From: Cytobacillus oceanisediminis 2691
GTDB taxonomy: Bacteria; Bacillota; Bacilli; Bacillales; Cytobacillaceae
Length of the DNA stretch: 64,000 nt
Assembly (NCBI RefSeq): GCF_007678455.1
Contig: NZ_VEEP01000003.1
Location: forward strand, 325,569-389,568
Direction: 5' to 3'
In this document: one piece after another, positions 1-64,000 of the stretch
How the letters are laid out: every line of letters begins with the position of its first letter
Position numbering within the stretch: position 1 is the first letter of the stretch
The notes under the pieces: model-generated
What the model saw: only the letters and a program-made list of their open reading frames with translations
Databases searched by the model: none
What the model was told of the DNA's origin: nothing
Translations under genes and position numbers: made by a program

Positions 1-284
1 ATATAAAGGACGTCGTTTTTATATTCTACACGGTCACCTGGCAACCCGATCACCCTTTTAATGTAATCCTTCTCCTCGGTTGCATGGAAAACGACAATAT
101 CAAACCGTTTAGGTTCACCGACCTTTGTGACGAACATCCTCTCTTCGTTATGCAGAGTTGGTTCCATGGAAGCACCTTTTACTTCAATTGGAGTAAAGAG
201 AAAGGCACGTATAACAAATGCCAATAATATTGCAATCAGGAAAGCCTTTATCCATTCCCAAAGTTCATTTCGCTGTTTTACCAT
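1..284 (-). CDS. Type I signal peptidase, N-terminal part (runs off the window)
   Basis: Reading leftward from an ATG at 284, the product starts with a short cytoplasmic segment and a single membrane anchor (about residues 10-30). Next comes Ser-Met-Glu-Pro-Thr-Leu, the box holding the catalytic serine, and then Lys-Arg-Val-Ile-Gly-Leu-Pro-Gly-Asp, the box holding the catalytic lysine. Together these identify a Bacillus SipS/LepB-type signal peptidase I, which removes signal peptides from exported preproteins on the outer face of the membrane. About 94 residues are present; the rest lies beyond the left edge. Bacilli often carry several paralogues, so I give no symbol. Confidence 0.93.
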   Translation of the reverse strand, partial: MVKQRNELWEWIKAFLIAILLAFVIRAFLFTPIEVKGASMEPTLHNEERMFVTKVGEPKRFDIVVFHATEEKDYIKRVIGLPGDRVEYKNDVLY

Positions 285-370
285 AGAACTGCATCCTCTC
301 TAAATTTTAATCTTTAAGAGCTTCCACATACTAGCATGGAATTCCTTCTTTCCATTATATCAATTTTTAC

Positions 371-398
371 AAAAAAAAAGAGGCCGAAGCCCCTTTTT
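371..398. terminator. Bidirectional terminator after the glutaredoxin gene
   Basis: A GAGGC/GCCCC stem closed by a four-base loop (UUCG on the minus transcript) is flanked by an A-run on the left and a T-run on the right. The minus-strand transcript ends GGGGC-UUCG-GCCUC followed by nine U, a textbook intrinsic terminator for the glutaredoxin gene. Confidence 0.85.
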
Positions 399-410
399 GT
401 TGTTTAAAAC

Positions 411-644
411 TTATTTATTCACATACTGCATGAGCGTATCCGGGTCAAAACCAAGAACCCAGTAGCCATTCACTTTCGTTTGCGGCACACCCATCTGCCC
501 AGTTTCTTCAACCAGCTTCTGTGCAGCTTGTTGATCGTATTGTACATTAACTTCTTTGTAGTTTAATCCTTGACCCTCAAGGAATTGTTTCATCATTGTG
601 CAGTAAGGTCAAGTGTTTGTTGTGTAAACTGTAATATCATTCAT
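411..644 (-). CDS. Glutaredoxin-family protein with in-frame UGA at the first active-site Cys (putative selenoprotein)
   Basis: Starting at the ATG at 644, preceded by AAGGAGG at ideal spacing, the frame reads MNDITVYTTNT, then TGA (609-611), then PYC, and continues open to 411. Length is 77 residues including the UGA-coded one. The thioredoxin fold is complete: first strand, [UGA]-Pro-Tyr-Cys redox site, and the Gly-Val-Pro cis-proline motif near residue 55. Homologues carry Cys-Pro-Tyr-Cys, so UGA sits exactly where the nucleophilic Cys belongs, the usual position of selenocysteine. A hairpin fitting the bacterial SECIS pattern follows (567-583). A naive gene call would start at the internal Met-Met at 596 and lose the active site. 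The alternative is a recent nonsense mutation or a read error (TGC/TGT to TGA); the SECIS-like hairpin argues against that but does not exclude it. Likely role: NrdH/Grx-like thiol-disulfide exchange in the cytosol. Confidence 0.75.
567..583 (-). promoter_or_regulatory. SECIS-like hairpin downstream of the in-frame UGA
   Basis: On the minus-strand mRNA, TCCTTGA pairs perfectly with TCAAGGA (7 bp) around a GGG loop. The loop begins 32 nt after the UGA at 609-611. The described bacterial SECIS model, as I remember it, wants a stem with a small apical loop, a G in its first two bases, and a UGA-to-loop distance of about 16-37 nt. All three hold. Confidence 0.6.
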
Positions 645-683
645 TTCAAATGCCTCCTTAAAGTTTGTTATACCCTATAATGT

Positions 684-712
684 ATTATCCCGGTTATGCT
701 AAATTTTTGCAA
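684..712 (-). promoter_or_regulatory. Sigma-A promoter of the glutaredoxin gene
   Basis: Minus strand: -35 TTGCAA (707-712), 17-bp spacer, -10 GATAAT (684-689). The start codon lies about 35 bp downstream of the predicted +1. Confidence 0.6.
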
Positions 713-926
713 AAAAGATGCACCGGGATACCATTGTTTTTCCCTATTTCCACGAAAAAAAACAGGATGGGAGGTATCGTTTACATCACGGCAAGAACGA
801 TGCTGAGCGAGGCAAAAACAATAATATTGTGAGAAAAACCTGATTTTCCCCTGCATCCCTAATTGTATTATATTAAGAGCCATCAGATAGGCCTGATCTT
901 AAAATGCCAGGGATAAGATTCGTTTA

Positions 927-1007
927 TCAATGCTGGATCATTACCACCGCAGCACTAATTCCCAATACGATTTGCAGCTTATCCAATATCGTGAGTTTCT
1001 TTTTCAC
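927..1007 (-). CDS. Possible 26-residue peptide
   Basis: A GTG at 1007, with a GGGGG run 7-8 bases upstream, opens a 26-codon frame: basic start (VKKKLTILDK), then a hydrophobic stretch ending IQH. It could be a small membrane peptide. It is too short to judge by composition and has no recognised family. The rest of the 645-1112 interval shows no other supported gene. Confidence 0.25.
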   Translation of the reverse strand: MKKKLTILDKLQIVLGISAAVVMIQH

Positions 1008-1112
1008 CTTCCATCCCCCGATTTTCCCCAAAAATAAAGAGAAGTACTTAATTGCCCTATATATGCTGGCATGTAGCAGTTAAAAACTTACATATGTAAA
1101 AGCATCGAATGG

Positions 1113-1448
1113 TTATTGTCTTGGTGCCATCAGCATCACAGATACTCCTACCAGGCAAATCGCCGCGCCAACCCAATCGTATAAATCTGGAGTTTTCTTA
1201 TCGATTCCCCATCCCCATAATACGGACAGAATAATGAATACCCCTCCGTATGCAGCGTATACTCTTCCGAACGACGGGAAGGCCTGGAATGTGGCGATGA
1301 CTCCATATATAGCGAGCGCGAATCCGCCACCGATTCCCCAATAAAGTGGTTTTCCTTCCCTCAGCCACAGCCAGATCAAATATCCGCCGCCAATCTCAGC
1401 AATTCCCGCTAAAATGAACAATATAATGGCACTAAAGATGATTATCAC
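1113..1448 (-). CDS. YnfA family (UPF0060) small multidrug-resistance-like membrane protein
   Basis: About 111 residues with four hydrophobic helices and the family signature [13 protein letters not shown] near residue 15, plus the conserved [10 protein letters not shown] block near 59. These mark UPF0060/YnfA, an inner-membrane family related in topology to small multidrug-resistance exporters; the substrate is unknown here. The only standard in-frame start upstream of the conserved part is GTG at 1448, because a TAG precedes it. However, the SD-like AGGAAGTGAT overlaps that GTG, so the true initiation codon may be a rare ATA/ATC a few codons later. It stands alone, upstream of a short tandem repeat. 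Confidence 0.88.
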
Positions 1449-1514
1449 TTCCTAATTGTGTTTGTAACTGTATTATAACTAAAAAATATGCTTCGACGAC
1501 ATCGCTGCATAATG

Positions 1515-1612
1515 TTATATAGCGGAAAAATTGATTATATAGCGAGTTTTTCATTTTTATAGCGAGTTTAGGCTTTTTATAGCAACTTTTTCATTTTTAT
1601 AGCAAATTGGAA
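1515..1612. repeat. 20-bp tandem array, five copies of a TTTATAGC word
   Basis: The core TATAGC occurs at 1518, 1538, 1558, 1578 and 1598, exactly 20 bp apart. It is preceded by T-rich sequence and followed by variable bases (GAG, GAG, AAC, AAA). The array fills the gap between ynfA and the ATPase gene. No coding or hairpin explanation. Confidence 0.8.
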
Positions 1613-1683
1613 ATTTCATGCGTTTTTTCCAGTTTCAATTCTATTCATGATAAAATAAGGAAAACTGTTAAGGCGGGGTACTT

Positions 1684-2433
1684 ATGCTGAATTGGCAGTA
1701 TGTTCGAAGTGTCAGTTTGAAAGTGGATGAAGTACCTTCATTTCATTCATACCCATTTAATCTCCCCAGCTTTAAAAATTTGGATGAGATAGATTTACAT
1801 CCAAAGGTGACATTTTTGATTGGTGAAAATGGGATGGGTAAATCGACTTTGCTTGAAGCGATTGCAGTGGGTCTTGGCTTTAATGCTGAGGGTGGTTCGT
1901 ATAATTTCAATTTTTCCACCTATGACTCCCACTCAGAGCTGGGGAATTACCTGCGGATCGTAAAAGGAGTGGAACGGCCACAGGATGGATTTTTCCTCCG
2001 TGCGGAGAGTTTTTATAATGTTGCTTCTAATATTGAAGAAATGGATCGTGAAGTTATGGGAGGTCCAAGGGTCATTCATTCGTTTGGCGGGCAGTCTCTC
2101 CACGAGCAGTCACATGGTGAGGCTTTTTTCTCAACCTTCCTTCACCGCTTTCGCGGAAATGGTCTATACATATTGGACGAGCCAGAAGCGGCTCTTTCCC
2201 CGTTAAGGCAAATGTCGATGCTGACCCGAATACATGATCTTGTTAAGGAAAACTCCCAGTTGATTATTGCTACTCACTCCCCGATAATCATGGCTTATCC
2301 TGATGCCACGATATATGAATTCAGTGATGAAGGTATTTTTAAAAGAGATTTGGAAGAGACGAATCATTACCGGATCATGAAGCAATTTTTCGAAGACAAA
2401 TCAAGGATGATCCATCACCTTCTGAGTGAGTAA
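1684..2433 (+). CDS. AAA/ABC-type ATPase (COG3910-like)
   Basis: A 249-residue single-domain ATPase. Walker A is Gly-Glu-Asn-Gly-Met-Gly-Lys-Ser-Thr at residues 47-55; a signature-like Ser-His-Gly-Glu sits near 143; Walker B is Leu-Tyr-Ile-Leu-Asp-Glu-Pro-Glu at 161-168; a switch histidine is in Ala-Thr-His-Ser-Pro near 198. There is no membrane segment and no transporter partner, so it is a soluble RecF/SMC-like ABC ATPase rather than an exporter subunit. An AAGGCGGGG ribosome site precedes the ATG. It begins a co-directional run with the patatin and nucleotidyltransferase genes, 73 bp before the patatin start. The cellular role of this family is unknown to me. Confidence 0.85.
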   Translation: MLNWQYVRSVSLKVDEVPSFHSYPFNLPSFKNLDEIDLHPKVTFLIGENGMGKSTLLEAIAVGLGFNAEGGSYNFNFSTYDSHSELGNYLRIVKGVERPQDGFFLRAESFYNVASNIEEMDREVMGGPRVIHSFGGQSLHEQSHGEAFFSTFLHRFRGNGLYILDEPEAALSPLRQMSMLTRIHDLVKENSQLIIATHSPIIMAYPDATIYEFSDEGIFKRDLEETNHYRIMKQFFEDKSRMIHHLLSE

Positions 2434-2506
2434 TCATCCTGGAATTAATCCTGAATAGCCTGTGTTAAAATGTAAAAAAGAAATAAAATTCCAGGGGGGA
2501 ATTGGA

Positions 2507-3358
2507 GTGTATAGCAGTGGTTTGATCCTTGAAGGTGGAGGCATGAGAGGTGTCTACACGGCTGGGGTACTTGAATATTTTTTAGAAAATGATTTATTTT
2601 TCCCATATATCATCGGCGTTTCTGCCGGTGCGTGCCAGGGCTCTTCATATATTGCCAGACAGCCAGGGAGAAATAAGCAAGTGACGATTGATTATGTGAC
2701 ACATCAAGATTATATTTCTTATAGAAATTTGTTGTTAAAAAAAGAACTGTTTGGGATGGATTTTATATTTGATAAGCTTCCAAACGAGCTGGTACCCTTT
2801 GATTTCGAGACATTCAACAGTGCCGCGGAAACCTTTCTGATTGGTACGACAGATTGCTTCACTGGCGAACCTGTTTATTTTAATAAAAATGATGTGCCAG
2901 AGGATATTCTTAAAATCATCAGAGCTTCCAGCACGCTTCCATTCATGGCACCTGCGATTGAGTTTAGGGGAAAAACCCTTATGGATGGCGGAATATCCGA
3001 TCCGATTCCTATCAGGAAAGCAATGACAGATGGAGTCCAAAAAAGCGTGATCGTACTGACGAAGCCAAAAGGATACCGGAAGAAAAAGTCCTCCTTTTCT
3101 TGGCTGCCGCGTTATGTGTATAAAGACTTCAAAGGCCTGCACCAAGCGCTTGAAACACGCTATAAAATGTACAATGAAACGCTCGATTACATCGAAGCTC
3201 TTGAAGCGAAAAATGAAGTGATCGTCATCAGGCCATCAATGAATCTCAAGGTTGGCCGTGTAGAACGAAATCCAGATAAACTGACACAGTTGTATGAAGT
3301 GGGCTATGAAGACGCGAAGGAAAAATTCGCCCAGGTAAATGACTGGTTAGGTGCGTGA
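2507..3358 (+). CDS. Patatin-like phospholipase family protein
   Basis: I use the GTG at 2507 because GGGGGG lies 7 bases upstream; the longer frame from 2462 has no ribosome site. The 283-residue product has the patatin oxyanion loop Gly-Gly-Gly-Met-Arg-Gly (10-15), the nucleophile elbow Gly-Val-Ser-Ala-Gly (Ser39), and the dyad aspartate in Met-Asp-Gly-Gly. This is the Ser-Asp dyad of bacterial patatins (YjjU/RssA-like, COG4667), expected to hydrolyse acyl esters of lipids in the cytosol or at the membrane face. It overlaps nothing, and the nucleotidyltransferase follows almost directly, so they probably share a transcript. The substrate cannot be told from sequence. Confidence 0.9.
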   Translation: MYSSGLILEGGGMRGVYTAGVLEYFLENDLFFPYIIGVSAGACQGSSYIARQPGRNKQVTIDYVTHQDYISYRNLLLKKELFGMDFIFDKLPNELVPFDFETFNSAAETFLIGTTDCFTGEPVYFNKNDVPEDILKIIRASSTLPFMAPAIEFRGKTLMDGGISDPIPIRKAMTDGVQKSVIVLTKPKGYRKKKSSFSWLPRYVYKDFKGLHQALETRYKMYNETLDYIEALEAKNEVIVIRPSMNLKVGRVERNPDKLTQLYEVGYEDAKEKFAQVNDWLGA

Positions 3359-3362
3359 TTCG

Positions 3363-4121
3363 ATGAAGGTTACTGAAGCTCTGGAAATTTTGACAAACAG
3401 CCTTGTTAAGGATAAAAGAATTCAAGCCATCTTTGTGAAGGGTTCTGTAGGACGAGGAGAGCAGGATGAACATTCTGATCTTGATCTATACTGCCTTGTT
3501 GACCAAGATGACCTCTCAGATTTCCTTTTGAGCCGAATCGATCATCTAGAAACCTACGGAAAGTTGCTTTTTTATGATGATATTTATATCATCGCCCCGC
3601 AGATTATAGCAGTGTATGAAAATATGCTGCACGTTGATTTATTTACGGTTACCGAGGAGATTTTTGTTGAAAAGGACTATTTCAAAGTAATCTATGACCC
3701 GTATAATCGGCTGGAAAGATTTAAAGCATCCCAAACTCTTCGTTTATCTCCAGAAGAATTTCAGGTCGCGGTCGATGATATAGCCTGGTTTCTATTTCAG
3801 TACAAAAAGTCATCTGTCCGCGGCAATGATTTATGGTCGGTGAATATGCTCAATCATGTGATGACTCACCTTGCGAAAGTGCTGCTTCACAGGTATCGAC
3901 CGGAACGAGCACAGTTGGGTCTGAAGGCTTTAGAGTCCTCACTCCCAGATGCGATTATTGAGAACGTCCGTCAAATACAGGAAAACCTCACTCCGCAAAA
4001 ACATCAGAATGCATGTGTACTTCTCCGTGACCTATTGAAAAAAGAAACTGACTGGATTCTTAGTGAAGTCGGCAATCCTGATAAAATCTACCCGCTGTGG
4101 AAGCTAATGGTGGTATGTTGA
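3363..4121 (+). CDS. Nucleotidyltransferase-domain protein
   Basis: Starts at ATG 3363 with AGGTG nine bases upstream, 4 bases after the patatin stop; a GTG at 3351 would overlap that gene. The 252-residue product has the minimal nucleotidyltransferase core: Gly-Ser (27-28)...Arg-Gly-Glu, then Ser-Asp-Leu-Asp-Leu with two metal-binding aspartates (39 and 41). A mostly helical C-terminal part resembles the accessory domain of aminoglycoside-nucleotidyltransferase-like proteins. It may transfer a nucleotide to a small molecule or protein; I cannot assign an acceptor. Close coupling to the patatin gene suggests co-expression. Confidence 0.8.
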   Translation: MKVTEALEILTNSLVKDKRIQAIFVKGSVGRGEQDEHSDLDLYCLVDQDDLSDFLLSRIDHLETYGKLLFYDDIYIIAPQIIAVYENMLHVDLFTVTEEIFVEKDYFKVIYDPYNRLERFKASQTLRLSPEEFQVAVDDIAWFLFQYKKSSVRGNDLWSVNMLNHVMTHLAKVLLHRYRPERAQLGLKALESSLPDAIIENVRQIQENLTPQKHQNACVLLRDLLKKETDWILSEVGNPDKIYPLWKLMVVC

Positions 4122-4124
4122 CCA

Positions 4125-4163
4125 TTGATCCTGCTGGCTTCAATTGCTTACCAGCAGGATCAA
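4125..4163. terminator. Strong hairpin after the nucleotidyltransferase gene
   Basis: TTGATCCTGCTGG and its exact complement form a 13-bp perfect stem around a 13-base loop, starting 4 bases after the stop codon. There is no T-run, so it may act as a 3' stabilising hairpin rather than an intrinsic terminator. Confidence 0.55.
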
Positions 4164-4189
4164 TTGGTCCCCGCTCCACATCTTTGCAC

Positions 4190-4222
4190 CTAAAAACGAC
4201 CACTCTCCATCGTTGGAGAGTG
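4190..4222 (-). terminator. Terminator of the aldehyde dehydrogenase gene
   Basis: CACTCTCCA pairs with TGGAGAGTG around TCGT. On the minus strand the stem is followed by GTCGTTTTTAG, a modest U-tract, about 10 bases after the CDS stop. Confidence 0.75.
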
Positions 4223-4232
4223 ATCCTTAACC

Positions 4233-5660
4233 TTAAAGTCTTACTCCGATAAATTTCAATTCAGTCATTTCCTCGATTGCATATTTTACGCCTTCCCTGC
4301 CGAGCCCGCTGAGTTTTACACCTCCATATGGATAATTGTCCTGACGATAGACAGAGGCCTCATTGATCCAGACGCCGCCCATTTCCAGTTTATCAGCTAC
4401 CCTGTAAGCACGGCTTATGTCCTTTGTGAACACCCCTGCCTGCAGACCGTAAATGGAGTCATTTGTATTTTCAATCGCTTCATCCTCGGTCCTAAACGGC
4501 ATTACGGTGACAATCGGAGCGAACGCTTCTTCTGTTACGACCTTCATCTCCTTTTTGACATTCGTGATAATCGTTGGATACACGATTGTCCCTTTTCTCT
4601 CACCTCCAGTTTCAATTGTTGCTCCCTGTTCTCTTGCTTCTTCTACCCATTCTTGGATTCTCTCAGCAGCATCCTCGTCAATCATTGGGCCGAAGTCCGT
4701 TTCCTCATCCAGCGGATCACCAATCTTCAGCTGTTCCGTTGCCTCTTTATACTTCATAAGGAACTCATCATAAACTTCTTCCTGTACATAAATCCTCTGT
4801 GCTGAAACACAAACTTGCCCTGAGTAGCCAAATGCAGCATTCACCAATCTTTCAACGGCATCATCAATTTCCGCGTCCTCAAAAACAATATTCGGCGAAT
4901 TCGAACCAAGCTCCATTGTGACCTTCTTGAAACCAGCCGTATCTCGGATAATTTTTCCGACCGTCAGACTTCCGGTAAAAGTGATTTTCGGGACCTTTTT
5001 ATGAGGGACAAGGGTTGAACCTGCCACTTTTCCAGTACTGAGCACCAGGTTCAGTACTCCATCCGGCAACCCCGCTTCATGGAAGAGCTTCGTCAGCATA
5101 TATGCTGAAACTGGGGTTTTTTCTGCCGGTTTAAAAATCACCGTATTCCCGGCTGCAATTGCCGGAGCAATTTTATGCAGCGATAAATTCAACGGGAAAT
5201 TGAAAGGGGTAATTGCACCAATTACGCCCATCGGCATCCGCTTCACCATTCCCATACGCTGGTCGCCGCGAAGTGCAGCATCCATTGGCAGCACTTCTCC
5301 TGTCATATGCTTTGAAAGTTCACTTGAAAACCGGATTACCTGAATGGATCGCTGAATTTCGGCTCTGCTGTGCTTTATCGGCTTTCCTGCTTCTATTGCA
5401 ACGACCTGGGCAAAGTCTTCCTTTTTATCCTCCAATAGCTGTGCAGCCCTAAGCAGGATATCTGCCCTCTCATGGGCAGGCATCATTTTCATCGTGTTAT
5501 TGAAAGCCTTGACACTGTTTTCGATCGCTTCCTCCATTTGTGCCTCATCTGCCAATTGCATTTCTGCTACAAGTTCACCAGTGAAGGGGTTTCTAACCTC
5601 CATCGTCTCTCCGTTGCTTTCTGCCTGTTCTACTCCATTAATAATAGAAGTAATTTTCAT
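4233..5660 (-). CDS. NAD(P)-dependent aldehyde dehydrogenase family protein
   Basis: A 475-residue ALDH, normal length for the superfamily. I start at ATG 5660, preceded by GGCGGTGAT; the longer frame would overlap the upstream gene. Visible features are the cofactor-site Thr-Pro-Phe-Asn-Phe-Pro (about 151), the general base in Met-Glu-Leu-Gly-Ser-Asn (Glu250), and the nucleophile in Gly-Gln-Val-Cys (Cys284). It oxidises an aldehyde to an acid, or to an acyl product, with NAD(P)+. Seventeen bases separate it from an upstream acetolactate synthase-like TPP enzyme, so the two are one operon. The physiological aldehyde is not identifiable from sequence. Confidence 0.92.
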   Translation of the reverse strand: MKITSIINGVEQAESNGETMEVRNPFTGELVAEMQLADEAQMEEAIENSVKAFNNTMKMMPAHERADILLRAAQLLEDKKEDFAQVVAIEAGKPIKHSRAEIQRSIQVIRFSSELSKHMTGEVLPMDAALRGDQRMGMVKRMPMGVIGAITPFNFPLNLSLHKIAPAIAAGNTVIFKPAEKTPVSAYMLTKLFHEAGLPDGVLNLVLSTGKVAGSTLVPHKKVPKITFTGSLTVGKIIRDTAGFKKVTMELGSNSPNIVFEDAEIDDAVERLVNAAFGYSGQVCVSAQRIYVQEEVYDEFLMKYKEATEQLKIGDPLDEETDFGPMIDEDAAERIQEWVEEAREQGATIETGGERKGTIVYPTIITNVKKEMKVVTEEAFAPIVTVMPFRTEDEAIENTNDSIYGLQAGVFTKDISRAYRVADKLEMGGVWINEASVYRQDNYPYGGVKLSGLGREGVKYAIEEMTELKFIGVRL

Positions 5661-5677
5661 GACATCACCGCCTTTTC

Positions 5678-7309
5678 CTAGCATAAGATTTCACCTAGTT
5701 TCTCTGTTAGCTTCATATTTTCACTGTAATCCACTGGACAATCGATCAAGACCGGCTTATTCATTTCGACTGCTTTCTTGATGGCATCCTTTAATTGTCC
5801 GCCTTCTTCGATTCCAATCGCTTCAAAACCATACGATTTTGCAAGCTGAATAAAATCGGGATTACCAAACTTAATGTTGGAGGATCTGTTAAACTCTTTC
5901 ATTTGTTTCCATTCAATGAGCCCGTATCCGCCATCTCGCCATAACAAAATAATGATCGGCAAATTTAGACGGACAGCTGTTTCAAGCTCAGCACTCGACA
6001 TTTGGAAGGCACCGTCACCGACCACAGCAACAACATTCCTTTCTGTGTGCACCATTTTGGCCGATATGGCAGCTGGAACAGCAATTCCCATCGAAGCAAG
6101 GCCATTGGAAATCAGGCATGTATTCGGTTCAAAGGTATGATACATTCTCGCCATCCACATTTTGTGTGCCCCAACGTCCGAGATGACGATGTCCTTTTCG
6201 TTCATAACTGATCTCAAGTCACTGATGATTTTTTGCGGTTTTACCGGGAAGCTTGAATCATCTGAGTAGGATTGGAATTCATCCAATGTTTTTTCCCTTA
6301 CATGGGATACCCATTTGTTTTCTCTGTCCCCGGCTGTGGTGACTTTCTCCAATTGTTTAAGGTTTTCGTTAATATCCCCTATGACACTGTGTTTCACTGG
6401 ATAATTCGCGTCTGTTTCAGCTTCAGTTGTGTCGATGTGTAAAATAGGGCTTTCTCCATCTGGATTCCAGTTTTTCGGCGGATATTCTGCCATGTCAAAG
6501 CCAACGGCAATGATTAAATCGGATTGTTCAAAACCACAGGTAATATAGTCCTTGCCGCTGATACCTGCTGTCAAAAGGCTTAAGTCGTTTTTCCAGGAAA
6601 TTGCTCCTTTACCCATAAACGTATGAACAACGGGAAGATTTGCTTTTTCCGCTAGACGTCTGAGACTATCCTCAGCCTGTCCTCTTTCCACTCCCATTCC
6701 TGCCAGGATCAAAGGGTGCTTAGCCTGTTCGATAAGCCGTGCTGCGTCCTTAATGACCCGTTCCCCCGCTTCCATTATTGTCGGTTCCATGATCTGAAGA
6801 GGACTGCCCTCCACATCCATCGCGGCAATATCCTCAGGCAGGTCAATATGTGTGGCACCAGGCTTTTCACCTGTAGCAACATCAAATGCCTTTCTGACCA
6901 CCTCTGGAATGATTTCTGCTTTTTTCACCTGTGTATTCCATTTCGTCACAGGTTCATAGATTGAGACCAAATCATAATATTGATGTGATATTTTGTGCTG
7001 TCGGTCCAAACCTGCTTGGCCAGTAATGGCAACAATCGGACTGTGGTCCATATTTGAATTTGCCACCCCTGTCAAAAGGTTCGTTGCTCCTGGTCCAAGC
7101 GTCGCAAGGCAGACTCCCGGTTTACCGGTAAGTCTTCCATATGTCCCCGCCATGAAAGCGGCATTGGTTTCATGCCTCGTCACGATGAACTCAATACTGG
7201 AATCAAGAAGCGCATCCATAATATCTAGATTTTCTTCTCCAGGAACTCCGAAAATGTATTCTACACCTTCACGTTCCAAACACTTGATCAGTAATTCTGC
7301 GGCTTTCAT
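5678..7309 (-). CDS. Acetolactate synthase large subunit-like TPP-dependent enzyme
   Basis: A 543-residue ThDP enzyme with all three domains. The N-terminal Pyr domain has Gly-Val-Pro-Gly-Glu-Glu-Asn and the catalytic glutamate in Arg-His-Glu (Glu47). A central Rossmann-like domain follows. The C-terminal PP domain has the diphosphate/metal motif Gly-Asp-Gly-Ala-Phe...Arg-Asp-Gly-Gly-Tyr. It resembles catabolic-type acetolactate synthases, which condense two pyruvates with loss of CO2. No regulatory subunit (ilvN/ilvH) and no acetolactate decarboxylase (alsD) is nearby; its partner is an aldehyde dehydrogenase. It could therefore be another 2-oxoacid ligase or decarboxylase. AAGGAG precedes the ATG. 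Confidence 0.85.
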   Translation of the reverse strand: MKAAELLIKCLEREGVEYIFGVPGEENLDIMDALLDSSIEFIVTRHETNAAFMAGTYGRLTGKPGVCLATLGPGATNLLTGVANSNMDHSPIVAITGQAGLDRQHKISHQYYDLVSIYEPVTKWNTQVKKAEIIPEVVRKAFDVATGEKPGATHIDLPEDIAAMDVEGSPLQIMEPTIMEAGERVIKDAARLIEQAKHPLILAGMGVERGQAEDSLRRLAEKANLPVVHTFMGKGAISWKNDLSLLTAGISGKDYITCGFEQSDLIIAVGFDMAEYPPKNWNPDGESPILHIDTTEAETDANYPVKHSVIGDINENLKQLEKVTTAGDRENKWVSHVREKTLDEFQSYSDDSSFPVKPQKIISDLRSVMNEKDIVISDVGAHKMWMARMYHTFEPNTCLISNGLASMGIAVPAAISAKMVHTERNVVAVVGDGAFQMSSAELETAVRLNLPIIILLWRDGGYGLIEWKQMKEFNRSSNIKFGNPDFIQLAKSYGFEAIGIEEGGQLKDAIKKAVEMNKPVLIDCPVDYSENMKLTEKLGEILC

Positions 7310-7394
7310 ATCAACACTCCTTAAATGGAATTTACCATGATCCTCTAATTGTCTATTCCACGCAGGTTCCCGATTAAACGTTACGCCTCCCGAA

Positions 7395-7438
7395 TAAAAA
7401 AAGTGCGTACACCCATGGTGGATGTACGCACTTTTTTG
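7395..7438. terminator. Bidirectional terminator after terC
   Basis: AAAGTGCGTACA and its complement form a 12-bp stem around an 11-base loop, with A-run left and T-run right. It ends the terC transcript (minus strand) and would also block plus-strand read-through. Confidence 0.85.
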
Positions 7439-7450
7439 TTTTATTTAGAT

Positions 7451-8224
7451 TTAGGCTTGTCCTTCACCCTTGGATTTTTGTCCTGGGGCAAACCAGCCGA
7501 TCAGGGCGATTGCTACCAATACACTGTAGAAGATAGTTGTCCATAATGTACTGTGAGGGAAATCATGATCCAAAATACCAATCTTCTCATGAGCAAGGGT
7601 AATAACGGCCAACTTCACACCGACCCAAGCAACGATTGCATAAGCAGTTGTTTCCAATGCAGGGCGCTCATCCAGCAGCTTAACAAACCAGGTTGCTGCA
7701 TATTTGATCAGGATCAGGCCGGCGACTCCCCCAAGAAGTACTACGAGGAATTTACCACCATCCATACCGCCAAAGTTTCCTAGCGGTGAGTCCGGAAGTC
7801 CTAGTGCAAGCGCGACTGCAGCAAGAATTGAGTCAATTGCAAAGGCAAGGTCTGCCAATCCGATTTTGCCCACAGTCGGCCAGAATCCCAATCCTCTTGC
7901 TTCTTTCTCATCCTCTTTATGTATGTCCTCATTTTTCGCACCAAATTTAGCTTGGATGACATGCTTTAATCCAAGGTATAATAGATACGCTGCTCCAATT
8001 GCCTGTACCTGCCAGACATTTGCAATATAAGAAATCGCAAATAGTGCACCGAAGCGGAAGACAAACGCCATGAGTATTCCATAGCCGATCGCCTTTTTCT
8101 TTTGATCATCAGGTAAATGTTTAGCGATGATTGCCAATACTAGAGCATTGTCAGCCGATAACAAACCTTCCAGACCGATCAAAATTAATAATGCCCAGGC
8201 ATATTCAAGCCAAATTGATTCCAT
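7451..8224 (-). CDS. TerC family integral membrane protein
   Basis: About 257 residues from ATG 8224 (AAGGAG 8 bases upstream). It has multiple membrane helices and the TerC signature Leu-Ser-Ala-Asp-Asn-Ala-Leu-Val-Leu near residue 20, with a second conserved acidic helix Ala-Asp-Leu-Ala-Phe-Ala-Ile-Asp-Ser near 125. B. subtilis relatives YceF and YkoY move Mn2+ outward to supply exoenzymes with metal, from recent literature as I remember it. I therefore infer a metal-export role. I looked for the yybP-ykoY manganese riboswitch upstream and did not find its conserved blocks. Confidence 0.88.
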   Translation of the reverse strand: MESIWLEYAWALLILIGLEGLLSADNALVLAIIAKHLPDDQKKKAIGYGILMAFVFRFGALFAISYIANVWQVQAIGAAYLLYLGLKHVIQAKFGAKNEDIHKEDEKEARGLGFWPTVGKIGLADLAFAIDSILAAVALALGLPDSPLGNFGGMDGGKFLVVLLGGVAGLILIKYAATWFVKLLDERPALETTAYAIVAWVGVKLAVITLAHEKIGILDHDFPHSTLWTTIFYSVLVAIALIGWFAPGQKSKGEGQA

Positions 8225-8590
8225 AAACCTCTCTCCTTCCTCATTGGACCCAGGCTTTTTCCGTAATTCATCCACTTTACATACGCATTTTGGGGCTGCA
8301 AGGCCTAGAGCATTTTAAAGCAATAAGAAGAATTTATCGAAAAACTAACCCAGAAACCTCTTTTGTCGTTATCAATAGAATGACCCATAAAACCTCGGGC
8401 AATCCGCACAATTTACAGAGTCCCACTCTATGTAACCTACATTTATCTATTTCAATATACCTTTTAGAAGGTATAGATAAACTTACCATTATCGACTATA
8501 ATACTCTATATTTTTCCGAAAAAATATTCAACAATTATCTCTTTTTTTCAGCAAAAAAGAAGCTCGTCCTAAATATTGCACAAACTTTTT
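8225..8590. other. Intergenic region upstream of terC
   Basis: A 366-bp gap holding the terC leader. On the minus strand it contains an imperfect GAGTGGGACTC hairpin (about 8420-8430) and AT-rich possible promoter sequence near 8500-8530. No riboswitch consensus or convincing small gene was recognised. Confidence 0.4.
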
Positions 8591-8839
8591 TTAGTTGTGT
8601 ATCTTGGATTTTTTCTTTAATGCCATACCAAGTGCCATCACCAGAAGGACGAGCTGCAAGCAGTAAAATATAAAGGAAAAGTTTGATTTTAATGCCAGAC
8701 CGACGAGCACCGATGAACTGGATAAAAGTATCATTCCCACAATTGCCCCATTGCCCTGCCTTTTGGATCTGTTTTTCCAGATAAAACCCGCCGTCGAGAT
8801 GATGAACACAAAGGTTATAGCGAAAAAAACAAGCTCCAC
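8591..8839 (-). CDS. Small three-helix membrane protein of unknown function
   Basis: I choose the GTG at 8839, six bases after AGAGGTG; the GTG at 8848 overlaps that ribosome site. The 82-residue product has three hydrophobic segments (about 1-18, 30-48, 54-72) separated by a basic loop (Lys-Asn-Arg-Ser-Lys-Arg) and a Lys-rich tail. This fits a positive-inside membrane protein. No family is recognised. It is a one-gene unit beside a long repeat array, which lies upstream of its promoter region. Confidence 0.55.
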   Translation of the reverse strand: MELVFFAITFVFIISTAGFIWKNRSKRQGNGAIVGMILLSSSSVLVGLALKSNFSFIFYCLQLVLLVMALGMALKKKSKIHN

Positions 8840-8936
8840 AAATGACACCTCTTTTTAAAATTTTATCAGACTTCCCAATTATATCATTTTTTTCAGAATG
8901 TGTTGTATAAATTAAAGTTGCGCGTGAGAGAACCCC

Positions 8937-9509
8937 TGCATAAAGGTATCTTTTGACTTGAATGGTACCCTTATATGCGTGAGAACTACTGCATAAGGAC
9001 ATCTTTCGGCTTGGGAGGTACCCTTATGTGTGTGTGAACCCGTGCATAAGGGCATCTCTTGGCTTGAATGGTACCCTTATGTCTGTAAGAATCCTGCATA
9101 AGGGTATCTTTTGGCTTGAATGGTGCCCTTATGTCTGTGTGAATCCCTGCATAAGGGTATCTCTTGGCTTGAATGGTGCCCTTATGTCTGTGTGAATCCC
9201 TGCATAAGGGTATCTTTTCGCTTGAATGGTACCCTTATGTGTGTGAGAACCCTTTCATAAGGGTATCTTTTGGCTTGAATGGTGCCCTTATGTGTGTGGG
9301 AACCCCTGCATAAGGGCATCTTTCGGCTTAGGAGGCACCCTTATGTGTGTGTAAACCCCTGCATAAGGGTATCTCTTGGCTTGAATGGTGCCCTTATGTG
9401 TATCAAAATCCGTGCATAAGGGCATCTTTTGGCTTCAATGGCACCTTCCATGCTAAAAGAACCCCTGCATAAGGGCATCTTTTGCATAGAAGGTGCCTTT
9501 ATAAGGGCT
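8937..9509. repeat. 53-bp repeat array (11 units) with alternating inverted arms
   Basis: The word CATAAGGGTA (variants GCA, ACA) recurs 11 times with unit starts near 8938, 8991, 9044, 9096, 9149, 9202, 9255, 9308, 9361, 9414 and 9467. The steps are 53 bp (once 52). Each unit also holds the complementary word TACCCTTATG about 27 bp further on, so inverted arms alternate with a half-period near 26.5 bp. Connecting sequence (TCTTTTGGCTTGAATGG; TGTGTGAGAACCCC) is also conserved. The first and last units are the most decayed. It is not coding and is too regular for chance. Confidence 0.92.
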
Positions 9510-9673
9510 ATGATCTAAGGTTATCCATCATATCTCTATTATCAAACCCTCCGTCTTATCGACTGGTTTTACAAGCCCCTACTATATATCGACTATATCC
9601 GACATCTTTCGCTAACAAAATGTTATCAAATGCTAGCAGTTAGCAACACCTTGCTATATTTCAGGTGAGACAG

Positions 9674-9931
9674 TTAAAAATCCTCCTGGTGTGACTTATT
9701 CATTTGCCTTCTTTTTTGCTTTAATTGACTCACTTTATTGTTGCGCTCTATTGTAGTTTTCGGATGAAAATGATGAACAACTCTCAGTTTTCTTTCTCTT
9801 TGCCAGTCATGATCATCTTCATCAAATTCATTTATCAAACAGGCTGCTCGTATTTCGTTTTTAGCTGTCACAACACGCTTGCTTGGGCGTCGTTTACTTG
9901 AATGACCACTTCGGTGAAACTTTGGATTCAT
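9674..9931 (-). CDS. Small, strongly basic hypothetical protein
   Basis: Starts at ATG 9931, nine bases after GGGGG. The 85-residue product is rich in Lys, Arg and His, with an acidic Glu-Phe-Asp-Glu-Asp-Asp-His patch in the middle and many glutamines and lysines at the C-terminus. There is no membrane segment, signal peptide or recognised domain. It could bind nucleic acid, which is inference from charge only. It lies just right of the 53-bp repeat array, transcribed towards it. Codon use is unremarkable, so the gene is plausible but unproven. Confidence 0.5.
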   Translation of the reverse strand: MNPKFHRSGHSSKRRPSKRVVTAKNEIRAACLINEFDEDDHDWQRERKLRVVHHFHPKTTIERNNKVSQLKQKRRQMNKSHQEDF

Positions 9932-10169
9932 TTCAGTACACCCCCTGCTTATTATCCCCTCACCCATTATTTTACCATGGCCATAGTTGTCCCATTAATA
10001 AATATTAAATGAATAATGATTGCTTAAATATCCGGTATTTCCATAAGAAATGAAAGCTTACCTGCCGTTTCAAATTAAAAAATAATATCTTCCTAAAAAA
10101 ACCTTTTCATGAGTGTAATTTTACACTATATTGTATGTAAGGTAAACATTTCTAAAAAGGGGGATATGA

Positions 10170-11465
10170 ATGAATAAAAATGAAGTGCTTTTGAGTGGCA
10201 TTGGAATTGTCGCCTTGTTACTTGTGGCCTGTATTGGTTATCTTTTATTTGCTGATCGTGATGTTTATACATATCATACTGGGCTTGGAAGCAAAATTGC
10301 TATCTCGAATGATGATCAGCAAATAGCCTTTTCTATTTTTAACAACGGCAGTGAGGCAATTTATACAGCCAAAATGGATGGATCGGATGTCCATAGAGTA
10401 AGTAATCCGGTTAAGGCGTATCATCGTCAGCCAACATTTTCGCCTGATGGCAAGAAGATTTTGTATTTATCACAGAATCGTAACCGAATTCAGTCTCTCT
10501 ACATTGCCAATAGTGATGGCACAAATCCTGAAAAGCTTTCCAGGAACACTCAGCATGTAACAGAGGCCATTTTTTCAGATGATAATCAGACGGTTTTCTT
10601 TGCCAGCACAGCAGCTGAGAATGTAAACAAGTCTGAAGGGGAAACTCAGGATGGTTTGGACCTTTTCTCCGTTAAAATTGACGGCACAGAAATGGAGCAG
10701 CTGACTGACAGGGACTTTTATACGATGGAGAGTCTTTATTACTCAGGAAAAGACAAACAAGTGATTTTTAAGGACTACAATGATACGAACGCCTTTGATC
10801 TCGAAGATCGTCGAGTGTATATGGCTGATTTCAGCAGTGAATTGCCAAAGGATTACTTCAATATGGAAATTTCACCTGATAATGGATTGGTCGCTTACAC
10901 GACGGTTTCTGAGGAATCGAAGGACTCTTCACTGTTTGAATATGATTTATATCTTAAGAATTTGAAGAACGGTGACACTCAAAGATTAACAGACTTAAAT
11001 TCATCTGTTGTCTCACCTGTTTTTTTAAACGATAAAAAAGAAATCCTCTTCCTGAAATATGTCAACTGGCCAAAGGAGCCAGAGGAATATAAATTGATGA
11101 CAGTAGACTTGGAAACAAAGAAGTTGAGAGAGATTGCGCTGAAACTGCCTGAACTTAAGAGGGACAATTTTGTGATGATGAAGGCAGTTGATAATTCCGC
11201 AAACGGCTGGACACTAGGTATCTTGTATACGGTCCTATTCATGTTGATCACACTCTACATCAAGCCGAAAAAAGTATTTACACCGGCATTCATTAGTCTT
11301 GGAATCGGAATGCTGACGGTTGCCGCAAGCTTTGTATTCGCATTTATGATGGATCCATGGGCGGGAATTGGCGTCGGAATGCTTGCTGCCTCACTATTGG
11401 TATGCAGTGCGGTTTTGTTCATCTTTGCCTTGATTCTGAAGTTGTATCGTAAAGGAGCGAAGTAA
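10170..11465 (+). CDS. TolB-like beta-propeller membrane protein
   Basis: A 431-residue protein with an N-terminal membrane anchor (about 7-28). An extracellular domain of WD40/PD40-like repeats follows: Ile-Tyr-Thr-Ala-Lys-Met-Asp-Gly-Ser-Asp, Phe-Ser-Pro-Asp-Gly-Lys-Lys-Ile-Leu-Tyr-Leu-Ser, Leu-Tyr-Ile-Ala-Asn-Ser-Asp-Gly-Thr-Asn. Three membrane helices lie at the C-terminus (about 345-425). The repeats resemble those of TolB, but Gram-positives have no Tol system, so this is a propeller scaffold of unknown partner. GGGGG lies 7 bases before the ATG. It is followed after 2 bases by a small membrane protein gene, forming a two-gene operon. Confidence 0.75.
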   Translation: MNKNEVLLSGIGIVALLLVACIGYLLFADRDVYTYHTGLGSKIAISNDDQQIAFSIFNNGSEAIYTAKMDGSDVHRVSNPVKAYHRQPTFSPDGKKILYLSQNRNRIQSLYIANSDGTNPEKLSRNTQHVTEAIFSDDNQTVFFASTAAENVNKSEGETQDGLDLFSVKIDGTEMEQLTDRDFYTMESLYYSGKDKQVIFKDYNDTNAFDLEDRRVYMADFSSELPKDYFNMEISPDNGLVAYTTVSEESKDSSLFEYDLYLKNLKNGDTQRLTDLNSSVVSPVFLNDKKEILFLKYVNWPKEPEEYKLMTVDLETKKLREIALKLPELKRDNFVMMKAVDNSANGWTLGILYTVLFMLITLYIKPKKVFTPAFISLGIGMLTVAASFVFAFMMDPWAGIGVGMLAASLLVCSAVLFIFALILKLYRKGAK

Positions 11466-11467
11466 TC

Positions 11468-11761
11468 ATGTCTGATTCTGTAGGTACCATTTTGACCATT
11501 TTGCTGAACATTGCCCTATTCGGAACGGGGAATTATATTGCGGTGAAGCTTTCTCAAGGGAATATTAAAAAACGTCTTTTGGCCGGTGTACTTTTTCTTC
11601 TTTGCACACCCATCATCTTTTTCAGCACACTCTATCTCGGTTTTACATGGGATGACACCGGTTGGGGTGCAGGGACTCTGGCTGTTATATTTACCGGGCT
11701 TTATATATTGAATGGATTGGTCGTGTTATTGTCCTCGATTCATCTTTATTTCAGAAAGTAA
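11468..11761 (+). CDS. Small membrane protein co-expressed with the propeller protein
   Basis: A 97-residue protein with three hydrophobic segments (about 4-26, 36-56, 66-92) and a basic loop Gln-Gly-Asn-Ile-Lys-Lys-Arg between the first two. Its ATG is 2 bases after the previous stop codon, with AAAGGAG inside the end of that gene, so translation is coupled. No family is recognised. It probably works with the membrane-anchored propeller protein. Confidence 0.7.
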   Translation: MSDSVGTILTILLNIALFGTGNYIAVKLSQGNIKKRLLAGVLFLLCTPIIFFSTLYLGFTWDDTGWGAGTLAVIFTGLYILNGLVVLLSSIHLYFRK

Positions 11762-11808
11762 CTTGAAAGCATCATTACCAAACCATATTCACACTCTTAC
11801 ACACCAAA

Positions 11809-11831
11809 AAAAGCTGCCAATGGCAGCTTTT
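11809..11831. terminator. Bidirectional terminator between the membrane-protein operon and tatA
   Basis: AAAAGCTGCC/GGCAGCTTTT stem with a 3-base loop, A-run left and T-run right. It serves the plus-strand operon and the convergent tatA gene, whose stop codon it touches. Confidence 0.85.
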
Positions 11832-12028
11832 TAATCTTTCTTTTGGTCTTTATCGTCTTCCCTGAATTCCTTTTTGATCTCATCTGTTATTCCATCTGTC
11901 GCATTCTTAAATTCCCTCATTGACTTGCCGACTGCTCGTCCGATTTCAGGGAGTTTGTTTGGCCCAAAGATGATCAGTGCAATCACAAGGATGAGAATTA
12001 ACCCTGGAAACCCTATATTTGAAAGCAT
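11831..12028 (-). CDS. tatA: Twin-arginine translocase subunit TatA/TatE
   Basis: A 65-residue protein with the TatA layout: a short N-terminal hydrophobic helix (about 3-21), Phe-Gly-Pro-Asn-Lys-Leu-Pro-Glu at the hinge, an amphipathic helix with Gly-Arg-Ala-Val-Gly-Lys, and an acidic/lysine-rich tail. TatA oligomers form the pore of the Tat system, which exports folded proteins. AGGAG lies 8 bases upstream of the ATG. No tatC is adjacent in this window, so the partner must be encoded elsewhere. Confidence 0.93.
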
Positions 12029-12167
12029 TCTATCTCTCCTATTAAAAAAGGTTACTTCTATTATAACGAAAAACGTTTGCGTTTTGAACCCAAACTCTTT
12101 TCTACGAATGAAATCCGTTGTTTGGCAAAGAATAACGTTGATATTTTTTTCAAAAGGAGAGATATAA

Positions 12168-12680
12168 ATGAAATGGAGATCGATATTTTTTTGCTTATTT
12201 TTAATGGCGGGAATGGCCGGAACTGCACAGGCACAAACCCAGCTGCCAGCTGACTTTGGAGCAAAGGGGGCACTTCAGGATTCATCGATTACACTGGATG
12301 AAGCCCTTGTTTACGCAATCCAGGATGAATACCTCGCCCAGGCCCGTTATGATGCCGTCATCGGGAAATTTGGCAGCATCAGGCCATTCACCAATATCAA
12401 AGCAGCTGAGCAGCAGCATATTAATGCCCTTTTGGCTTTATTCCAGAAGTATAATAAACAAATTCCAGAAAATAATGCGAAACAATTTGTAACAGTGCCT
12501 GAAACATTAAAAGATGCGTTCAACCAAGGGGTTCAAGGTGAAATCGACAACATCGCAATGTATGATAAGCTTAAAACGATACCTGGCCTCCCTGAAGACG
12601 CTAAAACGGTATTCACCCAGTTAGGGAATGCTTCTAAAAACCATTTGAGAGCGTTTCAAGCAGGCGCAGAGCGGAATTAA
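12168..12680 (+). CDS. DUF2202 ferritin-like exported protein
   Basis: A 170-residue protein. A signal peptide (1-22) ends in Ala-Gln-Ala. The mature part is a four-helix ferritin-like bundle with metal-ligand motifs: Asp-Glu-Tyr-Leu-Ala-Gln-Ala-Arg-Tyr, Ala-Glu-Gln-Gln-His, Gln-Gly-Glu-Ile-Asp-Asn, and a His near the end (Lys-Asn-His). These match the DUF2202 family, thought to bind a di-iron or di-metal centre; the function is not established. AAAGGAGAG precedes the ATG. It is transcribed alone, divergently from tatA, and ends at a clear terminator. Confidence 0.85.
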
Positions 12681-12720
12681 GAAGGCTTATACTCTTTGTA
12701 AAAATAAACAGGATTGAAAG

Positions 12721-12750
12721 GAGATTGGAGCTGGCTCCCATCTCTTTTTT
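12721..12750 (+). terminator. Terminator of the DUF2202 gene
   Basis: GAGATTGGAG pairs with CTCCCATCTC (one internal mismatch) and is followed by TTTTTT. Confidence 0.8.
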
Positions 12751-12836
12751 GTATTTCTATCTGAAAAATATACTAATAAATAGAGGATTCTAAGAGTTCG
12801 CATCTAATTAACTTCTTAAAAAGGAGGAATAGATCC

Positions 12837-13661
12837 ATGAATCCATTTGTATTTGCTTGTATTGCTCCCCACGGAGGCGAGATTATTCCTGAACTGAAGG
12901 GATTAAATCCTGACCGTATGGCTGTCACCAGAGAAAGCATGGAAAAGCTGGGTAACTATATGTCTTTGGCTCGTCCTGATTGTATTGTTGTCCTCACCCC
13001 GCATGGAACAAGAATCAATGGCAGATTCTCGATTTCTGATTCTGAAAAGATGATGGGCGGCTGGGAAGAGAATGCTGTATATTATGAGATGGAAAAATTC
13101 GTCGAACGGGACCTGGCGAGGAAAATTGATGAAGAGGCAAATAAAAATGATATCCTGTCTTCCACTATTAATTATGGGACTTCGAGTGGCCCGATTTCCT
13201 GTCTGCAATTGGATTGGGGAGCAATCGTGCCGCTCCGTTTCATGCCCGATGTCCCTATTGTAGTAATCACTTCTCCAAGAGAGTTAAGCTTCGATGATCA
13301 TTTTAAATTCGGTCAATCACTTCGAAACGCAGTTGCACAATATAATGGACGGGTCGGGTTGATTGCCAGCTGTGATTGGTCCCATACTCATGATGAAAAG
13401 GGACCATATGGTTTTCACCCTGCAGCGAAAGAATTAGATGAACAGACAGTCCACTTAATTAAGGCAAATGAATTAGAAAAAATGGCAGAATTCAACTCAA
13501 GCTTTATTGATGCTGCAAAACCAGATGGCATCTGGCAGACACTAATCCTGGCTGGAGCCATCCCTCCTGAAGAACGTCATGTAGAGTTCCTGTCATATGA
13601 AAACCCAACTTATTTTGGATTAATTTGCGCAGCGTATTTTACAAATGAAGAAACCCAGTGA
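12837..13661 (+). CDS. Class III extradiol dioxygenase (LigB-like) family protein
   Basis: A 274-residue single-domain protein. The N-terminal Ala-Pro-His-Gly-Gly-Glu motif supplies the first metal histidine. A second candidate ligand sits in Val-Leu-Thr-Pro-His-Gly-Thr near 57. A Cys-Asp-Trp-Ser-His-Thr-His motif near 181-187 carries conserved acid/base histidines. This is the LigB/DODA/MEMO fold: Fe(II) class III ring-cleaving enzymes and their relatives. No other aromatic-degradation gene is nearby, so the substrate is open and a non-dioxygenase role is possible. AAGGAGG precedes the ATG. The gene ends 3 bases before a convergent small gene. Confidence 0.82.
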   Translation: MNPFVFACIAPHGGEIIPELKGLNPDRMAVTRESMEKLGNYMSLARPDCIVVLTPHGTRINGRFSISDSEKMMGGWEENAVYYEMEKFVERDLARKIDEEANKNDILSSTINYGTSSGPISCLQLDWGAIVPLRFMPDVPIVVITSPRELSFDDHFKFGQSLRNAVAQYNGRVGLIASCDWSHTHDEKGPYGFHPAAKELDEQTVHLIKANELEKMAEFNSSFIDAAKPDGIWQTLILAGAIPPEERHVEFLSYENPTYFGLICAAYFTNEETQ

Positions 13662-13664
13662 TGA

Positions 13665-13895
13665 TCACTGGATTTTATCATTTATATCAGCCTTTATTTC
13701 TTGTATGAGTTTTTCTGATAAGTCTGCAGGAAGAGACGACCCATTTTCAAACACCCAGGCGTTCATTAACTCAAGGTCCGACTTTTGAAAGGTTAACATA
13801 TACTGTTTCTCTTCATAGGTGATTTCAGCTGTTATATGCTCCTGGTCATAGGTTTCATCATCAATAATCATATTTGTAATCGAATATGGTCTCAT
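13665..13895 (-). CDS. Small hypothetical protein
   Basis: A 76-residue soluble, acidic protein with AAAGGAG 8 bases before its ATG. It has alternating beta-like segments (Ile-Thr-Ala-Glu-Ile-Thr-Tyr; Gln-Tyr-Met-Leu-Thr-Phe) and a C-terminal helix (Leu-Ser-Glu-Lys-Leu-Ile-Gln-Glu-Ile-Lys). No family is recognised. It converges tightly (3 bp) on the dioxygenase-like gene, with no terminator visible between the two. Confidence 0.65.
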   Translation of the reverse strand: MRPYSITNMIIDDETYDQEHITAEITYEEKQYMLTFQKSDLELMNAWVFENGSSLPADLSEKLIQEIKADINDKIQ

Positions 13896-14004
13896 GTTTC
13901 TACTCCTTTTTGGGGTATTGGCTTAGTAAAAGAATACCCTTAAAGTTTGTTGTTTAACATGATTTCGCCGTTCAAACAGGAATGGACGCATAGCACCTAG
14001 TAGA

Positions 14005-14030
14005 GAAGGACCACCAATGGGCGGTCCTTC
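14005..14030 (-). terminator. Terminator of the 98-residue exported-protein gene
   Basis: On the minus strand GAAGGACCGCC pairs with GGTGGTCCTTC (one G-U pair) around CATT, directly after the stop at 14033. The U-tract is weak. Confidence 0.6.
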
Positions 14031-14032
14031 TA

Positions 14033-14329
14033 TCAATAGTAATGTCCTTTCGATGTCTGTTCAAAAACCTTCCAATGTCCATTCATGACAGATGAGTGAG
14101 AATTCATGACGATAAAATTTCTTGTTGCTTCCTCGTCCTTTGTCTGAATAAAAAAAGTGTCCGAACCCCGATAATCAACTTCTATTACTTCAAGTCCCTG
14201 GAACGTTCCGTCTTCTGAAATAAAGTGTTTCAAAGCTCTTTTTTCATTAAACTCATAATAAAGGTTATAAGGTCCCATAACAGAAATCATAAGGAACAAA
14301 AACAACATTATTATTAGGATTTTTTTCAT
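14033..14329 (-). CDS. Small exported or membrane-anchored hypothetical protein
   Basis: A 98-residue protein that starts MKKIL and has a hydrophobic stretch to about residue 20, with no lipobox and no clear cleavage site. It is therefore secreted or anchored. The remaining 75 residues are beta-rich (Gly-Leu-Glu-Val-Ile-Glu-Val-Asp-Tyr-Arg; Thr-Phe-Phe-Ile-Gln-Thr-Lys) and lack cysteines. No family is recognised. A weak GAGGGT lies before the ATG. Confidence 0.6.
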   Translation of the reverse strand: MKKILIIMLFLFLMISVMGPYNLYYEFNEKRALKHFISEDGTFQGLEVIEVDYRGSDTFFIQTKDEEATRNFIVMNSHSSVMNGHWKVFEQTSKGHYY

Positions 14330-14448
14330 ATTCTACCCTCTAACTAGCTTCTTTTCTAACGTGACTATGTGAAACTAGTGAATGAAATTCAATACTCGCA
14401 CTTAGTTTACATAATAAATTTATAACAAACTTATTCTACGAAAACTCA

Positions 14449-14643
14449 TTATGCAAACCATTTAATATAAACTCCCACCGCAATAAAAGAAAGTAGAATG
14501 ACAACTATGTAAATGACGGAAAGGTTCGTTGTATTCTTTTTTGCAGCATTCCTGTAGTCTGCATCCCCTTTGCCGAACAGCATTATTGTTAAAAGCAAAG
14601 CGCCTATAACAATGATAACAACCAAAACAAGTCCAAGAGTCAT
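14449..14643 (-). CDS. Two-helix small membrane protein
   Basis: A 64-residue protein: membrane helix (3-24), a polar loop Gly-Lys-Gly-Asp-Ala-Asp-Tyr-Arg-Asn-Ala-Ala-Lys-Lys, and a second helix (41-62). AGAGGTG stands 6 bases before the ATG. The loop and length recall small Bacillus proteins that automated pipelines name 'BshB3, potential contributor to bacillithiol synthesis'. That is a memory match I cannot verify, so I leave the product unnamed. Confidence 0.6.
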   Translation of the reverse strand: MTLGLVLVVIIVIGALLLTIMLFGKGDADYRNAAKKNTTNLSVIYIVVILLSFIAVGVYIKWFA

Positions 14644-14720
14644 GATTACACCTCTGATTCCAAATATATTCTCCTATAATTATAACCCTTTTTCTCTTCT
14701 CGGAGGGTTAAAAAGAATCA

Positions 14721-15518
14721 TTAAGACTTTATTAGTTGAGAACCGCCGACATTTGAGGCTGGCTCTGCTTTTACCTGCTTTAATGTTGCTACGATCAGAA
14801 AACTTACGATGACCAACAAGAGCCAAGAACTCACTTTTCCAAGATGAACAAGGCTCCATGCTTCCATTTGATTTGGGTATTGCCAGGCACCGAAAAACGT
14901 GGCGATATTTTCTGCTACCCAGATGAAGAATCCGATTAGGACAAAAGATAAAGCAATTGGCATACGATACTTGATTCCGCCAACTTCATATGTAACCCAG
15001 GATTTCCAAAAGACGATCATTACCATAGCCGATAACCACCAGCGAATATCCAGCCAGAAATGATGGGTGAAAAAGTTCAAATAGATTGCAGCACCTAATG
15101 GAACAACTAGCAAAAACGGCGGCCAATCAACGAGTTCAACCTTCAGCCTCCTCCATGCCTGGCACAGATAACTCGCCACACTGGCATACATGAATCCGCT
15201 GTATAAAGGTACACCAAATACTTTCGAGTACCCCTCCTCTGGATATGTCCATGAGCCCATATTTACCTTGAAGATTTCAAGTGCCAGCCCAATGAGATGG
15301 AATAAGGTTATTACCTTGAGTTCGTCCCTGGTTTCAAGACGGGAACGTACCATCCACCATTGCATCAATAGGAATATTAGCAGCAGCCAGTCATAACGAG
15401 GTAAGAGTGGGAGTTCTATGATTTTTGTGATCGCCAATGAAGCAAAGATCACTACAGGAAACAAGCATGACAGTGCCTGTTCCCAGCCAAAACGCACAAG
15501 CTGAATGATTGTTCTCAT
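14721..15518 (-). CDS. DUF817 family membrane protein
   Basis: Starts at ATG 15518, eight bases after GGAGG; the longer frame reads back into the regulator gene. The 265-residue product has about eight membrane helices. Conserved aromatic stretches include Gly-Ser-Trp-Thr-Tyr-Pro-Glu, Asn-Phe-Phe-Thr-His-His-Phe-Trp and Ala-Trp-Gln-Tyr-Pro-Asn-Gln. These match the DUF817 family, which has no established function. It is last in a three-gene operon after a DUF2975 membrane protein and an XRE regulator, 17 bases behind the regulator. Confidence 0.82.
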   Translation of the reverse strand: MRTIIQLVRFGWEQALSCLFPVVIFASLAITKIIELPLLPRYDWLLLIFLLMQWWMVRSRLETRDELKVITLFHLIGLALEIFKVNMGSWTYPEEGYSKVFGVPLYSGFMYASVASYLCQAWRRLKVELVDWPPFLLVVPLGAAIYLNFFTHHFWLDIRWWLSAMVMIVFWKSWVTYEVGGIKYRMPIALSFVLIGFFIWVAENIATFFGAWQYPNQMEAWSLVHLGKVSSWLLLVIVSFLIVATLKQVKAEPASNVGGSQLIKS

Positions 15519-15535
15519 TGTTAATGCCTCCACTC

Positions 15536-15757
15536 TTATTCTTGAATATCTCCACCACTCTGATATTCCAATATATCCCCTGGCTGGCACTCCAGAGCCC
15601 TGCAAATGGCGTCCAAAGTAGAAACCCTGATAGCTTTTGCCTTTCCATTTTTTAAAATAGAGAGGTTCGCCATGGTGATTCCAACCTTTTCGGATAGCTC
15701 CGTTACGCTCATCTTTCTCTTAGCCAGCATTACATCAATATTAATTACAATTGCCAT
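15536..15757 (-). CDS. XRE-family transcriptional regulator (YozG-like)
   Basis: A 73-residue protein that is almost only a Cro/CI helix-turn-helix: Met-Ser-Val-Thr-Glu-Leu-Ser-Glu-Lys-Val-Gly-Ile-Thr then Asn-Leu-Ser-Ile-Leu-Lys-Asn-Gly-Lys. The C-terminus Leu-Glu-Cys-Gln-Pro-Gly-Asp-Ile-Leu-Glu-Tyr is typical of the small YozG/YvaO type. It starts at ATG 15757 behind GAGGTGAT. It sits 10 bases after a DUF2975 gene; in bacilli these two families are regularly paired, and the regulator probably controls this operon. Confidence 0.9.
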   Translation of the reverse strand: MAIVINIDVMLAKRKMSVTELSEKVGITMANLSILKNGKAKAIRVSTLDAICRALECQPGDILEYQSGGDIQE

Positions 15758-15767
15758 TGTTATCACC

Positions 15768-16247
15768 TCAGACTGTTAAGTCGTTTTCCGACTTTATTTC
15801 TATGGCATGCTTCAAAAGCTTTTCGAGGACTGCGGCAAAAGCAGCGATCACGATTGGAGCAAAAGTAAACACCATTCCGATAAGGATGACACCGGGAGCA
15901 TCGTCCTTCTCACCGATCAAATAGAATAATGGCATGCTTGCAAGATATAAAATACTGATTGCAACGGCACAAAACTTGATGTTTTTCAACGCTTTTACAG
16001 ACCAATCCGAAAATGCTATGTCCTCATCAATATAGCCTAACAGCAGGAAAGCCTGATACAGAGCGATAAAATAGGGAATCGCCGAAGCATACATCACCCC
16101 TATGATGGGATACAAAAAATTAGCAAGCACCCAGTTGCCTTGCGATGCATCTCTGATCAGCCAGGGCAGAAAAATAAAGCACGCCGCCAGTACTGGGACT
16201 GCCAGAAGGAAAACAACCACCTTTAAGAACAATGTTTCACGTTTCAT
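15768..16247 (-). CDS. DUF2975 membrane protein
   Basis: A 159-residue protein with four membrane helices (about 8-30, 44-68, 88-112, 120-146). The Gly-Tyr-Ile-Asp-Glu-Asp...Phe-Ser-Asp-Trp-Ser-Val-Lys-Ala-Leu-Lys-Asn-Ile-Lys loop between helices 2 and 3 is characteristic of DUF2975 (B. subtilis YoaS type). It is first gene of an operon with the XRE regulator and the DUF817 protein. The membrane protein may act as a sensor or anti-regulator of the XRE protein, which is inference from the recurring gene pair. Confidence 0.85.
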   Translation of the reverse strand: MKRETLFLKVVVFLLAVPVLAACFIFLPWLIRDASQGNWVLANFLYPIIGVMYASAIPYFIALYQAFLLLGYIDEDIAFSDWSVKALKNIKFCAVAISILYLASMPLFYLIGEKDDAPGVILIGMVFTFAPIVIAAFAAVLEKLLKHAIEIKSENDLTV

Positions 16248-16348
16248 AAAAGCACCTCATTCACTTAATGTCATATTGAATTTAACAAATTATTTATCGT
16301 AAATCAATATATTATTTGTGTATATCATTAAATATTTATTGTGTTTGC

Positions 16349-16385
16349 AAAAAAATGGGCATTTCTCTATGTAAAGAAATGCCCA
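16349..16385 (-). terminator. Terminator of the Nudix gene
   Basis: TGGGCATTTCT and its exact complement form an 11-bp stem with an 8-base loop, followed on the minus strand by TTTTTTTGC. Confidence 0.9.
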
Positions 16386-16406
16386 CAACAATTATAATCA
16401 ACTTAA

Positions 16407-17174
16407 TTAAGAATATTCCTTCTTAACGTCAAATCTGCTCATCAATTCATACGGTCTTGCTCTAAATGCTTCATACGGTAAATAGTTCGCTTCCATGGCA
16501 TCAAGTGCCCTGCTTTTAAATTGTTTTCTAGTAATATAGTGATCAATATTATCCCGGGTTAACTCAGTAAAAATCACTTCCGATGTTTCATTTTCTGCTG
16601 TCCTTCCTTCTCCAGACTGATGCTCACCCCGAAAAACGATGCAAGTCACACCGCTTGTGACATTTTGATAGATTCCTGTTATTCCAATCAAGCTAACTTT
16701 GATTCCTGTTTCTTCTAAAATCTCTCGGTGAATGGCCTCTTCTAATGTTTCCCCTTCTTCCACCTGGCCACCGGGCATTTCCATTGTATCGGAACGGTGA
16801 AAATTTCTTACTAGTAAAACTTCATCTTTTTTATTTGTAATGTATCCACTGACAGACATTATGTGTTTAGGTGGGTGATAGGCAGATGGATAAGGTTCTG
16901 CCGAAGATAACAGTTCATAACTGTTTTTGCAGGCCAGTCCTTCTGTCTCTTGTATTTCCTCACTAGCATCCCTGACTATTTCTAGGTTTTCAAAGTGGGA
17001 TTTGTTCTTGAATTCCCAGATAGTCAGAATCTCATCTTCCTTGTCATTCACCCATCTGCCTATTAATTTAGCACCATTTTTAACGTATTCGCGGTACTCG
17101 TGAGTGTGAAAGATTCGATTGAAGTCCTCCAGTTTACCGGATTGTATTCTTTCTGTTTTTCTTAAAAAAATCAT
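16407..17174 (-). CDS. Nudix hydrolase with an N-terminal ferredoxin-like (NIPSNAP/ABM-type) domain
   Basis: Starts at ATG 17174 behind GGGGAG. Of 255 residues, the first 90 form an alpha/beta domain resembling dimeric NIPSNAP/antibiotic-monooxygenase folds (Glu-Ile-Leu-Thr-Ile-Trp-Glu-Phe-Lys-Asn). Residues 104-215 are a Nudix domain with a complete Nudix box at about 135-157 (Gly-Gly-Gln...Glu-Gly-Glu...Arg-Glu-Ile-Leu-Glu-Glu-Thr-Gly). Nudix enzymes cleave nucleoside-diphosphate-linked substrates using Mg2+. The fused N-terminal domain is uncommon and may mediate dimerisation. Its own terminator follows, so it is monocistronic. Confidence 0.85.
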   Translation of the reverse strand: MIFLRKTERIQSGKLEDFNRIFHTHEYREYVKNGAKLIGRWVNDKEDEILTIWEFKNKSHFENLEIVRDASEEIQETEGLACKNSYELLSSAEPYPSAYHPPKHIMSVSGYITNKKDEVLLVRNFHRSDTMEMPGGQVEEGETLEEAIHREILEETGIKVSLIGITGIYQNVTSGVTCIVFRGEHQSGEGRTAENETSEVIFTELTRDNIDHYITRKQFKSRALDAMEANYLPYEAFRARPYELMSRFDVKKEYS

Positions 17175-17256
17175 GTTACCACTCCCCTTTTTCCCTATAA
17201 TTTCCATGAAGACAGTTCTAAATCCTGCTAAGGAGTAATTTTGAGGTAACATAAAA

Positions 17257-17283
17257 AAATAAAGCCGCCGAAACGGCGACTTT
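17257..17283 (-). terminator. Terminator of the EamA transporter gene
   Basis: On the minus strand AAAGTCGCCG pairs with CGGCGGCTTT around TTT, followed by ATTTTTTT. Confidence 0.9.
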
Positions 17284-17284
17284 A

Positions 17285-18217
17285 TCAGGTATTGTTTTGT
17301 TTTACTACGTTGGCTTCCACTGATGCATTTTTATCGCCAATCGACAGCCATGTTACAAATATAAGCATGATCATCGCGCCCATCAGCTGGACATTCTGCA
17401 GCATGGTATCGAACCAGATAACCGAGATGACCATGACAGTCAAAGGCTCTACACTCGATAGAATGCTCGTTTCGACAGCGCTGATATAGTTCATGCTTCC
17501 GAGGAATAGCAGGAATGCCAATGTACCGAAAACAATCAAAATAGCCATAATGAACATCATTTTAGGCTGAGTAATAATCGACCATTCCTCTGAAAGCCAG
17601 ACTCTATTAATCAGGCCAAGCATCATGCCGCCGAACAACATGCTCCAACCGACGATGGCCAGGACGCTCCATTCTTTCATGAGCCGTGATGGATAAAGTG
17701 TGTAGAACGCAAATGTCAGCCCTACCGCAATTCCCCAGAGCAGGGCTTCTGTGCTGACCAGCAAACTGCTCATGGAACCATTCGTCAATAAAAGGAACAA
17801 ACCGGCCAACGTTCCGAGGATGCCTAATATCTGATAGCGAGGCGGCCATTTTTTATGGTGAAAAGAAACATAAAGGACCACAAATATCGGAGCAGAAAAT
17901 TGAAGCAAAGTTGCCACGACAGCATTGCTTGTCTGAATCGCCATTGTAAATGTGAACTGCAATCCGACCATTCCCAGGATACTGAATAAGATCAGCTGAT
18001 TCCGCCAGTATGGTGTTTTTACTACCGTGAAAATATCTTGTTTTTTCATCGCAAGATACGCCAGGATGCTGCTTCCGGCAATGATCATCCGGATTGTCAG
18101 GATAAAAGGAACCGACAATTCCGTATTAGCCAGCACCCATTCCGTGATCGAACCTGTCATTCCCCAAAGCATTGCACCAATAACAATCATAAGGATACCT
18201 TTTAATCGCAACATCAT
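17285..18217 (-). CDS. EamA/DMT family transporter
   Basis: About 310 residues with ten membrane helices in two five-helix EamA repeats, the normal DMT layout. The first repeat opens Gly-Ala-Met-Leu-Trp-Gly-Met-Thr-Gly; the second has Glu-Ala-Leu-Leu-Trp-Gly-Ile-Ala-Val-Gly near 165. Such proteins export or exchange small metabolites; the substrate is unknown. AGGAG lies 5 bases before the first of two adjacent ATG codons (18217, 18214). Confidence 0.88.
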   Translation of the reverse strand: MMLRLKGILMIVIGAMLWGMTGSITEWVLANTELSVPFILTIRMIIAGSSILAYLAMKKQDIFTVVKTPYWRNQLILFSILGMVGLQFTFTMAIQTSNAVVATLLQFSAPIFVVLYVSFHHKKWPPRYQILGILGTLAGLFLLLTNGSMSSLLVSTEALLWGIAVGLTFAFYTLYPSRLMKEWSVLAIVGWSMLFGGMMLGLINRVWLSEEWSIITQPKMMFIMAILIVFGTLAFLLFLGSMNYISAVETSILSSVEPLTVMVISVIWFDTMLQNVQLMGAMIMLIFVTWLSIGDKNASVEANVVKQNNT

Positions 18218-18501
18218 GAACGCTCCTATTAACAAAAGATTCTAACCATTATAAAGCTACAAAATGTCATACTAACTATTATACTACCATATAAATTGAA
18301 GAAGTCTTTTAAACTAGAGGAAAAGTTAATAGAACGATTGCTGCCACATAACAAAAGATAGTGTTCATGGCGAGAGGTCCTTCCTGCATTTAGCCAACCC
18401 TTATTTTACCAGACCGTTTTCTAACGCTAATCTACTAAAACACCTGATCATGGGGTAAATAATGGACATGCCGGAAAAATAAAACGAAAAGTGGTGAATA
18501 G

Positions 18502-19821
18502 ATGGAACTTAATAGACAACTACCGATAACCAGACAAAAATTGGCTGGCAAATACCTGCCTTTTGCAATCCTAGGTACTGCCGGGACGCTTTACGCCTTG
18601 AGCGTAAACCGCCGGCGAAAGACTGCGGGTTCTTCCCACGCGAAAGTGCTTAAGAAGATTGACCATGGAACCAATGTCATCACTCTTGAATGGGAAGCTC
18701 AAGCTGATTCCTACCGTGTATACCGGGACAGCGAGCTTATCTATGAAGGATTTGAACCGAGTTTTGCTGACAATGAGCTGACTCCTGGCACACTGTATTC
18801 TTATAGTATCGAATCTCTCGCACAAGGCGAAGTGCAAAAGAGAATGCGAATACAAACGACTACCTCCGTGAATCACAAAGAGAAAGACAATGTTCTCGAG
18901 GATCTACTCATTACCACGATCGTCGCAGAGGGTCAAATCAGTTTTGAATGGGAGCCGATCGAGGGTGTAACGGAGTATACCATCCATCGAAACGGTATGC
19001 AGCTAGAGAAAGTGACTTCCTGTACATTTACCGACAGAGGGATCCAGGATGATCAATTTTATACTTACACAATTAAGGCAAGACGACCTTTGCAGCGTTC
19101 GGAACAAGTAAAATGGGAGCTGAAATCGTTAATTGCCAATGCAGTGGGAGCAATCAAGAAGGATTCTTCTACGAGGATGGCAGCTGATGAAGAGTTTTCC
19201 ATCACAAAACGGATTGGCCCGATTCGTGTGCTTCTGAAACCAGATCGTCCACACAGCATTAGCAACGGAAACTGGCAGCTGAGATACACAACCTTTTTAA
19301 AAGAGGAGTGGTTGAAAAACCCGAATGCCGCTTCCGGGGATCAATATTTTAAGGGTGATCACCGTTCCTTTGAACCTGACTCGTCTCAATATCGGACCAG
19401 AGGTGAAATCTTTATCGATACTGACAGCCAATCCGCATTGCTTAGCAAAAGCACTGGAATTACAGAAGCGTTCAGCGGAAATCAAGAGCCTGTCGAATCC
19501 GCTCAAGCGACTGATGATGGAATTCAATTAGAAAAGGTCCTGGCAGATGATGACCGAATTAAGTTTATTCTAAAGCACTCGGTCAGCAATCCGCTTGTTG
19601 TGTCCCCTGCCATTGATTATGTTGTGTGCGGAGTCTTTTATAAAGACAATGAATTCGATTTGATCGGAAACCATGATCAGGCACCGGAACATGAAATTTA
19701 TCTTAAAGAACCAGGCAAAGACAATTGGCAGGTCATCCATCAGGCTCACAGCAAAGGCCTGGAAATGATGGCTGACCCCATGGCAAACCACAACTGGCGC
19801 TACTCCTCCTTCACCAACTAA
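18502..19821 (+). CDS. Anchored protein with two fibronectin-III-like domains and a DUF3238-like C-terminus
   Basis: A 439-residue protein with a weak hydrophobic stretch near residues 15-34, followed by a basic Arg-Arg-Arg-Lys stop signal. Two similar beta-sandwich repeats follow (about 47-120 and 135-205, each ending Thr-X-Tyr-X-Tyr-Ser/Thr-Ile). The C-terminal globular domain (about 235-439) has Arg-Val-Leu-Leu-Lys-Pro-Asp-Arg-Pro and Phe-Lys-Gly-Asp-His-Arg-Ser-Phe. I place this domain in DUF3238 from memory, not by search. It is probably membrane-tethered and surface-facing, though the anchor could also be read as a soluble start. Function unknown. Confidence 0.7.
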   Translation: MELNRQLPITRQKLAGKYLPFAILGTAGTLYALSVNRRRKTAGSSHAKVLKKIDHGTNVITLEWEAQADSYRVYRDSELIYEGFEPSFADNELTPGTLYSYSIESLAQGEVQKRMRIQTTTSVNHKEKDNVLEDLLITTIVAEGQISFEWEPIEGVTEYTIHRNGMQLEKVTSCTFTDRGIQDDQFYTYTIKARRPLQRSEQVKWELKSLIANAVGAIKKDSSTRMAADEEFSITKRIGPIRVLLKPDRPHSISNGNWQLRYTTFLKEEWLKNPNAASGDQYFKGDHRSFEPDSSQYRTRGEIFIDTDSQSALLSKSTGITEAFSGNQEPVESAQATDDGIQLEKVLADDDRIKFILKHSVSNPLVVSPAIDYVVCGVFYKDNEFDLIGNHDQAPEHEIYLKEPGKDNWQVIHQAHSKGLEMMADPMANHNWRYSSFTN

Positions 19822-19825
19822 AAAA

Positions 19826-19858
19826 GAACGGAAAAGCTGTTTGGCTGCTTTTCCGTTC
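19826..19858. terminator. Bidirectional terminator
   Basis: GAACGGAAAAGC and its complement form a 12-bp stem with a 9-base loop. A five-A run precedes it and CTTTATA follows. It separates the convergent DUF3238-like and DCC-family genes. Confidence 0.85.
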
Positions 19859-19865
19859 CTTTATA

Positions 19866-20255
19866 TTATAGAAATCTTCTTCTCACATTCGGCGGCGGCA
19901 GCATACAGCTATCCTTTTGGCCGAACCATTTGAACCGATTTTTAGCAATTAGATCGTAAACAATATTCCTAACTGGAGCAGGTACAAGGATCAGAACATA
20001 GAGCAGCTTCCAGGGACCTTTTAGATGGCGGCTGATTCTGAGAGCGGCGGCTGACTTATAATAAACATTTCCATCCTCAATCAAAATCATGCTGTCCACA
20101 TCATCTGCAACATTATATTCCCTCAACAGTTCCTGGCCTGCATCACTCTGAAGTGAAGCAAAGCGGAACATCTCTTTGTCATCTCGTTCCAGAATAAATT
20201 GGACACTGGCATCACAGAAATTGCAAACCCCATCAAATAGAATAACAGGATGCAT
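19866..20255 (-). CDS. DCC family thiol-disulfide oxidoreductase (DUF393)
   Basis: A 129-residue protein with the defining N-terminal Phe-Asp-Gly-Val-Cys-Asn-Phe-Cys motif (DxxCxxC, residues 8-14) and a conserved Phe-Arg-Phe-Ala-Ser-Leu-Gln-Ser block near 31. These are the marks of the DCC family (YuxK-like), thioredoxin-fold proteins presumed to do disulfide exchange. AAGGAGG precedes the ATG. It lies between two terminators, so it is transcribed alone. Confidence 0.9.
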   Translation of the reverse strand: MHPVILFDGVCNFCDASVQFILERDDKEMFRFASLQSDAGQELLREYNVADDVDSMILIEDGNVYYKSAAALRISRHLKGPWKLLYVLILVPAPVRNIVYDLIAKNRFKWFGQKDSCMLPPPNVRRRFL

Positions 20256-20332
20256 GGAATATCCCTCCTTACTTCACCTAACTATATTAACATTTATCCT
20301 ATTATGTCAAAATGAAACTAATGAGGGCACAG

Positions 20333-20364
20333 AAAAAGCCGGCAGCATCTCATGACTGCAGGCT
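20333..20364 (-). terminator. Terminator of the sulfide:quinone oxidoreductase gene
   Basis: Minus-strand AGCCTGCAG pairs with CTGCCGGCT (one mismatch), followed by TTTTTCTG. It lies about 80 bases after the stop codon. Confidence 0.7.
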
Positions 20365-20445
20365 CTTTAAATTATGAATTCTATACATTTACATCTGTCC
20401 GAACTGAATTTGCGGATATACACCAGATGAAAAGGGTCTTTTTTT

Positions 20446-21633
20446 TCACATGATTCCCTTCAACATTCCTTTCCAATACATGAAAGGAAGGATATTTTTC
20501 TTTAGTATATACATGCTGTAACGTTCCTTAGATTGATCGAATGGGAAGGTTTCGGCTGGTTTATTCTCATACAGGAACTCAGCCAGTACCAATTTATTAT
20601 AGCCAGTAATCAGTGGACAGGAAGTGTACCCATCATAAGAGAGTTTCAACGATTGATTTTTCATGTAGCTAAGCAAGTTACCTGCTGCGACTGGAGCCTG
20701 TTTCCTGATTGCTGCCCCTGTTTTTGAGGTTGGAAGGTTCGCGCAATCCCCTACACAAAAGACATTTGAATATTTTTTTGACTGCAGTGTTTTCGAATCA
20801 ACATCTACCCATCCACCGGCATCGGCCAATTTACTTTGAGCAATAAAATCGGGTGCTGACATTGGCGGGACAACATGAAGCATACTATAAGGAATTTTTT
20901 CCGTTTCTCCTGTCCCCGAATTTTCAAAAACTGCAAGTTTGTCAGCTGAATCTACTTCGATTAAGTTCATTTTATATTTAGTAGTTATCCCTTTTCTGGC
21001 AATGACCTGTTCGAGGGTATTTGCGTATTTCTTTACTGCAAAAACACTGTCAGATGCTGATGCGAAAATAATCTGGCTCTTATCTCTGACACCAGCCTTT
21101 CTGAAGGCATCGTCAGCAAGGTACATAATTTTCTGAGGTGCTCCGCCACATTTGATCGGAGTGTTAGGGTGTGTGAAAATGGCATTGCCGCCTTTGAAGT
21201 TCTGAATACTTTCCCAGGTTGAATCAACATAATCGTACGAATAATTGCTGCAGACACCATCCTTGCCGATGGCTTCTTTTAACCCTTTAATTTTATCCCA
21301 GTCGATCTGGATGCCAGCAGCCATTACCAGAAAGTCGTAGTGAATTTCGGTTCCGTTTCCTGTCGTGAGACTGTTAGAATCAGCATCAATTGAAGTAACA
21401 GCTTCCTGAAGCAGTTCCACTCCAACTGGTATAAGTGATTGCTGGTCCCGCACTGTAACTTCCTTTTTAACCGCACCAGCACCAGCAAGTGTCCACAATG
21501 GTTGATAATAATGCTTTTTGGCTGGGTCAACAATAAGAATTTTCCCCTTCAAATCCGGTGCCCCTTTAGCGAGCCTGGCAGCGACCGAAATACCAGCTGA
21601 TCCACCACCCACAATTACTACCTTATAATTCAC
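20446..21633 (-). CDS. Sulfide:quinone oxidoreductase, human SQOR-like type
   Basis: I place the start at GTG 21633, five bases after GGTGG and two residues before the FAD Rossmann strand (Val-Val-Ile-Val-Gly-Gly-Gly-Ser-Ala-Gly). An ATG at 21645 is the alternative. The 395-residue product keeps the two redox cysteines of the mitochondrial-type SQR: Ile-Lys-Cys-Gly-Gly-Ala-Pro-Gln-Lys (Cys162) and Tyr-Thr-Ser-Cys-Pro-Leu (Cys339). It also has the second FAD motif Val-Gly-Asp-Cys-Ala. It oxidises sulfide to sulfane sulfur and passes electrons to menaquinone at the membrane surface. It has its own sigma-A promoter and an operator-like repeat. No rhodanese or persulfide dioxygenase is adjacent. 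Confidence 0.9.
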   Translation of the reverse strand: MNYKVVIVGGGSAGISVAARLAKGAPDLKGKILIVDPAKKHYYQPLWTLAGAGAVKKEVTVRDQQSLIPVGVELLQEAVTSIDADSNSLTTGNGTEIHYDFLVMAAGIQIDWDKIKGLKEAIGKDGVCSNYSYDYVDSTWESIQNFKGGNAIFTHPNTPIKCGGAPQKIMYLADDAFRKAGVRDKSQIIFASASDSVFAVKKYANTLEQVIARKGITTKYKMNLIEVDSADKLAVFENSGTGETEKIPYSMLHVVPPMSAPDFIAQSKLADAGGWVDVDSKTLQSKKYSNVFCVGDCANLPTSKTGAAIRKQAPVAAGNLLSYMKNQSLKLSYDGYTSCPLITGYNKLVLAEFLYENKPAETFPFDQSKERYSMYILKKNILPFMYWKGMLKGIM

Positions 21634-21671
21634 CTCATCCACCATCCCTGCAAAGATTTGAAAATCATCAT

Positions 21672-21687
21672 ATACCACTATAGGTAT
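21672..21687. promoter_or_regulatory. Operator-like inverted repeat upstream of sqr
   Basis: ATACC-N6-GGTAT, centred about 20 bp downstream of the predicted +1, followed by a partial copy (ATAACCACTAT) on the promoter side. Its form is close to the ATACCC...GGGTAT operators of the persulfide sensor CstR in staphylococci, as remembered. It is placed where a repressor would block elongation. No csoR/cstR gene is in this window. Confidence 0.45.
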
Positions 21688-21706
21688 TACTATAACCACT
21701 ATGAAA

Positions 21707-21735
21707 ATTATAATAAATTAATCAGAATATTTCAA
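21707..21735 (-). promoter_or_regulatory. Sigma-A promoter of sqr
   Basis: Minus strand: -35 TTGAAA (730-735 of the 21-kb segment), 17-bp spacer, -10 TATAAT (707-712). This is a near-consensus match. Confidence 0.75.
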
Positions 21736-21845
21736 TTTATTTCTCTCCTCATTTTCATAACAATTGGGTACCTGCCTATTTGTCCCGGGACATCTACCCT
21801 ATGCTCCACACTTTGAATATAGTGTAGAAGCTATTGGAGGTGACT

Positions 21846-22598
21846 ATGATGAACGGCTTGTATGCACATGGTTCCTCCTCCCAGGATCAGTTGCTAGCAT
21901 GGGAGAAAGAAGCACTGGAAAAATTCTTCGCTAAAATGGGGGATAAGGAAAAACCTTTTCCCTGCATACCGGCAACGATTGGATTTTCAATGAATCAGTT
22001 GAAATACGGATTTGTTGGCAGTCCAAGGAGGGACACTACAATAAAAGAAATTGCTAGTTTGTTATCTAGCTATACAGAGCAATCGAGAGGATTTGGCGAT
22101 TATACTTCTTTGATTATTTTCTTTGAAACGCCAGAAGAAATGAAGGAAGTTCCTGTCGAAGAATTTGAACAACTATTCTGGGAGCATCTTTCTGGTTTAA
22201 ATGGGTTGGATAAATTCGACTGGCCAGAGGATCTACCCCAAGATCCCCATAATCCAATCTGGGAATTTTGCTTCAATGGCGAAAAATACTTTATGTATTG
22301 TGCTACCCCTGCACACAAAAACCGGAAAAGCAGACATTTTGACGTAATGATGCTCGCGATTACCCCGAGATGGGTACTCCAGGAATTCAATAAATCAAAA
22401 AGCTATGCAAAAAGGATCAAGGCCCAGGTGAGAAAACGGCTGGCGAAATATGACAGCATTTCTATTCACCCTGACCTTAACACTTACGGAGCAGAAGATA
22501 ATTTTGAATGGCGGCAATACTTCCTGAGGGATGATGATACTTCTTTATCCAAATGTCCTTATCATCAAGTCCTGAAGTTTCTTGGCAAACATAAATGA
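21846..22598 (+). CDS. YqcI/YcgG family protein
   Basis: Starts at ATG 21846 or 21849, both behind GGAGGTG; the longer frame begins inside that ribosome site. The 250-residue soluble protein has the family landmarks: Pro-Cys-Ile-Pro-Ala-Thr near 43, Asp-Tyr-Thr-Ser-Leu-Ile-Ile-Phe-Phe near 87, Asp-Pro-His-Asn-Pro-Ile-Trp-Glu-Phe-Cys-Phe, and Arg-His-Phe-Asp near 162. These mark YqcI/YcgG, whose function is not established. Cys and His residues are conserved-looking, but I cannot assign a cofactor. Monocistronic, ending at a terminator shared with the convergent hydrolase. Confidence 0.85.
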   Translation: MMNGLYAHGSSSQDQLLAWEKEALEKFFAKMGDKEKPFPCIPATIGFSMNQLKYGFVGSPRRDTTIKEIASLLSSYTEQSRGFGDYTSLIIFFETPEEMKEVPVEEFEQLFWEHLSGLNGLDKFDWPEDLPQDPHNPIWEFCFNGEKYFMYCATPAHKNRKSRHFDVMMLAITPRWVLQEFNKSKSYAKRIKAQVRKRLAKYDSISIHPDLNTYGAEDNFEWRQYFLRDDDTSLSKCPYHQVLKFLGKHK

Positions 22599-22623
22599 AA
22601 GCGCAGGACAGCTCCTGCGCTTT
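22598..22623. terminator. Shared terminator of two convergent genes
   Basis: AAAGCGCAGGA and its complement (11 bp) around CAGC. It overlaps both stop codons. Confidence 0.8.
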
Positions 22624-23191
22624 ACTGTTGGCTTAGTTGTTTTAGTAAGTCATCGGTCGTTACGATTGTGGCAAACTCCTTTTGAAGCATCGCGAGTTCG
22701 AGTTCCTGGATTGAATCAGCTGTATGCTTCACTCCTTTATTGTCCGTGATTTCAAAAGCTGCAATTGCGTCAGACACAAGAAATGTATTGAAGCCCAGGT
22801 TACCACTCATTCTGGTCGTTGTAGAAACACAGTGCTGAGTAGATAATCCGGTGATTACAACGGATTTTATCTGATTTTTCTTCAGATAGGACTCAAGCTC
22901 CGTTCCGATAAAACCGCTGTTCACATTTTTCGAAAAAATGACCTCCCCGTCCCCTGGCTTGGTGATTTCTTTAAATTCCGTACCTAATGAGTTTCGGTAA
23001 TGCAAAGGAGACGCCGGGTCTAGTGACAGATGCTTCGTATAGATGATATGGCCATTTTTATTCCGCCACTCAGTTAATAGCCTTGCGATATTCCCCTCTG
23101 CTTCCTGGTTGTTCCGCTTTCCCCAATAAGGATCGTCAAAGCCCTTCTGCACATCCAAAATCAACAATGCAGGCAATTCAAGCAAATTCAT
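22622..23191 (-). CDS. Isochorismatase-family cysteine hydrolase
   Basis: Starts at ATG 23191, seven bases after GGAGG. The 189-residue product carries the full Asp-Lys-Cys triad of the family: Leu-Ile-Leu-Asp-Val-Gln (Asp13), Phe-Ser-Lys-Asn (Lys88), and Ser-Thr-Gln-His-Cys-Val (Cys121). Such enzymes hydrolyse amides or carbamoyl groups (nicotinamidase, N-carbamoylsarcosine amidase types). The substrate is undefined. Compare the paralogue at 38255-38764, where this cysteine is serine. Confidence 0.88.
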   Translation of the reverse strand: MNLLELPALLILDVQKGFDDPYWGKRNNQEAEGNIARLLTEWRNKNGHIIYTKHLSLDPASPLHYRNSLGTEFKEITKPGDGEVIFSKNVNSGFIGTELESYLKKNQIKSVVITGLSTQHCVSTTTRMSGNLGFNTFLVSDAIAAFEITDNKGVKHTADSIQELELAMLQKEFATIVTTDDLLKQLSQQ

Positions 23192-23351
23192 ACTCATCCC
23201 TCCTTAGCCATTCCACATTTTTTGTCATTTCGGTATTTTTTACTCATGATGTTCGTCCCCCATGGAAATTACTTCAAATCTATCCGCAAAACATGTTAAA
23301 CTCTATGAAGGTGTTTTTATACACAATTGAAAGGCGAAAAGGAGGATCATC

Positions 23352-24770
23352 TTGAAACGACATTCGCTCTTTTTTTTACTAATCATTTCGCTTTTTCTTA
23401 CTGCGTGCAATAATGATGCACCTGATGAAGAGGTTGTGGCAGAAACTCCTCCGAAAGAGGAGGTTAAAAAGGAAGCTGCAAAGCAGGACCTGCCAGGAAA
23501 GCTAAAGGATATCAGTCTGGAAGTTTCAGAGGAAAACCTGAAGGAATTAAAGCCTGGTACAATGATGGATGACCATACATATGAAAAGGATATCGAGGAT
23601 ATCGGATTCAACACTCCAGAGCTGGAGCCTGAACTTAAAAACAAGCTTCCGGAAGAGCTCGATCGATTAGCTCAGGGAACAGATGACCTGGAAACCATAA
23701 AAAAAGGCCTTATTTCGTTACTTGCGAGTCCTCACTATAAGCAGGTAATCGAAAAAGCTAATGCGTATGAGCCTTATTTTGAAGAGCCTTATTTACCAGA
23801 TCCTGATAAGACGGAAAGCACAGAGAAAACTATAGGTGCAGAGAAAGCCATAATCCTGCTTGATGCAAGCTCCAGCATGATGCAGCAGTCCGGAGGCAGA
23901 GTGAAGATGGATATCGCCAAGGATGCCGTTAAAAGCTTTGCCAAAACCATCGGCCAGTCTGCAGAAGTCTCCCTTGTTGTCTATGGTCACCAGGGATCGG
24001 ATTCAGATTCTGATAAAGAATTATCCTGTTCTGGAATCGAAGAGGTTTTTCCAATGGGGAAATACTCGAAGGAAAACTTCAATGGAGCCGTCGACTCATT
24101 TGAAAGCAAAGGCTGGACTCCGCTCGCAGCAGCCATCGAAAAAGCTGCCGAGATGACCACTAGCGATGAAGGGTATGTAACCATCTATATCGTCAGCGAT
24201 GGTGCGGAAACATGCGATGGAGACCCAATCCAAGCAAGTAAGGAACTTGTGGTGAATAACGCAAATCATTCAGTTAACATCATTGGATTCGATGTAGACA
24301 GCAAAGCTGAAGACCAACTCAAAGCTGTTGCTGAAGCCGGAAACGGTAAATATTTCAAAGCAGAAGATCCTGAAGAATTAAAAAACACAATCCAGTACGA
24401 ATGGCTGCCTTCCACGCTCGACCTCGCCTTCGCCTTTACGATGGCGCCTGACGGCTGGGATATGGTCGAGGAATACAAAGTTGCAGAAAAATATCCGCTA
24501 GAATTATGGACCATTGGAAGAAAAGAAGCCCACCGAATCATCGATGCAGCAGCCATCATGGCCGAAAATGACTGGATCACCGATGAACAGTATTCTGAAC
24601 TCCGGGATTGGGGATTTGAACGAAGCGAAGCCATGAAGGAACTTCATTACTCCATGTCCAAAGCCAATCGAGAAAAAGCAGATGCAAAAAGCAAAGAAAT
24701 CAGGCAAAGAGTCGACGAATGGGTGGCAAAAATGAAAGAACTCAAGAAAGAGCGCGGCGATACCTGGTAA
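23352..24770 (+). CDS. Lipoprotein with a von Willebrand factor A domain
   Basis: Begins at TTG 23352 behind AAAAGGAGG. The 472-residue product has a lipoprotein signal ending Phe-Leu-Thr-Ala-Cys (Cys19), an acidic linker, and a helical spacer. A vWA domain spans about 165-345 with a complete MIDAS: Asp171-Ala-Ser-Ser-Ser, Thr in Gly-Trp-Thr-Pro-Leu, and Asp in Val-Ser-Asp-Gly-Ala-Glu-Thr. A charged helical C-terminus (about 380-472) follows. It is an extracellular, membrane-tethered metal-dependent binding protein, in the style of B. subtilis YwmC/YwmD. The ligand is unknown. Confidence 0.88.
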   Translation: MKRHSLFFLLIISLFLTACNNDAPDEEVVAETPPKEEVKKEAAKQDLPGKLKDISLEVSEENLKELKPGTMMDDHTYEKDIEDIGFNTPELEPELKNKLPEELDRLAQGTDDLETIKKGLISLLASPHYKQVIEKANAYEPYFEEPYLPDPDKTESTEKTIGAEKAIILLDASSSMMQQSGGRVKMDIAKDAVKSFAKTIGQSAEVSLVVYGHQGSDSDSDKELSCSGIEEVFPMGKYSKENFNGAVDSFESKGWTPLAAAIEKAAEMTTSDEGYVTIYIVSDGAETCDGDPIQASKELVVNNANHSVNIIGFDVDSKAEDQLKAVAEAGNGKYFKAEDPEELKNTIQYEWLPSTLDLAFAFTMAPDGWDMVEEYKVAEKYPLELWTIGRKEAHRIIDAAAIMAENDWITDEQYSELRDWGFERSEAMKELHYSMSKANREKADAKSKEIRQRVDEWVAKMKELKKERGDTW

Positions 24771-24808
24771 CCAACAAGCTGGAATATACCCTTTTCCGAC
24801 TTAACTAC

Positions 24809-24839
24809 AAGTGGCCCTCAATTTGAGGGCCACTTTTCT
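24809..24839 (+). terminator. Terminator of the vWA lipoprotein gene
   Basis: AAGTGGCCCTCAA and its complement form a long stem with almost no loop, followed by TTCTTG. Confidence 0.75.
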
Positions 24840-24949
24840 TGTTCACAGAATAGCCTTCTTTTGTTCATCTGTTTCTCATTTTCATGTCTGCTTCCCGCCT
24901 TTTGACTGGCTTATAATTTACCTGTAATCTCATCAAGGAGCTGGTGGAA

Positions 24950-25051
24950 ATGCGAGAGAAAATGATGGATCTACTATTAGGCTTCACCCTTTTTTGCATA
25001 GAGTGGACAATCCTCTTTTTGCTCACCTCGAAGGAAAAAGCAGAATACTAA
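24950..25051 (+). CDS. 33-residue membrane peptide
   Basis: ATG 24950 lies nine bases after AAGGAG and opens 33 codons. The peptide has a short polar start (MREKMMD), one hydrophobic helix (Leu-Leu-Leu-Gly-Phe-Thr-Leu-Phe-Cys-Ile-Glu-Trp-Thr-Ile-Leu-Phe-Leu-Leu) and a charged tail. It is followed by its own intrinsic terminator (25070-25090), which supports a real short transcript. No family is recognised. Confidence 0.5.
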   Translation: MREKMMDLLLGFTLFCIEWTILFLLTSKEKAEY

Positions 25052-25069
25052 ATATAAATAAACGAAAAC

Positions 25070-25090
25070 TCTTGCAGGGCAAGATTTTTT
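25070..25090 (+). terminator. Terminator of the 33-residue peptide gene
   Basis: TCTTGC-AGG-GCAAGA followed by TTTTTT. Confidence 0.75.
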
Positions 25091-25166
25091 AATTTACTGA
25101 TCTTTTACTGGTTCAAATTTATCTGAGCTGTTATAGAACCCGGCAACTGCCCTTTCGCTAGTAATT

Positions 25167-25253
25167 CTATTTCTTGTCATTCCAAAATTTTGCTCCATAC
25201 CCAACGGCGAGCACGCTAAAAATACTGCCAATCAATATGATGATGGCTGACAT
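25167..25253 (-). CDS. 28-residue membrane peptide downstream of the pentapeptide gene
   Basis: ATG 25253 stands behind a perfect GGAGGTAAT and begins 4 bases after the pentapeptide-repeat stop codon. The peptide is one membrane helix (Ala-Ile-Ile-Ile-Leu-Ile-Gly-Ser-Ile-Phe-Ser-Val-Leu-Ala-Val-Gly-Tyr-Gly) and a charged tail Phe-Trp-Asn-Asp-Lys-Lys. The strong ribosome site and tight coupling support translation. No family is recognised. Confidence 0.55.
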   Translation of the reverse strand: MSAIIILIGSIFSVLAVGYGAKFWNDKK

Positions 25254-25257
25254 CCGA

Positions 25258-26070
25258 TTACCTCCAATGATTTGGTCTTTTTAAAGACGAAGGCAGCCTG
25301 GTCCGATCATTTCCATTTGCCGAGTTAATTTGTGCCTGAGTAAGGAAAAAACTGCCTTCCAGATTGGCCCCGCTTAAATCTGCATCCCTCATGTCTGCAC
25401 CGATAAAATCACACACCCTTAGGTCCGCTTCTTGGAGATCGGCAGCAATCAGCAAAGCCCCTCGAAAATCAGAGCCTTTGAGGTCAGATCGCTTCAGCTT
25501 TGCTCCCAACAGATTCTTGCGTTTTATTTTTTTGCCGTTTTTCACTTTACTTCGGACCAATTCACTTGTACGTAACAGCAGTTCGTTGACAACTGCTCGA
25601 TAAACGGGGATTTCCAAAGCGAGGATTTCAACTGCATCCAAGTTCGTGATCTGCTCTATTTTGTCATAAATATCCTTAAGCTTAATTCGAAGTGATTTTG
25701 CCTCTTTCAATGCCTGTGCTTCATTCAGGTAACAAAGCATTTCATGTAGCTGTTGCATGATTGGAAAAACATCATACATTTCCGTCGCTTTCTCTGGCTG
25801 TTTTCGCCAATCAAGTCCTTTATAGGTTACCTGGGAAACTTTCTGGCCAGCCCCAAAGCATTCGTATACGGTACATCCTTTGTAACCTTTATCCCTAAGT
25901 TTTTCATGAATTCCACAGCGGAAATCCGCCTGCAAATTCCTGCAAGGAGACCCGCTTTCTTTATCAACAGGAAAATCCGCGGATTTCGCATATGGCAGAG
26001 CCACACAGCATAACCCAAAGCAGCTTTCACAATCAGCTCTAAGATTATTTTTAATCAATTGGCTAGTCAT
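25258..26070 (-). CDS. Pentapeptide-repeat protein with an N-terminal cysteine cluster
   Basis: About 270 residues. Three in-frame ATG codons (26088, 26079, 26070) are possible; I use 26070, behind GGAGA. The N-terminus has Cys-Glu-Ser-Cys-Phe-Gly-Leu-Cys-Cys and further cysteines (Pro-Cys-Arg; Arg-Cys-Gly-Ile-His; Gly-Cys-Thr-Val-Tyr-Glu-Cys), looking like a metal or Fe-S site. A helical middle follows. The C-terminus has about nine pentapeptide repeats of the Ala-Asp/Asn-Leu-X-X type (for example Ala-Asp-Leu-Gln-Glu), forming a right-handed beta-helix. Function unknown; some pentapeptide proteins mimic DNA and shield gyrase. It probably shares a transcript with the 28-residue peptide. Confidence 0.85.
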   Translation of the reverse strand: MTSQLIKNNLRADCESCFGLCCVALPYAKSADFPVDKESGSPCRNLQADFRCGIHEKLRDKGYKGCTVYECFGAGQKVSQVTYKGLDWRKQPEKATEMYDVFPIMQQLHEMLCYLNEAQALKEAKSLRIKLKDIYDKIEQITNLDAVEILALEIPVYRAVVNELLLRTSELVRSKVKNGKKIKRKNLLGAKLKRSDLKGSDFRGALLIAADLQEADLRVCDFIGADMRDADLSGANLEGSFFLTQAQINSANGNDRTRLPSSLKRPNHWR

Positions 26071-26140
26071 TTCTCTCATTGTCTCCATTACCAGAAGTTG
26101 TTAAATTTAGATTAACATAAATTCATCATCCCTTAAATAA

Positions 26141-26165
26141 AAAAAGAGCAGGGATTTTCCCTGCT
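26141..26165 (-). terminator. Terminator of the ATP-grasp gene
   Basis: AGCAGGGA-loop-TCCCTGCT followed on the minus strand by CTTTTTTTA. Confidence 0.9.
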
Positions 26166-26172
26166 TAGAGGT

Positions 26173-27132
26173 TTAACGGGTCTTTGCGACTGCTCCATAT
26201 TCCGCAACCAGTTGTGATTCTAGAAACTTTGCAAGCTCTAACATTCCGTATTTACCTGCTCTTGCTTCTGCGTCTGAATTGTAATTCGTATTTGTATTAA
26301 TATCGTAAGTAAAAATTTCACCAGTCTCATTTCTGATAAATTCAATTCCGGCTACTTGAATATTATTTGATTCTAATACTCTCTTATATTTTTCAATAAC
26401 GCGATCTTTAAAGCCTTCAATCACTTGGAATTTCGGCTTTTCCTCTACTTCTTCCCCTACAGGGCAGAACAGGTCGCCGATCTGGCAGGCATCTGCCGGG
26501 CATAATTCAAATCCTTCTGATGTATCAACTTTTACTGCGTAAACAAATTCTCCGCCGACAAACTCACAGCGAGTGATATAACTTTCAGGAGACTGGATAT
26601 ATTCCTGAATCAGTGTTATTCCATCAACAGGTTCCTTAAACGACGGGCCCTCCACATATGCCTTAAGTGCTTCAATAGATTGAAACAACTGCACGCCAAG
26701 CCCTTTTCCAGCTCGATTGTGCTTCGTGATAAAGGCTCTTCCCTCAAATGGTTTTGCCGCTTCCAGCAGCTGCTGCTTTCCAACGGTGGCGATAGTACGC
26801 GGAGTCGTTACCCCATGCTTGTTCAGCTCAAGGTATTGCTTCACTTTGCTGACTTCCAGTTCAAGTGCCCTTGATCCGTTGTACACCTTCCGGCCATGTG
26901 CCTCCAGCCAGGCTAAAACCTGAGCGGAATATTCAGGTGCGAACCGATGTCCTCTTGTATGGGAAGAAGCACTCATTCTGCTGTAAAAGATCCCCTCTGG
27001 AGGCTCCTTTGACAAATCAAGCAGCCCTTCATCCAGATGCCACTCTTCAAAAGGTATTCCCAGCTCCTCCAGGCGTTTTGTTAAATGGACAGTCCATTCA
27101 CTGTTTTCATGGATGATATAAACTTCGCTCAT
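26173..27132 (-). CDS. RimK-like ATP-grasp ligase in a SAM-riboswitch operon
   Basis: Starts at ATG 27132, nine bases after AAGGAG; the ATG at 27141 abuts that site. About 319 residues. The pre-ATP-grasp half includes Val-Ser-Lys-Val-Lys-Gln-Tyr-Leu. The ATP-grasp part has Phe-Ile-Thr-Lys-His-Asn-Arg-Ala-Gly-Lys-Gly-Leu-Gly, Ile-Gln-Glu-Tyr-Ile, and the metal motif Tyr-Asp-Ile-Asn-Thr-Asn-Thr-Asn near the C-terminus. ATP-grasp enzymes make amide bonds through an acyl-phosphate. Its place 30 bases after a SAM-riboswitch-controlled flavin monooxygenase points to sulfur metabolism, perhaps adding an amino acid to a sulfur compound; that is inference. Confidence 0.82.
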   Translation of the reverse strand: MSEVYIIHENSEWTVHLTKRLEELGIPFEEWHLDEGLLDLSKEPPEGIFYSRMSASSHTRGHRFAPEYSAQVLAWLEAHGRKVYNGSRALELEVSKVKQYLELNKHGVTTPRTIATVGKQQLLEAAKPFEGRAFITKHNRAGKGLGVQLFQSIEALKAYVEGPSFKEPVDGITLIQEYIQSPESYITRCEFVGGEFVYAVKVDTSEGFELCPADACQIGDLFCPVGEEVEEKPKFQVIEGFKDRVIEKYKRVLESNNIQVAGIEFIRNETGEIFTYDINTNTNYNSDAEARAGKYGMLELAKFLESQLVAEYGAVAKTR

Positions 27133-27162
27133 GATCTTCATCTCCTTAAGTTTATTTATCTA

Positions 27163-28212
27163 TCAAACTGTCAGCTGCTTTCTTTTTACCTCCACAAGCG
27201 GCATGACCTGTTTCGCGAATCTCTCCATCTCTTCCAGTTGTGGCGAGAATTGCAGCAGGAGCAATCCCAAACCTGCTTCTTCATACTGTAAAATCCGGTC
27301 GGCAATTTGGTCAGGTGTACCTACCAAATTAGGGCGCAATCCTCGGTTTGACACCGAATAATCCTGAAGCTGGATTTGCTGCTCCAGCTGTGATTTGCTG
27401 GTGAAGTCCTTGAACCCGGCATAGGCACTGGATTCTTTTACAGAAGTAATTCGTTCCAACTCCGCGAATGCTTCAGCCTCGGTGTCCCGGCAAATAACGT
27501 AAGCGGCCATGCCGAACTCTGACAGTTCAGGATTTGATGTAGCGGCCCTTAGATTTTTCATCTCTGCAATTTTCTGTTCAATCTCTTCAACCGTTCCGCC
27601 ATGCATGACATATGCATCGCATTTCTCGACAATGGTTTGCTTTCCCTTCAGACTTTCTCCGCCGGCATATAAGATCGGATTTGGACGCTGAACTGGTTTA
27701 GGAAACAGCTTCGTATCCTTTAGTTGATAGTACTTGCCTTCATATGAAAAGTTCTGTTCACTCCAAAGCCCTTTCAGTACATCAATGAATTCGTGCGTCC
27801 GGTCATACCGCTCATCATGCTCGGTAAAAATACCGCCGTACTGGCGTGCTTCTTCCTCCCACCACGCTGAAACGACATTCAGAGTAAAGCGGCCATTGCT
27901 GATCTGGTCAATGTTCGCTGCCATTTTTGCCGTAACTGCCGGGTTATGGAATCCCGGCCTCACCGCCGACATGATTTCGATTTTTTCGGTTACTGATGCC
28001 AGAGCAGCAGCGGTTGTCCACGCTTCAAGTGAGTCATGCTCAGGACCTTTTATATCATTCAAATAAAGTTCGGCAATTAATGTAGTGGAATATCCCCATT
28101 TTTCTGCTGACTGGATCACTTTCTTTGCATAATCAAAAGTTGCTGGCATTTGTTCATTCTCAACATTTCTTAACCATCCGCCAAAAATCGGCAGCCAAAA
28201 TCCATACTTCAT
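27163..28212 (-). CDS. LLM-class flavin-dependent monooxygenase (sulfone/sulfonate type)
   Basis: Starts at ATG 28212 behind AGGAGAG. The 349-residue TIM-barrel product fits FMNH2-dependent two-component monooxygenases of the alkanesulfonate/dimethylsulfone group (SsuD/SfnG). Matching stretches are Phe-Trp-Leu-Pro-Ile-Phe-Gly-Gly-Trp-Leu at the start, Ala-Val-Arg-Pro-Gly-Phe-His-Asn-Pro, Asn-Val-Val-Ser-Ala-Trp-Trp, and Gly-Thr-Pro-Asp-Gln-Ile-Ala near the end. A SAM-I riboswitch directly upstream shows control by methionine status, so a role in releasing sulfur from organosulfur compounds is well supported. Which sulfonate or sulfone is used is not. Confidence 0.88.
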   Translation of the reverse strand: MKYGFWLPIFGGWLRNVENEQMPATFDYAKKVIQSAEKWGYSTTLIAELYLNDIKGPEHDSLEAWTTAAALASVTEKIEIMSAVRPGFHNPAVTAKMAANIDQISNGRFTLNVVSAWWEEEARQYGGIFTEHDERYDRTHEFIDVLKGLWSEQNFSYEGKYYQLKDTKLFPKPVQRPNPILYAGGESLKGKQTIVEKCDAYVMHGGTVEEIEQKIAEMKNLRAATSNPELSEFGMAAYVICRDTEAEAFAELERITSVKESSAYAGFKDFTSKSQLEQQIQLQDYSVSNRGLRPNLVGTPDQIADRILQYEEAGLGLLLLQFSPQLEEMERFAKQVMPLVEVKRKQLTV

Positions 28213-28310
28213 ACTTCTCTCTCCTCTGCCCAATCACAATCTCTACTTAACCAACCTGTTAAGTCGGTATTTAAACCAAAAACTTGGAGACCAATTAATA
28301 GCCCCCTAAA

Positions 28311-28460
28311 ACAAAAAGCTCCCTTCAAAAAGAAGAGAGCCATTTTATACTCCCTTCTCATCTTTCAGACAAATTGTCTGCAGGAATTGGCACAGTATTC
28401 ATTGAGAACCTGTTGCCGAGGTTTCGCAGGGCCTATCCCTCCACCTCTCTTGATAAGAAG
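28311..28460 (-). ncRNA. SAM-I (S-box) riboswitch with terminator
   Basis: On the minus strand the leader has CTTATCAAGAGAGGTGGAG, GGGATAGGCCCTGCGAAACC and TCGGCAACAG in canonical order and spacing. A GGCTCTCTTC/GAAGGGAGC hairpin with TTTTTGTTTT completes it as an expression platform (28311-28342). SAM binding stabilises the terminator and stops transcription of the monooxygenase/ATP-grasp operon when methionine is plentiful. Confidence 0.95.
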
Positions 28461-28492
28461 ACATTCTTATTAAGTTTTAATTCATTAAAGTG

Positions 28493-28521
28493 ATAATATT
28501 CTAAATTTGTTTAAATGTCAA
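28493..28521 (-). promoter_or_regulatory. Sigma-A promoter of the SAM-riboswitch operon
   Basis: Minus strand: -35 TTGACA (28516-28521), 17-bp spacer, -10 TATTAT (28493-28498). It lies about 30 bp before the aptamer and immediately after the aminotransferase stop codon, with no terminator between. Confidence 0.8.
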
Positions 28522-28541
28522 TTCGTTTCTCGAAATAAGTT

Positions 28542-29723
28542 TTAACTTCCTACCGGAAACCCCAGCAAAAACTTATTCACACGCTGTGCAGCTTCTTCCA
28601 GTCTTTCGGGAGGCTGTACCATGGCAATTCTGACATAGCCTTCCCCCTCCTGCCCAAAGGCGTCACCCGGAACCACAACAATCCCTTCCTCTTCAATCAA
28701 CTTGAAGGCAAACTCGCGAGACTTCCATCCATCAGGGATTTTAGCCCAGACAAACATCGTTGCCGGAGAATTGGCTACCTGCCATCCGCTGTTCCTGAAA
28801 CCGGATACTAAAGCATCCCGTCGTGCCTCATACAGTTTTAGCTGATCGCCAAGAAACGAATAGTCAGAGGTCAAAGCAGCGATTGCTGCCTTTTGGATAG
28901 GATAGAATACTCCATAATCAATATGTGACTTGAAGGATGCCAGAAGATTGATGACCTGCGAATTGCCTGCGACGTATCCAATACGGCAGCCAGCCATATT
29001 GAAGGTCTTTGAAAGCGAATTGAACTCAATGCCAACTTCCTTAGCCCCTGGTACCGAAAGGAAACTAATCTGAGGATTTCCGTCATAAATCAATTCAGAA
29101 TATGCAAAATCATGGACAACTAGAATATTATGTACCCCTGCAAATTCAACTACCTCTTCAAAGAAGACTCTGTCAGCAAGTGCAGTGACAGGATTTCCCG
29201 GATAGCTCAATATCATCATTTTTGTTTTCTGTAATACTTCCTCTGGAATCTCATTTAACTGAGGAAGGAATTTATTTTCCTCCAACAGCGGCATAGGATA
29301 AATTTCCCCTCCAGCAATCGTAACGCTAGCTTCGTAGATTGGATACCCTGGATCTGGGACCAGTACATAATCACCCGGGTCAACTATGGCAGTCGCCAAA
29401 TGCGCAAGTCCATCCTGTGAACCCATCAACTGCAATACTTCTGTTTTTTCATCAAGCTCGACAGAATACCGCTGGCTGTAAAAATATTTTACTGCTTCAT
29501 TAAACTCGGCGATGCCCTTTAATGTGTATCCATATTTACCGGGATCCATTGAATATTTCGCCAGTGTTTCCATCACAAATGCCGGCGGCTGGAAATCCGG
29601 GCTGCCAATGCTTAAGTCAATGACATCCTTGCCATTCAACAATGCCATCTGCTTCCTGTCTACTACTTCCTGAAAAATGCTCGAAGTCATTTTTCTGATC
29701 TTTTCTGATCCGTAAATATTCAT
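28542..29723 (-). CDS. Class I/II PLP-dependent aminotransferase (LL-DAP aminotransferase-like)
   Basis: Starts at ATG 29723 behind AAGGGG. The 393-residue fold-type I product has the PLP lysine in Phe-Asn-Ser-Leu-Ser-Lys-Thr-Phe-Asn-Met-Ala-Gly. It has Tyr-Pro-Gly-Asn-Pro-Val, the asparagine/proline cofactor motif, the aspartate in His-Asp-Phe-Ala-Tyr-Ser, and the substrate arginine in Tyr-Val-Arg-Ile-Ala. It is closest to the LL-diaminopimelate/aspartate aminotransferase-like group common in bacilli; the exact amino donor is open. No terminator is seen after it, so its transcript may run into the SAM-riboswitch leader. Confidence 0.88.
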   Translation of the reverse strand: MNIYGSEKIRKMTSSIFQEVVDRKQMALLNGKDVIDLSIGSPDFQPPAFVMETLAKYSMDPGKYGYTLKGIAEFNEAVKYFYSQRYSVELDEKTEVLQLMGSQDGLAHLATAIVDPGDYVLVPDPGYPIYEASVTIAGGEIYPMPLLEENKFLPQLNEIPEEVLQKTKMMILSYPGNPVTALADRVFFEEVVEFAGVHNILVVHDFAYSELIYDGNPQISFLSVPGAKEVGIEFNSLSKTFNMAGCRIGYVAGNSQVINLLASFKSHIDYGVFYPIQKAAIAALTSDYSFLGDQLKLYEARRDALVSGFRNSGWQVANSPATMFVWAKIPDGWKSREFAFKLIEEEGIVVVPGDAFGQEGEGYVRIAMVQPPERLEEAAQRVNKFLLGFPVGS

Positions 29724-29841
29724 GGACATTCCCCTTTACTGTTCAATGATTCATGTTGTTCTCATGGAAGTTGATTCCCCTGAATTTTTTAAATATAAAA
29801 TCGATTATAGCAGTTTCACTTTATCAGTTCTATAAAAAAAT

Positions 29842-29867
29842 AAAAAATGAGCTGCTTTGCAGCTCAT
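29842..29867 (-). terminator. Terminator of the YjiH transporter gene
   Basis: ATGAGCTGC-TTT-GCAGCTCAT, followed on the minus strand by TTTTTTATTTTTTT. Confidence 0.9.
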
Positions 29868-29882
29868 AGAATAAGTTCCTTA

Positions 29883-31217
29883 TTAGAATAAAAGGTGTGC
29901 GATCGGCGCTACAATGATAAGTGTAAGGATTGTTCTCTGAATCCAAATGACCACCAATTTTCTCAGGCTGATTGGAATTTCTGTAGACATTATGCTTGGA
30001 ATCAGTGCTGAGAAAAAGACTATGGCTGAAACTGAAACTACGCCGATGACAAACTTTGTTACCATTGGCGCCTCTGTTACAAGCATGGCAGGCAGGAACA
30101 TTTCGGCGATTTCAATAGCAGATGCCTTGGCTGCCAGCATGGGTTCAGGAATCTGGAGTATCAATGTGAATGGGTAGAAAATATAGCCAATCAAATCGAA
30201 TACAGGAGTAAACTCTGCTAAAACAAGACCCAACAGACCTACAGATAGAATGGACGGCAAAATCCCCATTGTCATGATCATTCCATCGCGCAAGTTATCC
30301 AGAATATTTTTCCCCAGGGAGGGTGCTTTGTTCGCTGCGAGCATAGCTTCTCCCCATGCTGTTTTGAGACGGTTCTCCGTCACTGGTTCCTCTGGAACAC
30401 CTTTTCCCTCATAGTATTCGTCACTCATCGTCCTTAATGGACGCAACCTGACTGTGATGGCGGTTACAATAAATGTAACGAAAAGTGTCGTCCAGAAATA
30501 CGTATTCCATACTTCCATTAATCCCAGCGTTTTTGCGACTACAATCATGAACGTGGCAGATACGGTAGAAAAGCCGGTCGCAATAATGGTTGCTTCTTTG
30601 ATCGTATACTTGCCTTCCTTGAACACCCGGTTAGTAATGAGCAGTCCGATTGAATAGCTTCCAACAAAGGATGCAACTGCATCAATCGCAGCTCTTCCAG
30701 GAGTCTTCCAGACTGGCCGCATGATTGGCTGCAGAAGGACACCAAAAAATTCAAGCAGGCCATACCCGACAAGCAATGCCAAAAAAACGGAACCAATCGG
30801 AACCAGGACTCCAACCGGAATAACCAGCTTTTCATATAGGAAAGGTCCCATTCCAGGTTCAAATAGCCATGCTGGCCCAACATCTGTCAACATCATTAAT
30901 GCTACTATAACTCCAATTACTTTCAGAAACGAAAAAATCATAGTCGTCGAATTCTTATTCCAAGTTTTACTGTAAAAAGGATAGATGGCACCAAATAAAA
31001 TTACAATAAATGCGTAATACGGAACTGCAGCAGAAAAAGTGGTATTAATCCAGGTCACTAAGTGGTCAAGCGGGATTGACGATTTCCCGCCCACAGCAAT
31101 TGGAACAAAAAACATGAATATGCCAATCGCACTAAACAGAAAAAACTTAATCATACTCAAGTTTGATAACGGTAGTTCCGGCTGTTTGCCAGCCTTTACT
31201 TCAGGTGTATTCTGCAC
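29883..31217 (-). CDS. YjiH family (nucleoside-recognition/Gate domain) membrane protein
   Basis: A 444-residue protein with about eleven membrane helices. It contains the Gate-type motifs Val-Gly-Ser-Tyr-Ser-Ile-Gly and Phe-Ser-Thr-Val-Ser-Ala-Thr, and a late Thr-Glu-Ala-Pro-Met stretch typical of YjiH. Gate-domain proteins are presumed transporters of nucleosides or other small solutes; none is proven for YjiH. AGGAGG precedes the ATG. It is a single-gene unit. Confidence 0.85.
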   Translation of the reverse strand: MQNTPEVKAGKQPELPLSNLSMIKFFLFSAIGIFMFFVPIAVGGKSSIPLDHLVTWINTTFSAAVPYYAFIVILFGAIYPFYSKTWNKNSTTMIFSFLKVIGVIVALMMLTDVGPAWLFEPGMGPFLYEKLVIPVGVLVPIGSVFLALLVGYGLLEFFGVLLQPIMRPVWKTPGRAAIDAVASFVGSYSIGLLITNRVFKEGKYTIKEATIIATGFSTVSATFMIVVAKTLGLMEVWNTYFWTTLFVTFIVTAITVRLRPLRTMSDEYYEGKGVPEEPVTENRLKTAWGEAMLAANKAPSLGKNILDNLRDGMIMTMGILPSILSVGLLGLVLAEFTPVFDLIGYIFYPFTLILQIPEPMLAAKASAIEIAEMFLPAMLVTEAPMVTKFVIGVVSVSAIVFFSALIPSIMSTEIPISLRKLVVIWIQRTILTLIIVAPIAHLLF

Positions 31218-31404
31218 ATGACTTCCTCCTTTATTTGATTATTCAGATTATTTGTAAGAGAGGAGCTTGATTTTGCTCTTCTAGTTACCTAAGGAAAAGT
31301 GTCCTTTTTAATATTTATTCAAGCTTGAATGAAATTATAGTGTAAGGTCTCTATTTTTTGTTTTAATTTCAGTCGACAATCTCTTATTTTCATTGTGTTC
31401 GCAC

Positions 31405-31427
31405 AAAAAAGGACTGCCAGAGCAGCC
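31405..31427 (-). terminator. Terminator of the sigma factor-clpP operon
   Basis: Minus strand GGCTGC-TCTG-GCAGTC (one G-U pair) then CTTTTTTG, ten bases after the clpP stop. Confidence 0.8.
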
Positions 31428-31436
31428 ATTAGATCA

Positions 31437-32018
31437 CTATGTCCGTGTAATAATCTTATCAATAATCCCGTACTCCAAAGCTTCCTGTGCGCTCATGAAA
31501 TAGTCGCGGTCAGTGTCCTTTTCGATTTTTTCCATTGGCTGACCAGTACGTTCAGATATGAGTTCATTCAAATGGTCACGAAGTTTGAGGATTCTTTTAG
31601 CGGAAATTTCAATCTCCGTTGCCTGGCCTCTTGCCCCGCCTAGCGGCTGATGAATCATAATTTCGCTATTTGGCAGTGCAAATCTTTTTCCTTTTGTGCC
31701 GGCAAGCAAAAGCATTGCGCCAAACGATGCTGCCATCCCGATACAGATGGTGCTGATATCTGGTTTGATATACTCCATCGTATCAAAAATCGCGAACCCT
31801 GCAGTTGTAGAGCCACCAGGACTGTTGATGTAGATTGAAATATCTTTGTCCGGATTATCCGCTTCAAGAAATAATAGCTGTGCTATGACACTGTTGGCCA
31901 CATGGTCGTTGATTTCATCACCAATCATGATGATGCGGTCTTTTAACAATCGGGAATAAATATCGTATGAACGTTCGCCACGATTAGATTGCTCTATGAC
32001 ATAAGGAATTGTACTCAT
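31437..32018 (-). CDS. ATP-dependent Clp protease proteolytic subunit ClpP (probably a paralogue)
   Basis: A 193-residue protein from ATG 32018 behind GGGAGG. The catalytic triad is intact at standard positions: Ser98 (Gly-Met-Ala-Ala-Ser-Phe-Gly), His123 (Glu-Ile-Met-Ile-His-Gln-Pro), Asp172 (Asp-Arg-Asp-Tyr-Phe). ClpP forms the 14-mer degradation chamber used by Clp ATPases. The housekeeping clpP of bacilli normally stands alone, whereas this copy is 20 bases behind an ECF-type sigma factor gene in one operon. That suggests a second, specialised ClpP. A genome-wide check for another clpP would settle this. Confidence 0.93.
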
Positions 32019-32038
32019 TTTGTTCCTCCCTTTCCTGC

Positions 32039-32707
32039 TTAAGCAGCCATTCTGAAAGTAGAGAGAGGTGAACGAGAACGTGAATGCAATGACATCTCCG
32101 GAACAGATGCAGCAAGCGCCGGAATCTCCTGGATGTTTTCCAACAGAACGGTTGGGTCCTCGGATTGCTGCGATTCGCAAAGTAAGTCTGACAGCAGGTT
32201 TTCTTCATCATCGCTCAAATCCTGCCCCAGCTCTCGCAGTCTGCTATCCTTATCAAGCCTCTTTCTTGCCCGATGAAGCGCAGCTTTTACGGCCTTTTCC
32301 GTTGATCCCATCAGCTCGGCAATTTCATGTGACTGAAATCGAAATGCTTCCTTTAACACCAAAATCACCGCCTGCTTCGGCGTCAATTTGGACAAAAGCG
32401 TCTCAACAGTATCGATCACATTCCCTTGAGTGCTCGATCCCAGATTTTCCGGTATCCCCGTCACTTCACGGCTGTGCTTCCTGATTGTATCCACCCACTG
32501 GTGATAAGCCATTTTTTTTAGTAAGGCTCTGCTGACCTGGGATGGCTCATAATGGCGGATTGCCTTCATCGTCACTTCCTGCAAAAGATCATCACCATCC
32601 CAGCTGCTCTGGGTTAAAAACCGGCAATATCGCTGCAGGCTTTGATAATGGCTCATGACCCCGGATTCCTCTTCAGTATTCACATTCCTAAGCTTGTCAC
32701 TCGACAT
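32039..32707 (-). CDS. ECF-type sigma-70 family sigma factor with a C-terminal extension
   Basis: Starts at ATG 32707, eight bases after AAGGAG. The 222-residue product has region 2 ([10 protein letters not shown]) and region 4 (Leu-Thr-Pro-Lys-Gln-Ala-Val-Ile-Leu...[11 protein letters not shown]...Ala-Leu-His-Arg-Ala-Arg). It lacks sigma region 3, as expected of ECF factors. An extra acidic and Ser/Arg tail of about 55 residues follows region 4. No anti-sigma gene is adjacent; the downstream gene is clpP. The tail could take the anti-sigma role, or ClpP could control stability; both are inference. Confidence 0.85.
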
Positions 32708-32858
32708 TCTGTTCACTCCTTTGAACCTCTCTGCACCTTAAACGGATTGAGGGAGAGAAAAGATACGGCCTTTTAAAAAATTTTGTAAATGGTACCTTTT
32801 ATATACTACTCAGCGTGCTGCGGTGGAACCATTGTAAAAATAAACGTCGGACTTATTC

Positions 32859-33469
32859 TTGACAGCTTTCTTTGGTTTTTTTTCCAAACCTGTCAAGATT
32901 ACGAGCCTTTTTTGACAGCTTTCTTTGGTTTTTTTTCCAAACCTGTCAAGATTACGAGCCTTTTTTGACAGCTTTCATTCATTTTGCTTCAAACCTGTCA
33001 AGATTACGGGCTTTTCTTGACAGCTTTCCTTCGTTTTGGTCCCAACCTGTCAAGATTACGGGCTTTTTTTGACAGCTTTCCTTCATTTTGCTCCTAACCT
33101 GTCAAGATTACAGGCTTTTTTTGACAGCTTTCCTTCGTTTTGCTTCTTACCTGTCAAGATTACAGGCTTTTTTTGACAGCTTTCCTTCATTTTGCTTCTT
33201 ACCTGTCAAGATTACGGGCTTTTCTTGACAGCTTTCCTTCATTTTGGTCCAAACCTGTCAAGATTACGGGCTTTTTTTGACAGCTTTCCTTCATTTTGCT
33301 CCTAACCTGTCAAGATTACAGGCTTTTTTTGACAGCTTTCCTTCATTTTGCTTCTTACCTGTCAAGATTACAGGCTTTTTTTGACAGCTTTCCTTCATTT
33401 TGCTTCTTACCTGTCAAGATTACGGGCTTTTCTTGACAGCTTTCCCTCGTCTTGCACTAAACCTGTCAA
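32859..33469. repeat. 52-bp repeat array (12 units) with alternating inverted arms
   Basis: TTGACAG recurs at 32859, 32912, 32965, 33017, 33069, 33121, 33173, 33225, 33277, 33329, 33381 and 33433 (steps 53, 53, then always 52). Each is followed about 30 bp later by its complement CTGTCAA, then GATTACGGGC or GATTACAGGC and a T-run into the next unit. It fills the gap between the sigma-factor gene and the membrane-protein cassette. Spurious short frames across it are repeat artefacts. It shares period and plan, but no sequence, with the 8.9-kb array. Confidence 0.93.
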
Positions 33470-33530
33470 AATACTGACTAATACTAAATGTCTATAGTTC
33501 GTTAACTAAACTTAACTACTCTCATATGGT

Positions 33531-34031
33531 TCAATTATTGTTCATTCGCTTTTCCCAGTTCACCTTAAATTCAGGTGAGGCATCAGGTATAACAAAATCC
33601 TCTATCACTTGATTCACTTTTTCCTCCGATACAAGATTGTAGGTCGATAACTTTATTGTTTGATTGTTTATTGTCTTTATAACAAGATATTTCAATGAAC
33701 TTCCTCCCCACTTAATATCACCGATCTCATTAATGGGAATACTTTTTCTTCTTCCTTTTAAGATTCCCGATTCAATAGTGAATATAGTCCTCCCAGATAG
33801 AATCACACTAATGAGTTTTAACAAAATGGAACCAGAAAAGATTAACCCAATGATTCCGATGATGCCGACTAAAAAGCCCCTTACGATTCCTGAATCAGGA
33901 GCGACTACGAAAAGAACAAATGCTGATAATAATGTCCCAAATAGTGCAGAGGTAATCATACAGCCGGCTCCAGGAGCTGTATAAACGACTTCCACCTTAT
34001 TTTCTGTTACTTTTATATTATGTTCTTCCAT
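33531..34031 (-). CDS. DUF5381-like membrane protein (YfjD/YfjE type), copy 2
   Basis: Starts at ATG 34031 behind AAAGGTGA. The 166-residue product has two adjacent membrane helices (about 18-65), then a cytoplasmic beta/PH-like half with Ile-Lys-Trp-Gly-Gly-Ser-Ser-Leu-Lys-Tyr-Leu-Val-Ile-Lys-Thr. It is clearly paralogous to the upstream neighbour (34109-34627): the second halves match nearly residue for residue. The type resembles the B. subtilis yfj-cluster proteins I know as DUF5381. It could be an immunity or accessory protein of that cassette. Confidence 0.72.
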   Translation of the reverse strand: MEEHNIKVTENKVEVVYTAPGAGCMITSALFGTLLSAFVLFVVAPDSGIVRGFLVGIIGIIGLIFSGSILLKLISVILSGRTIFTIESGILKGRRKSIPINEIGDIKWGGSSLKYLVIKTINNQTIKLSTYNLVSEEKVNQVIEDFVIPDASPEFKVNWEKRMNNN

Positions 34032-34108
34032 TTTAAGTTCACCTTTCACAACCATATATAATAAAAGCTTACAGAGCTAATCTCTTTAGCCTGCAAGCTT
34101 CTAAAAAT

Positions 34109-34627
34109 TTATGCGCCTTTATTGCTCATACGCTTATTCCAGTTCTCTTTAAATTCTGGAGTCGCATTTGGAATTACATAATCATTAATCACCTGGTTCA
34201 CTTTTTCTTCTGGAACGAGGTTATAAGAAGATAACTTTACAGTCTTTCTGTTTGTCGTTTTGATTGCCAGATATTTCAATGAACTGCCAGCCCACTTCAT
34301 ATCTGTGATTTCATCAATCTTAACTGCTTTGTTCTTCCCTTTAAAATACCCATCCTGAACTGTGTATACTGCCTTCCCGGTGAGTAATGCTCCCACAACC
34401 TTAAACAGCACCATACCGATAAACAACGCTCCAAATCCACCAATGATAACTCCAATAAATGCTCTGACGAACCCTGAAGTAGGGACTATGTAAAATAAGA
34501 TAAAGAGGGACGCCAAAAACATGATCCCTCCTCCAGTTAGCATGCAGCCAACTCCCCCGCTTGTATAAACTACTTCGACACGATCGTCGTAAATTTTTAT
34601 GTTATTCTCTTCAATTTTATTTTCCAT
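34109..34627 (-). CDS. DUF5381-like membrane protein (YfjD/YfjE type), copy 1
   Basis: A 172-residue paralogue of the next gene. It has two hydrophobic helices with Gly-Gly-Val-Gly-Cys-Met-Leu-Thr-Gly-Gly-Gly-Ile at the first, then Met-Lys-Trp-Ala-Gly-Ser-Ser-Leu-Lys-Tyr-Leu-Ala-Ile-Lys-Thr. The C-terminal Val-Asn-Gln-Val-Ile-X-Asp-Tyr/Phe-Val-Ile-Pro segment is shared by both. Its ATG overlaps the end of the preceding gene by 11 bases, so it is translationally coupled. The tandem duplication is typical of immunity genes; the function is not demonstrated. Confidence 0.72.
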   Translation of the reverse strand: MENKIEENNIKIYDDRVEVVYTSGGVGCMLTGGGIMFLASLFILFYIVPTSGFVRAFIGVIIGGFGALFIGMVLFKVVGALLTGKAVYTVQDGYFKGKNKAVKIDEITDMKWAGSSLKYLAIKTTNRKTVKLSSYNLVPEEKVNQVINDYVIPNATPEFKENWNKRMSNKGA

Positions 34628-35399
34628 ATTGCACCTTTTTCAATGACTCTATGACATTTTCTTTAATTAATTGGTCAACTTTACTGCGCTCGCACTGATT
34701 CATATAAAAAACATCCTCATTTTTTTCAATGATCCAGTTATTCTTGCTGTCATTTGTAAATAACACGACATTCTTTGCTACTGGCTCCTTTTGTTCCGTA
34801 AACTCCATGAATAACAGAGTATTTAACAATCCATTAGTTGATTTAAGAGTTTCATAGAATTCCTGTTTTTCCCCATGGAGCACAGGAAGTTCAAAATGTT
34901 TTTGGTTACCCTCCAGTGAGTCAAGCAACTGTTCAAATTCTGTCTGGCTTAATTCAAATCCGCTGCCACTACCATCTTCGCTTATGCGGTAAAATGCAGA
35001 AATTACATCTGCTGCTTTTCCTGCAGTTACTTTTTCAAAAACATGTACCTGCTCATCGAAAAGCAGGGAATGCTGAAGGACCGTCTTCCCGTTAAAATGG
35101 AATGATACAGACTCCTCCCCGCCGTCTTCCCCATGACGGGAAGCTTTGATTGATTGGTCTGAGTAATTTAACATAGAGATGACCTCAGAAAGCTCTTCCA
35201 CTAACATGAATTTGTGATTTTCATATACCAAAAGACTTTTAGACAAAAGTGAACGTGTTGTAATTTGAAGCAGAAGATCCATTTTTTCATCGTCCAGATC
35301 TCCGAAATAAACCTGCTTCAATGCATTCCCATGTTCAAAATATCCTTCATTGTAAAAACAGTAAATTAATTCTTCGATAGAAAGTGAAATTTTATTCAT
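34617..35399 (-). CDS. YfjC-like protein of unknown function
   Basis: A 260-residue soluble protein behind AGGAGGG. It lacks signal peptide and membrane helices. It is mixed alpha/beta and acidic, with stretches such as Leu-Leu-Leu-Gln-Ile-Thr-Thr-Arg-Ser-Leu-Leu near 45 and Val-Leu-Phe-Thr-Asn-Asp-Ser-Lys-Asn-Asn-Trp near 218. Size and position match yfjC in the B. subtilis yfjA-F cluster as I remember it. It is 9 bases from the upstream gene and overlaps the downstream one. It may be a chaperone/adaptor for the large protein, as EsaC/YukD-type partners are; this is speculation. Confidence 0.6.
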   Translation of the reverse strand: MNKISLSIEELIYCFYNEGYFEHGNALKQVYFGDLDDEKMDLLLQITTRSLLSKSLLVYENHKFMLVEELSEVISMLNYSDQSIKASRHGEDGGEESVSFHFNGKTVLQHSLLFDEQVHVFEKVTAGKAADVISAFYRISEDGSGSGFELSQTEFEQLLDSLEGNQKHFELPVLHGEKQEFYETLKSTNGLLNTLLFMEFTEQKEPVAKNVVLFTNDSKNNWIIEKNEDVFYMNQCERSKVDQLIKENVIESLKKVQYGK

Positions 35400-35408
35400 G
35401 TTTCCCTC

Positions 35409-36647
35409 CTAGCCTCCAAACCCAAGGATTGACTTTGCCCCGCTCAATAGGCTTGAAGCATGTTCTTTTACATCATTAAATCCATCCTTCACCTTACTTA
35501 CACCGGAAGCAATAGCCTCTGTTCCTTTATGAATCCCATCTTTAAAGTGCAGGGCAGTTTTATCGACCCATGCAGGTGTTTTATTTGCAATCTTGTCGCC
35601 AACCCAGCTACCAACAAAACCGCCGATTGCAGCACCAGCAACTGTTCCTATAGGTCCAGCTACACTTAGGAGAGTTCCGCCTATAACAGCCCCGGCAACA
35701 GAGGTCGCAGATACAACCGTAGTTTTATAAACGGCACTGCCTACCACCTTCGCGTTTTCTTCTTTCAACTTCTCTCCGCTATAAAGGTTATAGTTCTCGG
35801 TAATTTTTATCCCTGCGCCAATTGTTTCGGCTCCGGCTGTTATCAGTACGGCCAGTGCGGCATTTGACTTTCCTAACCTCAGCCCGTTTTTCAATACACT
35901 TCCTGCATTATTTTTAACTGCATTGAGCATCGTACCGGTTTTACCTTCAGCAATAAGTTTCGAAACGCTGTTACTGAGGCCAACAATGTCCTTTGGGAAA
36001 TAATTAGCTGTTCGCTTGTAGATTAATTCAGACAGTGTTTTTTTGCCAAAAGCTCTTGTAGGGCTGACCATCAACCGTGCAAGCATATTCATTTTAGAGC
36101 TTTCAATTCTGTGAATCATGCTAGCCATAGGCAACCGAATCTTACCCAGCAAAACGTCATCGACTACCTGGAACTTGCGCAGTACTCCATCAATATCTGA
36201 GAACCTGAATCCCAGCAGGTGCATAAGTCCTGCCCCAGCAGCATATTGTGCGCCATGCAAAAAATCTACCCATCTGCCATAGGTATTATTGTAAGTTTCA
36301 TATAAATTACTGGCCAAGTGCCCATCAATCTGTCTTCTTGCCGCTTCAATCGCCTTATTGACAGCGTCTGCCTGACGATTCACGCGGTTTTCCGAATTCC
36401 CGTAACGATCGGCGGATTGAATGGTAAAGGATTTCAACTGTTTCATATGCATTTCGATTCGGTCAGAGGAAGCCGAAGCACGCCGAAATTGACCGCTGAT
36501 TCCATTGCGTCCGAGTATTCGTGGATCAACACTGCTTCTTACGCCGGCAACCTTATGCTGAATGCTTTCAAGTCGGCCGATTGTATGACTCAAGCCTGAA
36601 ACGGAATTATTTACAGTATTAATGTTAAATACAATTTTTGAAGACAA
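35409..36647 (-). CDS. YfjB-like protein: helical WXG/LXG-type N-terminus and glycine-zipper C-terminus
   Basis: Starts at TTG 36647 behind AGGAAGTG. Of 412 residues, the first about 95 form a helical hairpin of the kind seen in WXG100/LXG type VII substrates (Ile-Gly-Arg-Leu-Glu-Ser-Ile-Gln-His...Met-Lys-Gln-Leu-Lys-Ser-Phe). The centre is helical. Residues about 300-355 are a Gly/Ala zipper (Val-Ala-Gly-Ala-Val-Ile-Gly-Gly; Val-Ala-Gly-Ala-Ala-Ile-Gly-Gly-Phe-Val-Gly), as in pore-forming or membrane-inserting proteins. It heads a four-gene operon with two paralogous membrane proteins. I infer a type VII-linked effector or surface protein with immunity partners. No yfjA-like gene precedes it. 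Confidence 0.62.
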   Translation of the reverse strand: MSSKIVFNINTVNNSVSGLSHTIGRLESIQHKVAGVRSSVDPRILGRNGISGQFRRASASSDRIEMHMKQLKSFTIQSADRYGNSENRVNRQADAVNKAIEAARRQIDGHLASNLYETYNNTYGRWVDFLHGAQYAAGAGLMHLLGFRFSDIDGVLRKFQVVDDVLLGKIRLPMASMIHRIESSKMNMLARLMVSPTRAFGKKTLSELIYKRTANYFPKDIVGLSNSVSKLIAEGKTGTMLNAVKNNAGSVLKNGLRLGKSNAALAVLITAGAETIGAGIKITENYNLYSGEKLKEENAKVVGSAVYKTTVVSATSVAGAVIGGTLLSVAGPIGTVAGAAIGGFVGSWVGDKIANKTPAWVDKTALHFKDGIHKGTEAIASGVSKVKDGFNDVKEHASSLLSGAKSILGFGG

Positions 36648-36804
36648 GGACCTTCACTTCCTGTTAGAAAATTTACAAACAACACCATTGAGTTGGTGAA
36701 GTTTTCCATACTTTTCATTATAGATGAGAATGTTTTTTAATTAAATATTATTACCTAAATATAGGTTAAAAGGATTATTTAACCAATTTATAATCAAGGT
36801 CTTT

Positions 36805-37701
36805 TTACCCAGCTTTTTTAGCAGTTAAACTCGTTTTCGGTGCAAATGTCCAATTAACCAGGAAAATTCCAGTGAAAATCAGGGCCCCTCCGGCATAGAC
36901 ATACCATTGCACGACTTCATCCAGCAGCACCCAGCCTGAAAGCACTCCGAAGAAAGGGGCAAGGAACAGGAAGGCACTTGTTTTTCCAGGATCACCCTGA
37001 TTTATTAGGTAAAACCAGATTGCAAACTGAACGATTGACGCCATGATGGCCAACCATAAGATAATCGTAATGGAAATGGGGTTGAGCGCCAGCCTTGGTG
37101 TTTCCATTGTAAGCCCCATCAACAAAAGGATACTTCCACCAAATAACATCTGGTATGCGGTCAACACCCAAACATTGAAACGGCTTCCCCATTGTTTGAT
37201 CAGGATGGTGCCAATCGACCATGATACCGCCGCGCCTAGACCTAGAAGTGTTCCGGTGGTGAGTTGCAAATGGAATCCCAAAGTAATAAATACTCCTAGA
37301 AAGCCGACAATGGCCCCCAGCCACTGAATAAGCCTGTATCTGATTCCCAGGAAAATGGTCCCCATGATCACAACCATCAATGGATTGGTAAAGGTTAAGA
37401 TGGAGGATTCTCCTGCCGTAATTGTCCGTAAGCTAAGGAAGATACAGCCCATGACCCCTGCTGTTTGCATCAAGCCAATGACAAATATCCTTCCCCAGTC
37501 AGCAAGTTTTGAAGGCAACGGATTTTTCCTGACGATCACAGCCATCAATAATCCGGCAATCGTGAACCTCAATCCAACCAATAATAATGGGGAAACATAT
37601 GTCAAACCGATTTTCCCGACTGTAAAAGAAGAACCCATCAGAAAGGTAGTCGCAACCACTAGCACAACAAATAAATATGGATGTATCCTGGTTTCAGGCA
37701 A
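36805..37701 (-). CDS. EamA/DMT family transporter
   Basis: Starts at TTG 37701, seven bases after GGAGG. About 298 residues, ten membrane helices, two EamA repeats (Phe-Leu-Met-Gly-Ser-Ser-Phe-Thr-Val-Gly-Lys near 20; Gly-Ala-Ala-Val-Ser-Trp-Ser-Ile-Gly near 153). Probably exports a metabolite or amino acid; the substrate is unknown. It is not closely similar to the EamA protein at 17285-18217. No clear terminator follows. Confidence 0.87.
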   Translation of the reverse strand: MPETRIHPYLFVVLVVATTFLMGSSFTVGKIGLTYVSPLLLVGLRFTIAGLLMAVIVRKNPLPSKLADWGRIFVIGLMQTAGVMGCIFLSLRTITAGESSILTFTNPLMVVIMGTIFLGIRYRLIQWLGAIVGFLGVFITLGFHLQLTTGTLLGLGAAVSWSIGTILIKQWGSRFNVWVLTAYQMLFGGSILLLMGLTMETPRLALNPISITIILWLAIMASIVQFAIWFYLINQGDPGKTSAFLFLAPFFGVLSGWVLLDEVVQWYVYAGGALIFTGIFLVNWTFAPKTSLTAKKAG

Positions 37702-37811
37702 ATCAATCCCTCCTAACAATTCCTACTATATTCTTTCTCCGGGGATCGAATTCCTTCCATTGCGAAACCGAAAGTTAATCGGCTTTCATGGAGCCTGGCT
37801 CACTTAATCAT

Positions 37812-37862
37812 AAAAAAAGGACTGTAATCAACCCCAAAACACTTCGAGGTTGCCTACAGTCC
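37812..37862 (-). terminator. Terminator of the 95-residue membrane-protein gene
   Basis: GGACTGTA/TACAGTCC outer stem with an inner CAACC/GGTTG stem, followed on the minus strand by TTTTTTTATG. Confidence 0.85.
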
Positions 37863-37872
37863 GAGAAACATT

Positions 37873-38160
37873 TTAGCTATTTTCTTGAACATCCCTATAT
37901 GCTAAAATTTGCACTTTCAAAGAAGAATAAACTCCCACCGCTGCATTTCCATAGAAAAAGCCCATGAAAACACCTGCCCAGAGGTTATGTGGGTGGGCAA
38001 TGAAAATAGAAATAATTAAACCAATCAAATTTGCAATTCCAAGAACGCAGGCCTTACGGGGATGCAGCAATATTTTTAGTATCTGTGTCGCAAAAATGAC
38101 AACTGGGACTGCGATAACTGCATCCCAAAAGTTCGTGTGAATGATTGGAAAAGCCTCCAT
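37873..38160 (-). CDS. Small membrane protein, holin-like topology
   Basis: I use ATG 38160 behind AGAAGG; a TTG at 38172 also exists. The 95-residue product has three hydrophobic segments (about 12-30, 38-56, 60-82) and an Ala-His-Pro-His-Asn-Leu-Trp-Ala-Gly turn. No family is recognised with certainty; size and layout recall small membrane proteins of the DUF/holin type. Alone between two terminators. Confidence 0.6.
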   Translation of the reverse strand: MEAFPIIHTNFWDAVIAVPVVIFATQILKILLHPRKACVLGIANLIGLIISIFIAHPHNLWAGVFMGFFYGNAAVGVYSSLKVQILAYRDVQENS

Positions 38161-38254
38161 GTAATGTACCAACCTTCTTTTTAATGAATATCTTTTCCAG
38201 TCTATTCATTCTTATTACATAGATTGTTTTTAGCGTTTTTTGAGGGCTTTCATC

Positions 38255-38764
38255 TCATAAAATTTCCTCGCTTTTCTTTACATCGGCAAACCAGCGCAGC
38301 ACTCCATTGTGATGGTTTATAATCTGCTGTGCTGATAATTCTGTGGTCGGCCAGGTGCTATGCAAATCAGACACTAAGGTTACTTTATATCCCTTGCTGA
38401 ATGCACTCCGGCAGGTCGTATCGACGCTAACTTCTGTTTGGATTCCTGCTAACACCAAATGTTGAATGTTCTTTGCTTTTAATTCCTGTTCTAGAGTAGT
38501 GTTGACAAATGAATCTGGAGTGTTTTTTTGGACAATGATGTCACCCTCATGAGGTGCTATTTCAGAATGGACTTCCCACAAATAAGTACCATGCACCAAG
38601 GAAAGGTCGTTATGTTGGATGTAGATAATTGGCATCTCCTGCGCACGTGTCCGTTCTATCAGTGTTTTCATTCCTTTTAGCAACCCTTCCCCATTAAATA
38701 CTACGTTCCCTTCCTGAAACATTTCATTTTGGACATCTATTACTAACAGGGCTTTCCTTTTCAT
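38255..38764 (-). CDS. Isochorismatase-family protein with catalytic Cys replaced by Ser
   Basis: A 169-residue cysteine-hydrolase fold. Asp10 (Leu-Leu-Val-Ile-Asp-Val-Gln) and Lys80 (Val-Gln-Lys-Asn-Thr) of the triad are present. At the nucleophile position the sequence is Thr-Glu-Val-Ser-Val-Asp-Thr-Thr-Cys-Arg, where relatives read Thr-Glu-Tyr-Cys-Val-Asp-Thr-Thr. The codon is AGC, so Ser113 stands in for Cys. The rest of the active-site frame is well kept and the frame is open, so this is not an obvious pseudogene. It may have changed chemistry, as EntB-type isochorismatases do not use a Cys nucleophile, or be a binding protein. Confidence 0.85.
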   Translation of the reverse strand: MKRKALLVIDVQNEMFQEGNVVFNGEGLLKGMKTLIERTRAQEMPIIYIQHNDLSLVHGTYLWEVHSEIAPHEGDIIVQKNTPDSFVNTTLEQELKAKNIQHLVLAGIQTEVSVDTTCRSAFSKGYKVTLVSDLHSTWPTTELSAQQIINHHNGVLRWFADVKKSEEIL

Positions 38765-38898
38765 GGCCTCATTTTCTCCCCTTATAAAAGCATCTTCTCT
38801 AACTTATTGAGCGCTTCAGTTCCAGCCAGAGTGATAAAATAGGAATCAAATACTCCCTTGCATTGACTCTAGCTGTTGGTACTTTCTTGCTACTTCAT

Positions 38899-39573
38899 CT
38901 ATCTTTCTGCTGGTTCTTTTTCACTCAGTTCACCATTCTCAATCGTAATCAACCTGGAGGCAGAATTGACAATCAGTCCATTTTCAACCACCCCTGGAAT
39001 CATGTTCAACTGCACCTCAAGTTCAGCGGGGGATTCGATCCGCTTAAAGTCACAGTCCAGTATGTAATTGCCATTATCCGTTATAAACGGTTGACCTTCT
39101 TTTTCTCTTAATTTCGGCACACAGCCCAGGCTTTTGATATTCCTGGCAGTCATGTAAACTCCAAATTGGACAACCCCCACTGGCAGCGGAAAAGTCCCCA
39201 GCTTGTGCGCCAATTTGGTCGAATCGGCAATCACAATAAAGCTGGAAGCAGCATTTGCGATGATTTTTTCCCTCAGTAATGCCCCTCCTCCGCCTTTTAT
39301 CAAGTTCAAATTGGAATCCACCTGGTCTGCCCCGTCAATGGCAATATCAAGTGCATCGACCTCTTTCAAATCGACCAGGGGAATTCCTTCTTCCTTCGCA
39401 AGCGCTGCTGTCTGTTCGGATGTCGGGACTCCTTTGATTTTCAGCCCGCCTCTTACTAATTCACCCAGTTTTCTGATTGTATAATAAACGGTGGAGCCAG
39501 TCCCCAGTCCAACCACCATTCCATCTTTGATATACTCAACCGCCTTCTCGCCAACCATCTGCTTTTCATTCAT
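38899..39573 (-). CDS. rpiA: Ribose-5-phosphate isomerase A
   Basis: A 224-residue protein with all RpiA landmarks: Gly-Leu-Gly-Thr-Gly-Ser-Thr (22-28), Asp-Gly-Ala-Asp near 80, Lys-Gly-Gly-Gly-Gly-Ala-Leu-Leu-Arg-Glu-Lys near 93, and Pro-Gly-Val-Val-Glu-Asn-Gly near 193. It interconverts ribose-5-phosphate and ribulose-5-phosphate in the pentose phosphate pathway. GAGGTGAT precedes the ATG. Many bacilli use RpiB; an RpiA here is normal for some lineages. Confidence 0.95.
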   Translation of the reverse strand: MNEKQMVGEKAVEYIKDGMVVGLGTGSTVYYTIRKLGELVRGGLKIKGVPTSEQTAALAKEEGIPLVDLKEVDALDIAIDGADQVDSNLNLIKGGGGALLREKIIANAASSFIVIADSTKLAHKLGTFPLPVGVVQFGVYMTARNIKSLGCVPKLREKEGQPFITDNGNYILDCDFKRIESPAELEVQLNMIPGVVENGLIVNSASRLITIENGELSEKEPAER

Positions 39574-39907
39574 TTGTTATCACCTCTCGTTCATTTTACC
39601 CTTTATTAAGAAATACTCGCTTTATTGCGAGCTTAATTTTAAATGGCGATGATTATGGAATTTCTTTTTAGCGTCTAAGCATTTTCAAGAAATGATCCAT
39701 TAAACTGCAGCTTTTAGCATTTCATATGATTTAAAAAATCCAACTTTTTGTAGAATTTAATGACCCCTAGATACTCTAACACCTCGGGCATTCACGGATA
39801 TTTCTTGAGAGTAATTGGCCAGATTCCAATGTGCATCCTTTTCTCCTCGCAAGATCGATAAAAAGACCATTTTTCCTTTATGTTGTGTAAGGTGTTGTAT
39901 AACGTCT
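39574..39907. other. Intergenic region between rpiA and yolD-like gene
   Basis: A 334-bp gap. The only structure seen is a weak CTCGC-TTTATT-GCGAG hairpin at 39614-39629, lacking a good U-tract. No supported gene. Confidence 0.4.
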
Positions 39908-40246
39908 TTACTCCTTGATTATTACCTTGACAATATCAGCAAAATCGATGGAAATAGCACTGCCATCTTCAGTGACCATTCGAACCCGCTTCCGGATGGG
40001 ATCGAGGTAATGGATATGCCCTGTTTCTTCATATGTAAATCCGTCCCACCATTTTGTGATGATGACTGGGTATGTATATTCCATCGCGAAGCAAATCTGG
40101 TTCTCCAGTTCCTGGATTTCGTATTCGTCGAGCAGCGGACGAGGCTGCCGCAATTCATCCCGGGCGAGTTCTCTCAACAAGGCCCGATGTTCCGGCATAA
40201 AATGTGCCGGCATAAATTTCAGCTTTCCTCTGTCTCGTATTCTCAT
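39908..40246 (-). CDS. YolD-like family protein under an SOS box
   Basis: I use ATG 40246 behind AAAGGATG; a longer frame from 40279 has no ribosome site. The 112-residue protein has Asp-Arg-Gly...Lys-Phe-Met-Pro-Ala-His-Phe-Met-Pro-Glu-His and the Tyr-Thr-Tyr-Pro-Val-Ile-Ile-Thr-Lys-Trp-Trp-Asp-Gly-Phe core of YolD. YolD proteins usually accompany Y-family polymerases (UvrX/YqjW) and are thought to act as their accessory. Here no polymerase gene follows. A perfect LexA box lies 41 bp upstream of the start, so damage induction is well supported. Confidence 0.9.
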   Translation of the reverse strand: MRIRDRGKLKFMPAHFMPEHRALLRELARDELRQPRPLLDEYEIQELENQICFAMEYTYPVIITKWWDGFTYEETGHIHYLDPIRKRVRMVTEDGSAISIDFADIVKVIIKE

Positions 40247-40286
40247 GCTGACCATCCTTTCGGGATAACTTATCTTCATTATATCC

Positions 40287-40300
40287 CGAACAAACGTTCG
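40287..40300. promoter_or_regulatory. LexA (SOS/DinR) box
   Basis: CGAAC-AAAC-GTTCG, an exact match to the Bacillus CGAAC-N4-GTTCG consensus, in the promoter region of the yolD-like gene. Confidence 0.9.
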
Positions 40301-40328
40301 TAAACCATACCAATTTTATTATTCCATG

Positions 40329-40352
40329 AAAAAAGACCAGCCTCAGCCAGTC
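40329..40352 (-). terminator. Terminator of the ImmA/IrrE-like gene
   Basis: Minus strand GACTGGC-TGAG-GCTGGTC (two G-U pairs) followed by TTTTTTC, overlapping the stop codon. Confidence 0.75.
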
Positions 40353-40720
40353 TACGCAGTCACTTCATGAAATTTAAAATAAGTCGAGAGCTTTGAATCG
40401 ACATGATCCTTCCACCCATCAAGCGGTACGTTCAAATTCTTTAGTATTTTATAGGCATGAACCCAGGCACTCATCTCTGCCGTTATCCGGTAGGACCAGT
40501 CATTCAGCCATTTTTCATAATCCAACTCTCCATTTACAAAGTCAATTAAATGGCCGACTTCATGGGCAAAAGCATAAATATTTTCAAGCGTGGTCGACAA
40601 TGGAATTGTTATGGACATGTTAGGATTAAAATTGATTTTTTTCTTAGAATCATAAATCACCCTGCAGTTCAACTTCTCCGCCTCTTCTACTAAACGTAAA
40701 AAAGTACCATACGTTACCAT
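40352..40720 (-). CDS. ImmA/IrrE-like zinc metallopeptidase
   Basis: A 122-residue protein with the zinc motif Ala-Phe-Ala-His-Glu-Val-Gly-His-Leu (HEXXH, near residues 52-56) and a downstream glutamate in Thr-Ala-Glu-Met-Ser-Ala-Trp, the ImmA/IrrE/COG2856 pattern. Relatives cleave repressors to trigger stress or mobile-element responses. No XRE repressor is adjacent. Transcribed upstream of the SOS-controlled yolD-like gene in the same direction, but separated by a terminator. AAGGGG precedes the ATG. Confidence 0.8.
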   Translation of the reverse strand: MVTYGTFLRLVEEAEKLNCRVIYDSKKKINFNPNMSITIPLSTTLENIYAFAHEVGHLIDFVNGELDYEKWLNDWSYRITAEMSAWVHAYKILKNLNVPLDGWKDHVDSKLSTYFKFHEVTA

Positions 40721-40839
40721 ACCATTTTCCCCTTTTTTCTTTCTAGTTTTCTAACTATTATATACTAATTTCTATAATCGCATACCCTTTTTCTTAATTT
40801 TCAGAAATCACCTTTTTAAAAATAGGACATCTTTTCTCG

Positions 40840-40867
40840 GCATATCTTGATAAAAGGTACAAATAAT
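40840..40867 (+). promoter_or_regulatory. Candidate sigma-E promoter of the SleL gene
   Basis: GCATATC (40840-40846), 13-bp spacer, CAAATAAT (40860-40867), resembling the GCATATT/CATACAAT of mother-cell sigma-E promoters. It lies about 17 bp before the GTG start, close but with a ribosome site between. Tentative. Confidence 0.3.
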
Positions 40868-40883
40868 TGGGAGGTGATTTACT

Positions 40884-42296
40884 GTGAATATACATGTCAT
40901 TAAACCTGGGGACAGTCTATGGAGAATTGCACAGGGATACCAAACAACAATCAACCAAATCGTTTCAGCAAATGAACTTGATAATCCTAATGTATTAGTA
41001 GTCGGGCAATCGCTTGTGATACCCGAGAATAACCGGGAATATGTCGTCCAGCAGGGTGACAGCTTATGGTCCATCGCCTCCCGTTACGGGGTTACTCTCC
41101 AGGAACTCGCAAGCTACAATAATATAACGGATCCATCATTGGTGTTTGTTGGCCAGTTGCTTAAAATGCCTTATTTTTCACACAGGATTCAGGCTGGGGA
41201 GACCCTCTGGGCAATTGCACAGAGATATGGAGTGACGGTCAACCAGATTTCAGAGGCTAATAATATTTCGAATCCCTCTCTTATTTATACAGGGTATGTT
41301 CTGAGAATTCCCGCACCTGCAAAACCAGTAATCGAGGTTAATGCCTATATAACCAGGATGAGTGAAGCAGGAAGTCTAACTATCTTAAAATATGGCTCCC
41401 TTTTTACCTATCTATCGCCTTTTTCCTATAAGGTGAGTGAAAGCGGTGAATTGATTGAACTGCAGGATGCAAGAGTTCTTCAGGCTGCAAAAAGGACCAA
41501 CACTTCCTCTCTGCTGACAATCACAAATGAAGCGGATGGGGCTTTCAATTCAGACCGGGCGGCTGCCATCCTGCGCAACCCAGCTGTTCAGGATACTATT
41601 TTGACCAATGTCCTTGCAGAAATGAGAGAAAAGGGCTATTCAGGACTGAATATTGATTTCGAGTACGTGTATCCCGAGGACCGGCAAAACTACAATGATT
41701 TTCTGCGAAAGGCTGTTGCCCGCATGCATCCCGCCGGTTTTACCGTCTCCACTGCCCTGGCTCCGAAACAAAGAGCCGACCAGCAAGGGTTGCTGTATGA
41801 AGCCCACGATTATAATGCACATGGACAAATTGTTGATTTTGTCATCATCATGACGTATGAATGGGGCTGGTCTGGAGGCAGGCCATGGGCAATTGCGCCG
41901 ATAAACGAAGTGAAGAAAGTCTTGGATTATGCAGTCACAGCCATTCCGCGTAAAAAAATCCTGATGGGTGTGCCTTTGTATGGCAGGGACTGGAACATTC
42001 CGTGGGAGCAGGGAACTTACGCGAAGACACTGAGTCCAAAAGGAGCAGTTGAACTTGCCGCACAGCAGGGAGTGAACATACAGTTCAACGAACAGTATCA
42101 ATCCCCCTTCTTCCGCTATACAGACACAAACGGACAGCAGCATGAAGTATGGTACGAAGACGCAAGAAGCGTACAGGCGAGATACGATACGGTAAAAGAA
42201 TACGGACTGCGAGGTGTGAGCTACTGGGTACTAGGGCCTTCTTTTCCGCAGAATTGGCCTGTGCTGCAGAACAACTTTAGGGTGAGGAAGCTATAA
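40884..42296 (+). CDS. sleL: Spore-cortex glycoside hydrolase family 18 protein with three LysM domains (SleL/YaaH)
   Basis: Starts at GTG 40884 behind GGGAGGTGAT. The 470-residue product has three LysM repeats (about 2-46, 53-95, 98-142) and then a GH18 barrel with the catalytic segment Gly-Leu-Asn-Ile-Asp-Phe-Glu near 252. Substrate-site stretches are Met-Thr-Tyr-Glu-Trp-Gly and Val-Pro-Leu-Tyr-Gly-Arg-Asp-Trp. No signal peptide is present, as for spore-coat-localised SleL, which cleaves cortical fragments as an N-acetylglucosaminidase during germination. The usual SleL/YaaH has two LysM domains; the third adds about 45 residues. Confidence 0.92.
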   Translation: MNIHVIKPGDSLWRIAQGYQTTINQIVSANELDNPNVLVVGQSLVIPENNREYVVQQGDSLWSIASRYGVTLQELASYNNITDPSLVFVGQLLKMPYFSHRIQAGETLWAIAQRYGVTVNQISEANNISNPSLIYTGYVLRIPAPAKPVIEVNAYITRMSEAGSLTILKYGSLFTYLSPFSYKVSESGELIELQDARVLQAAKRTNTSSLLTITNEADGAFNSDRAAAILRNPAVQDTILTNVLAEMREKGYSGLNIDFEYVYPEDRQNYNDFLRKAVARMHPAGFTVSTALAPKQRADQQGLLYEAHDYNAHGQIVDFVIIMTYEWGWSGGRPWAIAPINEVKKVLDYAVTAIPRKKILMGVPLYGRDWNIPWEQGTYAKTLSPKGAVELAAQQGVNIQFNEQYQSPFFRYTDTNGQQHEVWYEDARSVQARYDTVKEYGLRGVSYWVLGPSFPQNWPVLQNNFRVRKL

Positions 42297-42308
42297 AAAA
42301 TACAGCAG

Positions 42309-42340
42309 AATCCTGCGATTTTGGAATCGCAGGATTTTTT
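42309..42340. terminator. Terminator shared by sleL and the convergent small gene
   Basis: AATCCTGCGATT and its complement form a perfect 12-bp stem with TTGG loop, followed by TTTT. Confidence 0.9.
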
Positions 42341-42515
42341 AAATGCCATCAAATATGGATCTCGCAAGGAACCTGAACAAATAGAATACCAGCCGGAATG
42401 GAAGGAGAATCAACTCCGGAATATAAAAAAGTACATCAAAAACAAAATCCACAAAAGTATAACTGCCGTTCTGCTTCTTCTTTCTTCTCTTTTCCGTCCG
42501 TTTTTCTACAAACAT
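42339..42515 (-). CDS. Small basic protein with a hydrophobic/amphipathic tail
   Basis: I use ATG 42515, seven bases after AGGGGG. The 58-residue product has a very basic start (Glu-Lys-Arg-Thr-Glu-Lys-Arg-Arg-Lys-Lys-Lys) and an aromatic-hydrophobic tail (Val-Leu-Phe-Tyr-Ile-Pro-Glu-Leu-Ile-Leu-Leu-Pro-Phe-Arg). The same plan is seen in the 43-residue peptide at 50943-51074. Probably membrane-associated. No named family is recognised. Convergent with sleL. Confidence 0.6.
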   Translation of the reverse strand: MFVEKRTEKRRKKKQNGSYTFVDFVFDVLFYIPELILLPFRLVFYLFRFLARSIFDGI

Positions 42516-42758
42516 ACCAGGTCCCCCTGTCATTTCACTTAACATAGCACACATTAGAAATTATTTTTCCGGGATACTGAATAAATGCTTTGATTTCCGT
42601 CATACACTTCGATTTCGGGTACCTAATTTTAACGCATAACTCTTCATTGGCTTGGATTTCTTTCTTACATACCTAGCATGTTGTGTTTTCATTCAAATTT
42701 TATACGATTTTTAAGCGAGAAAGTTTCAGCCTATTATTAAAATCAAGCTGAAGAAACC

Positions 42759-42833
42759 CAACTAGTATTATAACTGTTTCAACTGGTATTAAATCTGATG
42801 CAACTGGTATTATATTTACTCCAACTGGTATTA
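42759..42833. repeat. 21-bp array, four copies of CAACTGGTATTA
   Basis: The 12-base word starts at 42759 (with CTAG), 42780, 42801 and 42822, exactly 21 bp apart, each followed by a different 9-base spacer. Non-coding: the heptad frame contains a TAA. Confidence 0.85.
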
Positions 42834-42881
42834 ACGCTGCCAAAATCCATATTGATCTCTTTCCACTCCTAAAAATCCTTT

Positions 42882-43018
42882 CAACCGTCGATAAAATAAC
42901 TGCAACCGTCGAAAAATGCTGTCCAACCGTTAAAAAAACTGCGACAACCGTTCATATTTTGTCTCTAACCGTTAAATATCTCTCAATCAAAGCCAAAACA
43001 ATCTCCAATTGTTAAAAC
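42882..43018. repeat. 21-bp array, five to six copies of an AACCGTTAAAA word
   Basis: CAACCGTCGATAA at 42882, then related words at 42903, 42924, 42945 and 42966 in 21-bp steps, and a degraded copy near 43006. Spacers differ. It lies 48 bp after the CAACTGGTATTA array and ends in the terminator of the ABC-transporter operon. Together with the preceding array it fills the 42516-43049 gap, which has no gene. Confidence 0.8.
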
Positions 43019-43043
43019 CCTGACCAATTCCGGCCAGGGTTTT
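43014..43043 (-). terminator. Terminator of the ABC-transporter operon
   Basis: AAAACCCTG/CAGGGTTTT stem with inner CC/GG pairs, six bases after the permease stop codon. Confidence 0.8.
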
Positions 43044-43049
43044 AGAATT

Positions 43050-44030
43050 TTAATATATATCCTGCCTGATAAAGACCCCAAATGAAACAATCAAGGCCGC
43101 TAATCCCCACACAGCCAGCACCACAAGTGAAAAGCCCAGCGACATTCCTTCGATTGGCGGTGCCTGGCCGGACAGGTAGCCTGTCAGATTCAGATTGATC
43201 ATGAACAGGTATTTTGCCGATTCCCAGGATGAGACCATATTACTAAGGATTGCTCCGGATATAAGTGCTGCGAGCATGACACCCATTCCGGCTGGTGTAT
43301 TCCTGATCAAAACGGACAGCATGAAGGTGATCGTGCCGACAATCAGCGCCACAAACCACACAAGGCTGAATTCCATCAGTAGATACTGCCACTGGGGAAT
43401 CATCTGGACTGCGTTCGTGTTCAGTTCATTCCCTTCAACACTGAACCCGGTGATCACAGGGGCTGACCATCCTTGATAACCAAATATTAGCCCGGATATC
43501 AAATATGAGAGCACTCCAAACAGGACAACGATGATTGAGACGGATAGAATCAATGCGATGTATTTGCTCATCAGGATCTTCCAGCGCTTCACCGGCCGTG
43601 TCAGCAACAGCTTTACCGTGCCTGCTGTCCGCTCAGATGATACGATATCTGCCGCGACAACCATGATCATCAATGGAAGGAACAGGTTGATCGAATGCTC
43701 GGCGAACATCCTCGCGAAGCTTGGTGCACCAGGCTCCATCGGGTTCACATTTTTATCGAGATAATATTGTTGCTGCTGGATCCGCAGCAGCAGCTCGCTT
43801 TTCCACTCGTCTGAAATCCCGCTGCTCGTGATCCTGTTTTGCGTATCAATGATTTGCTGCTGCAAGGTCGTCCGCCAATCCACATCCCCGAAACGCTCAA
43901 GCCGCCTTTCAATTTCCCTGTATTGGGAATAGGTGAAAAGCGCCACAAGAACCGCGATGATTCCAGCGACTATCAGGATTCTCTTTTTGCGGACGATTTT
44001 AAGCATTTCATTCCTGACGAGGCTAATCAA
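43050..44030 (-). CDS. ABC-2 type transporter permease
   Basis: About 326 residues. I prefer TTG 44030, eight bases after GGAGG; a GTG at 44039 lies inside that site. The layout is one N-terminal helix (about 18-34), a large extracellular loop (to about 110), then five helices: the ABC-2/NatB-type permease fold. It overlaps the upstream ATPase gene, so the two form one exporter, last in an operon with an SGNH hydrolase. Substrate unknown; related systems export peptides, antibiotics or Na+. Confidence 0.87.
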   Translation of the reverse strand: MISLVRNEMLKIVRKKRILIVAGIIAVLVALFTYSQYREIERRLERFGDVDWRTTLQQQIIDTQNRITSSGISDEWKSELLLRIQQQQYYLDKNVNPMEPGAPSFARMFAEHSINLFLPLMIMVVAADIVSSERTAGTVKLLLTRPVKRWKILMSKYIALILSVSIIVVLFGVLSYLISGLIFGYQGWSAPVITGFSVEGNELNTNAVQMIPQWQYLLMEFSLVWFVALIVGTITFMLSVLIRNTPAGMGVMLAALISGAILSNMVSSWESAKYLFMINLNLTGYLSGQAPPIEGMSLGFSLVVLAVWGLAALIVSFGVFIRQDIY

Positions 44031-44934
44031 TCGATTCACCTCCAGTCAACTCAAGGAAAAGGTCTTCAAGCGCAGGCAATTTCCTGTTCATTTCGTTTAC
44101 TTGAACCCCTCTTTCCACTAACATCTGATTCCATTTTGCCGATTGAGTTTCAAGATAAGGGGTGATAATAGCCCCATCCGGGCCGTCCAGTACATCTGTA
44201 ACACCACTTAAAATCTCTTTAGCAGTCTCCCGGGGTTCTGCCTGCCAGATAATTTTTTCCTGCAAAGCCAAAAGGTTTTCTACATAATCGACTTTAATCA
44301 CCGAACCCCTCGAAATAATGGCGACACGGTCACACATCAGCTGGATTTCACTTAACAGATGGCTTGATACAAGAACAGTCAACCCTTCTTCCTCAGCGAG
44401 ATAACGGATAAAATTCCGCATTTCCCTTATGCCCATCGGATCAAGGCCATTTGTCGGCTCATCAAGGATTAACACCTTCGGCTTGCCAAGCAAGGCCTGG
44501 GCAATTCCAAGGCGCTGCCGCATCCCGAGGGAATATGTTTTAACAGGGTCATGAATCCTCTCTTCAAGACGAACTAGTTCGACAACATAATCCATATAGG
44601 CACGATCAACATCTGGCAGCATCCTCGCAAAATGCTCAAGATTCTCCCAGCCTGTCAAATAGGAATAGAGTTCGGGATTTTCCACGATACAGCCCATCTG
44701 CGCCATTGCTTTTGTGAAATTCTTCCTGACATTATAACCGCCAATTTCAATTGTTCCGGCACTTGGTTTGATCAAACCGACAAGCATGCGGATGGTCGTC
44801 GTTTTGCCCGCTCCGTTGGGCCCAAGGAACCCAAAGACTTCCCCTCTTTTCAAATCAAAGTCGATTCCTTTGATGATCTCTTTTTTGCCGATTGTTTTTC
44901 TCAGCCCTTTTACAGACAGCGTAATCTCACTCAT
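44023..44934 (-). CDS. ABC transporter ATP-binding protein
   Basis: A 303-residue ATPase. Walker A is Gly-Pro-Asn-Gly-Ala-Gly-Lys-Thr-Thr near 39, the signature Tyr-Ser-Leu-Gly-Met-Arg-Gln-Arg near 134, Walker B Val-Leu-Ile-Leu-Asp-Glu-Pro-Thr near 154, and the H-loop Ser-Ser-His-Leu-Leu near 190. A C-terminal extension (about 220-303) is typical of drug/bacteriocin exporter ATPases. It sits between the SGNH hydrolase (12 bp upstream) and the permease (overlapping). Confidence 0.93.
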   Translation of the reverse strand: MSEITLSVKGLRKTIGKKEIIKGIDFDLKRGEVFGFLGPNGAGKTTTIRMLVGLIKPSAGTIEIGGYNVRKNFTKAMAQMGCIVENPELYSYLTGWENLEHFARMLPDVDRAYMDYVVELVRLEERIHDPVKTYSLGMRQRLGIAQALLGKPKVLILDEPTNGLDPMGIREMRNFIRYLAEEEGLTVLVSSHLLSEIQLMCDRVAIISRGSVIKVDYVENLLALQEKIIWQAEPRETAKEILSGVTDVLDGPDGAIITPYLETQSAKWNQMLVERGVQVNEMNRKLPALEDLFLELTGGESID

Positions 44935-44946
44935 CCTTCTCCCCCC

Positions 44947-45729
44947 TTACCATGTAATCAAAGACGCGATCCGTTCCGCAATCAGCCTGTACCCCTCTGC
45001 ATTCGGATGGAATTTATCTGTGTACAAATAGTCGTTGACACTCAACTGGAATAAGTCGAAGGTAGGCACATAAAGAGCCTTCTTCTTCTCATCAAGAAGT
45101 TTATTTGTATCGTAATTCCAGTCACGGACAATTTTCGTCGTTACCGCTGAATCATTTAAATCGATGAATGGATTATACAAGCCAATATGGAAAATGACTG
45201 ATGAATCATTCAAGCTCCGCAATTCTGTCAGGATGGAATCAAGATTTTTTAAATATTCTTCCTTCGCCAGGGTTATTTTCTGTTCATCCATCTGTAAAAT
45301 CGTTTGTCCGCTCTGGAACAGATCATTGCCGCCAATCGTAATCAGTATATAATCTGCATCCTGGACTTTCCGCCGGATTTCGCCCTGCTTCAGCTGTTCA
45401 AGCAGTTGATTTGAACGATAACCTTTGACTCCATAGTTATGTATTGAAATTTTCTCATTTGATTTTTCTTCTAACTCTTCGACAAGATAACCAATATAAC
45501 CCTTGCCTGTGTCATCCCCGGTTCCCCGTGTCAGTGAATCTCCGAGGGCAACAATGACCTTGGCGTCTTGATCTGATGGTTTATCCTCAACCGGCTTTGC
45601 CTGCTCAATGGCACCAGTTGAACCTTTGCTGAAAAATTGATTTTGAATTGTCCAGCCGAGACCAAACAGCATTATGATCAATGAAAGCACTGAAAAAAAC
45701 AGTGTTATACCAACAGAATATTTTTTCAC
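44947..45729 (-). CDS. SGNH/GDSL-family hydrolase, membrane-anchored
   Basis: Starts at GTG 45729 behind GAGGG. The 260-residue product has an N-terminal membrane anchor (about 8-28) and an extracellular SGNH domain: block I Ala-Leu-Gly-Asp-Ser-Leu-Thr (catalytic Ser near 65), block III Gly-Gly-Asn-Asp near 134, and block V Asp-Lys-Phe-His-Pro-Asn near 241. It is a probable lipase/esterase acting at the cell surface (YpmR-like). First gene of the operon with the ABC exporter; the enzyme may modify the exported compound or lipid. Confidence 0.88.
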   Translation of the reverse strand: MKKYSVGITLFFSVLSLIIMLFGLGWTIQNQFFSKGSTGAIEQAKPVEDKPSDQDAKVIVALGDSLTRGTGDDTGKGYIGYLVEELEEKSNEKISIHNYGVKGYRSNQLLEQLKQGEIRRKVQDADYILITIGGNDLFQSGQTILQMDEQKITLAKEEYLKNLDSILTELRSLNDSSVIFHIGLYNPFIDLNDSAVTTKIVRDWNYDTNKLLDEKKKALYVPTFDLFQLSVNDYLYTDKFHPNAEGYRLIAERIASLITW

Positions 45730-45846
45730 CTAAACATCCCTCGTTCCACTAATTGGTAAGGTTTATTTTATAATAATTTTCCCGTTATTAAAAATGATAA
45801 TACTGTGGCAGATGTGCTGGCAGTGGCTTCCTCTCTTTTAAAAAGC

Positions 45847-45883
45847 AAAAAAGCGCGCAGCATTTTATGCTGTACGCGCTTTT
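45847..45883. terminator. Terminator after the SleB-like hydrolase gene
   Basis: AAAGCGCG-CAGCAT/ATGCTG-TA-CGCGCTTT, a 14-bp stem with a 2-base bulge. A-run left, T-run right. Confidence 0.85.
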
Positions 45884-46394
45884 AGATGGCAAATGCATGT
45901 TTCCCTATTGTTTTCACGACATCACGAGTGAAAATCCATTTGCTTGTTGCAGTTTCTGGATTATAAAAATACAGGCAATCAATTCCATTCTCATTTTCCA
46001 GTGCATCTTCAACTGCTTTGATTGCTTCTTCGTTTGCAGGTTTATTGATTGCACCATTTTGGACCGGTTGGAATGCGTTTCGTTGGTATATGACTTCTTT
46101 TACGGTATCAGGAAATTGTTCGTTCTCCACTCGATTCAGGACAACTTCCGCCACAGCCACCTTGCCTTCATATGGCTCACCTTTTGCCTCTGCATGGACA
46201 AGGCGTGCAAGAAGCTTGACTTCCTCTTCCTTAATGAAGCGTTTATCCGTGACCGAAGACTCCTTGACGACAACATCCACCTTTTTCGTTTTCAATGTAT
46301 CCGCCTGAATGGTTTTTGTTGATTCTGCAGCATAAACTGTATATGAACCAATTACTAATGTAAGGATTGAAACCAGCATAAGTATTTTTTTCAT
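45882..46394 (-). CDS. SleB/CwlJ-type cell wall hydrolase, secreted
   Basis: I use ATG 46394 behind AGGAGG. The 170-residue product has a signal peptide (to Val-Tyr-Ala-Ala, about 23), a short linker, and a Hydrolase_2 domain (about 60-170): Leu-Leu-Ala-Arg-Leu-Val-His-Ala-Glu-Ala-Lys-Gly-Glu-Pro-Tyr with the catalytic glutamate, then Val-Ala-Val-Ala-Glu-Val-Val-Leu-Asn-Arg-Val. These are lytic transglycosylases acting on spore cortex or vegetative wall. Unlike SleB it lacks a peptidoglycan-binding domain, so it may be a vegetative or YkvT-like enzyme. Confidence 0.9.
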   Translation of the reverse strand: MKKILMLVSILTLVIGSYTVYAAESTKTIQADTLKTKKVDVVVKESSVTDKRFIKEEEVKLLARLVHAEAKGEPYEGKVAVAEVVLNRVENEQFPDTVKEVIYQRNAFQPVQNGAINKPANEEAIKAVEDALENENGIDCLYFYNPETATSKWIFTRDVVKTIGKHAFAI

Positions 46395-46705
46395 TGTAAA
46401 CCTCCTGTTTGGTTTATTAGACTCCACAGGCCCTTTAATAGGCTAACAGGCTTACAATCATATCACACTAGTGAATCAATGGGTTAAGCCTTAACTTATA
46501 CCAAGAAGGGTAAAAACTGTATCTATTATTACGGGATTATGCTTCCTCGTAAACTTTGTTACAATTTTTTAATGCTTATATCTAATTTCCTATCTATTTC
46601 GTAAGTCTAAATAACTGTTTTTCTAAAAATTCAGAATAAATATTTTTTACTATCACACTTCATGTTAAGATGTTGGAAACTATTAACAAAGTGGAGGATG
46701 ATAGA
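46395..46705. other. Divergent intergenic region
   Basis: 311 AT-rich bases between the divergent SleB-like and M14 genes, holding both promoters. No precise promoter pair was strong enough to call and no small gene is supported. Confidence 0.4.
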
Positions 46706-48007
46706 ATGAAAAAGAAAAAAGCACTAGGTTACATACTTACAAGCGGTTTAATCTCTGCTTCTCTGCTGGGCACAACAGTCACAAGTTTCGCAGACTCAAC
46801 GACAACTCCAAATGGTCCATGGGTTCAGGATGAACAGAATCTGTCTTTTGAAAGCCTTATGTCAAATGAGCAACTGGAAAAAAAACTAATACAGATAGAA
46901 AAAACCTCCCAGGGCAGGATGGTCCTGGAGCAGTTCGGTACGTCTAATGACGGCTATCCGTTATACGTCAGCAAATTCGGTGACAATGATACGAGCAAAA
47001 AGCGGGTATTAATTTATACTCAGATCCATGGCAATGAAACACTTGGCACCGAGGCAGCTGTTGAATTAATGCAAAAGCTGGCAGCTGGCGGACAAGAAGC
47101 GGATAAAATTCTGGAAAAAGTCAGTGTCTGGTTTGTTCCGCGGATCAATCCGGACGGTACTGCCAATCTGTATGAAGGCAAGCCGTTCCCAACTCGATAC
47201 TCCCATCAAACATGGAACCCAGAGGAACTTGGCCTCCCTTCCGGAACGAAAGCCCCTTGGTATTATAATGCGGAAGGAAGCGAACGAGGACAAAACAACG
47301 AAGGAAAAATTGTCTATGGAATCCCTGGTTTTGACCTAAATCGAGATTTTCATCCAAACTATGATTTTGACGTAACTGAAGAGATCAGCAAGGATCCGGC
47401 CAAAGTAGCAAGTATTTTAAATGAAAGAGGCACAAACAATGGTTCCCAGGCATCACTTGTCTTCTCTCCTGAAACACGTGCATTGACAAAACTTGTCAAG
47501 GAACTAAATCCAGACGTGGCCATCGACTTGCATCACCGCGGATTCAATCGCTTGTCTGAAGATGACAGCCGTTCCGTATCCATACAGCTACTCGCGCAAT
47601 TCACGACCAAGCCATACACAGATCCTTTCAGCGAGAAAACTTATGACCTGGACCCTGAAGTATTGGAATTAAGCAAGAAAGTAAATGCAGTGGCATATGA
47701 ATCCTTGCAACGAGGCAATTCATCTTACGGAGCCATTCAAAAATACCCTACGGTCAACTATCCGGGATCGGGTCTTGGCGCCATCCAGCTGAACGGTACA
47801 GCAACAATGCTAATTGAAATAAAAGGGCAAACCCAAACCCTTGGCCAAAAACAAAACGGGATGTTAAAGGAAACGGCAAAAGTTCCAGCGATGGCCGTGT
47901 TGAACAGCATAGCAGATGGATCAGTTGAAAAAGCGGATCCTGCTGTCTATGATGCTATACCAGAATATGCTCTTCCGGTAAGTCCTGGCGGCGGGCACGA
48001 CCATTAA
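46706..48007 (+). CDS. Secreted M14-family zinc carboxypeptidase
   Basis: I use ATG 46706 behind GTGGAGG; the longer frame lacks a site. The 433-residue product has a signal peptide (about 1-30, ending Ser-Phe-Ala-Asp) and an M14 domain. Zinc ligands are Ile-His-Gly-Asn-Glu (HxxE) and His in Ile-Asp-Leu-His-His-Arg-Gly; the catalytic glutamate is in Leu-Ile-Glu-Ile-Lys-Gly. The C-terminus ends in a His-rich tail (Gly-Gly-Gly-His-Asp-His). Probably a secreted exopeptidase feeding the peptide uptake systems. Confidence 0.9.
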   Translation: MKKKKALGYILTSGLISASLLGTTVTSFADSTTTPNGPWVQDEQNLSFESLMSNEQLEKKLIQIEKTSQGRMVLEQFGTSNDGYPLYVSKFGDNDTSKKRVLIYTQIHGNETLGTEAAVELMQKLAAGGQEADKILEKVSVWFVPRINPDGTANLYEGKPFPTRYSHQTWNPEELGLPSGTKAPWYYNAEGSERGQNNEGKIVYGIPGFDLNRDFHPNYDFDVTEEISKDPAKVASILNERGTNNGSQASLVFSPETRALTKLVKELNPDVAIDLHHRGFNRLSEDDSRSVSIQLLAQFTTKPYTDPFSEKTYDLDPEVLELSKKVNAVAYESLQRGNSSYGAIQKYPTVNYPGSGLGAIQLNGTATMLIEIKGQTQTLGQKQNGMLKETAKVPAMAVLNSIADGSVEKADPAVYDAIPEYALPVSPGGGHDH

Positions 48008-48014
48008 GCACAGA

Positions 48015-48046
48015 AACACCGCACGAGAGTCCCTCCGTGCGGTGTT
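48015..48046. terminator. Shared terminator
   Basis: AACACCGCACG and its complement (11 bp) around a 10-base loop, between the convergent M14 and hypothetical genes. Confidence 0.85.
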
Positions 48047-48047
48047 C

Positions 48048-48410
48048 CTATTTTGGTTGATGTTCATGACTAAACCACTTCAGACAATGTTTCAAGATAT
48101 GCATTCGAGCGGTCAAAATAAATAGATCATCAGAGTTATTTTCAACATAGCGTTCGATAATACTGAATCCTTTACTGAACCTGCCCACCAGCAATAAAGT
48201 GTATTTTTCATCCCAATCAAACGTATTGATCCTTTTCAGTTCAGCAGCCAGCAATTGAAATTTATACTCTTCTACCCATGACCTGACCTGATACAATTTA
48301 TCGTGATTTAAAATCAATCCGGATTTCTCCTGATAGCATTTTTGAACAAAGTCGGAAAAACCCCTTATTTGATTAGCCAATAGATTGGCTTTTTGCATTT
48401 TAAATTTCAA
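48048..48410 (-). CDS. Hypothetical helical protein
   Basis: I start at TTG 48410, seven bases after GGAGG; the ATG at 48461 has no site. The 120-residue product is helical and soluble, with Gly-Phe-Ser-Asp-Phe-Val-Gln-Lys-Cys-Tyr near 18 and Cys-Leu-Lys-Trp-Phe-Ser-His-Glu-His at the end. No family is recognised. It is divergent from the M28 peptidase gene. Confidence 0.55.
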   Translation of the reverse strand: MKFKMQKANLLANQIRGFSDFVQKCYQEKSGLILNHDKLYQVRSWVEEYKFQLLAAELKRINTFDWDEKYTLLLVGRFSKGFSIIERYVENNSDDLFILTARMHILKHCLKWFSHEHQPK

Positions 48411-48480
48411 GTTTTCCCCTCCCTCAAAACAAAATATGCTTTTTGCCGCAAATTTATACAAATCTAGGAAAATAGTCCGT

Positions 48481-48508
48481 TTTGATATGAATGTAGTTAA
48501 TTTATAAT
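48481..48508 (+). promoter_or_regulatory. Candidate sigma-A promoter of the M28 peptidase gene
   Basis: TTTGAT (48481-48486), 16-bp spacer, TATAAT (48503-48508), 41 bp before the start codon. Confidence 0.45.
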
Positions 48509-48549
48509 TATGCGTATTGTTGTATTTTTATATAAAAGGAGGAAATTCT

Positions 48550-49512
48550 ATGAAGAAGTCCATTTGGTCCATTCTAGCTGCTTTCGTACTGTTATTCTCT
48601 GCCACAGGAAGCGCCTGGGCGTATGCCCCGTCTTTCGTACATAAGTCTGGAACACTCGCCTACGAACATACCAAGTACTTATCTGAAGAAATAGGCAGCC
48701 GAGTGACAGGTACCGAGGGAGAAAGTTTGGCAAAAGAATATATTAAGAAACAATTTGAAGATACGGGTTACAACCCTGATGTACAGGAGTTTTCTTTTAC
48801 AAAGAGGGGTACATCGCTCTCATCCTCAAATGTGATTGCAATCAAACAAGGTCAATCACCTAAACAAATTATCGTTGGCGCTCACTATGATTCAGTTAAG
48901 ACTGGCAAAGGGGCAGATGATAACGCATCGGGAGTTGGAGTGATGCTCGAAGCAGCACAGGTCCTGCAAAAGGTATCAACTCCATATACCATCGTCTTCA
49001 TCGCTTTCGGAGCTGAGGAAGGCGGTTTGAATGGTTCAAATTATTATGCAAGCCAGATGACAGCAGCCGAAATTGACAATACGATTGGAATGATCAATCT
49101 CGACAGTCTTGCTGTTGGCGACAAAATGTATGTCCATGGCGGCGCAGATGATGCAGGTTTTATCAGGGAACAAGCTTTGAACATTGCAGAAAAAAGAAAG
49201 CTTGATATCGGCATAAATCCAGGTCTGAATGAACACTATCCGGCAGGAACAACAGGTGACTGGAGCGACCACGCTCCGTTTAATAAGCTTGGTATCCCAT
49301 TCGCTTACTTTGAATCTACTAATTGGGAGATTGGCGAATTAGATGGCTATGAACAGACGATGGAATATGGCGGTGTCTGGCACACAGAAAACGACACGCT
49401 CACTTTCATCGAAACCGCCTACCCAGGCAGAATCCAGGAACGCCTTTACAGCTACAGCCAGGTCCTGTCAGAGCTACTTAAACATTTTGATAAAACCAGC
49501 ACATCTAAATAG
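48550..49512 (+). CDS. Secreted M28-family aminopeptidase
   Basis: I use ATG 48550 behind AAAAGGAGG. The 320-residue product has a signal peptide (cleavage after Ser-Ala-Trp-Ala, about 24) and a co-catalytic zinc core: His in Gly-Ala-His-Tyr-Asp-Ser, bridging Asp in Ala-Asp-Asp-Asn-Ala-Ser-Gly, catalytic Glu-Glu in Gly-Ala-Glu-Glu-Gly, Asp in Asn-Leu-Asp-Ser, and His in Val-Trp-His-Thr-Glu-Asn-Asp. It resembles Streptomyces/YwaD-type aminopeptidases. With the M14 enzyme it forms an extracellular peptide-degrading pair. Confidence 0.93.
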   Translation: MKKSIWSILAAFVLLFSATGSAWAYAPSFVHKSGTLAYEHTKYLSEEIGSRVTGTEGESLAKEYIKKQFEDTGYNPDVQEFSFTKRGTSLSSSNVIAIKQGQSPKQIIVGAHYDSVKTGKGADDNASGVGVMLEAAQVLQKVSTPYTIVFIAFGAEEGGLNGSNYYASQMTAAEIDNTIGMINLDSLAVGDKMYVHGGADDAGFIREQALNIAEKRKLDIGINPGLNEHYPAGTTGDWSDHAPFNKLGIPFAYFESTNWEIGELDGYEQTMEYGGVWHTENDTLTFIETAYPGRIQERLYSYSQVLSELLKHFDKTSTSK

Positions 49513-49583
49513 GATAAGAAAACTGCTCGGGTAAGATTCAAAACCGTTCCGTTTTAAGGTGCATATCTACTAAATGACAATGA

Positions 49584-49627
49584 AAATGGCGTGCAAACTG
49601 ACATCAGTTTTGACACGCCATTTTTCT
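49584..49627 (+). terminator. Terminator of the M28 gene
   Basis: AAATGGCGTG-CAAACTGA / TCAGTTTTG-A-CACGCCATTT followed by TTCTAA, an 18-bp stem with one bulge. Confidence 0.8.
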
Positions 49628-49778
49628 AATTTAATATATTTTCAGTCCTGAAATATAATTGATCTTTTTAGACATAAGCACATTTTTATTTCATTCTTTA
49701 ACATTCTTGCCCCGTTTATTTAATAACAGATCGGATAAAATGGCCTTTAATCCTCTCATGATCAAACTACCGCTTAGC

Positions 49779-50135
49779 TTAAACAGAAATATGTTGTTCC
49801 AATTCTTTGTTTAGAATAAAATCCCCTTGATCGTTTTTTAGAAACGGCAACACTGAATCAACTGAATCAACATTTAATTCACCATAAATATGTGGATATT
49901 TTCTACCACTATTTTCATCATCTTCCCATTTAATATCTGCTTCAACTTTTCTAGAGTCAATGCAAAGAAGCAACAGAGGTTCATCAATATCTTTAAAGTT
50001 AGGAGCAACTCTCCAAAAATTTCCAATAGAAGAACAGTGAATAAAACCAAAAGCCTCAATTGATTCTTTGCCGTAATAGGAGTTTTCCTTAATTTTATCC
50101 CAATTACTTTTGGTCAAACAATGCAAAATAATCAT
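49779..50135 (-). CDS. DUF952 family protein
   Basis: A 118-residue protein with Ile-Ile-Leu-His-Cys-Leu-Thr-Lys-Ser-Asn-Trp at the start, Gly-Phe-Ile-His-Cys-Ser near 30, and Tyr-Pro-His-Ile-Tyr-Gly-Glu-Leu-Asn near 80. This pattern of conserved histidines is the DUF952 fold, related to RNA 2'-phosphotransferase/ADP-ribosyl-transferase-like folds, with no known function. AAAGGAGG precedes the ATG. The region around it is AT-rich compared with the rest of the window. Confidence 0.85.
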   Translation of the reverse strand: MIILHCLTKSNWDKIKENSYYGKESIEAFGFIHCSSIGNFWRVAPNFKDIDEPLLLLCIDSRKVEADIKWEDDENSGRKYPHIYGELNVDSVDSVLPFLKNDQGDFILNKELEQHISV

Positions 50136-50233
50136 CTTTTCGCCTCCTTTGTAATTTAATTAAAAAACTCTTTTGAAAAAAAGACATTTTAAGCATCTCT
50201 AATCTGGTACATGCTCTATCCTTAGTTGAAAAG

Positions 50234-50908
50234 TCAAAGGAATTCTAGTTTTAATTTTAAATCTCCCAATTCCTCAATTAATTTCTTTGCCTTACCATAA
50301 GGAATTTCCTGTGTAAGTACAAATGGTAAACTTTTAGACATCTTAAGTAATTCAGATGTAGACATATTTAATCCCAATATCGCTTTAATTTTAATTAAGT
50401 CTCTTAATCCTCCGTCTTGAATGTTTACTACAACTATTTTACAATTTTCTGACCAATCAATATTTGAAGATGTTTCTTTTAAATCAATTCTCAAACCAAT
50501 ATTAACCCATTCATTTAGATTTGTTGAAATTAATTCTGCATGATCAGGAATCATGTCTCCAGAATCTACAATTAATATTTCCTCTTTATCACTCAGTGAC
50601 AACAGAAAAACTCTTCCACCACTATCATCTCCGATAGAGATAAAACCAGGCGCATACTCCTCTGTTTCCCATGCTTCATTACGTTCAAGAATGTCATCAG
50701 TACCATAAATGATTATTCCCTCATTAGTTACTAAACCATTAGAAGCTCGTAATAATTCTTTATATGGAATGGGAAGTGTAGTATTTAACCTTTTTTCTAC
50801 TATTTCAATATCAATATCAGTAGCTGCAGGGCTTAAAATTAAACCACTAACACCATTTAGATTCAAGACCAACGCACCTGCTTTTATAAAAATTATTGTT
50901 CTTTTCAT
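50234..50908 (-). CDS. SMI1/KNR4-family protein fused to a ribosomal L7/L12 C-terminal-like domain
   Basis: Start uncertain (ATG 50908 or 50920; both have weak sites). About 224 residues. The SMI1/KNR4 domain spans about 25-140 (Pro-Ile-Pro-Tyr-Lys-Glu-Leu-Leu-Arg-Ala-Ser-Asn-Gly-Leu; Gly-Phe-Ile-Ser-Ile-Gly-Asp-Asp-Ser-Gly-Gly-Arg). Residues about 155-224 read like the bL12 C-terminal fold: Ile-Val-Val-Val-Asn...Ile-Lys-Ala-Ile-Leu-Gly-Leu...Ser-Leu-Pro-Phe-Val-Leu...Lys-Ala-Lys-Lys-Leu-Ile-Glu-Glu-Leu-Gly. SMI1/KNR4 proteins are frequent immunity proteins for polymorphic toxins; no toxin gene is adjacent, so this may be an orphan. It lies downstream of a 43-residue membrane peptide. Confidence 0.8.
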   Translation of the reverse strand: MKRTIIFIKAGALVLNLNGVSGLILSPAATDIDIEIVEKRLNTTLPIPYKELLRASNGLVTNEGIIIYGTDDILERNEAWETEEYAPGFISIGDDSGGRVFLLSLSDKEEILIVDSGDMIPDHAELISTNLNEWVNIGLRIDLKETSSNIDWSENCKIVVVNIQDGGLRDLIKIKAILGLNMSTSELLKMSKSLPFVLTQEIPYGKAKKLIEELGDLKLKLEFL

Positions 50909-50942
50909 AGTCAGCACCATATTCCAAGTTTGACTAACTGCT

Positions 50943-51074
50943 TCACAAAATATTATTTATTAAGCGAATTATCAATCTTGGTATAAACATTAAGATGTTC
51001 CAAACGACCTCACCAATTAGTTCAATTAGGGTATCTTTAAAAAAGCCGCCTCTATTTCTTTTTTTATTTTTCAT
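50943..51074 (-). CDS. 43-residue basic-hydrophobic peptide
   Basis: ATG 51074 lies seven bases after GGGAG. The peptide begins Met-Lys-Asn-Lys-Lys-Arg-Asn-Arg-Gly-Gly-Phe-Phe and continues with an amphipathic/hydrophobic helix (Val-Val-Trp-Asn-Ile-Leu-Met-Phe-Ile-Pro-Arg-Leu-Ile-Ile-Arg). The plan is that of the 58-residue protein at 42339-42515. It precedes the SMI1/KNR4 gene by about 22-34 bases in the same direction, suggesting co-transcription. Too short for family assignment. Confidence 0.5.
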   Translation of the reverse strand: MKNKKRNRGGFFKDTLIELIGEVVWNILMFIPRLIIRLINNIL

Positions 51075-51222
51075 TTTTTAGCTCCCTATTAATCACTCTT
51101 TATTGAACAATTCTTATTTGGAACAATACTACCTATTTATTCAATTTCTTTTTATGCTATCCTGCCCCGTCTCCTAATATAGTTACTAATTATTAAACTA
51201 ACAAGCCCTTAATTTCAATAAG

Positions 51223-51246
51223 AAAAAGCCACCTGATTCGGCAGCT
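51223..51246 (-). terminator. Terminator of the HAD hydrolase gene
   Basis: Minus strand GCTGCC-GAATCA-GGTGGC (two G-U pairs) followed by TTTTTCTT. Confidence 0.75.
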
Positions 51247-51913
51247 AGTCAACCTTAACTCCACTTAACCTTTTTGAAAAAGAAGAAATGAAATCATTTA
51301 TACTCCTATAAACTTCATCTGGCTGGACATTAAATTCGGCAGTCTGATAATTTGGCAGCCATTGAACTCCAACCGTAAGTACATTCGCTTTTTTACCGGC
51401 AAGAATATCAGCGTCGCTATCTCCCAGGAAAACAGCCTCGTTTGGTAACACGTCTAGAAATTCCAATGCCTTATAAATTCCCTCTGGGTGAGGTTTAGGA
51501 AACTCGACATCATCGCCTGTAATGATTACATCAAAAAATTCATTTAACCCTAGATAATCTAAAGATATGTCGAGACTTCTTCTTGCTTTCCCGGTCACTA
51601 TCCCAAGTTTATACCCGTTTGCTTTTAATCTTCTAAGTAAAGTGTTTATATCCTCATTATTCTGAACGAGATTTTCATGTCGATCTCGATATATTTCATA
51701 ATATAATTCAATAGCTTCATCATAATTATTATTATTAAGGTTTTCACGGATAATTCCAGTCTCTGAGGGTCCGAACATTGCCTTAATTTCCTCCGAGTTA
51801 ACCTCACGATTATCAAATTGCCTAAACACAGATTCAAATGCCACGAAACATACCGGTAATGTATCAGCAAGTGTACCATCAAAGTCAAAAATCACTGCTT
51901 TAATAACAATCAC
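51245..51913 (-). CDS. HAD-superfamily hydrolase (phosphoglycolate-phosphatase-like)
   Basis: About 222 residues. Motif I is Phe-Asp-Phe-Asp-Gly-Thr-Leu-Ala-Asp-Thr near the start, motif II Gly-Ile-Val-Thr-Gly-Lys, motif III Lys-Pro-His-Pro-Glu, motif IV Phe-Leu-Gly-Asp-Ser-Asp-Ala-Asp. It has an alpha-helical cap (C1), as in Gph/YhcW/PpaX-type phosphatases. The start is unclear: GTG 51913 or TTG 51925, while the best SD-like AAAAGGA is too close to both. Substrate unknown. Confidence 0.88.
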   Translation of the reverse strand: MIVIKAVIFDFDGTLADTLPVCFVAFESVFRQFDNREVNSEEIKAMFGPSETGIIRENLNNNNYDEAIELYYEIYRDRHENLVQNNEDINTLLRRLKANGYKLGIVTGKARRSLDISLDYLGLNEFFDVIITGDDVEFPKPHPEGIYKALEFLDVLPNEAVFLGDSDADILAGKKANVLTVGVQWLPNYQTAEFNVQPDEVYRSINDFISSFSKRLSGVKVD

Positions 51914-51990
51914 ATCCTTTTCCAATACATTACATGTTCTACATTGTGTAATTATTTTCCTTCTTCAACATTACTGGCGGGCATAAAAGG

Positions 51991-52021
51991 AAAAATGGCG
52001 TGGACAATTTCCACGCCATTT
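51991..52021 (-). terminator. Terminator of the DUF1450 gene
   Basis: AAATGGCGTGGA and its complement (12 bp) with a 5-base loop, followed on the minus strand by TTCC. It lies about 65 bases after the stop at 52086. Confidence 0.7.
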
Positions 52022-52085
52022 GTTGTGCCATTTTCGCTATATTCATTTAATCTTGGAACGGTTTATCAATGTCCCTAAGCAGTTT

Positions 52086-52352
52086 TCAATCTAAATATTG
52101 AGCCATTTTCTTAAGCAATTCACCGGAATTATTTGCAGTCACAAACTCCCCATCCACCATCGCATACGGAGACAACCGGCATTCCTTACATCTGCTTTGG
52201 CATTCGAACTCCTTATAATTCACATTTTTGCGACTCAAAAACTCATTATATTCAGCGTAATTTTCTTCTTTTAAAAACTGCTCTAAATTTCGCTGGCAAA
52301 ATTCAATCTTCACTTTCTTTTGTTTTGAAAAAAGCTTTTGAATTACATTCAT
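52086..52352 (-). CDS. DUF1450 (YuzB-like) protein
   Basis: An 88-residue protein: a short basic start, then the DUF1450 signature Cys-Gln-Ser-Arg-Cys-Lys-Glu-Cys-Arg-Leu-Ser-Pro-Tyr-Ala-Met-Val-Asp-Gly-Glu-Phe, with another cysteine near residue 19 (Glu-Phe-Cys-Gln-Arg). The C-X3-C-X2-C cluster suggests metal or redox activity; the fold is thioredoxin-like in known relatives. Function unknown. AAAAGGAAG lies upstream of the ATG. Confidence 0.82.
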   Translation of the reverse strand: MNVIQKLFSKQKKVKIEFCQRNLEQFLKEENYAEYNEFLSRKNVNYKEFECQSRCKECRLSPYAMVDGEFVTANNSGELLKKMAQYLD

Positions 52353-52534
52353 ATGAGAAACTTCCTTTTCTAAAAAAGTCTAGTTGCCAAAAGGAGTATA
52401 CAGTGATTGATTATTAAAATAGGCTTCTTTATTAGTAGTATAAACAAGCACAGTAACATATGCCTTATTATAGGATCAAAATAGACAGGGAATATACTTC
52501 AATAACACTAACACGAGCATCTTATCCATAAAAA

Positions 52535-52557
52535 GTATATCATTATTTTTGATATAC
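52535..52557. promoter_or_regulatory. Inverted repeat upstream of the DUF3891 gene
   Basis: GTATATCA-N7-TGATATAC, a perfect 8-bp inverted repeat 53 bp before the start codon, overlapping the likely promoter. Possible operator; no known regulator consensus recognised. Confidence 0.35.
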
Positions 52558-52609
52558 CATAAACACTTAAATTTTAGTAGTTTTCCAAATAAATTAAGGG
52601 GAGAATGAT

Positions 52610-53365
52610 ATGATCATTCACGAACGGGAAAAGGATTTTATCATGGTTGCCCAGCATGACCATGCCAGGATTTCTATGGAAACGGCTATAAATTGGAGAG
52701 ATGATTATTTTGAGGGGTTAGACAGAAAGGACTCTGTGGTTCTCGCTGTTCGAGAGCATGATCGATGTTGGATTGAACCTGACAAAGACCCATTATGGAA
52801 CGAACAAACAGAGCAGCCCTATTCATTCATGGATTACCCGGGCAGCCCAAAGCTTGACTTTTACAAAAGAGGGATCGATGAAGTCGTGCAAATGGATCCA
52901 TACGCCGGCTTACTATGCAGCCTCCACTATGCCTCCTTCCTTGAAGATGCGACAAGCACGATAGGAAAGAATTTTTGGAACGAGGAAAAACAAAGACAGG
53001 AGTTCTTGCTGAAAGACTTAAGGATTACACATGACCCGGTCCTCACTTTCCATTTAAATCTATTAAAATTCTGCGATAATCTCTCATTGTACATTTGCCT
53101 CAATGAACCTGGAACGCCAAAAGAACTTGAGCATTATTTTTACCGGGATGGGTTTCCGCAGCGATTCTCATTTGCTGGGGAAAAACCAATCCACGCCAAT
53201 TGGTTAGACAAGGGAACTGTCACCCTTTCAATTTCGCCATTTAAAAGACCACTTAAGGTTAAGCTTCCCTATAAGTCTGTTGCCAAAGAGCAAATCATAA
53301 CATCCGGTCTGTCTGCTGCCTACAATAAAAGCGCCCTTTTACAAAGGGAAGTTAACTTTGTTTAA
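52610..53365 (+). CDS. DUF3891 family protein
   Basis: A 251-residue soluble protein with conserved histidine/aspartate motifs: Gln-His-Asp-His-Ala-Arg near 15-20 and Arg-Glu-His-Asp-Arg-Cys-Trp near 48-54. Later it has Leu-Leu-Cys-Ser-Leu-His-Tyr-Ala-Ser near 101-109 and Leu-Lys-Phe-Cys-Asp-Asn-Leu-Ser near 152. The His-Asp arrangement recalls HD-type metal-dependent hydrolases, an inference. DUF3891 has no established function. AAGGGGAG precedes the ATG. Monocistronic. Confidence 0.85.
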   Translation: MIIHEREKDFIMVAQHDHARISMETAINWRDDYFEGLDRKDSVVLAVREHDRCWIEPDKDPLWNEQTEQPYSFMDYPGSPKLDFYKRGIDEVVQMDPYAGLLCSLHYASFLEDATSTIGKNFWNEEKQRQEFLLKDLRITHDPVLTFHLNLLKFCDNLSLYICLNEPGTPKELEHYFYRDGFPQRFSFAGEKPIHANWLDKGTVTLSISPFKRPLKVKLPYKSVAKEQIITSGLSAAYNKSALLQREVNFV

Positions 53366-53402
53366 AACGAAAAAGACCGCTTTTTACTAAAGCTAGTCAG
53401 GG

Positions 53403-53774
53403 TTAATAATATACAATTAATGTTAAAAGAGAGACAGTGACTGAACTTAACCCGAAAAAGAATGCACCAATAAGAATTCTCCCGTAAAGATTGCCTTTGA
53501 ACTCTTTTAACTTTTCATTGTCTGCTGCCCTTTCGTCTTCACGTTCCATTGCTCTTGATTTTGGGGATATAAATGATCCGAGTTTATTGAAACCATTCAT
53601 GAACAAAGACAGAAATCCAGTTTTCAAAATCAGGAAGGCCGCTGCCACTAACAAGGATATAATACCAACCATGAATGACCGATCGATGACTTCCCGCCAC
53701 GAGAGTGAAAGAACTGGTTTTGCTAACAGCCATGCCAGCATGATGAATAGAAAGGCGGTTATTTTCTTTCCCAT
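53403..53774 (-). CDS. DUF3899 family membrane protein
   Basis: I use ATG 53774 behind AAGGAGG; the longer frame reads through the upstream terminator. The 123-residue product has helices at about 5-22, 35-52 and 100-120. The central cytoplasmic loop contains Ser-Pro-Lys-Ser-Arg-Ala-Met-Glu-Arg-Glu-Asp-Glu-Arg, typical of DUF3899. Function unknown. It lies downstream of the dpp operon but is separated by a strong terminator. Confidence 0.82.
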   Translation of the reverse strand: MGKKITAFLFIMLAWLLAKPVLSLSWREVIDRSFMVGIISLLVAAAFLILKTGFLSLFMNGFNKLGSFISPKSRAMEREDERAADNEKLKEFKGNLYGRILIGAFFFGLSSVTVSLLTLIVYY

Positions 53775-53802
53775 TGTCATCCTCCTTATTCGATAAAATT
53801 GT

Positions 53803-53840
53803 ATGGCAGGAAAAAACAGGGGGCTGTTTTTTCCTGCCAT
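53803..53840. terminator. Terminator of the dpp operon
   Basis: ATGGCAGGAAAAAACAG and its exact complement form a 17-bp perfect stem with a four-base loop, about 40 bases after dppE. Confidence 0.85.
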
Positions 53841-53877
53841 ATCACAAAATAGTTACGGAATATACATAGTCAGTGTT

Positions 53878-55515
53878 TTACTCAGATACCTTCTTTGCCC
53901 ACTTAACGTTAGGATAACGGTTATATGGGTAGACAAGGCCCTCAAAATTAGGGGATGTCAGGTATGTGTTCGTATAATGATACACAGGAACAAATGGAAG
54001 TTCATCCATCAGCACATCTTCTGCCTGGCGCAGTAAGTCAAAGTGCTTCGCTGGATCCTGTTCAGCTTTTGCCTGGTCCATAAGGCTATCGTATTTTTCA
54101 TTTCTCCATTCTGTACGGTTATTCGGGCTGTCTCCAAGGAAGTAATCAAGGATGACTGCCGGGTCAAGCAGAACGCCGATCCAGCCCATGCGCGCCATCT
54201 GGAAGTTACCCTGGTCCGTAGTATCAAGGTAAGTCTTCCATTCCTGGTTAGCCAATTTGATATCCACTCCAAGATTCTTCTTGTACATTTCCTGGACAGC
54301 TTCTGCAATTTTCTTGTGGTTTTCAGCAGTGTTATACAAAAGCGTTACTTCCGGAAGAGTGGACCAGCCTTCTTCTGCCATTCCTTCTTCTAAAAGCTTT
54401 TTCGCTTCTTCGATATCTTCTTTAAAGTACTTGCCGCCTTGATCACGGAAATCTCCATCAGGCGTTTCAACACCAGGTGGCACGAATGCGTATGCAGGTG
54501 TTTCACCAGCTTTTGTGATATTCTTCGTCAGGGCGTCCCTGTCGATAGCCATTGCGAATGCACGCCGTACTTTTTCATTTGTGAATGGCTCTTTTGTGAT
54601 ATTAAACATGTACATATATGTTCCAAAGTAAGGGACGTTCTTGAAGTCTTTGTTTTCCTTTTCCTGTTCTACTACATCGGATGGAAGAGTGGTTACAAGA
54701 TCCAGTTCCCCTGTTTTATACATCTGATAATAAGTAGTTGCATCATTAACCATTTTCCAGGTAACTTTTGTAAGATTGATATTTTTGTTGTTATAGTAAT
54801 GTTCGTTCTTTTCGACCACTACTGAGCTGTCATGCTTCCATGCAGTCATTTTGAAAGGCCCGTTGCTGACATACCCTTCAGCTCCTGCAGCCCAGTCTTT
54901 GTTGTTTTCAACCAGGTCTTTTTTAACAGGGTAGAAAGTCCACATTGTTAAAAGTTCTTTGAAATAGCCAAGCGGATCATTCAGTTCGACCACTAAAGTC
55001 TTTTCATCAGTTGCCTTTACTCCAACATCTTCAGCAGAACCTTTTCCTTTGTTGAAGTCTTCAGCACCCTTTACGTAATAAAGGTAGAAAGCGAATTGGC
55101 TTCCAGTCGCGGGATCAAGTGTACGCTTCCAGCTGTACTCAAAATCTTCAGCGGTTACCGGTGAACCATCAGACCATTTTGCATCATCACGGATGGTAAA
55201 CGTGTATGTCTTTCCGTCTTCAGATACTTTCACATCTTTTGCTGTACCAAGTACTGGCTTGCCATCCTTGTCCTTTGTGAACAAGCCTTCAAACGTATGA
55301 TCCAACACCCATCCGGATGTTGTATCTGTTGCCATTGCCGGATCAAGCGCTGGCGGTTCACTCATTGCATTCAATACAAGTTCCTGCTTGATGTCTTTTG
55401 TGCTTCCTTTAGAACCCGAATCTGATGAAGTGTTCTTGTTGCCCCCGCCGTAACAGCCGGCTAAAACCGAACTGACAAACATAAGGGCAGCTATCATGGA
55501 TAGCAGCTTTTTCAT
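53878..55515 (-). CDS. dppE: Dipeptide/oligopeptide ABC transporter substrate-binding lipoprotein
   Basis: A 545-residue family-5 solute-binding protein. The lipobox is Val-Leu-Ala-Gly-Cys (Cys21), then a Ser/Gly/Lys linker. Family signatures are Pro-Pro-Ala-Leu-Asp-Pro-Ala near 57, Ala-Lys-Trp-Ser-Asp-Gly-Ser-Pro-Val-Thr-Ala-Glu-Asp-Phe near 115, and Tyr-Val-Ser-Asn-Gly-Pro-Phe near 210. It captures extracellular peptides and delivers them to DppBC. Last gene of the operon, as in B. subtilis. DppE versus OppA cannot be decided by motif; I chose DppE because of dppA in the same operon. Confidence 0.92.
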   Translation of the reverse strand: MKKLLSMIAALMFVSSVLAGCYGGGNKNTSSDSGSKGSTKDIKQELVLNAMSEPPALDPAMATDTTSGWVLDHTFEGLFTKDKDGKPVLGTAKDVKVSEDGKTYTFTIRDDAKWSDGSPVTAEDFEYSWKRTLDPATGSQFAFYLYYVKGAEDFNKGKGSAEDVGVKATDEKTLVVELNDPLGYFKELLTMWTFYPVKKDLVENNKDWAAGAEGYVSNGPFKMTAWKHDSSVVVEKNEHYYNNKNINLTKVTWKMVNDATTYYQMYKTGELDLVTTLPSDVVEQEKENKDFKNVPYFGTYMYMFNITKEPFTNEKVRRAFAMAIDRDALTKNITKAGETPAYAFVPPGVETPDGDFRDQGGKYFKEDIEEAKKLLEEGMAEEGWSTLPEVTLLYNTAENHKKIAEAVQEMYKKNLGVDIKLANQEWKTYLDTTDQGNFQMARMGWIGVLLDPAVILDYFLGDSPNNRTEWRNEKYDSLMDQAKAEQDPAKHFDLLRQAEDVLMDELPFVPVYHYTNTYLTSPNFEGLVYPYNRYPNVKWAKKVSE

Positions 55516-55544
55516 TGTTTTTCCTCCTCGAAATTGTCTAGATG

Positions 55545-56534
55545 TTAGTTATATAGATGGCATGCAACGAAATGGTCCTTTTTGACTTCCCGGAAATCAG
55601 GAATTATCTCGGCACAAATAGACATCGCATGCGGGCATCTTGTACGGAAGCGGCAGCCGCTTGGAGGGTTGACCGGGCTCGGGGGATCCCCCTGAAGCAC
55701 GATCCGCTCCCTTTTCGCGGCACCTGGTTTTGCAACTGGAATTGCAGACATTAGTGCCTGTGTATAGGGGTGAAGCGGTTCAGCGAACAAGTCATTGCTG
55801 CTGGCAAGCTCCATCATTTTCCCTAAATACATGACACCGATCCGGTCACTGATATGCTTGACCATTCCCAGGTCATGGGCAATGAACAAATAAGTGAGTC
55901 CCTCCTGCTCCTTCAGATCCTCCATAAGGTTGATGACCTGGGCCTGGATGGAAACATCGAGTGCTGAAATTGGTTCATCCGCAACTATGAACTTTGGATT
56001 GACCGCAAGTGCCCTCGCAATCCCAATCCGCTGACGCTGCCCTCCGCTGAATTCATGCGGGTATCTTCTTGCATGTTCTGGGCGAAGGCCGACTCGTTCC
56101 AGCAAATCATATACACGATTTTGCCTTTCCTGCCCGCGGGCAAGACGATGTGCATCGATTCCTTCCGCAATGATATCGCCTACCCTCATCCTTGGGTTAA
56201 GGGATGCGTGCGGATCTTGGAAAATGATTTGCATTTCGCGATTCGCAAGTGCTTTATCCTTTCTATCCATAGTGGATAGATCGACACCGTTATAAAACAT
56301 GGTTCCTTCTGTAGGGTCTTGAAGACCGACAATGGTTTTTCCCAGAGTCGATTTGCCGCTTCCGGATTCACCCACAAGTCCGAATGTTTCTCCCCTTTTG
56401 ATTTCAATTGAGATATCATCAACAGATTTAACTGTCTTGTCCTTTTGGATTGTGAAATACTTTTTTAGATTTTCGATTTTAAGAAGCGTATCAGCAGCTG
56501 TAGCTTTTGGCTCTTTAATGGTTGCTTCGGTCAT
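55545..56534 (-). CDS. dppF: Dipeptide ABC transporter ATP-binding protein
   Basis: I use ATG 56534 behind GGGAGGG; its ATGA overlaps the stop of the upstream ATPase. 329 residues: Walker A Gly-Glu-Ser-Gly-Ser-Gly-Lys-Ser-Thr near 65, signature Phe-Ser-Gly-Gly-Gln-Arg-Gln-Arg, Walker B Phe-Ile-Val-Ala-Asp-Glu-Pro, and the C-terminal oligopeptide/dipeptide domain with cysteines (Cys-Arg-Phe-Arg-Thr-Arg-Cys-Pro), which binds an Fe-S cluster in related proteins. Second ATPase of the heterodimer. Confidence 0.93.
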   Translation of the reverse strand: MTEATIKEPKATAADTLLKIENLKKYFTIQKDKTVKSVDDISIEIKRGETFGLVGESGSGKSTLGKTIVGLQDPTEGTMFYNGVDLSTMDRKDKALANREMQIIFQDPHASLNPRMRVGDIIAEGIDAHRLARGQERQNRVYDLLERVGLRPEHARRYPHEFSGGQRQRIGIARALAVNPKFIVADEPISALDVSIQAQVINLMEDLKEQEGLTYLFIAHDLGMVKHISDRIGVMYLGKMMELASSNDLFAEPLHPYTQALMSAIPVAKPGAAKRERIVLQGDPPSPVNPPSGCRFRTRCPHAMSICAEIIPDFREVKKDHFVACHLYN

Positions 56535-57550
56535 GTTGTTTCCCTCCCTGCAGCGACAAGATCTTCGACTTTCGGTGACCTCGGATCGTTCAGCCAGCAT
56601 CTTGCATAATGCCCTGACTCTGTCTCGAATGCTGGAGGCATGTCCTGAAGGCAAACTTCCATTGCATATTTGCATCTAGGAGCAAAAGGACATCCCGGCG
56701 GCGGCGAGAACAAATCCGGAGGCGTTCCTTCAATCGGGATGAGCCGCTCTTTTGCAGAGCTTGTATGATCGGGAATTGATTCCATCAATCCCCATGTGTA
56801 AGGATGGCGCGGGTTTTCAAAAAGTTCTTGGACCGTACCGCTCTCGACCATCATTCCTGCATACATGACTATCACTCGTTCAGCTGTTTCTGCCACAACG
56901 CCCAAATCATGTGTAATGAGGATAATCGCCGTGTCAGTTTTTTCCTTCAGGTCCCTCATCAGATCAAGAACCTGTGCCTGGATTGTCACATCCAATGCTG
57001 TCGTTGGCTCATCAGCAATTAACAGCTCCGGATTGCATGCCAGGGCAATCGCAATCATTGCCCGCTGCCTCATGCCGCCGCTGAATTCATGTGGATACTG
57101 GTTATAGCGTTCTTCAGGGTTTGGAATTCCCACGAGGCGGATCATTTCGATTGCCCGCTTTTTCGCCTCCGTTTTTTTCATATTTTGATGGACAAGCAAT
57201 CCCTCTTCAATTTGTTTTCCAATTTTCATGGTTGGATTGAGAGATGTCATCGGGTCCTGAAAGATCATGCTAATCTTTGAACCTTTCACTTTTTGCATTG
57301 CCCGTTTTGATAGTTTTAAGAGATCGTTGCCTTCAAAAAGCACTTCTCCATTTTTGATAATTCCTGGGGGTGTCGGGATCAGCCCCATTAAGGTTTGTAC
57401 AGTCACGCTTTTACCGCTTCCACTTTCACCAACAATGGCGACAATTTCACCTTTGTCCACATGGAAGGAAACATTTCTGACTGCCTTAACTTCACCGCCG
57501 TATGTTTTAAAATTCACTTCGAGGTTGTTTACTTCTAGTAAGTGACTCAC
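56531..57550 (-). CDS. dppD: Dipeptide ABC transporter ATP-binding protein
   Basis: Starts at GTG 57550 behind AGGAGGG. 339 residues: Walker A Gly-Glu-Ser-Gly-Ser-Gly-Lys-Ser near 41, signature Phe-Ser-Gly-Gly-Met-Arg-Gln-Arg, Walker B Leu-Leu-Ile-Ala-Asp-Glu-Pro-Thr. The C-terminal oligopeptide-transporter domain has Cys-Pro-Phe-Ala-Pro-Arg-Cys-Lys and a later Cys-Leu. It pairs with DppF to power peptide import. Thirteen bases after dppC. Confidence 0.93.
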
Positions 57551-57562
57551 AGTTGTTCCCTC

Positions 57563-58507
57563 CTATTTCCGATTCCTAGGATCCAATGCATCCTGAAGTC
57601 CGTCCCCAAAGGCATTAAAGGCAAACATCGTCAGGGAAATCATGAATCCAGGGAAGAATAGCCTCCACCATTGGCCGCTTAAAATGACTCCAAGAGCATC
57701 GTTCGCCATCGTTCCCCAGCTTGCAAATGGAGCCTGGACACCTAACCCAAGGAAGCTCAGGAACGATTCTGCGAAGATCGCCTGTGGAATCGTGAAAGTC
57801 AGATTAACGATGATGATTCCAAGTGCGTTTGGCAGCAGGTGACGCAGGATGATTTTCGCATGGGAAGTTCCCAGCTTCTCGGCAGCCATGACATATTCCT
57901 GCGATTTCAGCTGCAAAATCTGTCCCCTGGTAATGCGGGCCATGCTCACCCACCCTGTAACGGACAGGGCGATAATGATTGATGTCACACCAGGATCCAT
58001 GATGACCATCAGCAAAATGACGATTAAAAGATAAGGAATTCCATAAAGAATTTCGATTACTCTCATGATGGCGTTATCGACTCGGTCGCCTTTTTTGCTG
58101 CGTCCAGCCATGTAGCCGGCAATTCCTCCAATGGTAACACCAAGGATTAGGTCGATCAAGGCGGCAACAAACCCGATTGTCAGGGAGACCCTTGCACCAT
58201 ACCAGGTTCGAGACCACATATCGCGGCCAAGGTCATCTGTTCCAAACCAGTGAGAGCTGGATGGTGCAATATTCCCCTTCATTAAATCCTGGTCGGATGG
58301 GCTGTAGGGCACCATCTTCGGGCCAAAGAGCGCGAAGAAAACAATCACTAATAGAAGAGACAAGCCCAGGATGGCCAGTTTGTTTTTCATGATATTGATA
58401 AGTGTTTCCTTCCATACGCTCAGTGATGGGCGCTGGATGGGGTCGAGAACTTTCTTTTCTGGAGAAACGGGTACGAATAATTTTCTGTCAAGTTGTTTAG
58501 GCTGCAT
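57563..58507 (-). CDS. dppC: Dipeptide ABC transporter permease
   Basis: A 314-residue permease with a cytoplasmic N-terminal segment, a first helix near 43-64, a periplasmic-type loop with the OppC signature Phe-Gly-Thr-Asp-Asp-Leu-Gly-Arg-Asp near 92, and five further helices. The EAA coupling loop is Ala-Ala-Glu-Lys-Leu-Gly-Thr-Ser-His-Ala-Lys-Ile near 208. Its ATG is one base after the dppB stop. Confidence 0.93.
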   Translation of the reverse strand: MQPKQLDRKLFVPVSPEKKVLDPIQRPSLSVWKETLINIMKNKLAILGLSLLLVIVFFALFGPKMVPYSPSDQDLMKGNIAPSSSHWFGTDDLGRDMWSRTWYGARVSLTIGFVAALIDLILGVTIGGIAGYMAGRSKKGDRVDNAIMRVIEILYGIPYLLIVILLMVIMDPGVTSIIIALSVTGWVSMARITRGQILQLKSQEYVMAAEKLGTSHAKIILRHLLPNALGIIIVNLTFTIPQAIFAESFLSFLGLGVQAPFASWGTMANDALGVILSGQWWRLFFPGFMISLTMFAFNAFGDGLQDALDPRNRK

Positions 58508-58508
58508 G

Positions 58509-59435
58509 CTATTTCCCCCCGCTTGTCAATTTAATTCTTGGATCAATCAGTCGGTATGAAATATCAATCAAGAACAGGATCACAACAAGTATGGTACTGA
58601 AGAAGATCGTTGTTCCCATGATTACTGGGTAATCCCGGTTAAAGATGCTGTCTACGAAGTATTTTCCCAGGCCAGGGATCGCAAATATTTTTTCTATAAC
58701 GAATGTTCCTGTAATCAAGACGACTGCCAGCGGCCCGATGAACGTGATGACCGGCAGGATAGCATTGCGGATGCCATGTTTGATGACTAACTGTACGGTA
58801 GATAATCCTTTTGCATTTGCGGTCTTAATGTAATTTTGGTTCATGACATCGATCATGCTCGAACGCATGAAGCGAGCGATGACTGCCATCGGCGAAGCAG
58901 CCAGGGCAAGAGACGGCAGAATACTATGCTGGAAGCTTCCCCATGACGCTACTGGCAGCATTCGCCATTCCACGGCAAAATATTTGATTAAAAGCGGCGC
59001 CAATATGAAGCTTGGCACTGAAATTCCAATAATGGCAATCATCATCGCAAAAAAGTCCAGCGGTTTGTTGTGGTTCAGTGCAGCTATGATTCCCAGGATG
59101 AGTCCAAAGAACATTGCGACAGTGAGTGCCTGAATCCCAAGAGTGGCCGATGCCGGCATGCCATCAAGAATGATGTCATTTACGGATCGTGTCTGGGATT
59201 TAATTGATGGTCCCAGATCAAACATCATGAGATTTTTCATATAAAGGGCATATTGCACAGGAAGCGGCTCATCAAGGTTGTACTTTGCCCGGATATTTTG
59301 CAGAACTTCCTCCGGCAGAACATCTGCATCCGACGCGAATGGATCCCCAGGGATAAATTTCATGATGACAAATGTTAACGTAATGATGACCCAGATGGTC
59401 AAAAGCATCGTTAAGAGCCTTTTGACTATGTACAT
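58509..59435 (-). CDS. dppB: Dipeptide ABC transporter permease
   Basis: I use ATG 59435 behind GAGGTG; a GTG at 59444 lies inside that site. The 308-residue permease has six helices. The N-terminal Phe-Ile-Pro-Gly-Asp-Pro-Phe motif follows the first helix, and the coupling loop is Thr-Ala-Asn-Ala-Lys-Gly-Leu-Ser. It forms the channel with DppC. It lies 25 bases after dppA. Confidence 0.93.
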   Translation of the reverse strand: MYIVKRLLTMLLTIWVIITLTFVIMKFIPGDPFASDADVLPEEVLQNIRAKYNLDEPLPVQYALYMKNLMMFDLGPSIKSQTRSVNDIILDGMPASATLGIQALTVAMFFGLILGIIAALNHNKPLDFFAMMIAIIGISVPSFILAPLLIKYFAVEWRMLPVASWGSFQHSILPSLALAASPMAVIARFMRSSMIDVMNQNYIKTANAKGLSTVQLVIKHGIRNAILPVITFIGPLAVVLITGTFVIEKIFAIPGLGKYFVDSIFNRDYPVIMGTTIFFSTILVVILFLIDISYRLIDPRIKLTSGGK

Positions 59436-59460
59436 TCCATTCACCTCGTTATTTTAAGAT

Positions 59461-60312
59461 TTAAGCATTTACTGAACCGAGAACTCCATTTGTGGCAGTC
59501 ATGGCAATAATGACGCAGCCCCACATATGCTTGTAGGCCGTAACCATGTCATCGCAGGTGAAGCGGATGCTTTTAGGGCCAGTCAGTTCTACAGTTGGCA
59601 AAGTCGTTGTCATTTTTGCCTGCTGCGGGCCTTTAAATTTAAGATCAAACTTAACTGGACCATCAGACACGGTGAAAGGCTTCGCCTGCTTTGCTTTTTT
59701 CACAGCCGCTTCTGCCTTTGTACGGATTTCTGCACGTGCAGCTTCTGGATGAAGCAATTCGGCAGCAAAACGGTCAACCGCTCTTTTGGTTACCGCACCT
59801 TCAACTTCAGGAAGGGTTTCCTGCACTTCTTTTACATAAGCGTCGTCGCCGCTGATGAATAGCGGAGGAACGCCAAAGGAACCGGCAACATAGGAATTCA
59901 ATTCCGTTTCTCCTACCACTTTCCCGTTAACCTTCATTTCCTCGACACAGATTCCGGCCAAAGTGTGGCTGATGACTGTTACATCGGAACCGCCTTCGCG
60001 TCCATGGTGGCCGACAAACATGATGCCATCGAAGGTCTCATCCAATCCTTCAAGCTGGCACATGACCCGATTGCTTCCGGAAACCAGACGTGCGCGTAGA
60101 TCCAGCTCTTCAATGATGATATTTGACATATTTCCGTGTCCATCTGCTACAACAATTTCCATAGCTCCTCCGTTAAATGCGCCTTCGATTGCTGCATTCA
60201 CATCTGCTGTCATCAGTTTGCGGAAACGCTGATATTCGGACGGAGTTTTTAACTGCTGGTTTGTAGCAACACCTGAAATGCCTTCCATATCTGCGGAAAT
60301 AAATATTTTCAT
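59461..60312 (-). CDS. dppA: D-aminopeptidase DppA (M55 family)
   Basis: A 283-residue M55 metallopeptidase. Zinc ligands are in Ser-Ala-Asp8-Met-Glu10-Gly, Val-Ala-Asp-Gly-His-Gly near 59, and Gly-His-His-Gly-Arg-Glu-Gly near 103. Conserved Ser-His-Thr is near 116 and Asn-Gly-Lys-Val-Val-Gly-Glu near 130. The B. subtilis enzyme hydrolyses D-Ala-containing peptides in the cytosol and opens the dpp operon, as here. It probably recycles wall-derived D-amino-acid dipeptides. The 65-base gap from the upstream M42 gene has no visible terminator. Confidence 0.95.
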   Translation of the reverse strand: MKIFISADMEGISGVATNQQLKTPSEYQRFRKLMTADVNAAIEGAFNGGAMEIVVADGHGNMSNIIIEELDLRARLVSGSNRVMCQLEGLDETFDGIMFVGHHGREGGSDVTVISHTLAGICVEEMKVNGKVVGETELNSYVAGSFGVPPLFISGDDAYVKEVQETLPEVEGAVTKRAVDRFAAELLHPEAARAEIRTKAEAAVKKAKQAKPFTVSDGPVKFDLKFKGPQQAKMTTTLPTVELTGPKSIRFTCDDMVTAYKHMWGCVIIAMTATNGVLGSVNA

Positions 60313-60377
60313 TTTCTTAACCTCTCCCCTTTTTTCAATTTTTCGATAACTAAAGTTAAATGAAAGCTATAATTCTA

Positions 60378-61442
60378 TTAAAATTCAAAACTCTGCTCTT
60401 CTGATAGATTCAAAATAAACGCCTTTAACAAGTCTTTTGTTGCCTCAAGATCTCCCAAATCCACCACTTCAACAGGTGAATGGGCGTAACGGGAAGGAAC
60501 GGATAGGACACCTGTTGGAATCCCTTTGTTGGCATAGTTGACTGCTCCGCCGTCTGTCCCGATACCGGGGAAAACTTCAAGCTGGTAAGGAATGTTCTGT
60601 TCTTTTGCAAGATTCACGAGCGTCTCTTTCATGGTTTTATGTACAATCAGGCTGAAGTCCATTACCTTGATTCCTGTACCCCGTCCAAGACCAAGACTCT
60701 GGTCCATTGTCTCCTCTGGTGTATCACTGACAGCCGTAGTATCGACAGCAATCGCTGCATCTGCTTTAATATGTTCGGAAGCTGTCTTCGCTCCTCTCAG
60801 CCCTACTTCTTCCTGTACTGCAAAAAGGAATATCAGCTCTCCTGCAAAGTTTTCTGCCTGGATTTCTTCCAGTGCCTGCAGCAGGACGGCAACCCCTGCC
60901 CTGTCGTCCAACGATTTCGCTCTTACTCTGGGTGCATACTCAGGTCCAAAGACAACGAATTCGCTTCCCCATGTGATCGGCGTTCCGATCTCCACTCCCA
61001 TTTCGAGGACCTCATGGCGTGAAGAAGCACCAATATCAATATAAAGCTGCTGATGTTTTCTAAGTTTTGAAGGGTCATCAAATTTCACATAATGAGCGGA
61101 CATTGTACCAATCAGTCCAGGTAACAATCCTTGACACCCCATTACCGTTAACGGCTGCGCCAGAAGGGTTCGGTCATCATTTCCGCCTAGTTTTTCAAAT
61201 CTCAGCAGTCCGTTCTCCTCGATCTTTTTAACCATAAAGCCCACTTCATCAATATGCGCGGTTAAAATAACTTTTGGCCCAGGCTTGTCCCCTTTCTTCC
61301 TGGCGATGACATTTCCGATTGGGTCAATGCTGACCTGATCAGTCCGTTCCTCAAGGTACTCTTTCAAGAAATAGGATACGGAATGTTCATAACCGCAAGG
61401 TCCCGAGAGACCTGTCAGTGTTTTCAATAAATCAAGCATCAT
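60378..61442 (-). CDS. M42-family aminopeptidase (glutamyl aminopeptidase/FrvX-like)
   Basis: A 354-residue co-catalytic metalloenzyme. Features are Leu-Thr-Ala-His-Ile-Asp-Glu-Val-Gly-Phe-Met (first zinc His and catalytic Asp), Ser-Leu-Asp-Asp-Arg-Ala-Gly (bridging Asp), Val-Gln-Glu-Glu-Val-Gly-Leu-Arg-Gly (catalytic Glu), Ala-Ile-Ala-Val-Asp-Thr, and Tyr-Ala-His-Ser-Pro-Val-Glu (last His). M42 enzymes form dodecameric tetrahedral aminopeptidases in the cytosol. Placed between an Lrp regulator and dppA, it probably degrades the imported peptides. AGGAGG precedes the ATG. Confidence 0.93.
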   Translation of the reverse strand: MMLDLLKTLTGLSGPCGYEHSVSYFLKEYLEERTDQVSIDPIGNVIARKKGDKPGPKVILTAHIDEVGFMVKKIEENGLLRFEKLGGNDDRTLLAQPLTVMGCQGLLPGLIGTMSAHYVKFDDPSKLRKHQQLYIDIGASSRHEVLEMGVEIGTPITWGSEFVVFGPEYAPRVRAKSLDDRAGVAVLLQALEEIQAENFAGELIFLFAVQEEVGLRGAKTASEHIKADAAIAVDTTAVSDTPEETMDQSLGLGRGTGIKVMDFSLIVHKTMKETLVNLAKEQNIPYQLEVFPGIGTDGGAVNYANKGIPTGVLSVPSRYAHSPVEVVDLGDLEATKDLLKAFILNLSEEQSFEF

Positions 61443-61453
61443 CTTGCCCCCTC

Positions 61454-61900
61454 CTAATAATACTCATATGAATTTTTGTAAACATCCAGCTGGATAATAC
61501 TGTTCATTTCGATGATAGAAGGAAGTTCGTTTATCTTAAGCATGGTTTCGTTTATATCATCCTGTGTTGGTACAGCAATCTGGACCAATAGAGGATATGG
61601 GCCTGACGTCAAGGTGATATAGCGTATTTCTCTGAACTCTTTCAAAGAATCGATGGCTTCCTTGATCTTTTGCGGCTGAACCTTCAAAAGAATAATTGCT
61701 CCTGCTTTGACCCCAATCGCTACAGGGTTAACTACTCCTACTACATCAAGGATTCCGTTGTCCTTTAGGTTCTTATATCGCAGCCTGACTGTCTTTTCCG
61801 TCACATTAAGATTGGCGGCTATTTCAGAAAAAGACATCCTTCCATCATTGGCTAAGTGTTTGATAATTCCCCTGTCCATTTCATCTATTTCGTATTTCAA
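61454..61900 (-). CDS. Lrp/AsnC-family transcriptional regulator
   Basis: Starts at TTG 61900 behind AAGGAGG. The 148-residue product has an N-terminal HTH (Met-Ser-Phe-Ser-Glu-Ile-Ala-Ala-Asn-Leu-Asn-Val-Thr-Glu-Lys-Thr-Val) and a C-terminal RAM ligand-binding domain (Val-Gly-Val-Lys-Ala-Gly-Ala-Ile-Ile-Leu-Leu; Gly-Pro-Tyr-Pro-Leu-Leu-Val-Gln). It is first in the operon with the M42 peptidase (11-base gap) and the dpp genes, so it is the obvious local regulator, probably sensing an amino acid released from peptides. Confidence 0.93.
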   Translation of the reverse strand: MKYEIDEMDRGIIKHLANDGRMSFSEIAANLNVTEKTVRLRYKNLKDNGILDVVGVVNPVAIGVKAGAIILLKVQPQKIKEAIDSLKEFREIRYITLTSGPYPLLVQIAVPTQDDINETMLKINELPSIIEMNSIIQLDVYKNSYEYY

Positions 61901-62035
61901 AACTTATCCTCCTTCCGGTAATAGTTTGTTTATATTTTATCCTTTTTAGTACTTTTGTATTATATAGATATTAATTTAAGTATGTTTTAGCTTCATTAGT
62001 ATCGTAATAAGGAATTAATATGTATTATAGTAAAA

Positions 62036-62050
62036 GAATTTTCTAAATTC
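62036..62050. promoter_or_regulatory. Palindrome in the lrp-dpp/LCP divergent region, weakly CodY-like
   Basis: GAATTT-TCT-AAATTC, a perfect 6-bp inverted repeat 136 bp upstream of the Lrp gene. It matches about two-thirds of the CodY consensus AATTTTCWGAAAATT. The B. subtilis dpp operon is CodY-controlled, so the site is worth noting. The remaining 61901-62221 region is AT-rich and shows no gene. Confidence 0.25.
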
Positions 62051-62221
62051 AATAGATTTTTCAAAAAATCTTTAATGCGTTGCAGTATTAACCCTTTTTA
62101 TTATCAAAATTGTTAACAGAATTTCAAACAACTGTAACCTAATCTTTCACTAACTGAAATCTTTTTATGGGATAATAGCCCTTCTGGTAAAAAGAGATAG
62201 TTCAACCCGGGTGGTGTTAAA

Positions 62222-63154
62222 GTGACGAAAAAAAGAGGCAGAAAAATCCGGTGGGGACGAGTGATTGGCGCCCTGCTTATCCTTGCGATCTTTACTGTTG
62301 GGCTTTTTACCATATATCAGTACATAGAAGGAACTTACCAAGCATTCAATCAACCATTTAAAAAGGCCGAAGCAGAATCGTTTCAAGGAGAGAAGAATAC
62401 TCAAGAAGAAGTAAATGTTCTATTATTAGGCAGTGACTCTCGCGGAGAAAAAGCAGCGCGAACTGATTCCATCATGGTTGCCCATTACAACCCAAAAACG
62501 CATAAGGTAAAACTGATTTCACTTATGAGGGATATGTATGTGAACATTCCTGGACACGGTCAGCAAAAATTAAATGCTGCCTACTCTTTCGGAGGCCCGG
62601 AATTACTAAGGGAAACGATTAAAATGAATTTGGGTCTCGACATACATCATTATGCTATCGTCGATTTTAAAGGCTTCGTAAAAGCCGTCGACCTCCTCGT
62701 CCCAAACGGAATTCAAGTGGACATTCCATATGAAATGTCCGATGGCATCGGTATGACCCTCGAACAAGGAACACAACAGCTCCACGGAGAAGAGCTATTA
62801 GGATATGTCCGTTTCCGCCAGGACCGGTTAAGCGACTTCGGACGAGTCCAAAGGCAGCAGGAAGTAGTCTCTAAATTAAAAGATGAAGCCATAAGCCTTA
62901 ACAGCGTGGCCAAGCTTCCCGAACTGTTAGATCTCCTAGGTTCATATGTCGAAACGGATATTGAAACATCCACACTCCTGACCATCGGAAAAGACATTCT
63001 GACTAATGAAACCGGAGAAATTCAAACCATCCGCCTTCCTGAAGACGGCAGTTTCGAGAATGAACGTTATGAAGGGATTGGAGAAGTGCTCGAGGTTGAT
63101 TTTGAGCAAAACAAGAGAGCCTTGGAGAAGTTTTTAGAGGATGGAAAAGAATAA
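62222..63154 (+). CDS. LytR-CpsA-Psr (LCP) family wall-polymer ligase
   Basis: Starts at GTG 62222 behind GGGTGGTG. The 310-residue product has a basic N-terminus, one membrane helix (about 12-34), and an extracellular LCP domain: Leu-Leu-Leu-Gly-Ser-Asp-Ser-Arg, Arg-Thr-Asp-Ser-Ile-Met near 80, Leu-Met-Arg-Asp-Met-Tyr-Val near 102, and Tyr-Val-Arg-Phe-Arg-Gln-Asp...Asp-Phe-Gly-Arg-Val-Gln-Arg-Gln near 198-215. LCP enzymes transfer teichoic acids or other polymers from lipid carriers to peptidoglycan (TagTUV type). Monocistronic, divergent from the lrp-dpp operon. Confidence 0.93.
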   Translation: MTKKRGRKIRWGRVIGALLILAIFTVGLFTIYQYIEGTYQAFNQPFKKAEAESFQGEKNTQEEVNVLLLGSDSRGEKAARTDSIMVAHYNPKTHKVKLISLMRDMYVNIPGHGQQKLNAAYSFGGPELLRETIKMNLGLDIHHYAIVDFKGFVKAVDLLVPNGIQVDIPYEMSDGIGMTLEQGTQQLHGEELLGYVRFRQDRLSDFGRVQRQQEVVSKLKDEAISLNSVAKLPELLDLLGSYVETDIETSTLLTIGKDILTNETGEIQTIRLPEDGSFENERYEGIGEVLEVDFEQNKRALEKFLEDGKE

Positions 63155-63187
63155 CTGAAGTATCGGAAACGATGTTTCATGATAGTT

Positions 63188-63221
63188 GGGGAGTCCATTT
63201 AATGGTCTCCTCTTCTTTTTT
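63188..63221 (+). terminator. Terminator of the LCP gene
   Basis: GGAG-T-CCA...TGG-T-CTCC hairpin followed by TCTTCTTTTTTC. Confidence 0.75.
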
Positions 63222-63696
63222 CTTTGTTATTTTACTTGCATGAAATTTTCATCTCAGTAATCGCTCAATAACTTACAATAATAGGCTTGAGTCTAATTTA
63301 TTTTTTCCCCGCACCCTGAAAAAAAACGATTGCAAAAGAAAAAAAGAACTCATTAAGAGCCCTTTTTCAAACTAACAAAAACACACGATATGGATTGGAA
63401 TTTTTAAGGGATTAAATCACATTCTCAGGTGGATCGGTTTTATCTCTCCCGGCTGCTGTTAAAATACCTTAAATAAATTTCAACCAGATCATAAAAAAGG
63501 GTATCCGTTCATTAAACAAACAAAAGCTGATTCTTCCATACCGTAGAAAAAAGATGCTTTATATTTTTTATCTGCAGGGTCCCAATAAAAAACTCATATA
63601 TCCATTACGGTGTACCGTAATGGATATTTTGCAAGCCAATTTAAAATGTTCCTAGTCAATCTTAATCTGTGATTTACTATATAATGTTTTTAATAT
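63222..63696. other. Intergenic region before the VOC gene
   Basis: 475 AT-rich bases with no supported gene. The only distinct structure is the 14-bp perfect inverted repeat at 63598-63627, listed separately. Confidence 0.4.
63598..63627. repeat. 14-bp perfect inverted repeat
   Basis: ATATCCATTACGGT-GT-ACCGTAATGGATAT followed by TTTT. The loop is only 2 bases, so it is poor as an RNA hairpin tip but strong as a palindrome or cruciform. It lies 70 bp after the convergent VOC gene's stop and could terminate that gene or bind a protein. Confidence 0.6.
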
Positions 63697-64000
63697 TTAC
63701 CGGAACCTCCAGTAACCATCCAACATTTCAAAAACGTGACTTTGGTTCGTGTCAGTTAGGTTCACTAAAAAAAGCGTTTCCCCTTTTTCTTTTAATACCT
63801 TAGCAGCCGGACCATCTCCAATTGGTGTAAAAAATAATAAATTAGTTCCGTCCAATTTTAAAATTCTACAACGCGCATTTATTTCCGTATCGATAAATTC
63901 CTCACCTTGCTTAAGACCAAATAATTCCCTCCAAATTTCTGGTGTTTTATCCAAATCATGCACGACAAATCCGACACTCTCCAATTTTGGTTGACCAACC
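63697..64000 (-). CDS. VOC (glyoxalase/dioxygenase-fold) family protein, C-terminal part
   Basis: The frame is open from the stop at 63697 to the right edge of the window (upstream residues Val-Gly-Gln-Pro-Lys). The visible 101 residues form one VOC module: Leu-Glu-Ser-Val-Gly-Phe-Val-Val-His-Asp-Leu-Asp-Lys-Thr, then Leu-Lys-Leu-Asp-Gly-Thr-Asn-Leu-Leu-Phe-Phe, ending Asp-Gly-Tyr-Trp-Arg-Phe-Arg. A TTG at 63984 could be a start, but no ribosome site precedes it, so this is probably the second module of a longer two-module VOC protein. Metal ligands cannot be assigned with confidence. Confidence 0.75.
   Translation of the reverse strand, partial: VGQPKLESVGFVVHDLDKTPEIWRELFGLKQGEEFIDTEINARCRILKLDGTNLLFFTPIGDGPAAKVLKEKGETLFLVNLTDTNQSHVFEMLDGYWRFR

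Follow-up and report, generated by a model that had tools for sequence, protein, structure and literature searches.

Does a TGA codon in the middle of a small glutaredoxin frame end translation, or is it read as selenocysteine (Sec)? This question is raised by a gene in the window, the 64,000-nt stretch of DNA analysed here (C332:325569-389568 of a 4.9-Mb genome). A sequence-only reading had put the gene forward as a candidate selenoprotein, and this proposal is supported by the Sec machinery of the genome, by the alternation of codons at the TGA position among homologues and by a conserved hairpin. We put the probability that the gene encodes a Sec-containing glutaredoxin, with codon 12 read via SelB and the hairpin, at roughly 0.94; the part of this explanation that concerns an origin within Bacilli is less sure. 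The features of the locus are as follows.

411..644, minus strand: glutaredoxin gene, 77 codons plus TAA, with an in-frame UGA and the motif U-P-Y-C (reading frame, Pfam, AlphaFold2)
609..611, minus strand: TGA codon 12, probably read as selenocysteine, first position of the UPYC redox motif
600..602, minus strand: TGC codon 15, Cys of U-x-x-C, the same in all 25 rows of alignment A1
567..583, minus strand: SECIS-type hairpin TCCTTGA-GGG-TCAAGGA, 7 bp, G-initial triloop, -7.6 kcal/mol
653..659, minus strand: Shine-Dalgarno AAGGAGG (sequence)
375..398, minus strand: intrinsic terminator, 10-bp stem, TTCG loop, T run
684..713, minus strand: weak sigma-70-like promoter match, not above chance

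Reading frame and predicted protein

On rereading, the minus-strand frame MNDITVYTTNT-UGA-PYCTMMKQFLEGQ... extends from the ATG at 644, behind its Shine-Dalgarno sequence, to the TAA at 413-411, and its single inner stop is the TGA at 609-611 in UPYC, just as the sequence-only reading had described it. The same reading had assigned the gene its own promoter and terminator. The terminator stands (398-375, 10 bp and a T run), but the promoter is not distinguishable from chance; the match covers 9 of 12 consensus positions, and such matches number 3 versus 1.9 (s.d. 1.3) in shuffled sequence. If the UGA is not decoded, a start at Met17 would yield a 61-residue product, the truncated protein that had been foreseen.

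The full-length protein scores 65.2 bits against Pfam Glutaredoxin (PF00462, cut-off 22.9), and an AlphaFold2 model computed with 25 aligned homologues (mean pLDDT 95) has the element order E-H-E-H-E-E-H, in agreement with a thioredoxin-type fold. PDB chains 4tr0 and 4tr1 (‘Glutaredoxin 3’) match at E values of 5e-11 and 1e-9; we take 4TR0 and 4TR1 to be structures of the Sec-glutaredoxin of Alkaliphilus oremlandii. The best-scoring NCBIfam model is TIGR02196 (GlrX_YruB), which aligns over the full length with 85.0 bits when Sec is scored as Cys, just below its cut-off of 88.55. The protein also resembles the Uxx-star proteins (NF041212 and relatives), which are small and glutaredoxin-like with Sec at the same place; its score against NF041212 Uxx_star is 47.5 bits (cut-off 66). 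Unlike Uxx-star family 1 (NF041114, given as UxxT in a table excerpted from PMC13188914), it keeps the second Cys, as UxxC.

A Cys paralogue, 69% identical, lies in the same genome at C332:514104-514328. The genes around the Sec loci are not conserved: when 13 ORFs of one reference locus were compared with 36 loci, the best recurred at 7 of 29 Sec loci. Genomic context thus gives no hint of a substrate, and we rejected guilt by association from neighbours. We also rejected a plasmid or phage gene, as the best match was 62.7% among 103 plasmid records and 40% among 4 phage records, collections in which records close to the window's own genome may be absent.

A hairpin at SECIS distance from the UGA

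In bacteria, SelB with Sec-tRNA binds a hairpin and Sec is inserted at the UGA (excerpts of PMC1794560 and PMC13188914). The bSECIS model, as set out in the excerpt of PMC13188914, specifies a loop of 3-9 nt, a stem of 4-16 bp, a G in the first two loop positions, a distance of 16-37 nt from the UGA and an MFE of at most -7.5. The perfect 7-bp hairpin with a GGG loop that the sequence-only reading had reported is present at 583-567, 25 nt from the UGA to the stem and 32 nt to the loop. Scoring it as a bacterial SECIS element had been suggested as a check; compared by hand with the excerpted criteria of PMC13188914, it fits the published model (3-nt loop, 7 bp, GGG, 32 nt), with a free energy of -7.6 that is barely within the limit of -7.5.

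If the TGA were an ordinary stop, in a pseudogene or created by a sequencing error, the hairpin would be there by chance. We estimated this chance by holding the protein constant and redrawing synonymous codons 20,000 times. Of the redraws, 0.075% contained a G-initial triloop on a 7-bp Watson-Crick stem at an allowed spacing; the figure was 0.26% when any triloop was accepted and 0.37% for loops of 3-7 nt. Under loose rules (G-U pairs, loops of 3-7 nt), a 7-bp stem arose in 19% of the redraws, a point in favour of an ordinary stop, and a loose stem is found somewhere in range in 8 of 78 Cys genes. Because the loose-rule stem arises this often, we consider the hairpin of a single gene to be modest evidence and not decisive; what is decisive is its conservation in register across genes.

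The 7-bp stem is in register in each of the 43 distinct TGA genes, a set that includes damaged copies, versus 2 of 78 distinct Cys homologues of at least 60% identity. Among the TGA genes, the codons for F21, L22, E23 and Q25 are constant and that for G26 differs once in 43, while the codons at these five sites vary among the Cys genes. For six-codon runs of the TGA genes, synonymous entropy falls to 0 bits within codons 17-25, and the run of codons 21-26 has 0.03, compared to a median of 1.07 for all runs and 0.97 for the lowest run of the Cys genes.

Two diverged Sec glutaredoxins from other families of the order (L207 and L208; ∼50% identity, motif U-P-H-C) carry a hairpin in the same position in which two pairs are changed on both sides, that is, compensatorily. 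Across 21 distinct sequences, 147 of 147 cells are paired, 4 of them with both-side changes, and the covariation score was reached by none of 500 shuffles; the bare count of both-side-changed pairs (2) was matched in 28 of 500 shuffles and also in one slid control. This signal comes from L207 and L208, as six of the seven pairs are invariant in the main clade and the remaining one varies once, on one side. Conservation in register, rarity under strict rules and the frozen synonymous codons lead us to reject a chance hairpin, and, judged from these sequences, the hairpin is under selection.

Distribution of the gene and Sec machinery of the genome

A homologue at E 1e-15 or better is present in 92 of the 193 genomes sampled from the family, and 40 genomes have a copy in which one TGA is the only inner stop. 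In the window's genus, the TGA copy is found in 20 of 21 genomes, the exception being 66% complete, and a TGA match also occurs in five genomes of other families in a 397-genome sample of the order. Mesobacillus subterraneus, M. selenatarsenatis and several Neobacillus are among the carriers with a name. The sequence-only reading had placed the gene in an aerobic spore-former; however, the genome has a Sec-type formate dehydrogenase, and species of Neobacillus, a genus that shares the gene, are called facultatively anaerobic in abstracts. There were 122 matches in the family, of which 91 were read (30 loci, 60 fetched sequences and the G000 paralogue), with two weaker ones added later, and the homologue alignment also took in 20 loci of the order sample (L187-L206). 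All homologues aligned at codon 12 have TGA, TGT or TGC, and the in-frame UGA is aligned with the catalytic Cys of the homologues; this is the Cys/UGA alternation that the sequence-only reading had proposed to look for. All 20 TGA-bearing genomes of the genus have a second copy without an inner stop, with Cys in all 18 that were read.

Some copies are damaged elsewhere. L063 (Salirhabdus sp. Marseille-P4669) and L190 (G564) keep the TGA and the hairpin and have a TAA near the start that breaks the frame, either a decaying copy or an upstream change, and L061/L135 show further damage at the C-terminus.

A pseudogene would be consistent with the further damage in these two relatives (L063/L190 and L061/L135). 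We nevertheless judge an ordinary stop, in a pseudogene or by error, to be extremely improbable. The recurrence of the TGA in many genomes means that it is not a sequencing error, a concern that had been raised at the outset. Moreover, it is the only inner stop of those 40 family copies, it alternates only with Cys codons, and conservation covers the protein as well as the synonymous codons beneath the hairpin.

The genome is equipped to decode UGA as Sec. The sequence-only reading had named selA, selB, selC and selD as the genes to search for, and all four are present. Two tRNA-Sec genes pass the cut-off of 47 bits, with 56.1 and 50.9, and both are tRNA-SeC(tca) according to ARAGORN:

C332:395489-395581: tRNA-Sec copy L009, 5.9 kb beyond the window
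C332:406070-406162: tRNA-Sec copy L010, 16.5 kb beyond the window

The tRNA-Sec model gave 17 matches, and only the two over the cut-off were counted; below it, the model also responds weakly to ordinary tRNAs and gives such signals in 14 control genomes. selA is located at C22:194846 (568 bits, cut-off 268) and selB at C477:22679 (362 bits, cut-off 242), while selD, identified from its frame and motif alone, adjoins selA in divergent orientation (L018, C22:185000-204999).

The two tRNA-Sec copies, with 1 mismatch in 93 bases, flank a segment of ∼10.5 kb that contains an AAA nuclease-like gene, a GIY-YIG-like gene and two transposase-like genes (named by eye), and the duplicated segment looks like an island inserted at selC. 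A genome of the same species (G075) has a single tRNA-Sec copy. Duplication of selC is recurrent in the family, as several genomes have 2-3 tRNA-Sec matches over the cut-off (e.g. G091, G153 and G160).

Other genes of this genome, members of selenoprotein families, also have an in-frame TGA. selD has an in-frame TGA at the catalytic position of its G-U-G-C-K-I motif, and of the two hairpins 3' of this TGA, only the second resembles that of the glutaredoxin, with 7 bp, the G-initial triloop GTT and 33 nt from the UGA, nearly the glutaredoxin geometry; SelD itself is thus a candidate selenoprotein. One formate dehydrogenase gene (C477:80417-82438, over the family cut-off) and a relative (C466:139616-140368, below the family cut-off) each have one in-frame TGA followed by His, a known context in formate dehydrogenases, and in both a stem with a GGUCU loop, read by eye, lies 18 nt from the UGA. 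With the glutaredoxin, selD and the two formate dehydrogenase-type genes, the genome has at least four candidate selenoproteins. For Bacillales, three selenoprotein families are counted in the excerpt of PMC1794560.

Of the 193 family genomes, 172 are positive for selA, and the number is again 172 for tRNA-Sec, so the Sec trait is the rule in this family and not the exception. All 40 genomes with the TGA gene, counted from listings and checked against 20 of the 21 negatives for each of the two genes, are positive for both. The co-occurrence has a Fisher P value of 0.0056, with kinship not corrected for; we treat it as supporting evidence only, because the trait is this common in the family anyway.

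Two further ways of using the UGA do not require selenium. It might be read through by a near-cognate tRNA, or it might be a regulatory stop that yields an 11-residue peptide and a 61-residue protein, started internally, that lacks the first catalytic residue. An internal start might be suspected from the Met-Met at codons 17-18 in 43 of 43 TGA genes, but Met17 is also present in 77 of 78 Cys genes. Selenium-free readthrough is at odds with a hairpin that fits the SECIS model and with a genome that encodes the Sec machinery and has further members of selenoprotein families with an in-frame TGA. We therefore consider both very improbable.

From the frame, the UGA at the catalytic position, the conserved hairpin and the Sec machinery, all read from sequence, we infer that Sec is inserted and takes part in catalysis. 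SelB-GTP and Sec-tRNA-Sec would dock on the hairpin, whose stem begins 25 nt past the UGA, and codon 12 would be decoded as selenocysteine to give a 77-residue U-P-Y-C enzyme. In UxxC enzymes, Sec is the nucleophile and the Cys resolves the bond. Sec12 would then be the attacking nucleophile, and Cys15 (TGC 600..602), presumably the resolving cysteine of U-x-x-C, would supply the resolving thiol. Because the genome keeps the 69% identical Cys copy, the Sec form probably adds a selenium-dependent activity to that of a basal Cys enzyme, either faster or differently aimed.

Relation to other Sec-glutaredoxins and origin of the Sec codon

Sec-containing glutaredoxins (UxxC, PF00462) are reported from Geobacter sulfurreducens, Alkaliphilus metalliredigenes and Moorella in excerpts of PMC1794560 and PMC13188914. 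The selenoprotein glutaredoxin of Clostridium (Alkaliphilus) oremlandii has been characterised (Kim 2011; Lee 2014, in the excerpted references of PMC13188914), and, judged by the title of a reference there, its partner is a Sec methionine sulfoxide reductase. The window's genome has two MsrA-like matches, one over the cut-off, and neither has an inner stop; it thus differs from A. oremlandii in lacking a Sec-MsrA among these two matches, and we rejected a partnership of that type. The gene is like the Sec-glutaredoxins listed in these excerpts in its UxxC at the glutaredoxin active site, in the hairpin after the UGA and in its PF00462 domain; it is unlike them in its Bacilli host, in the distance to the SECIS loop (32 nt versus 23) and in its place among Bacilli Cys glutaredoxins in the tree. 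Among the paper titles listed in literature searches, we found no report of a Sec-glutaredoxin in Bacilli.

The sequence-only reading had such proteins known from a few anaerobes. The kind is indeed known, but it is not rare in the phylum: in a sample of 398 genomes, one TGA is carried by 51 of the 110 matches. What looks new is a Bacilli clade that is nested among Cys glutaredoxins and has a 32-nt register. Outside the family there were 49 TGA rows, of which 45 were read (5 loci, 40 fetched), all from other classes of the phylum, presumably in large part clostridia and their relatives. In 39 of the 45 genes read, a stem of at least 6 pairs with a G-initial triloop places the loop 23 nt after the UGA (typically GAAAGA-GUU-UCUUUC), 6 have no 23-nt hairpin, and none has the hairpin at 32 nt. 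By the same definition (at least 6 pairs, G-initial triloop), the 32-nt register is found in 43 of 43 Sec genes of the window's clade, and in L207 and L208.

On a quick protein tree (140 rows, 74 columns, many open forks), the window's clade (27 rows, SH-aLRT 95) is placed among 53 other Bacilli Cys rows and separate from the other-class rows (92). L207 and L208, which form a second Sec lineage of the order and are diverged, branch outside the Bacilli Cys rows. A single clade of all Sec rows was rejected (AU P value of 0.0019). The damaged L063, L190, L061 and L135 and near-identical rows were left out of the trees, as was L014 from the protein tree.

On the DNA tree (97 rows), built without codon 12 and codons 20-27, four TGT genes (L113, L188, L120 and L130) fall inside the Sec clade (clade support 98/88). 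L113 (= L045, Niallia endozanthoxylica) and L188 keep a complete 7-bp stem, with a loop that starts with T in L188; L120 and L130 are without the full stem. The genome of L113 (G003) still has selA and tRNA-Sec. This DNA topology favours the four as Sec genes that likely reverted to Cys. A constraint that groups the Sec rows and keeps the four Cys rows out was not rejected (AU P value of 0.82 on protein, with an even higher likelihood, and 0.167 on DNA), and a clade of Sec rows alone appeared in 0% of 200 DNA bootstrap trees, a bootstrap that is not settled. Since the AU tests allow the four to branch just outside the Sec clade, reversion is likely and not proven. The hairpins left in L113 and L188 resemble the remnant SECIS elements of other families in which Sec-to-Cys changes are on record (Zhang and colleagues, excerpt of PMC1794560).

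The split in register (32 versus 23 nt), the nested position of the clade and the rejection of a single Sec clade suggest a separate gain of Sec, through a Cys-to-Sec change inside Bacilli. Alternatively, Sec could descend from the common ancestor of the other-class Sec-glutaredoxins, in which case the SECIS moved by 9 nt and the Bacilli Cys forms are losses. Change counts on the tree cannot separate gain from loss, L207 and L208 branch outside the Bacilli Cys rows and yet share the 32-nt register, and losses with remnant SECIS, such as those in the excerpt of PMC1794560, have precedent. Against common descent stand the same three results, namely the two registers, the place of the clade among the 53 Bacilli Cys rows and the AU test on all Sec rows, and we regard it as unlikely, though a serious contender.

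We lean somewhat towards an independent gain, in which Bacilli acquired the Sec-glutaredoxin from the Cys form with a new SECIS three codons further downstream, several later Cys forms arose, two with a leftover hairpin, and Sec and Cys paralogues came to stand side by side in Mesobacillus and kin, as a selenium-dependent and a selenium-independent version of one enzyme, outside the strict anaerobes from which selenoproteins are best known. This separate origin is less sure than the remainder of the explanation.

In dozens of Bacilli genomes, annotation that halts at the UGA conceals what is probably a selenoprotein. The clade is a finely sampled record of Cys/Sec exchange, with both forms of one 77-residue enzyme; it also offers sister copies within a single genome and SECIS elements in two registers, and some of its Cys genes have an apparent leftover SECIS. 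Gain and loss of Sec, and the benefit of Sec beside a Cys enzyme, thereby become testable in one strain.
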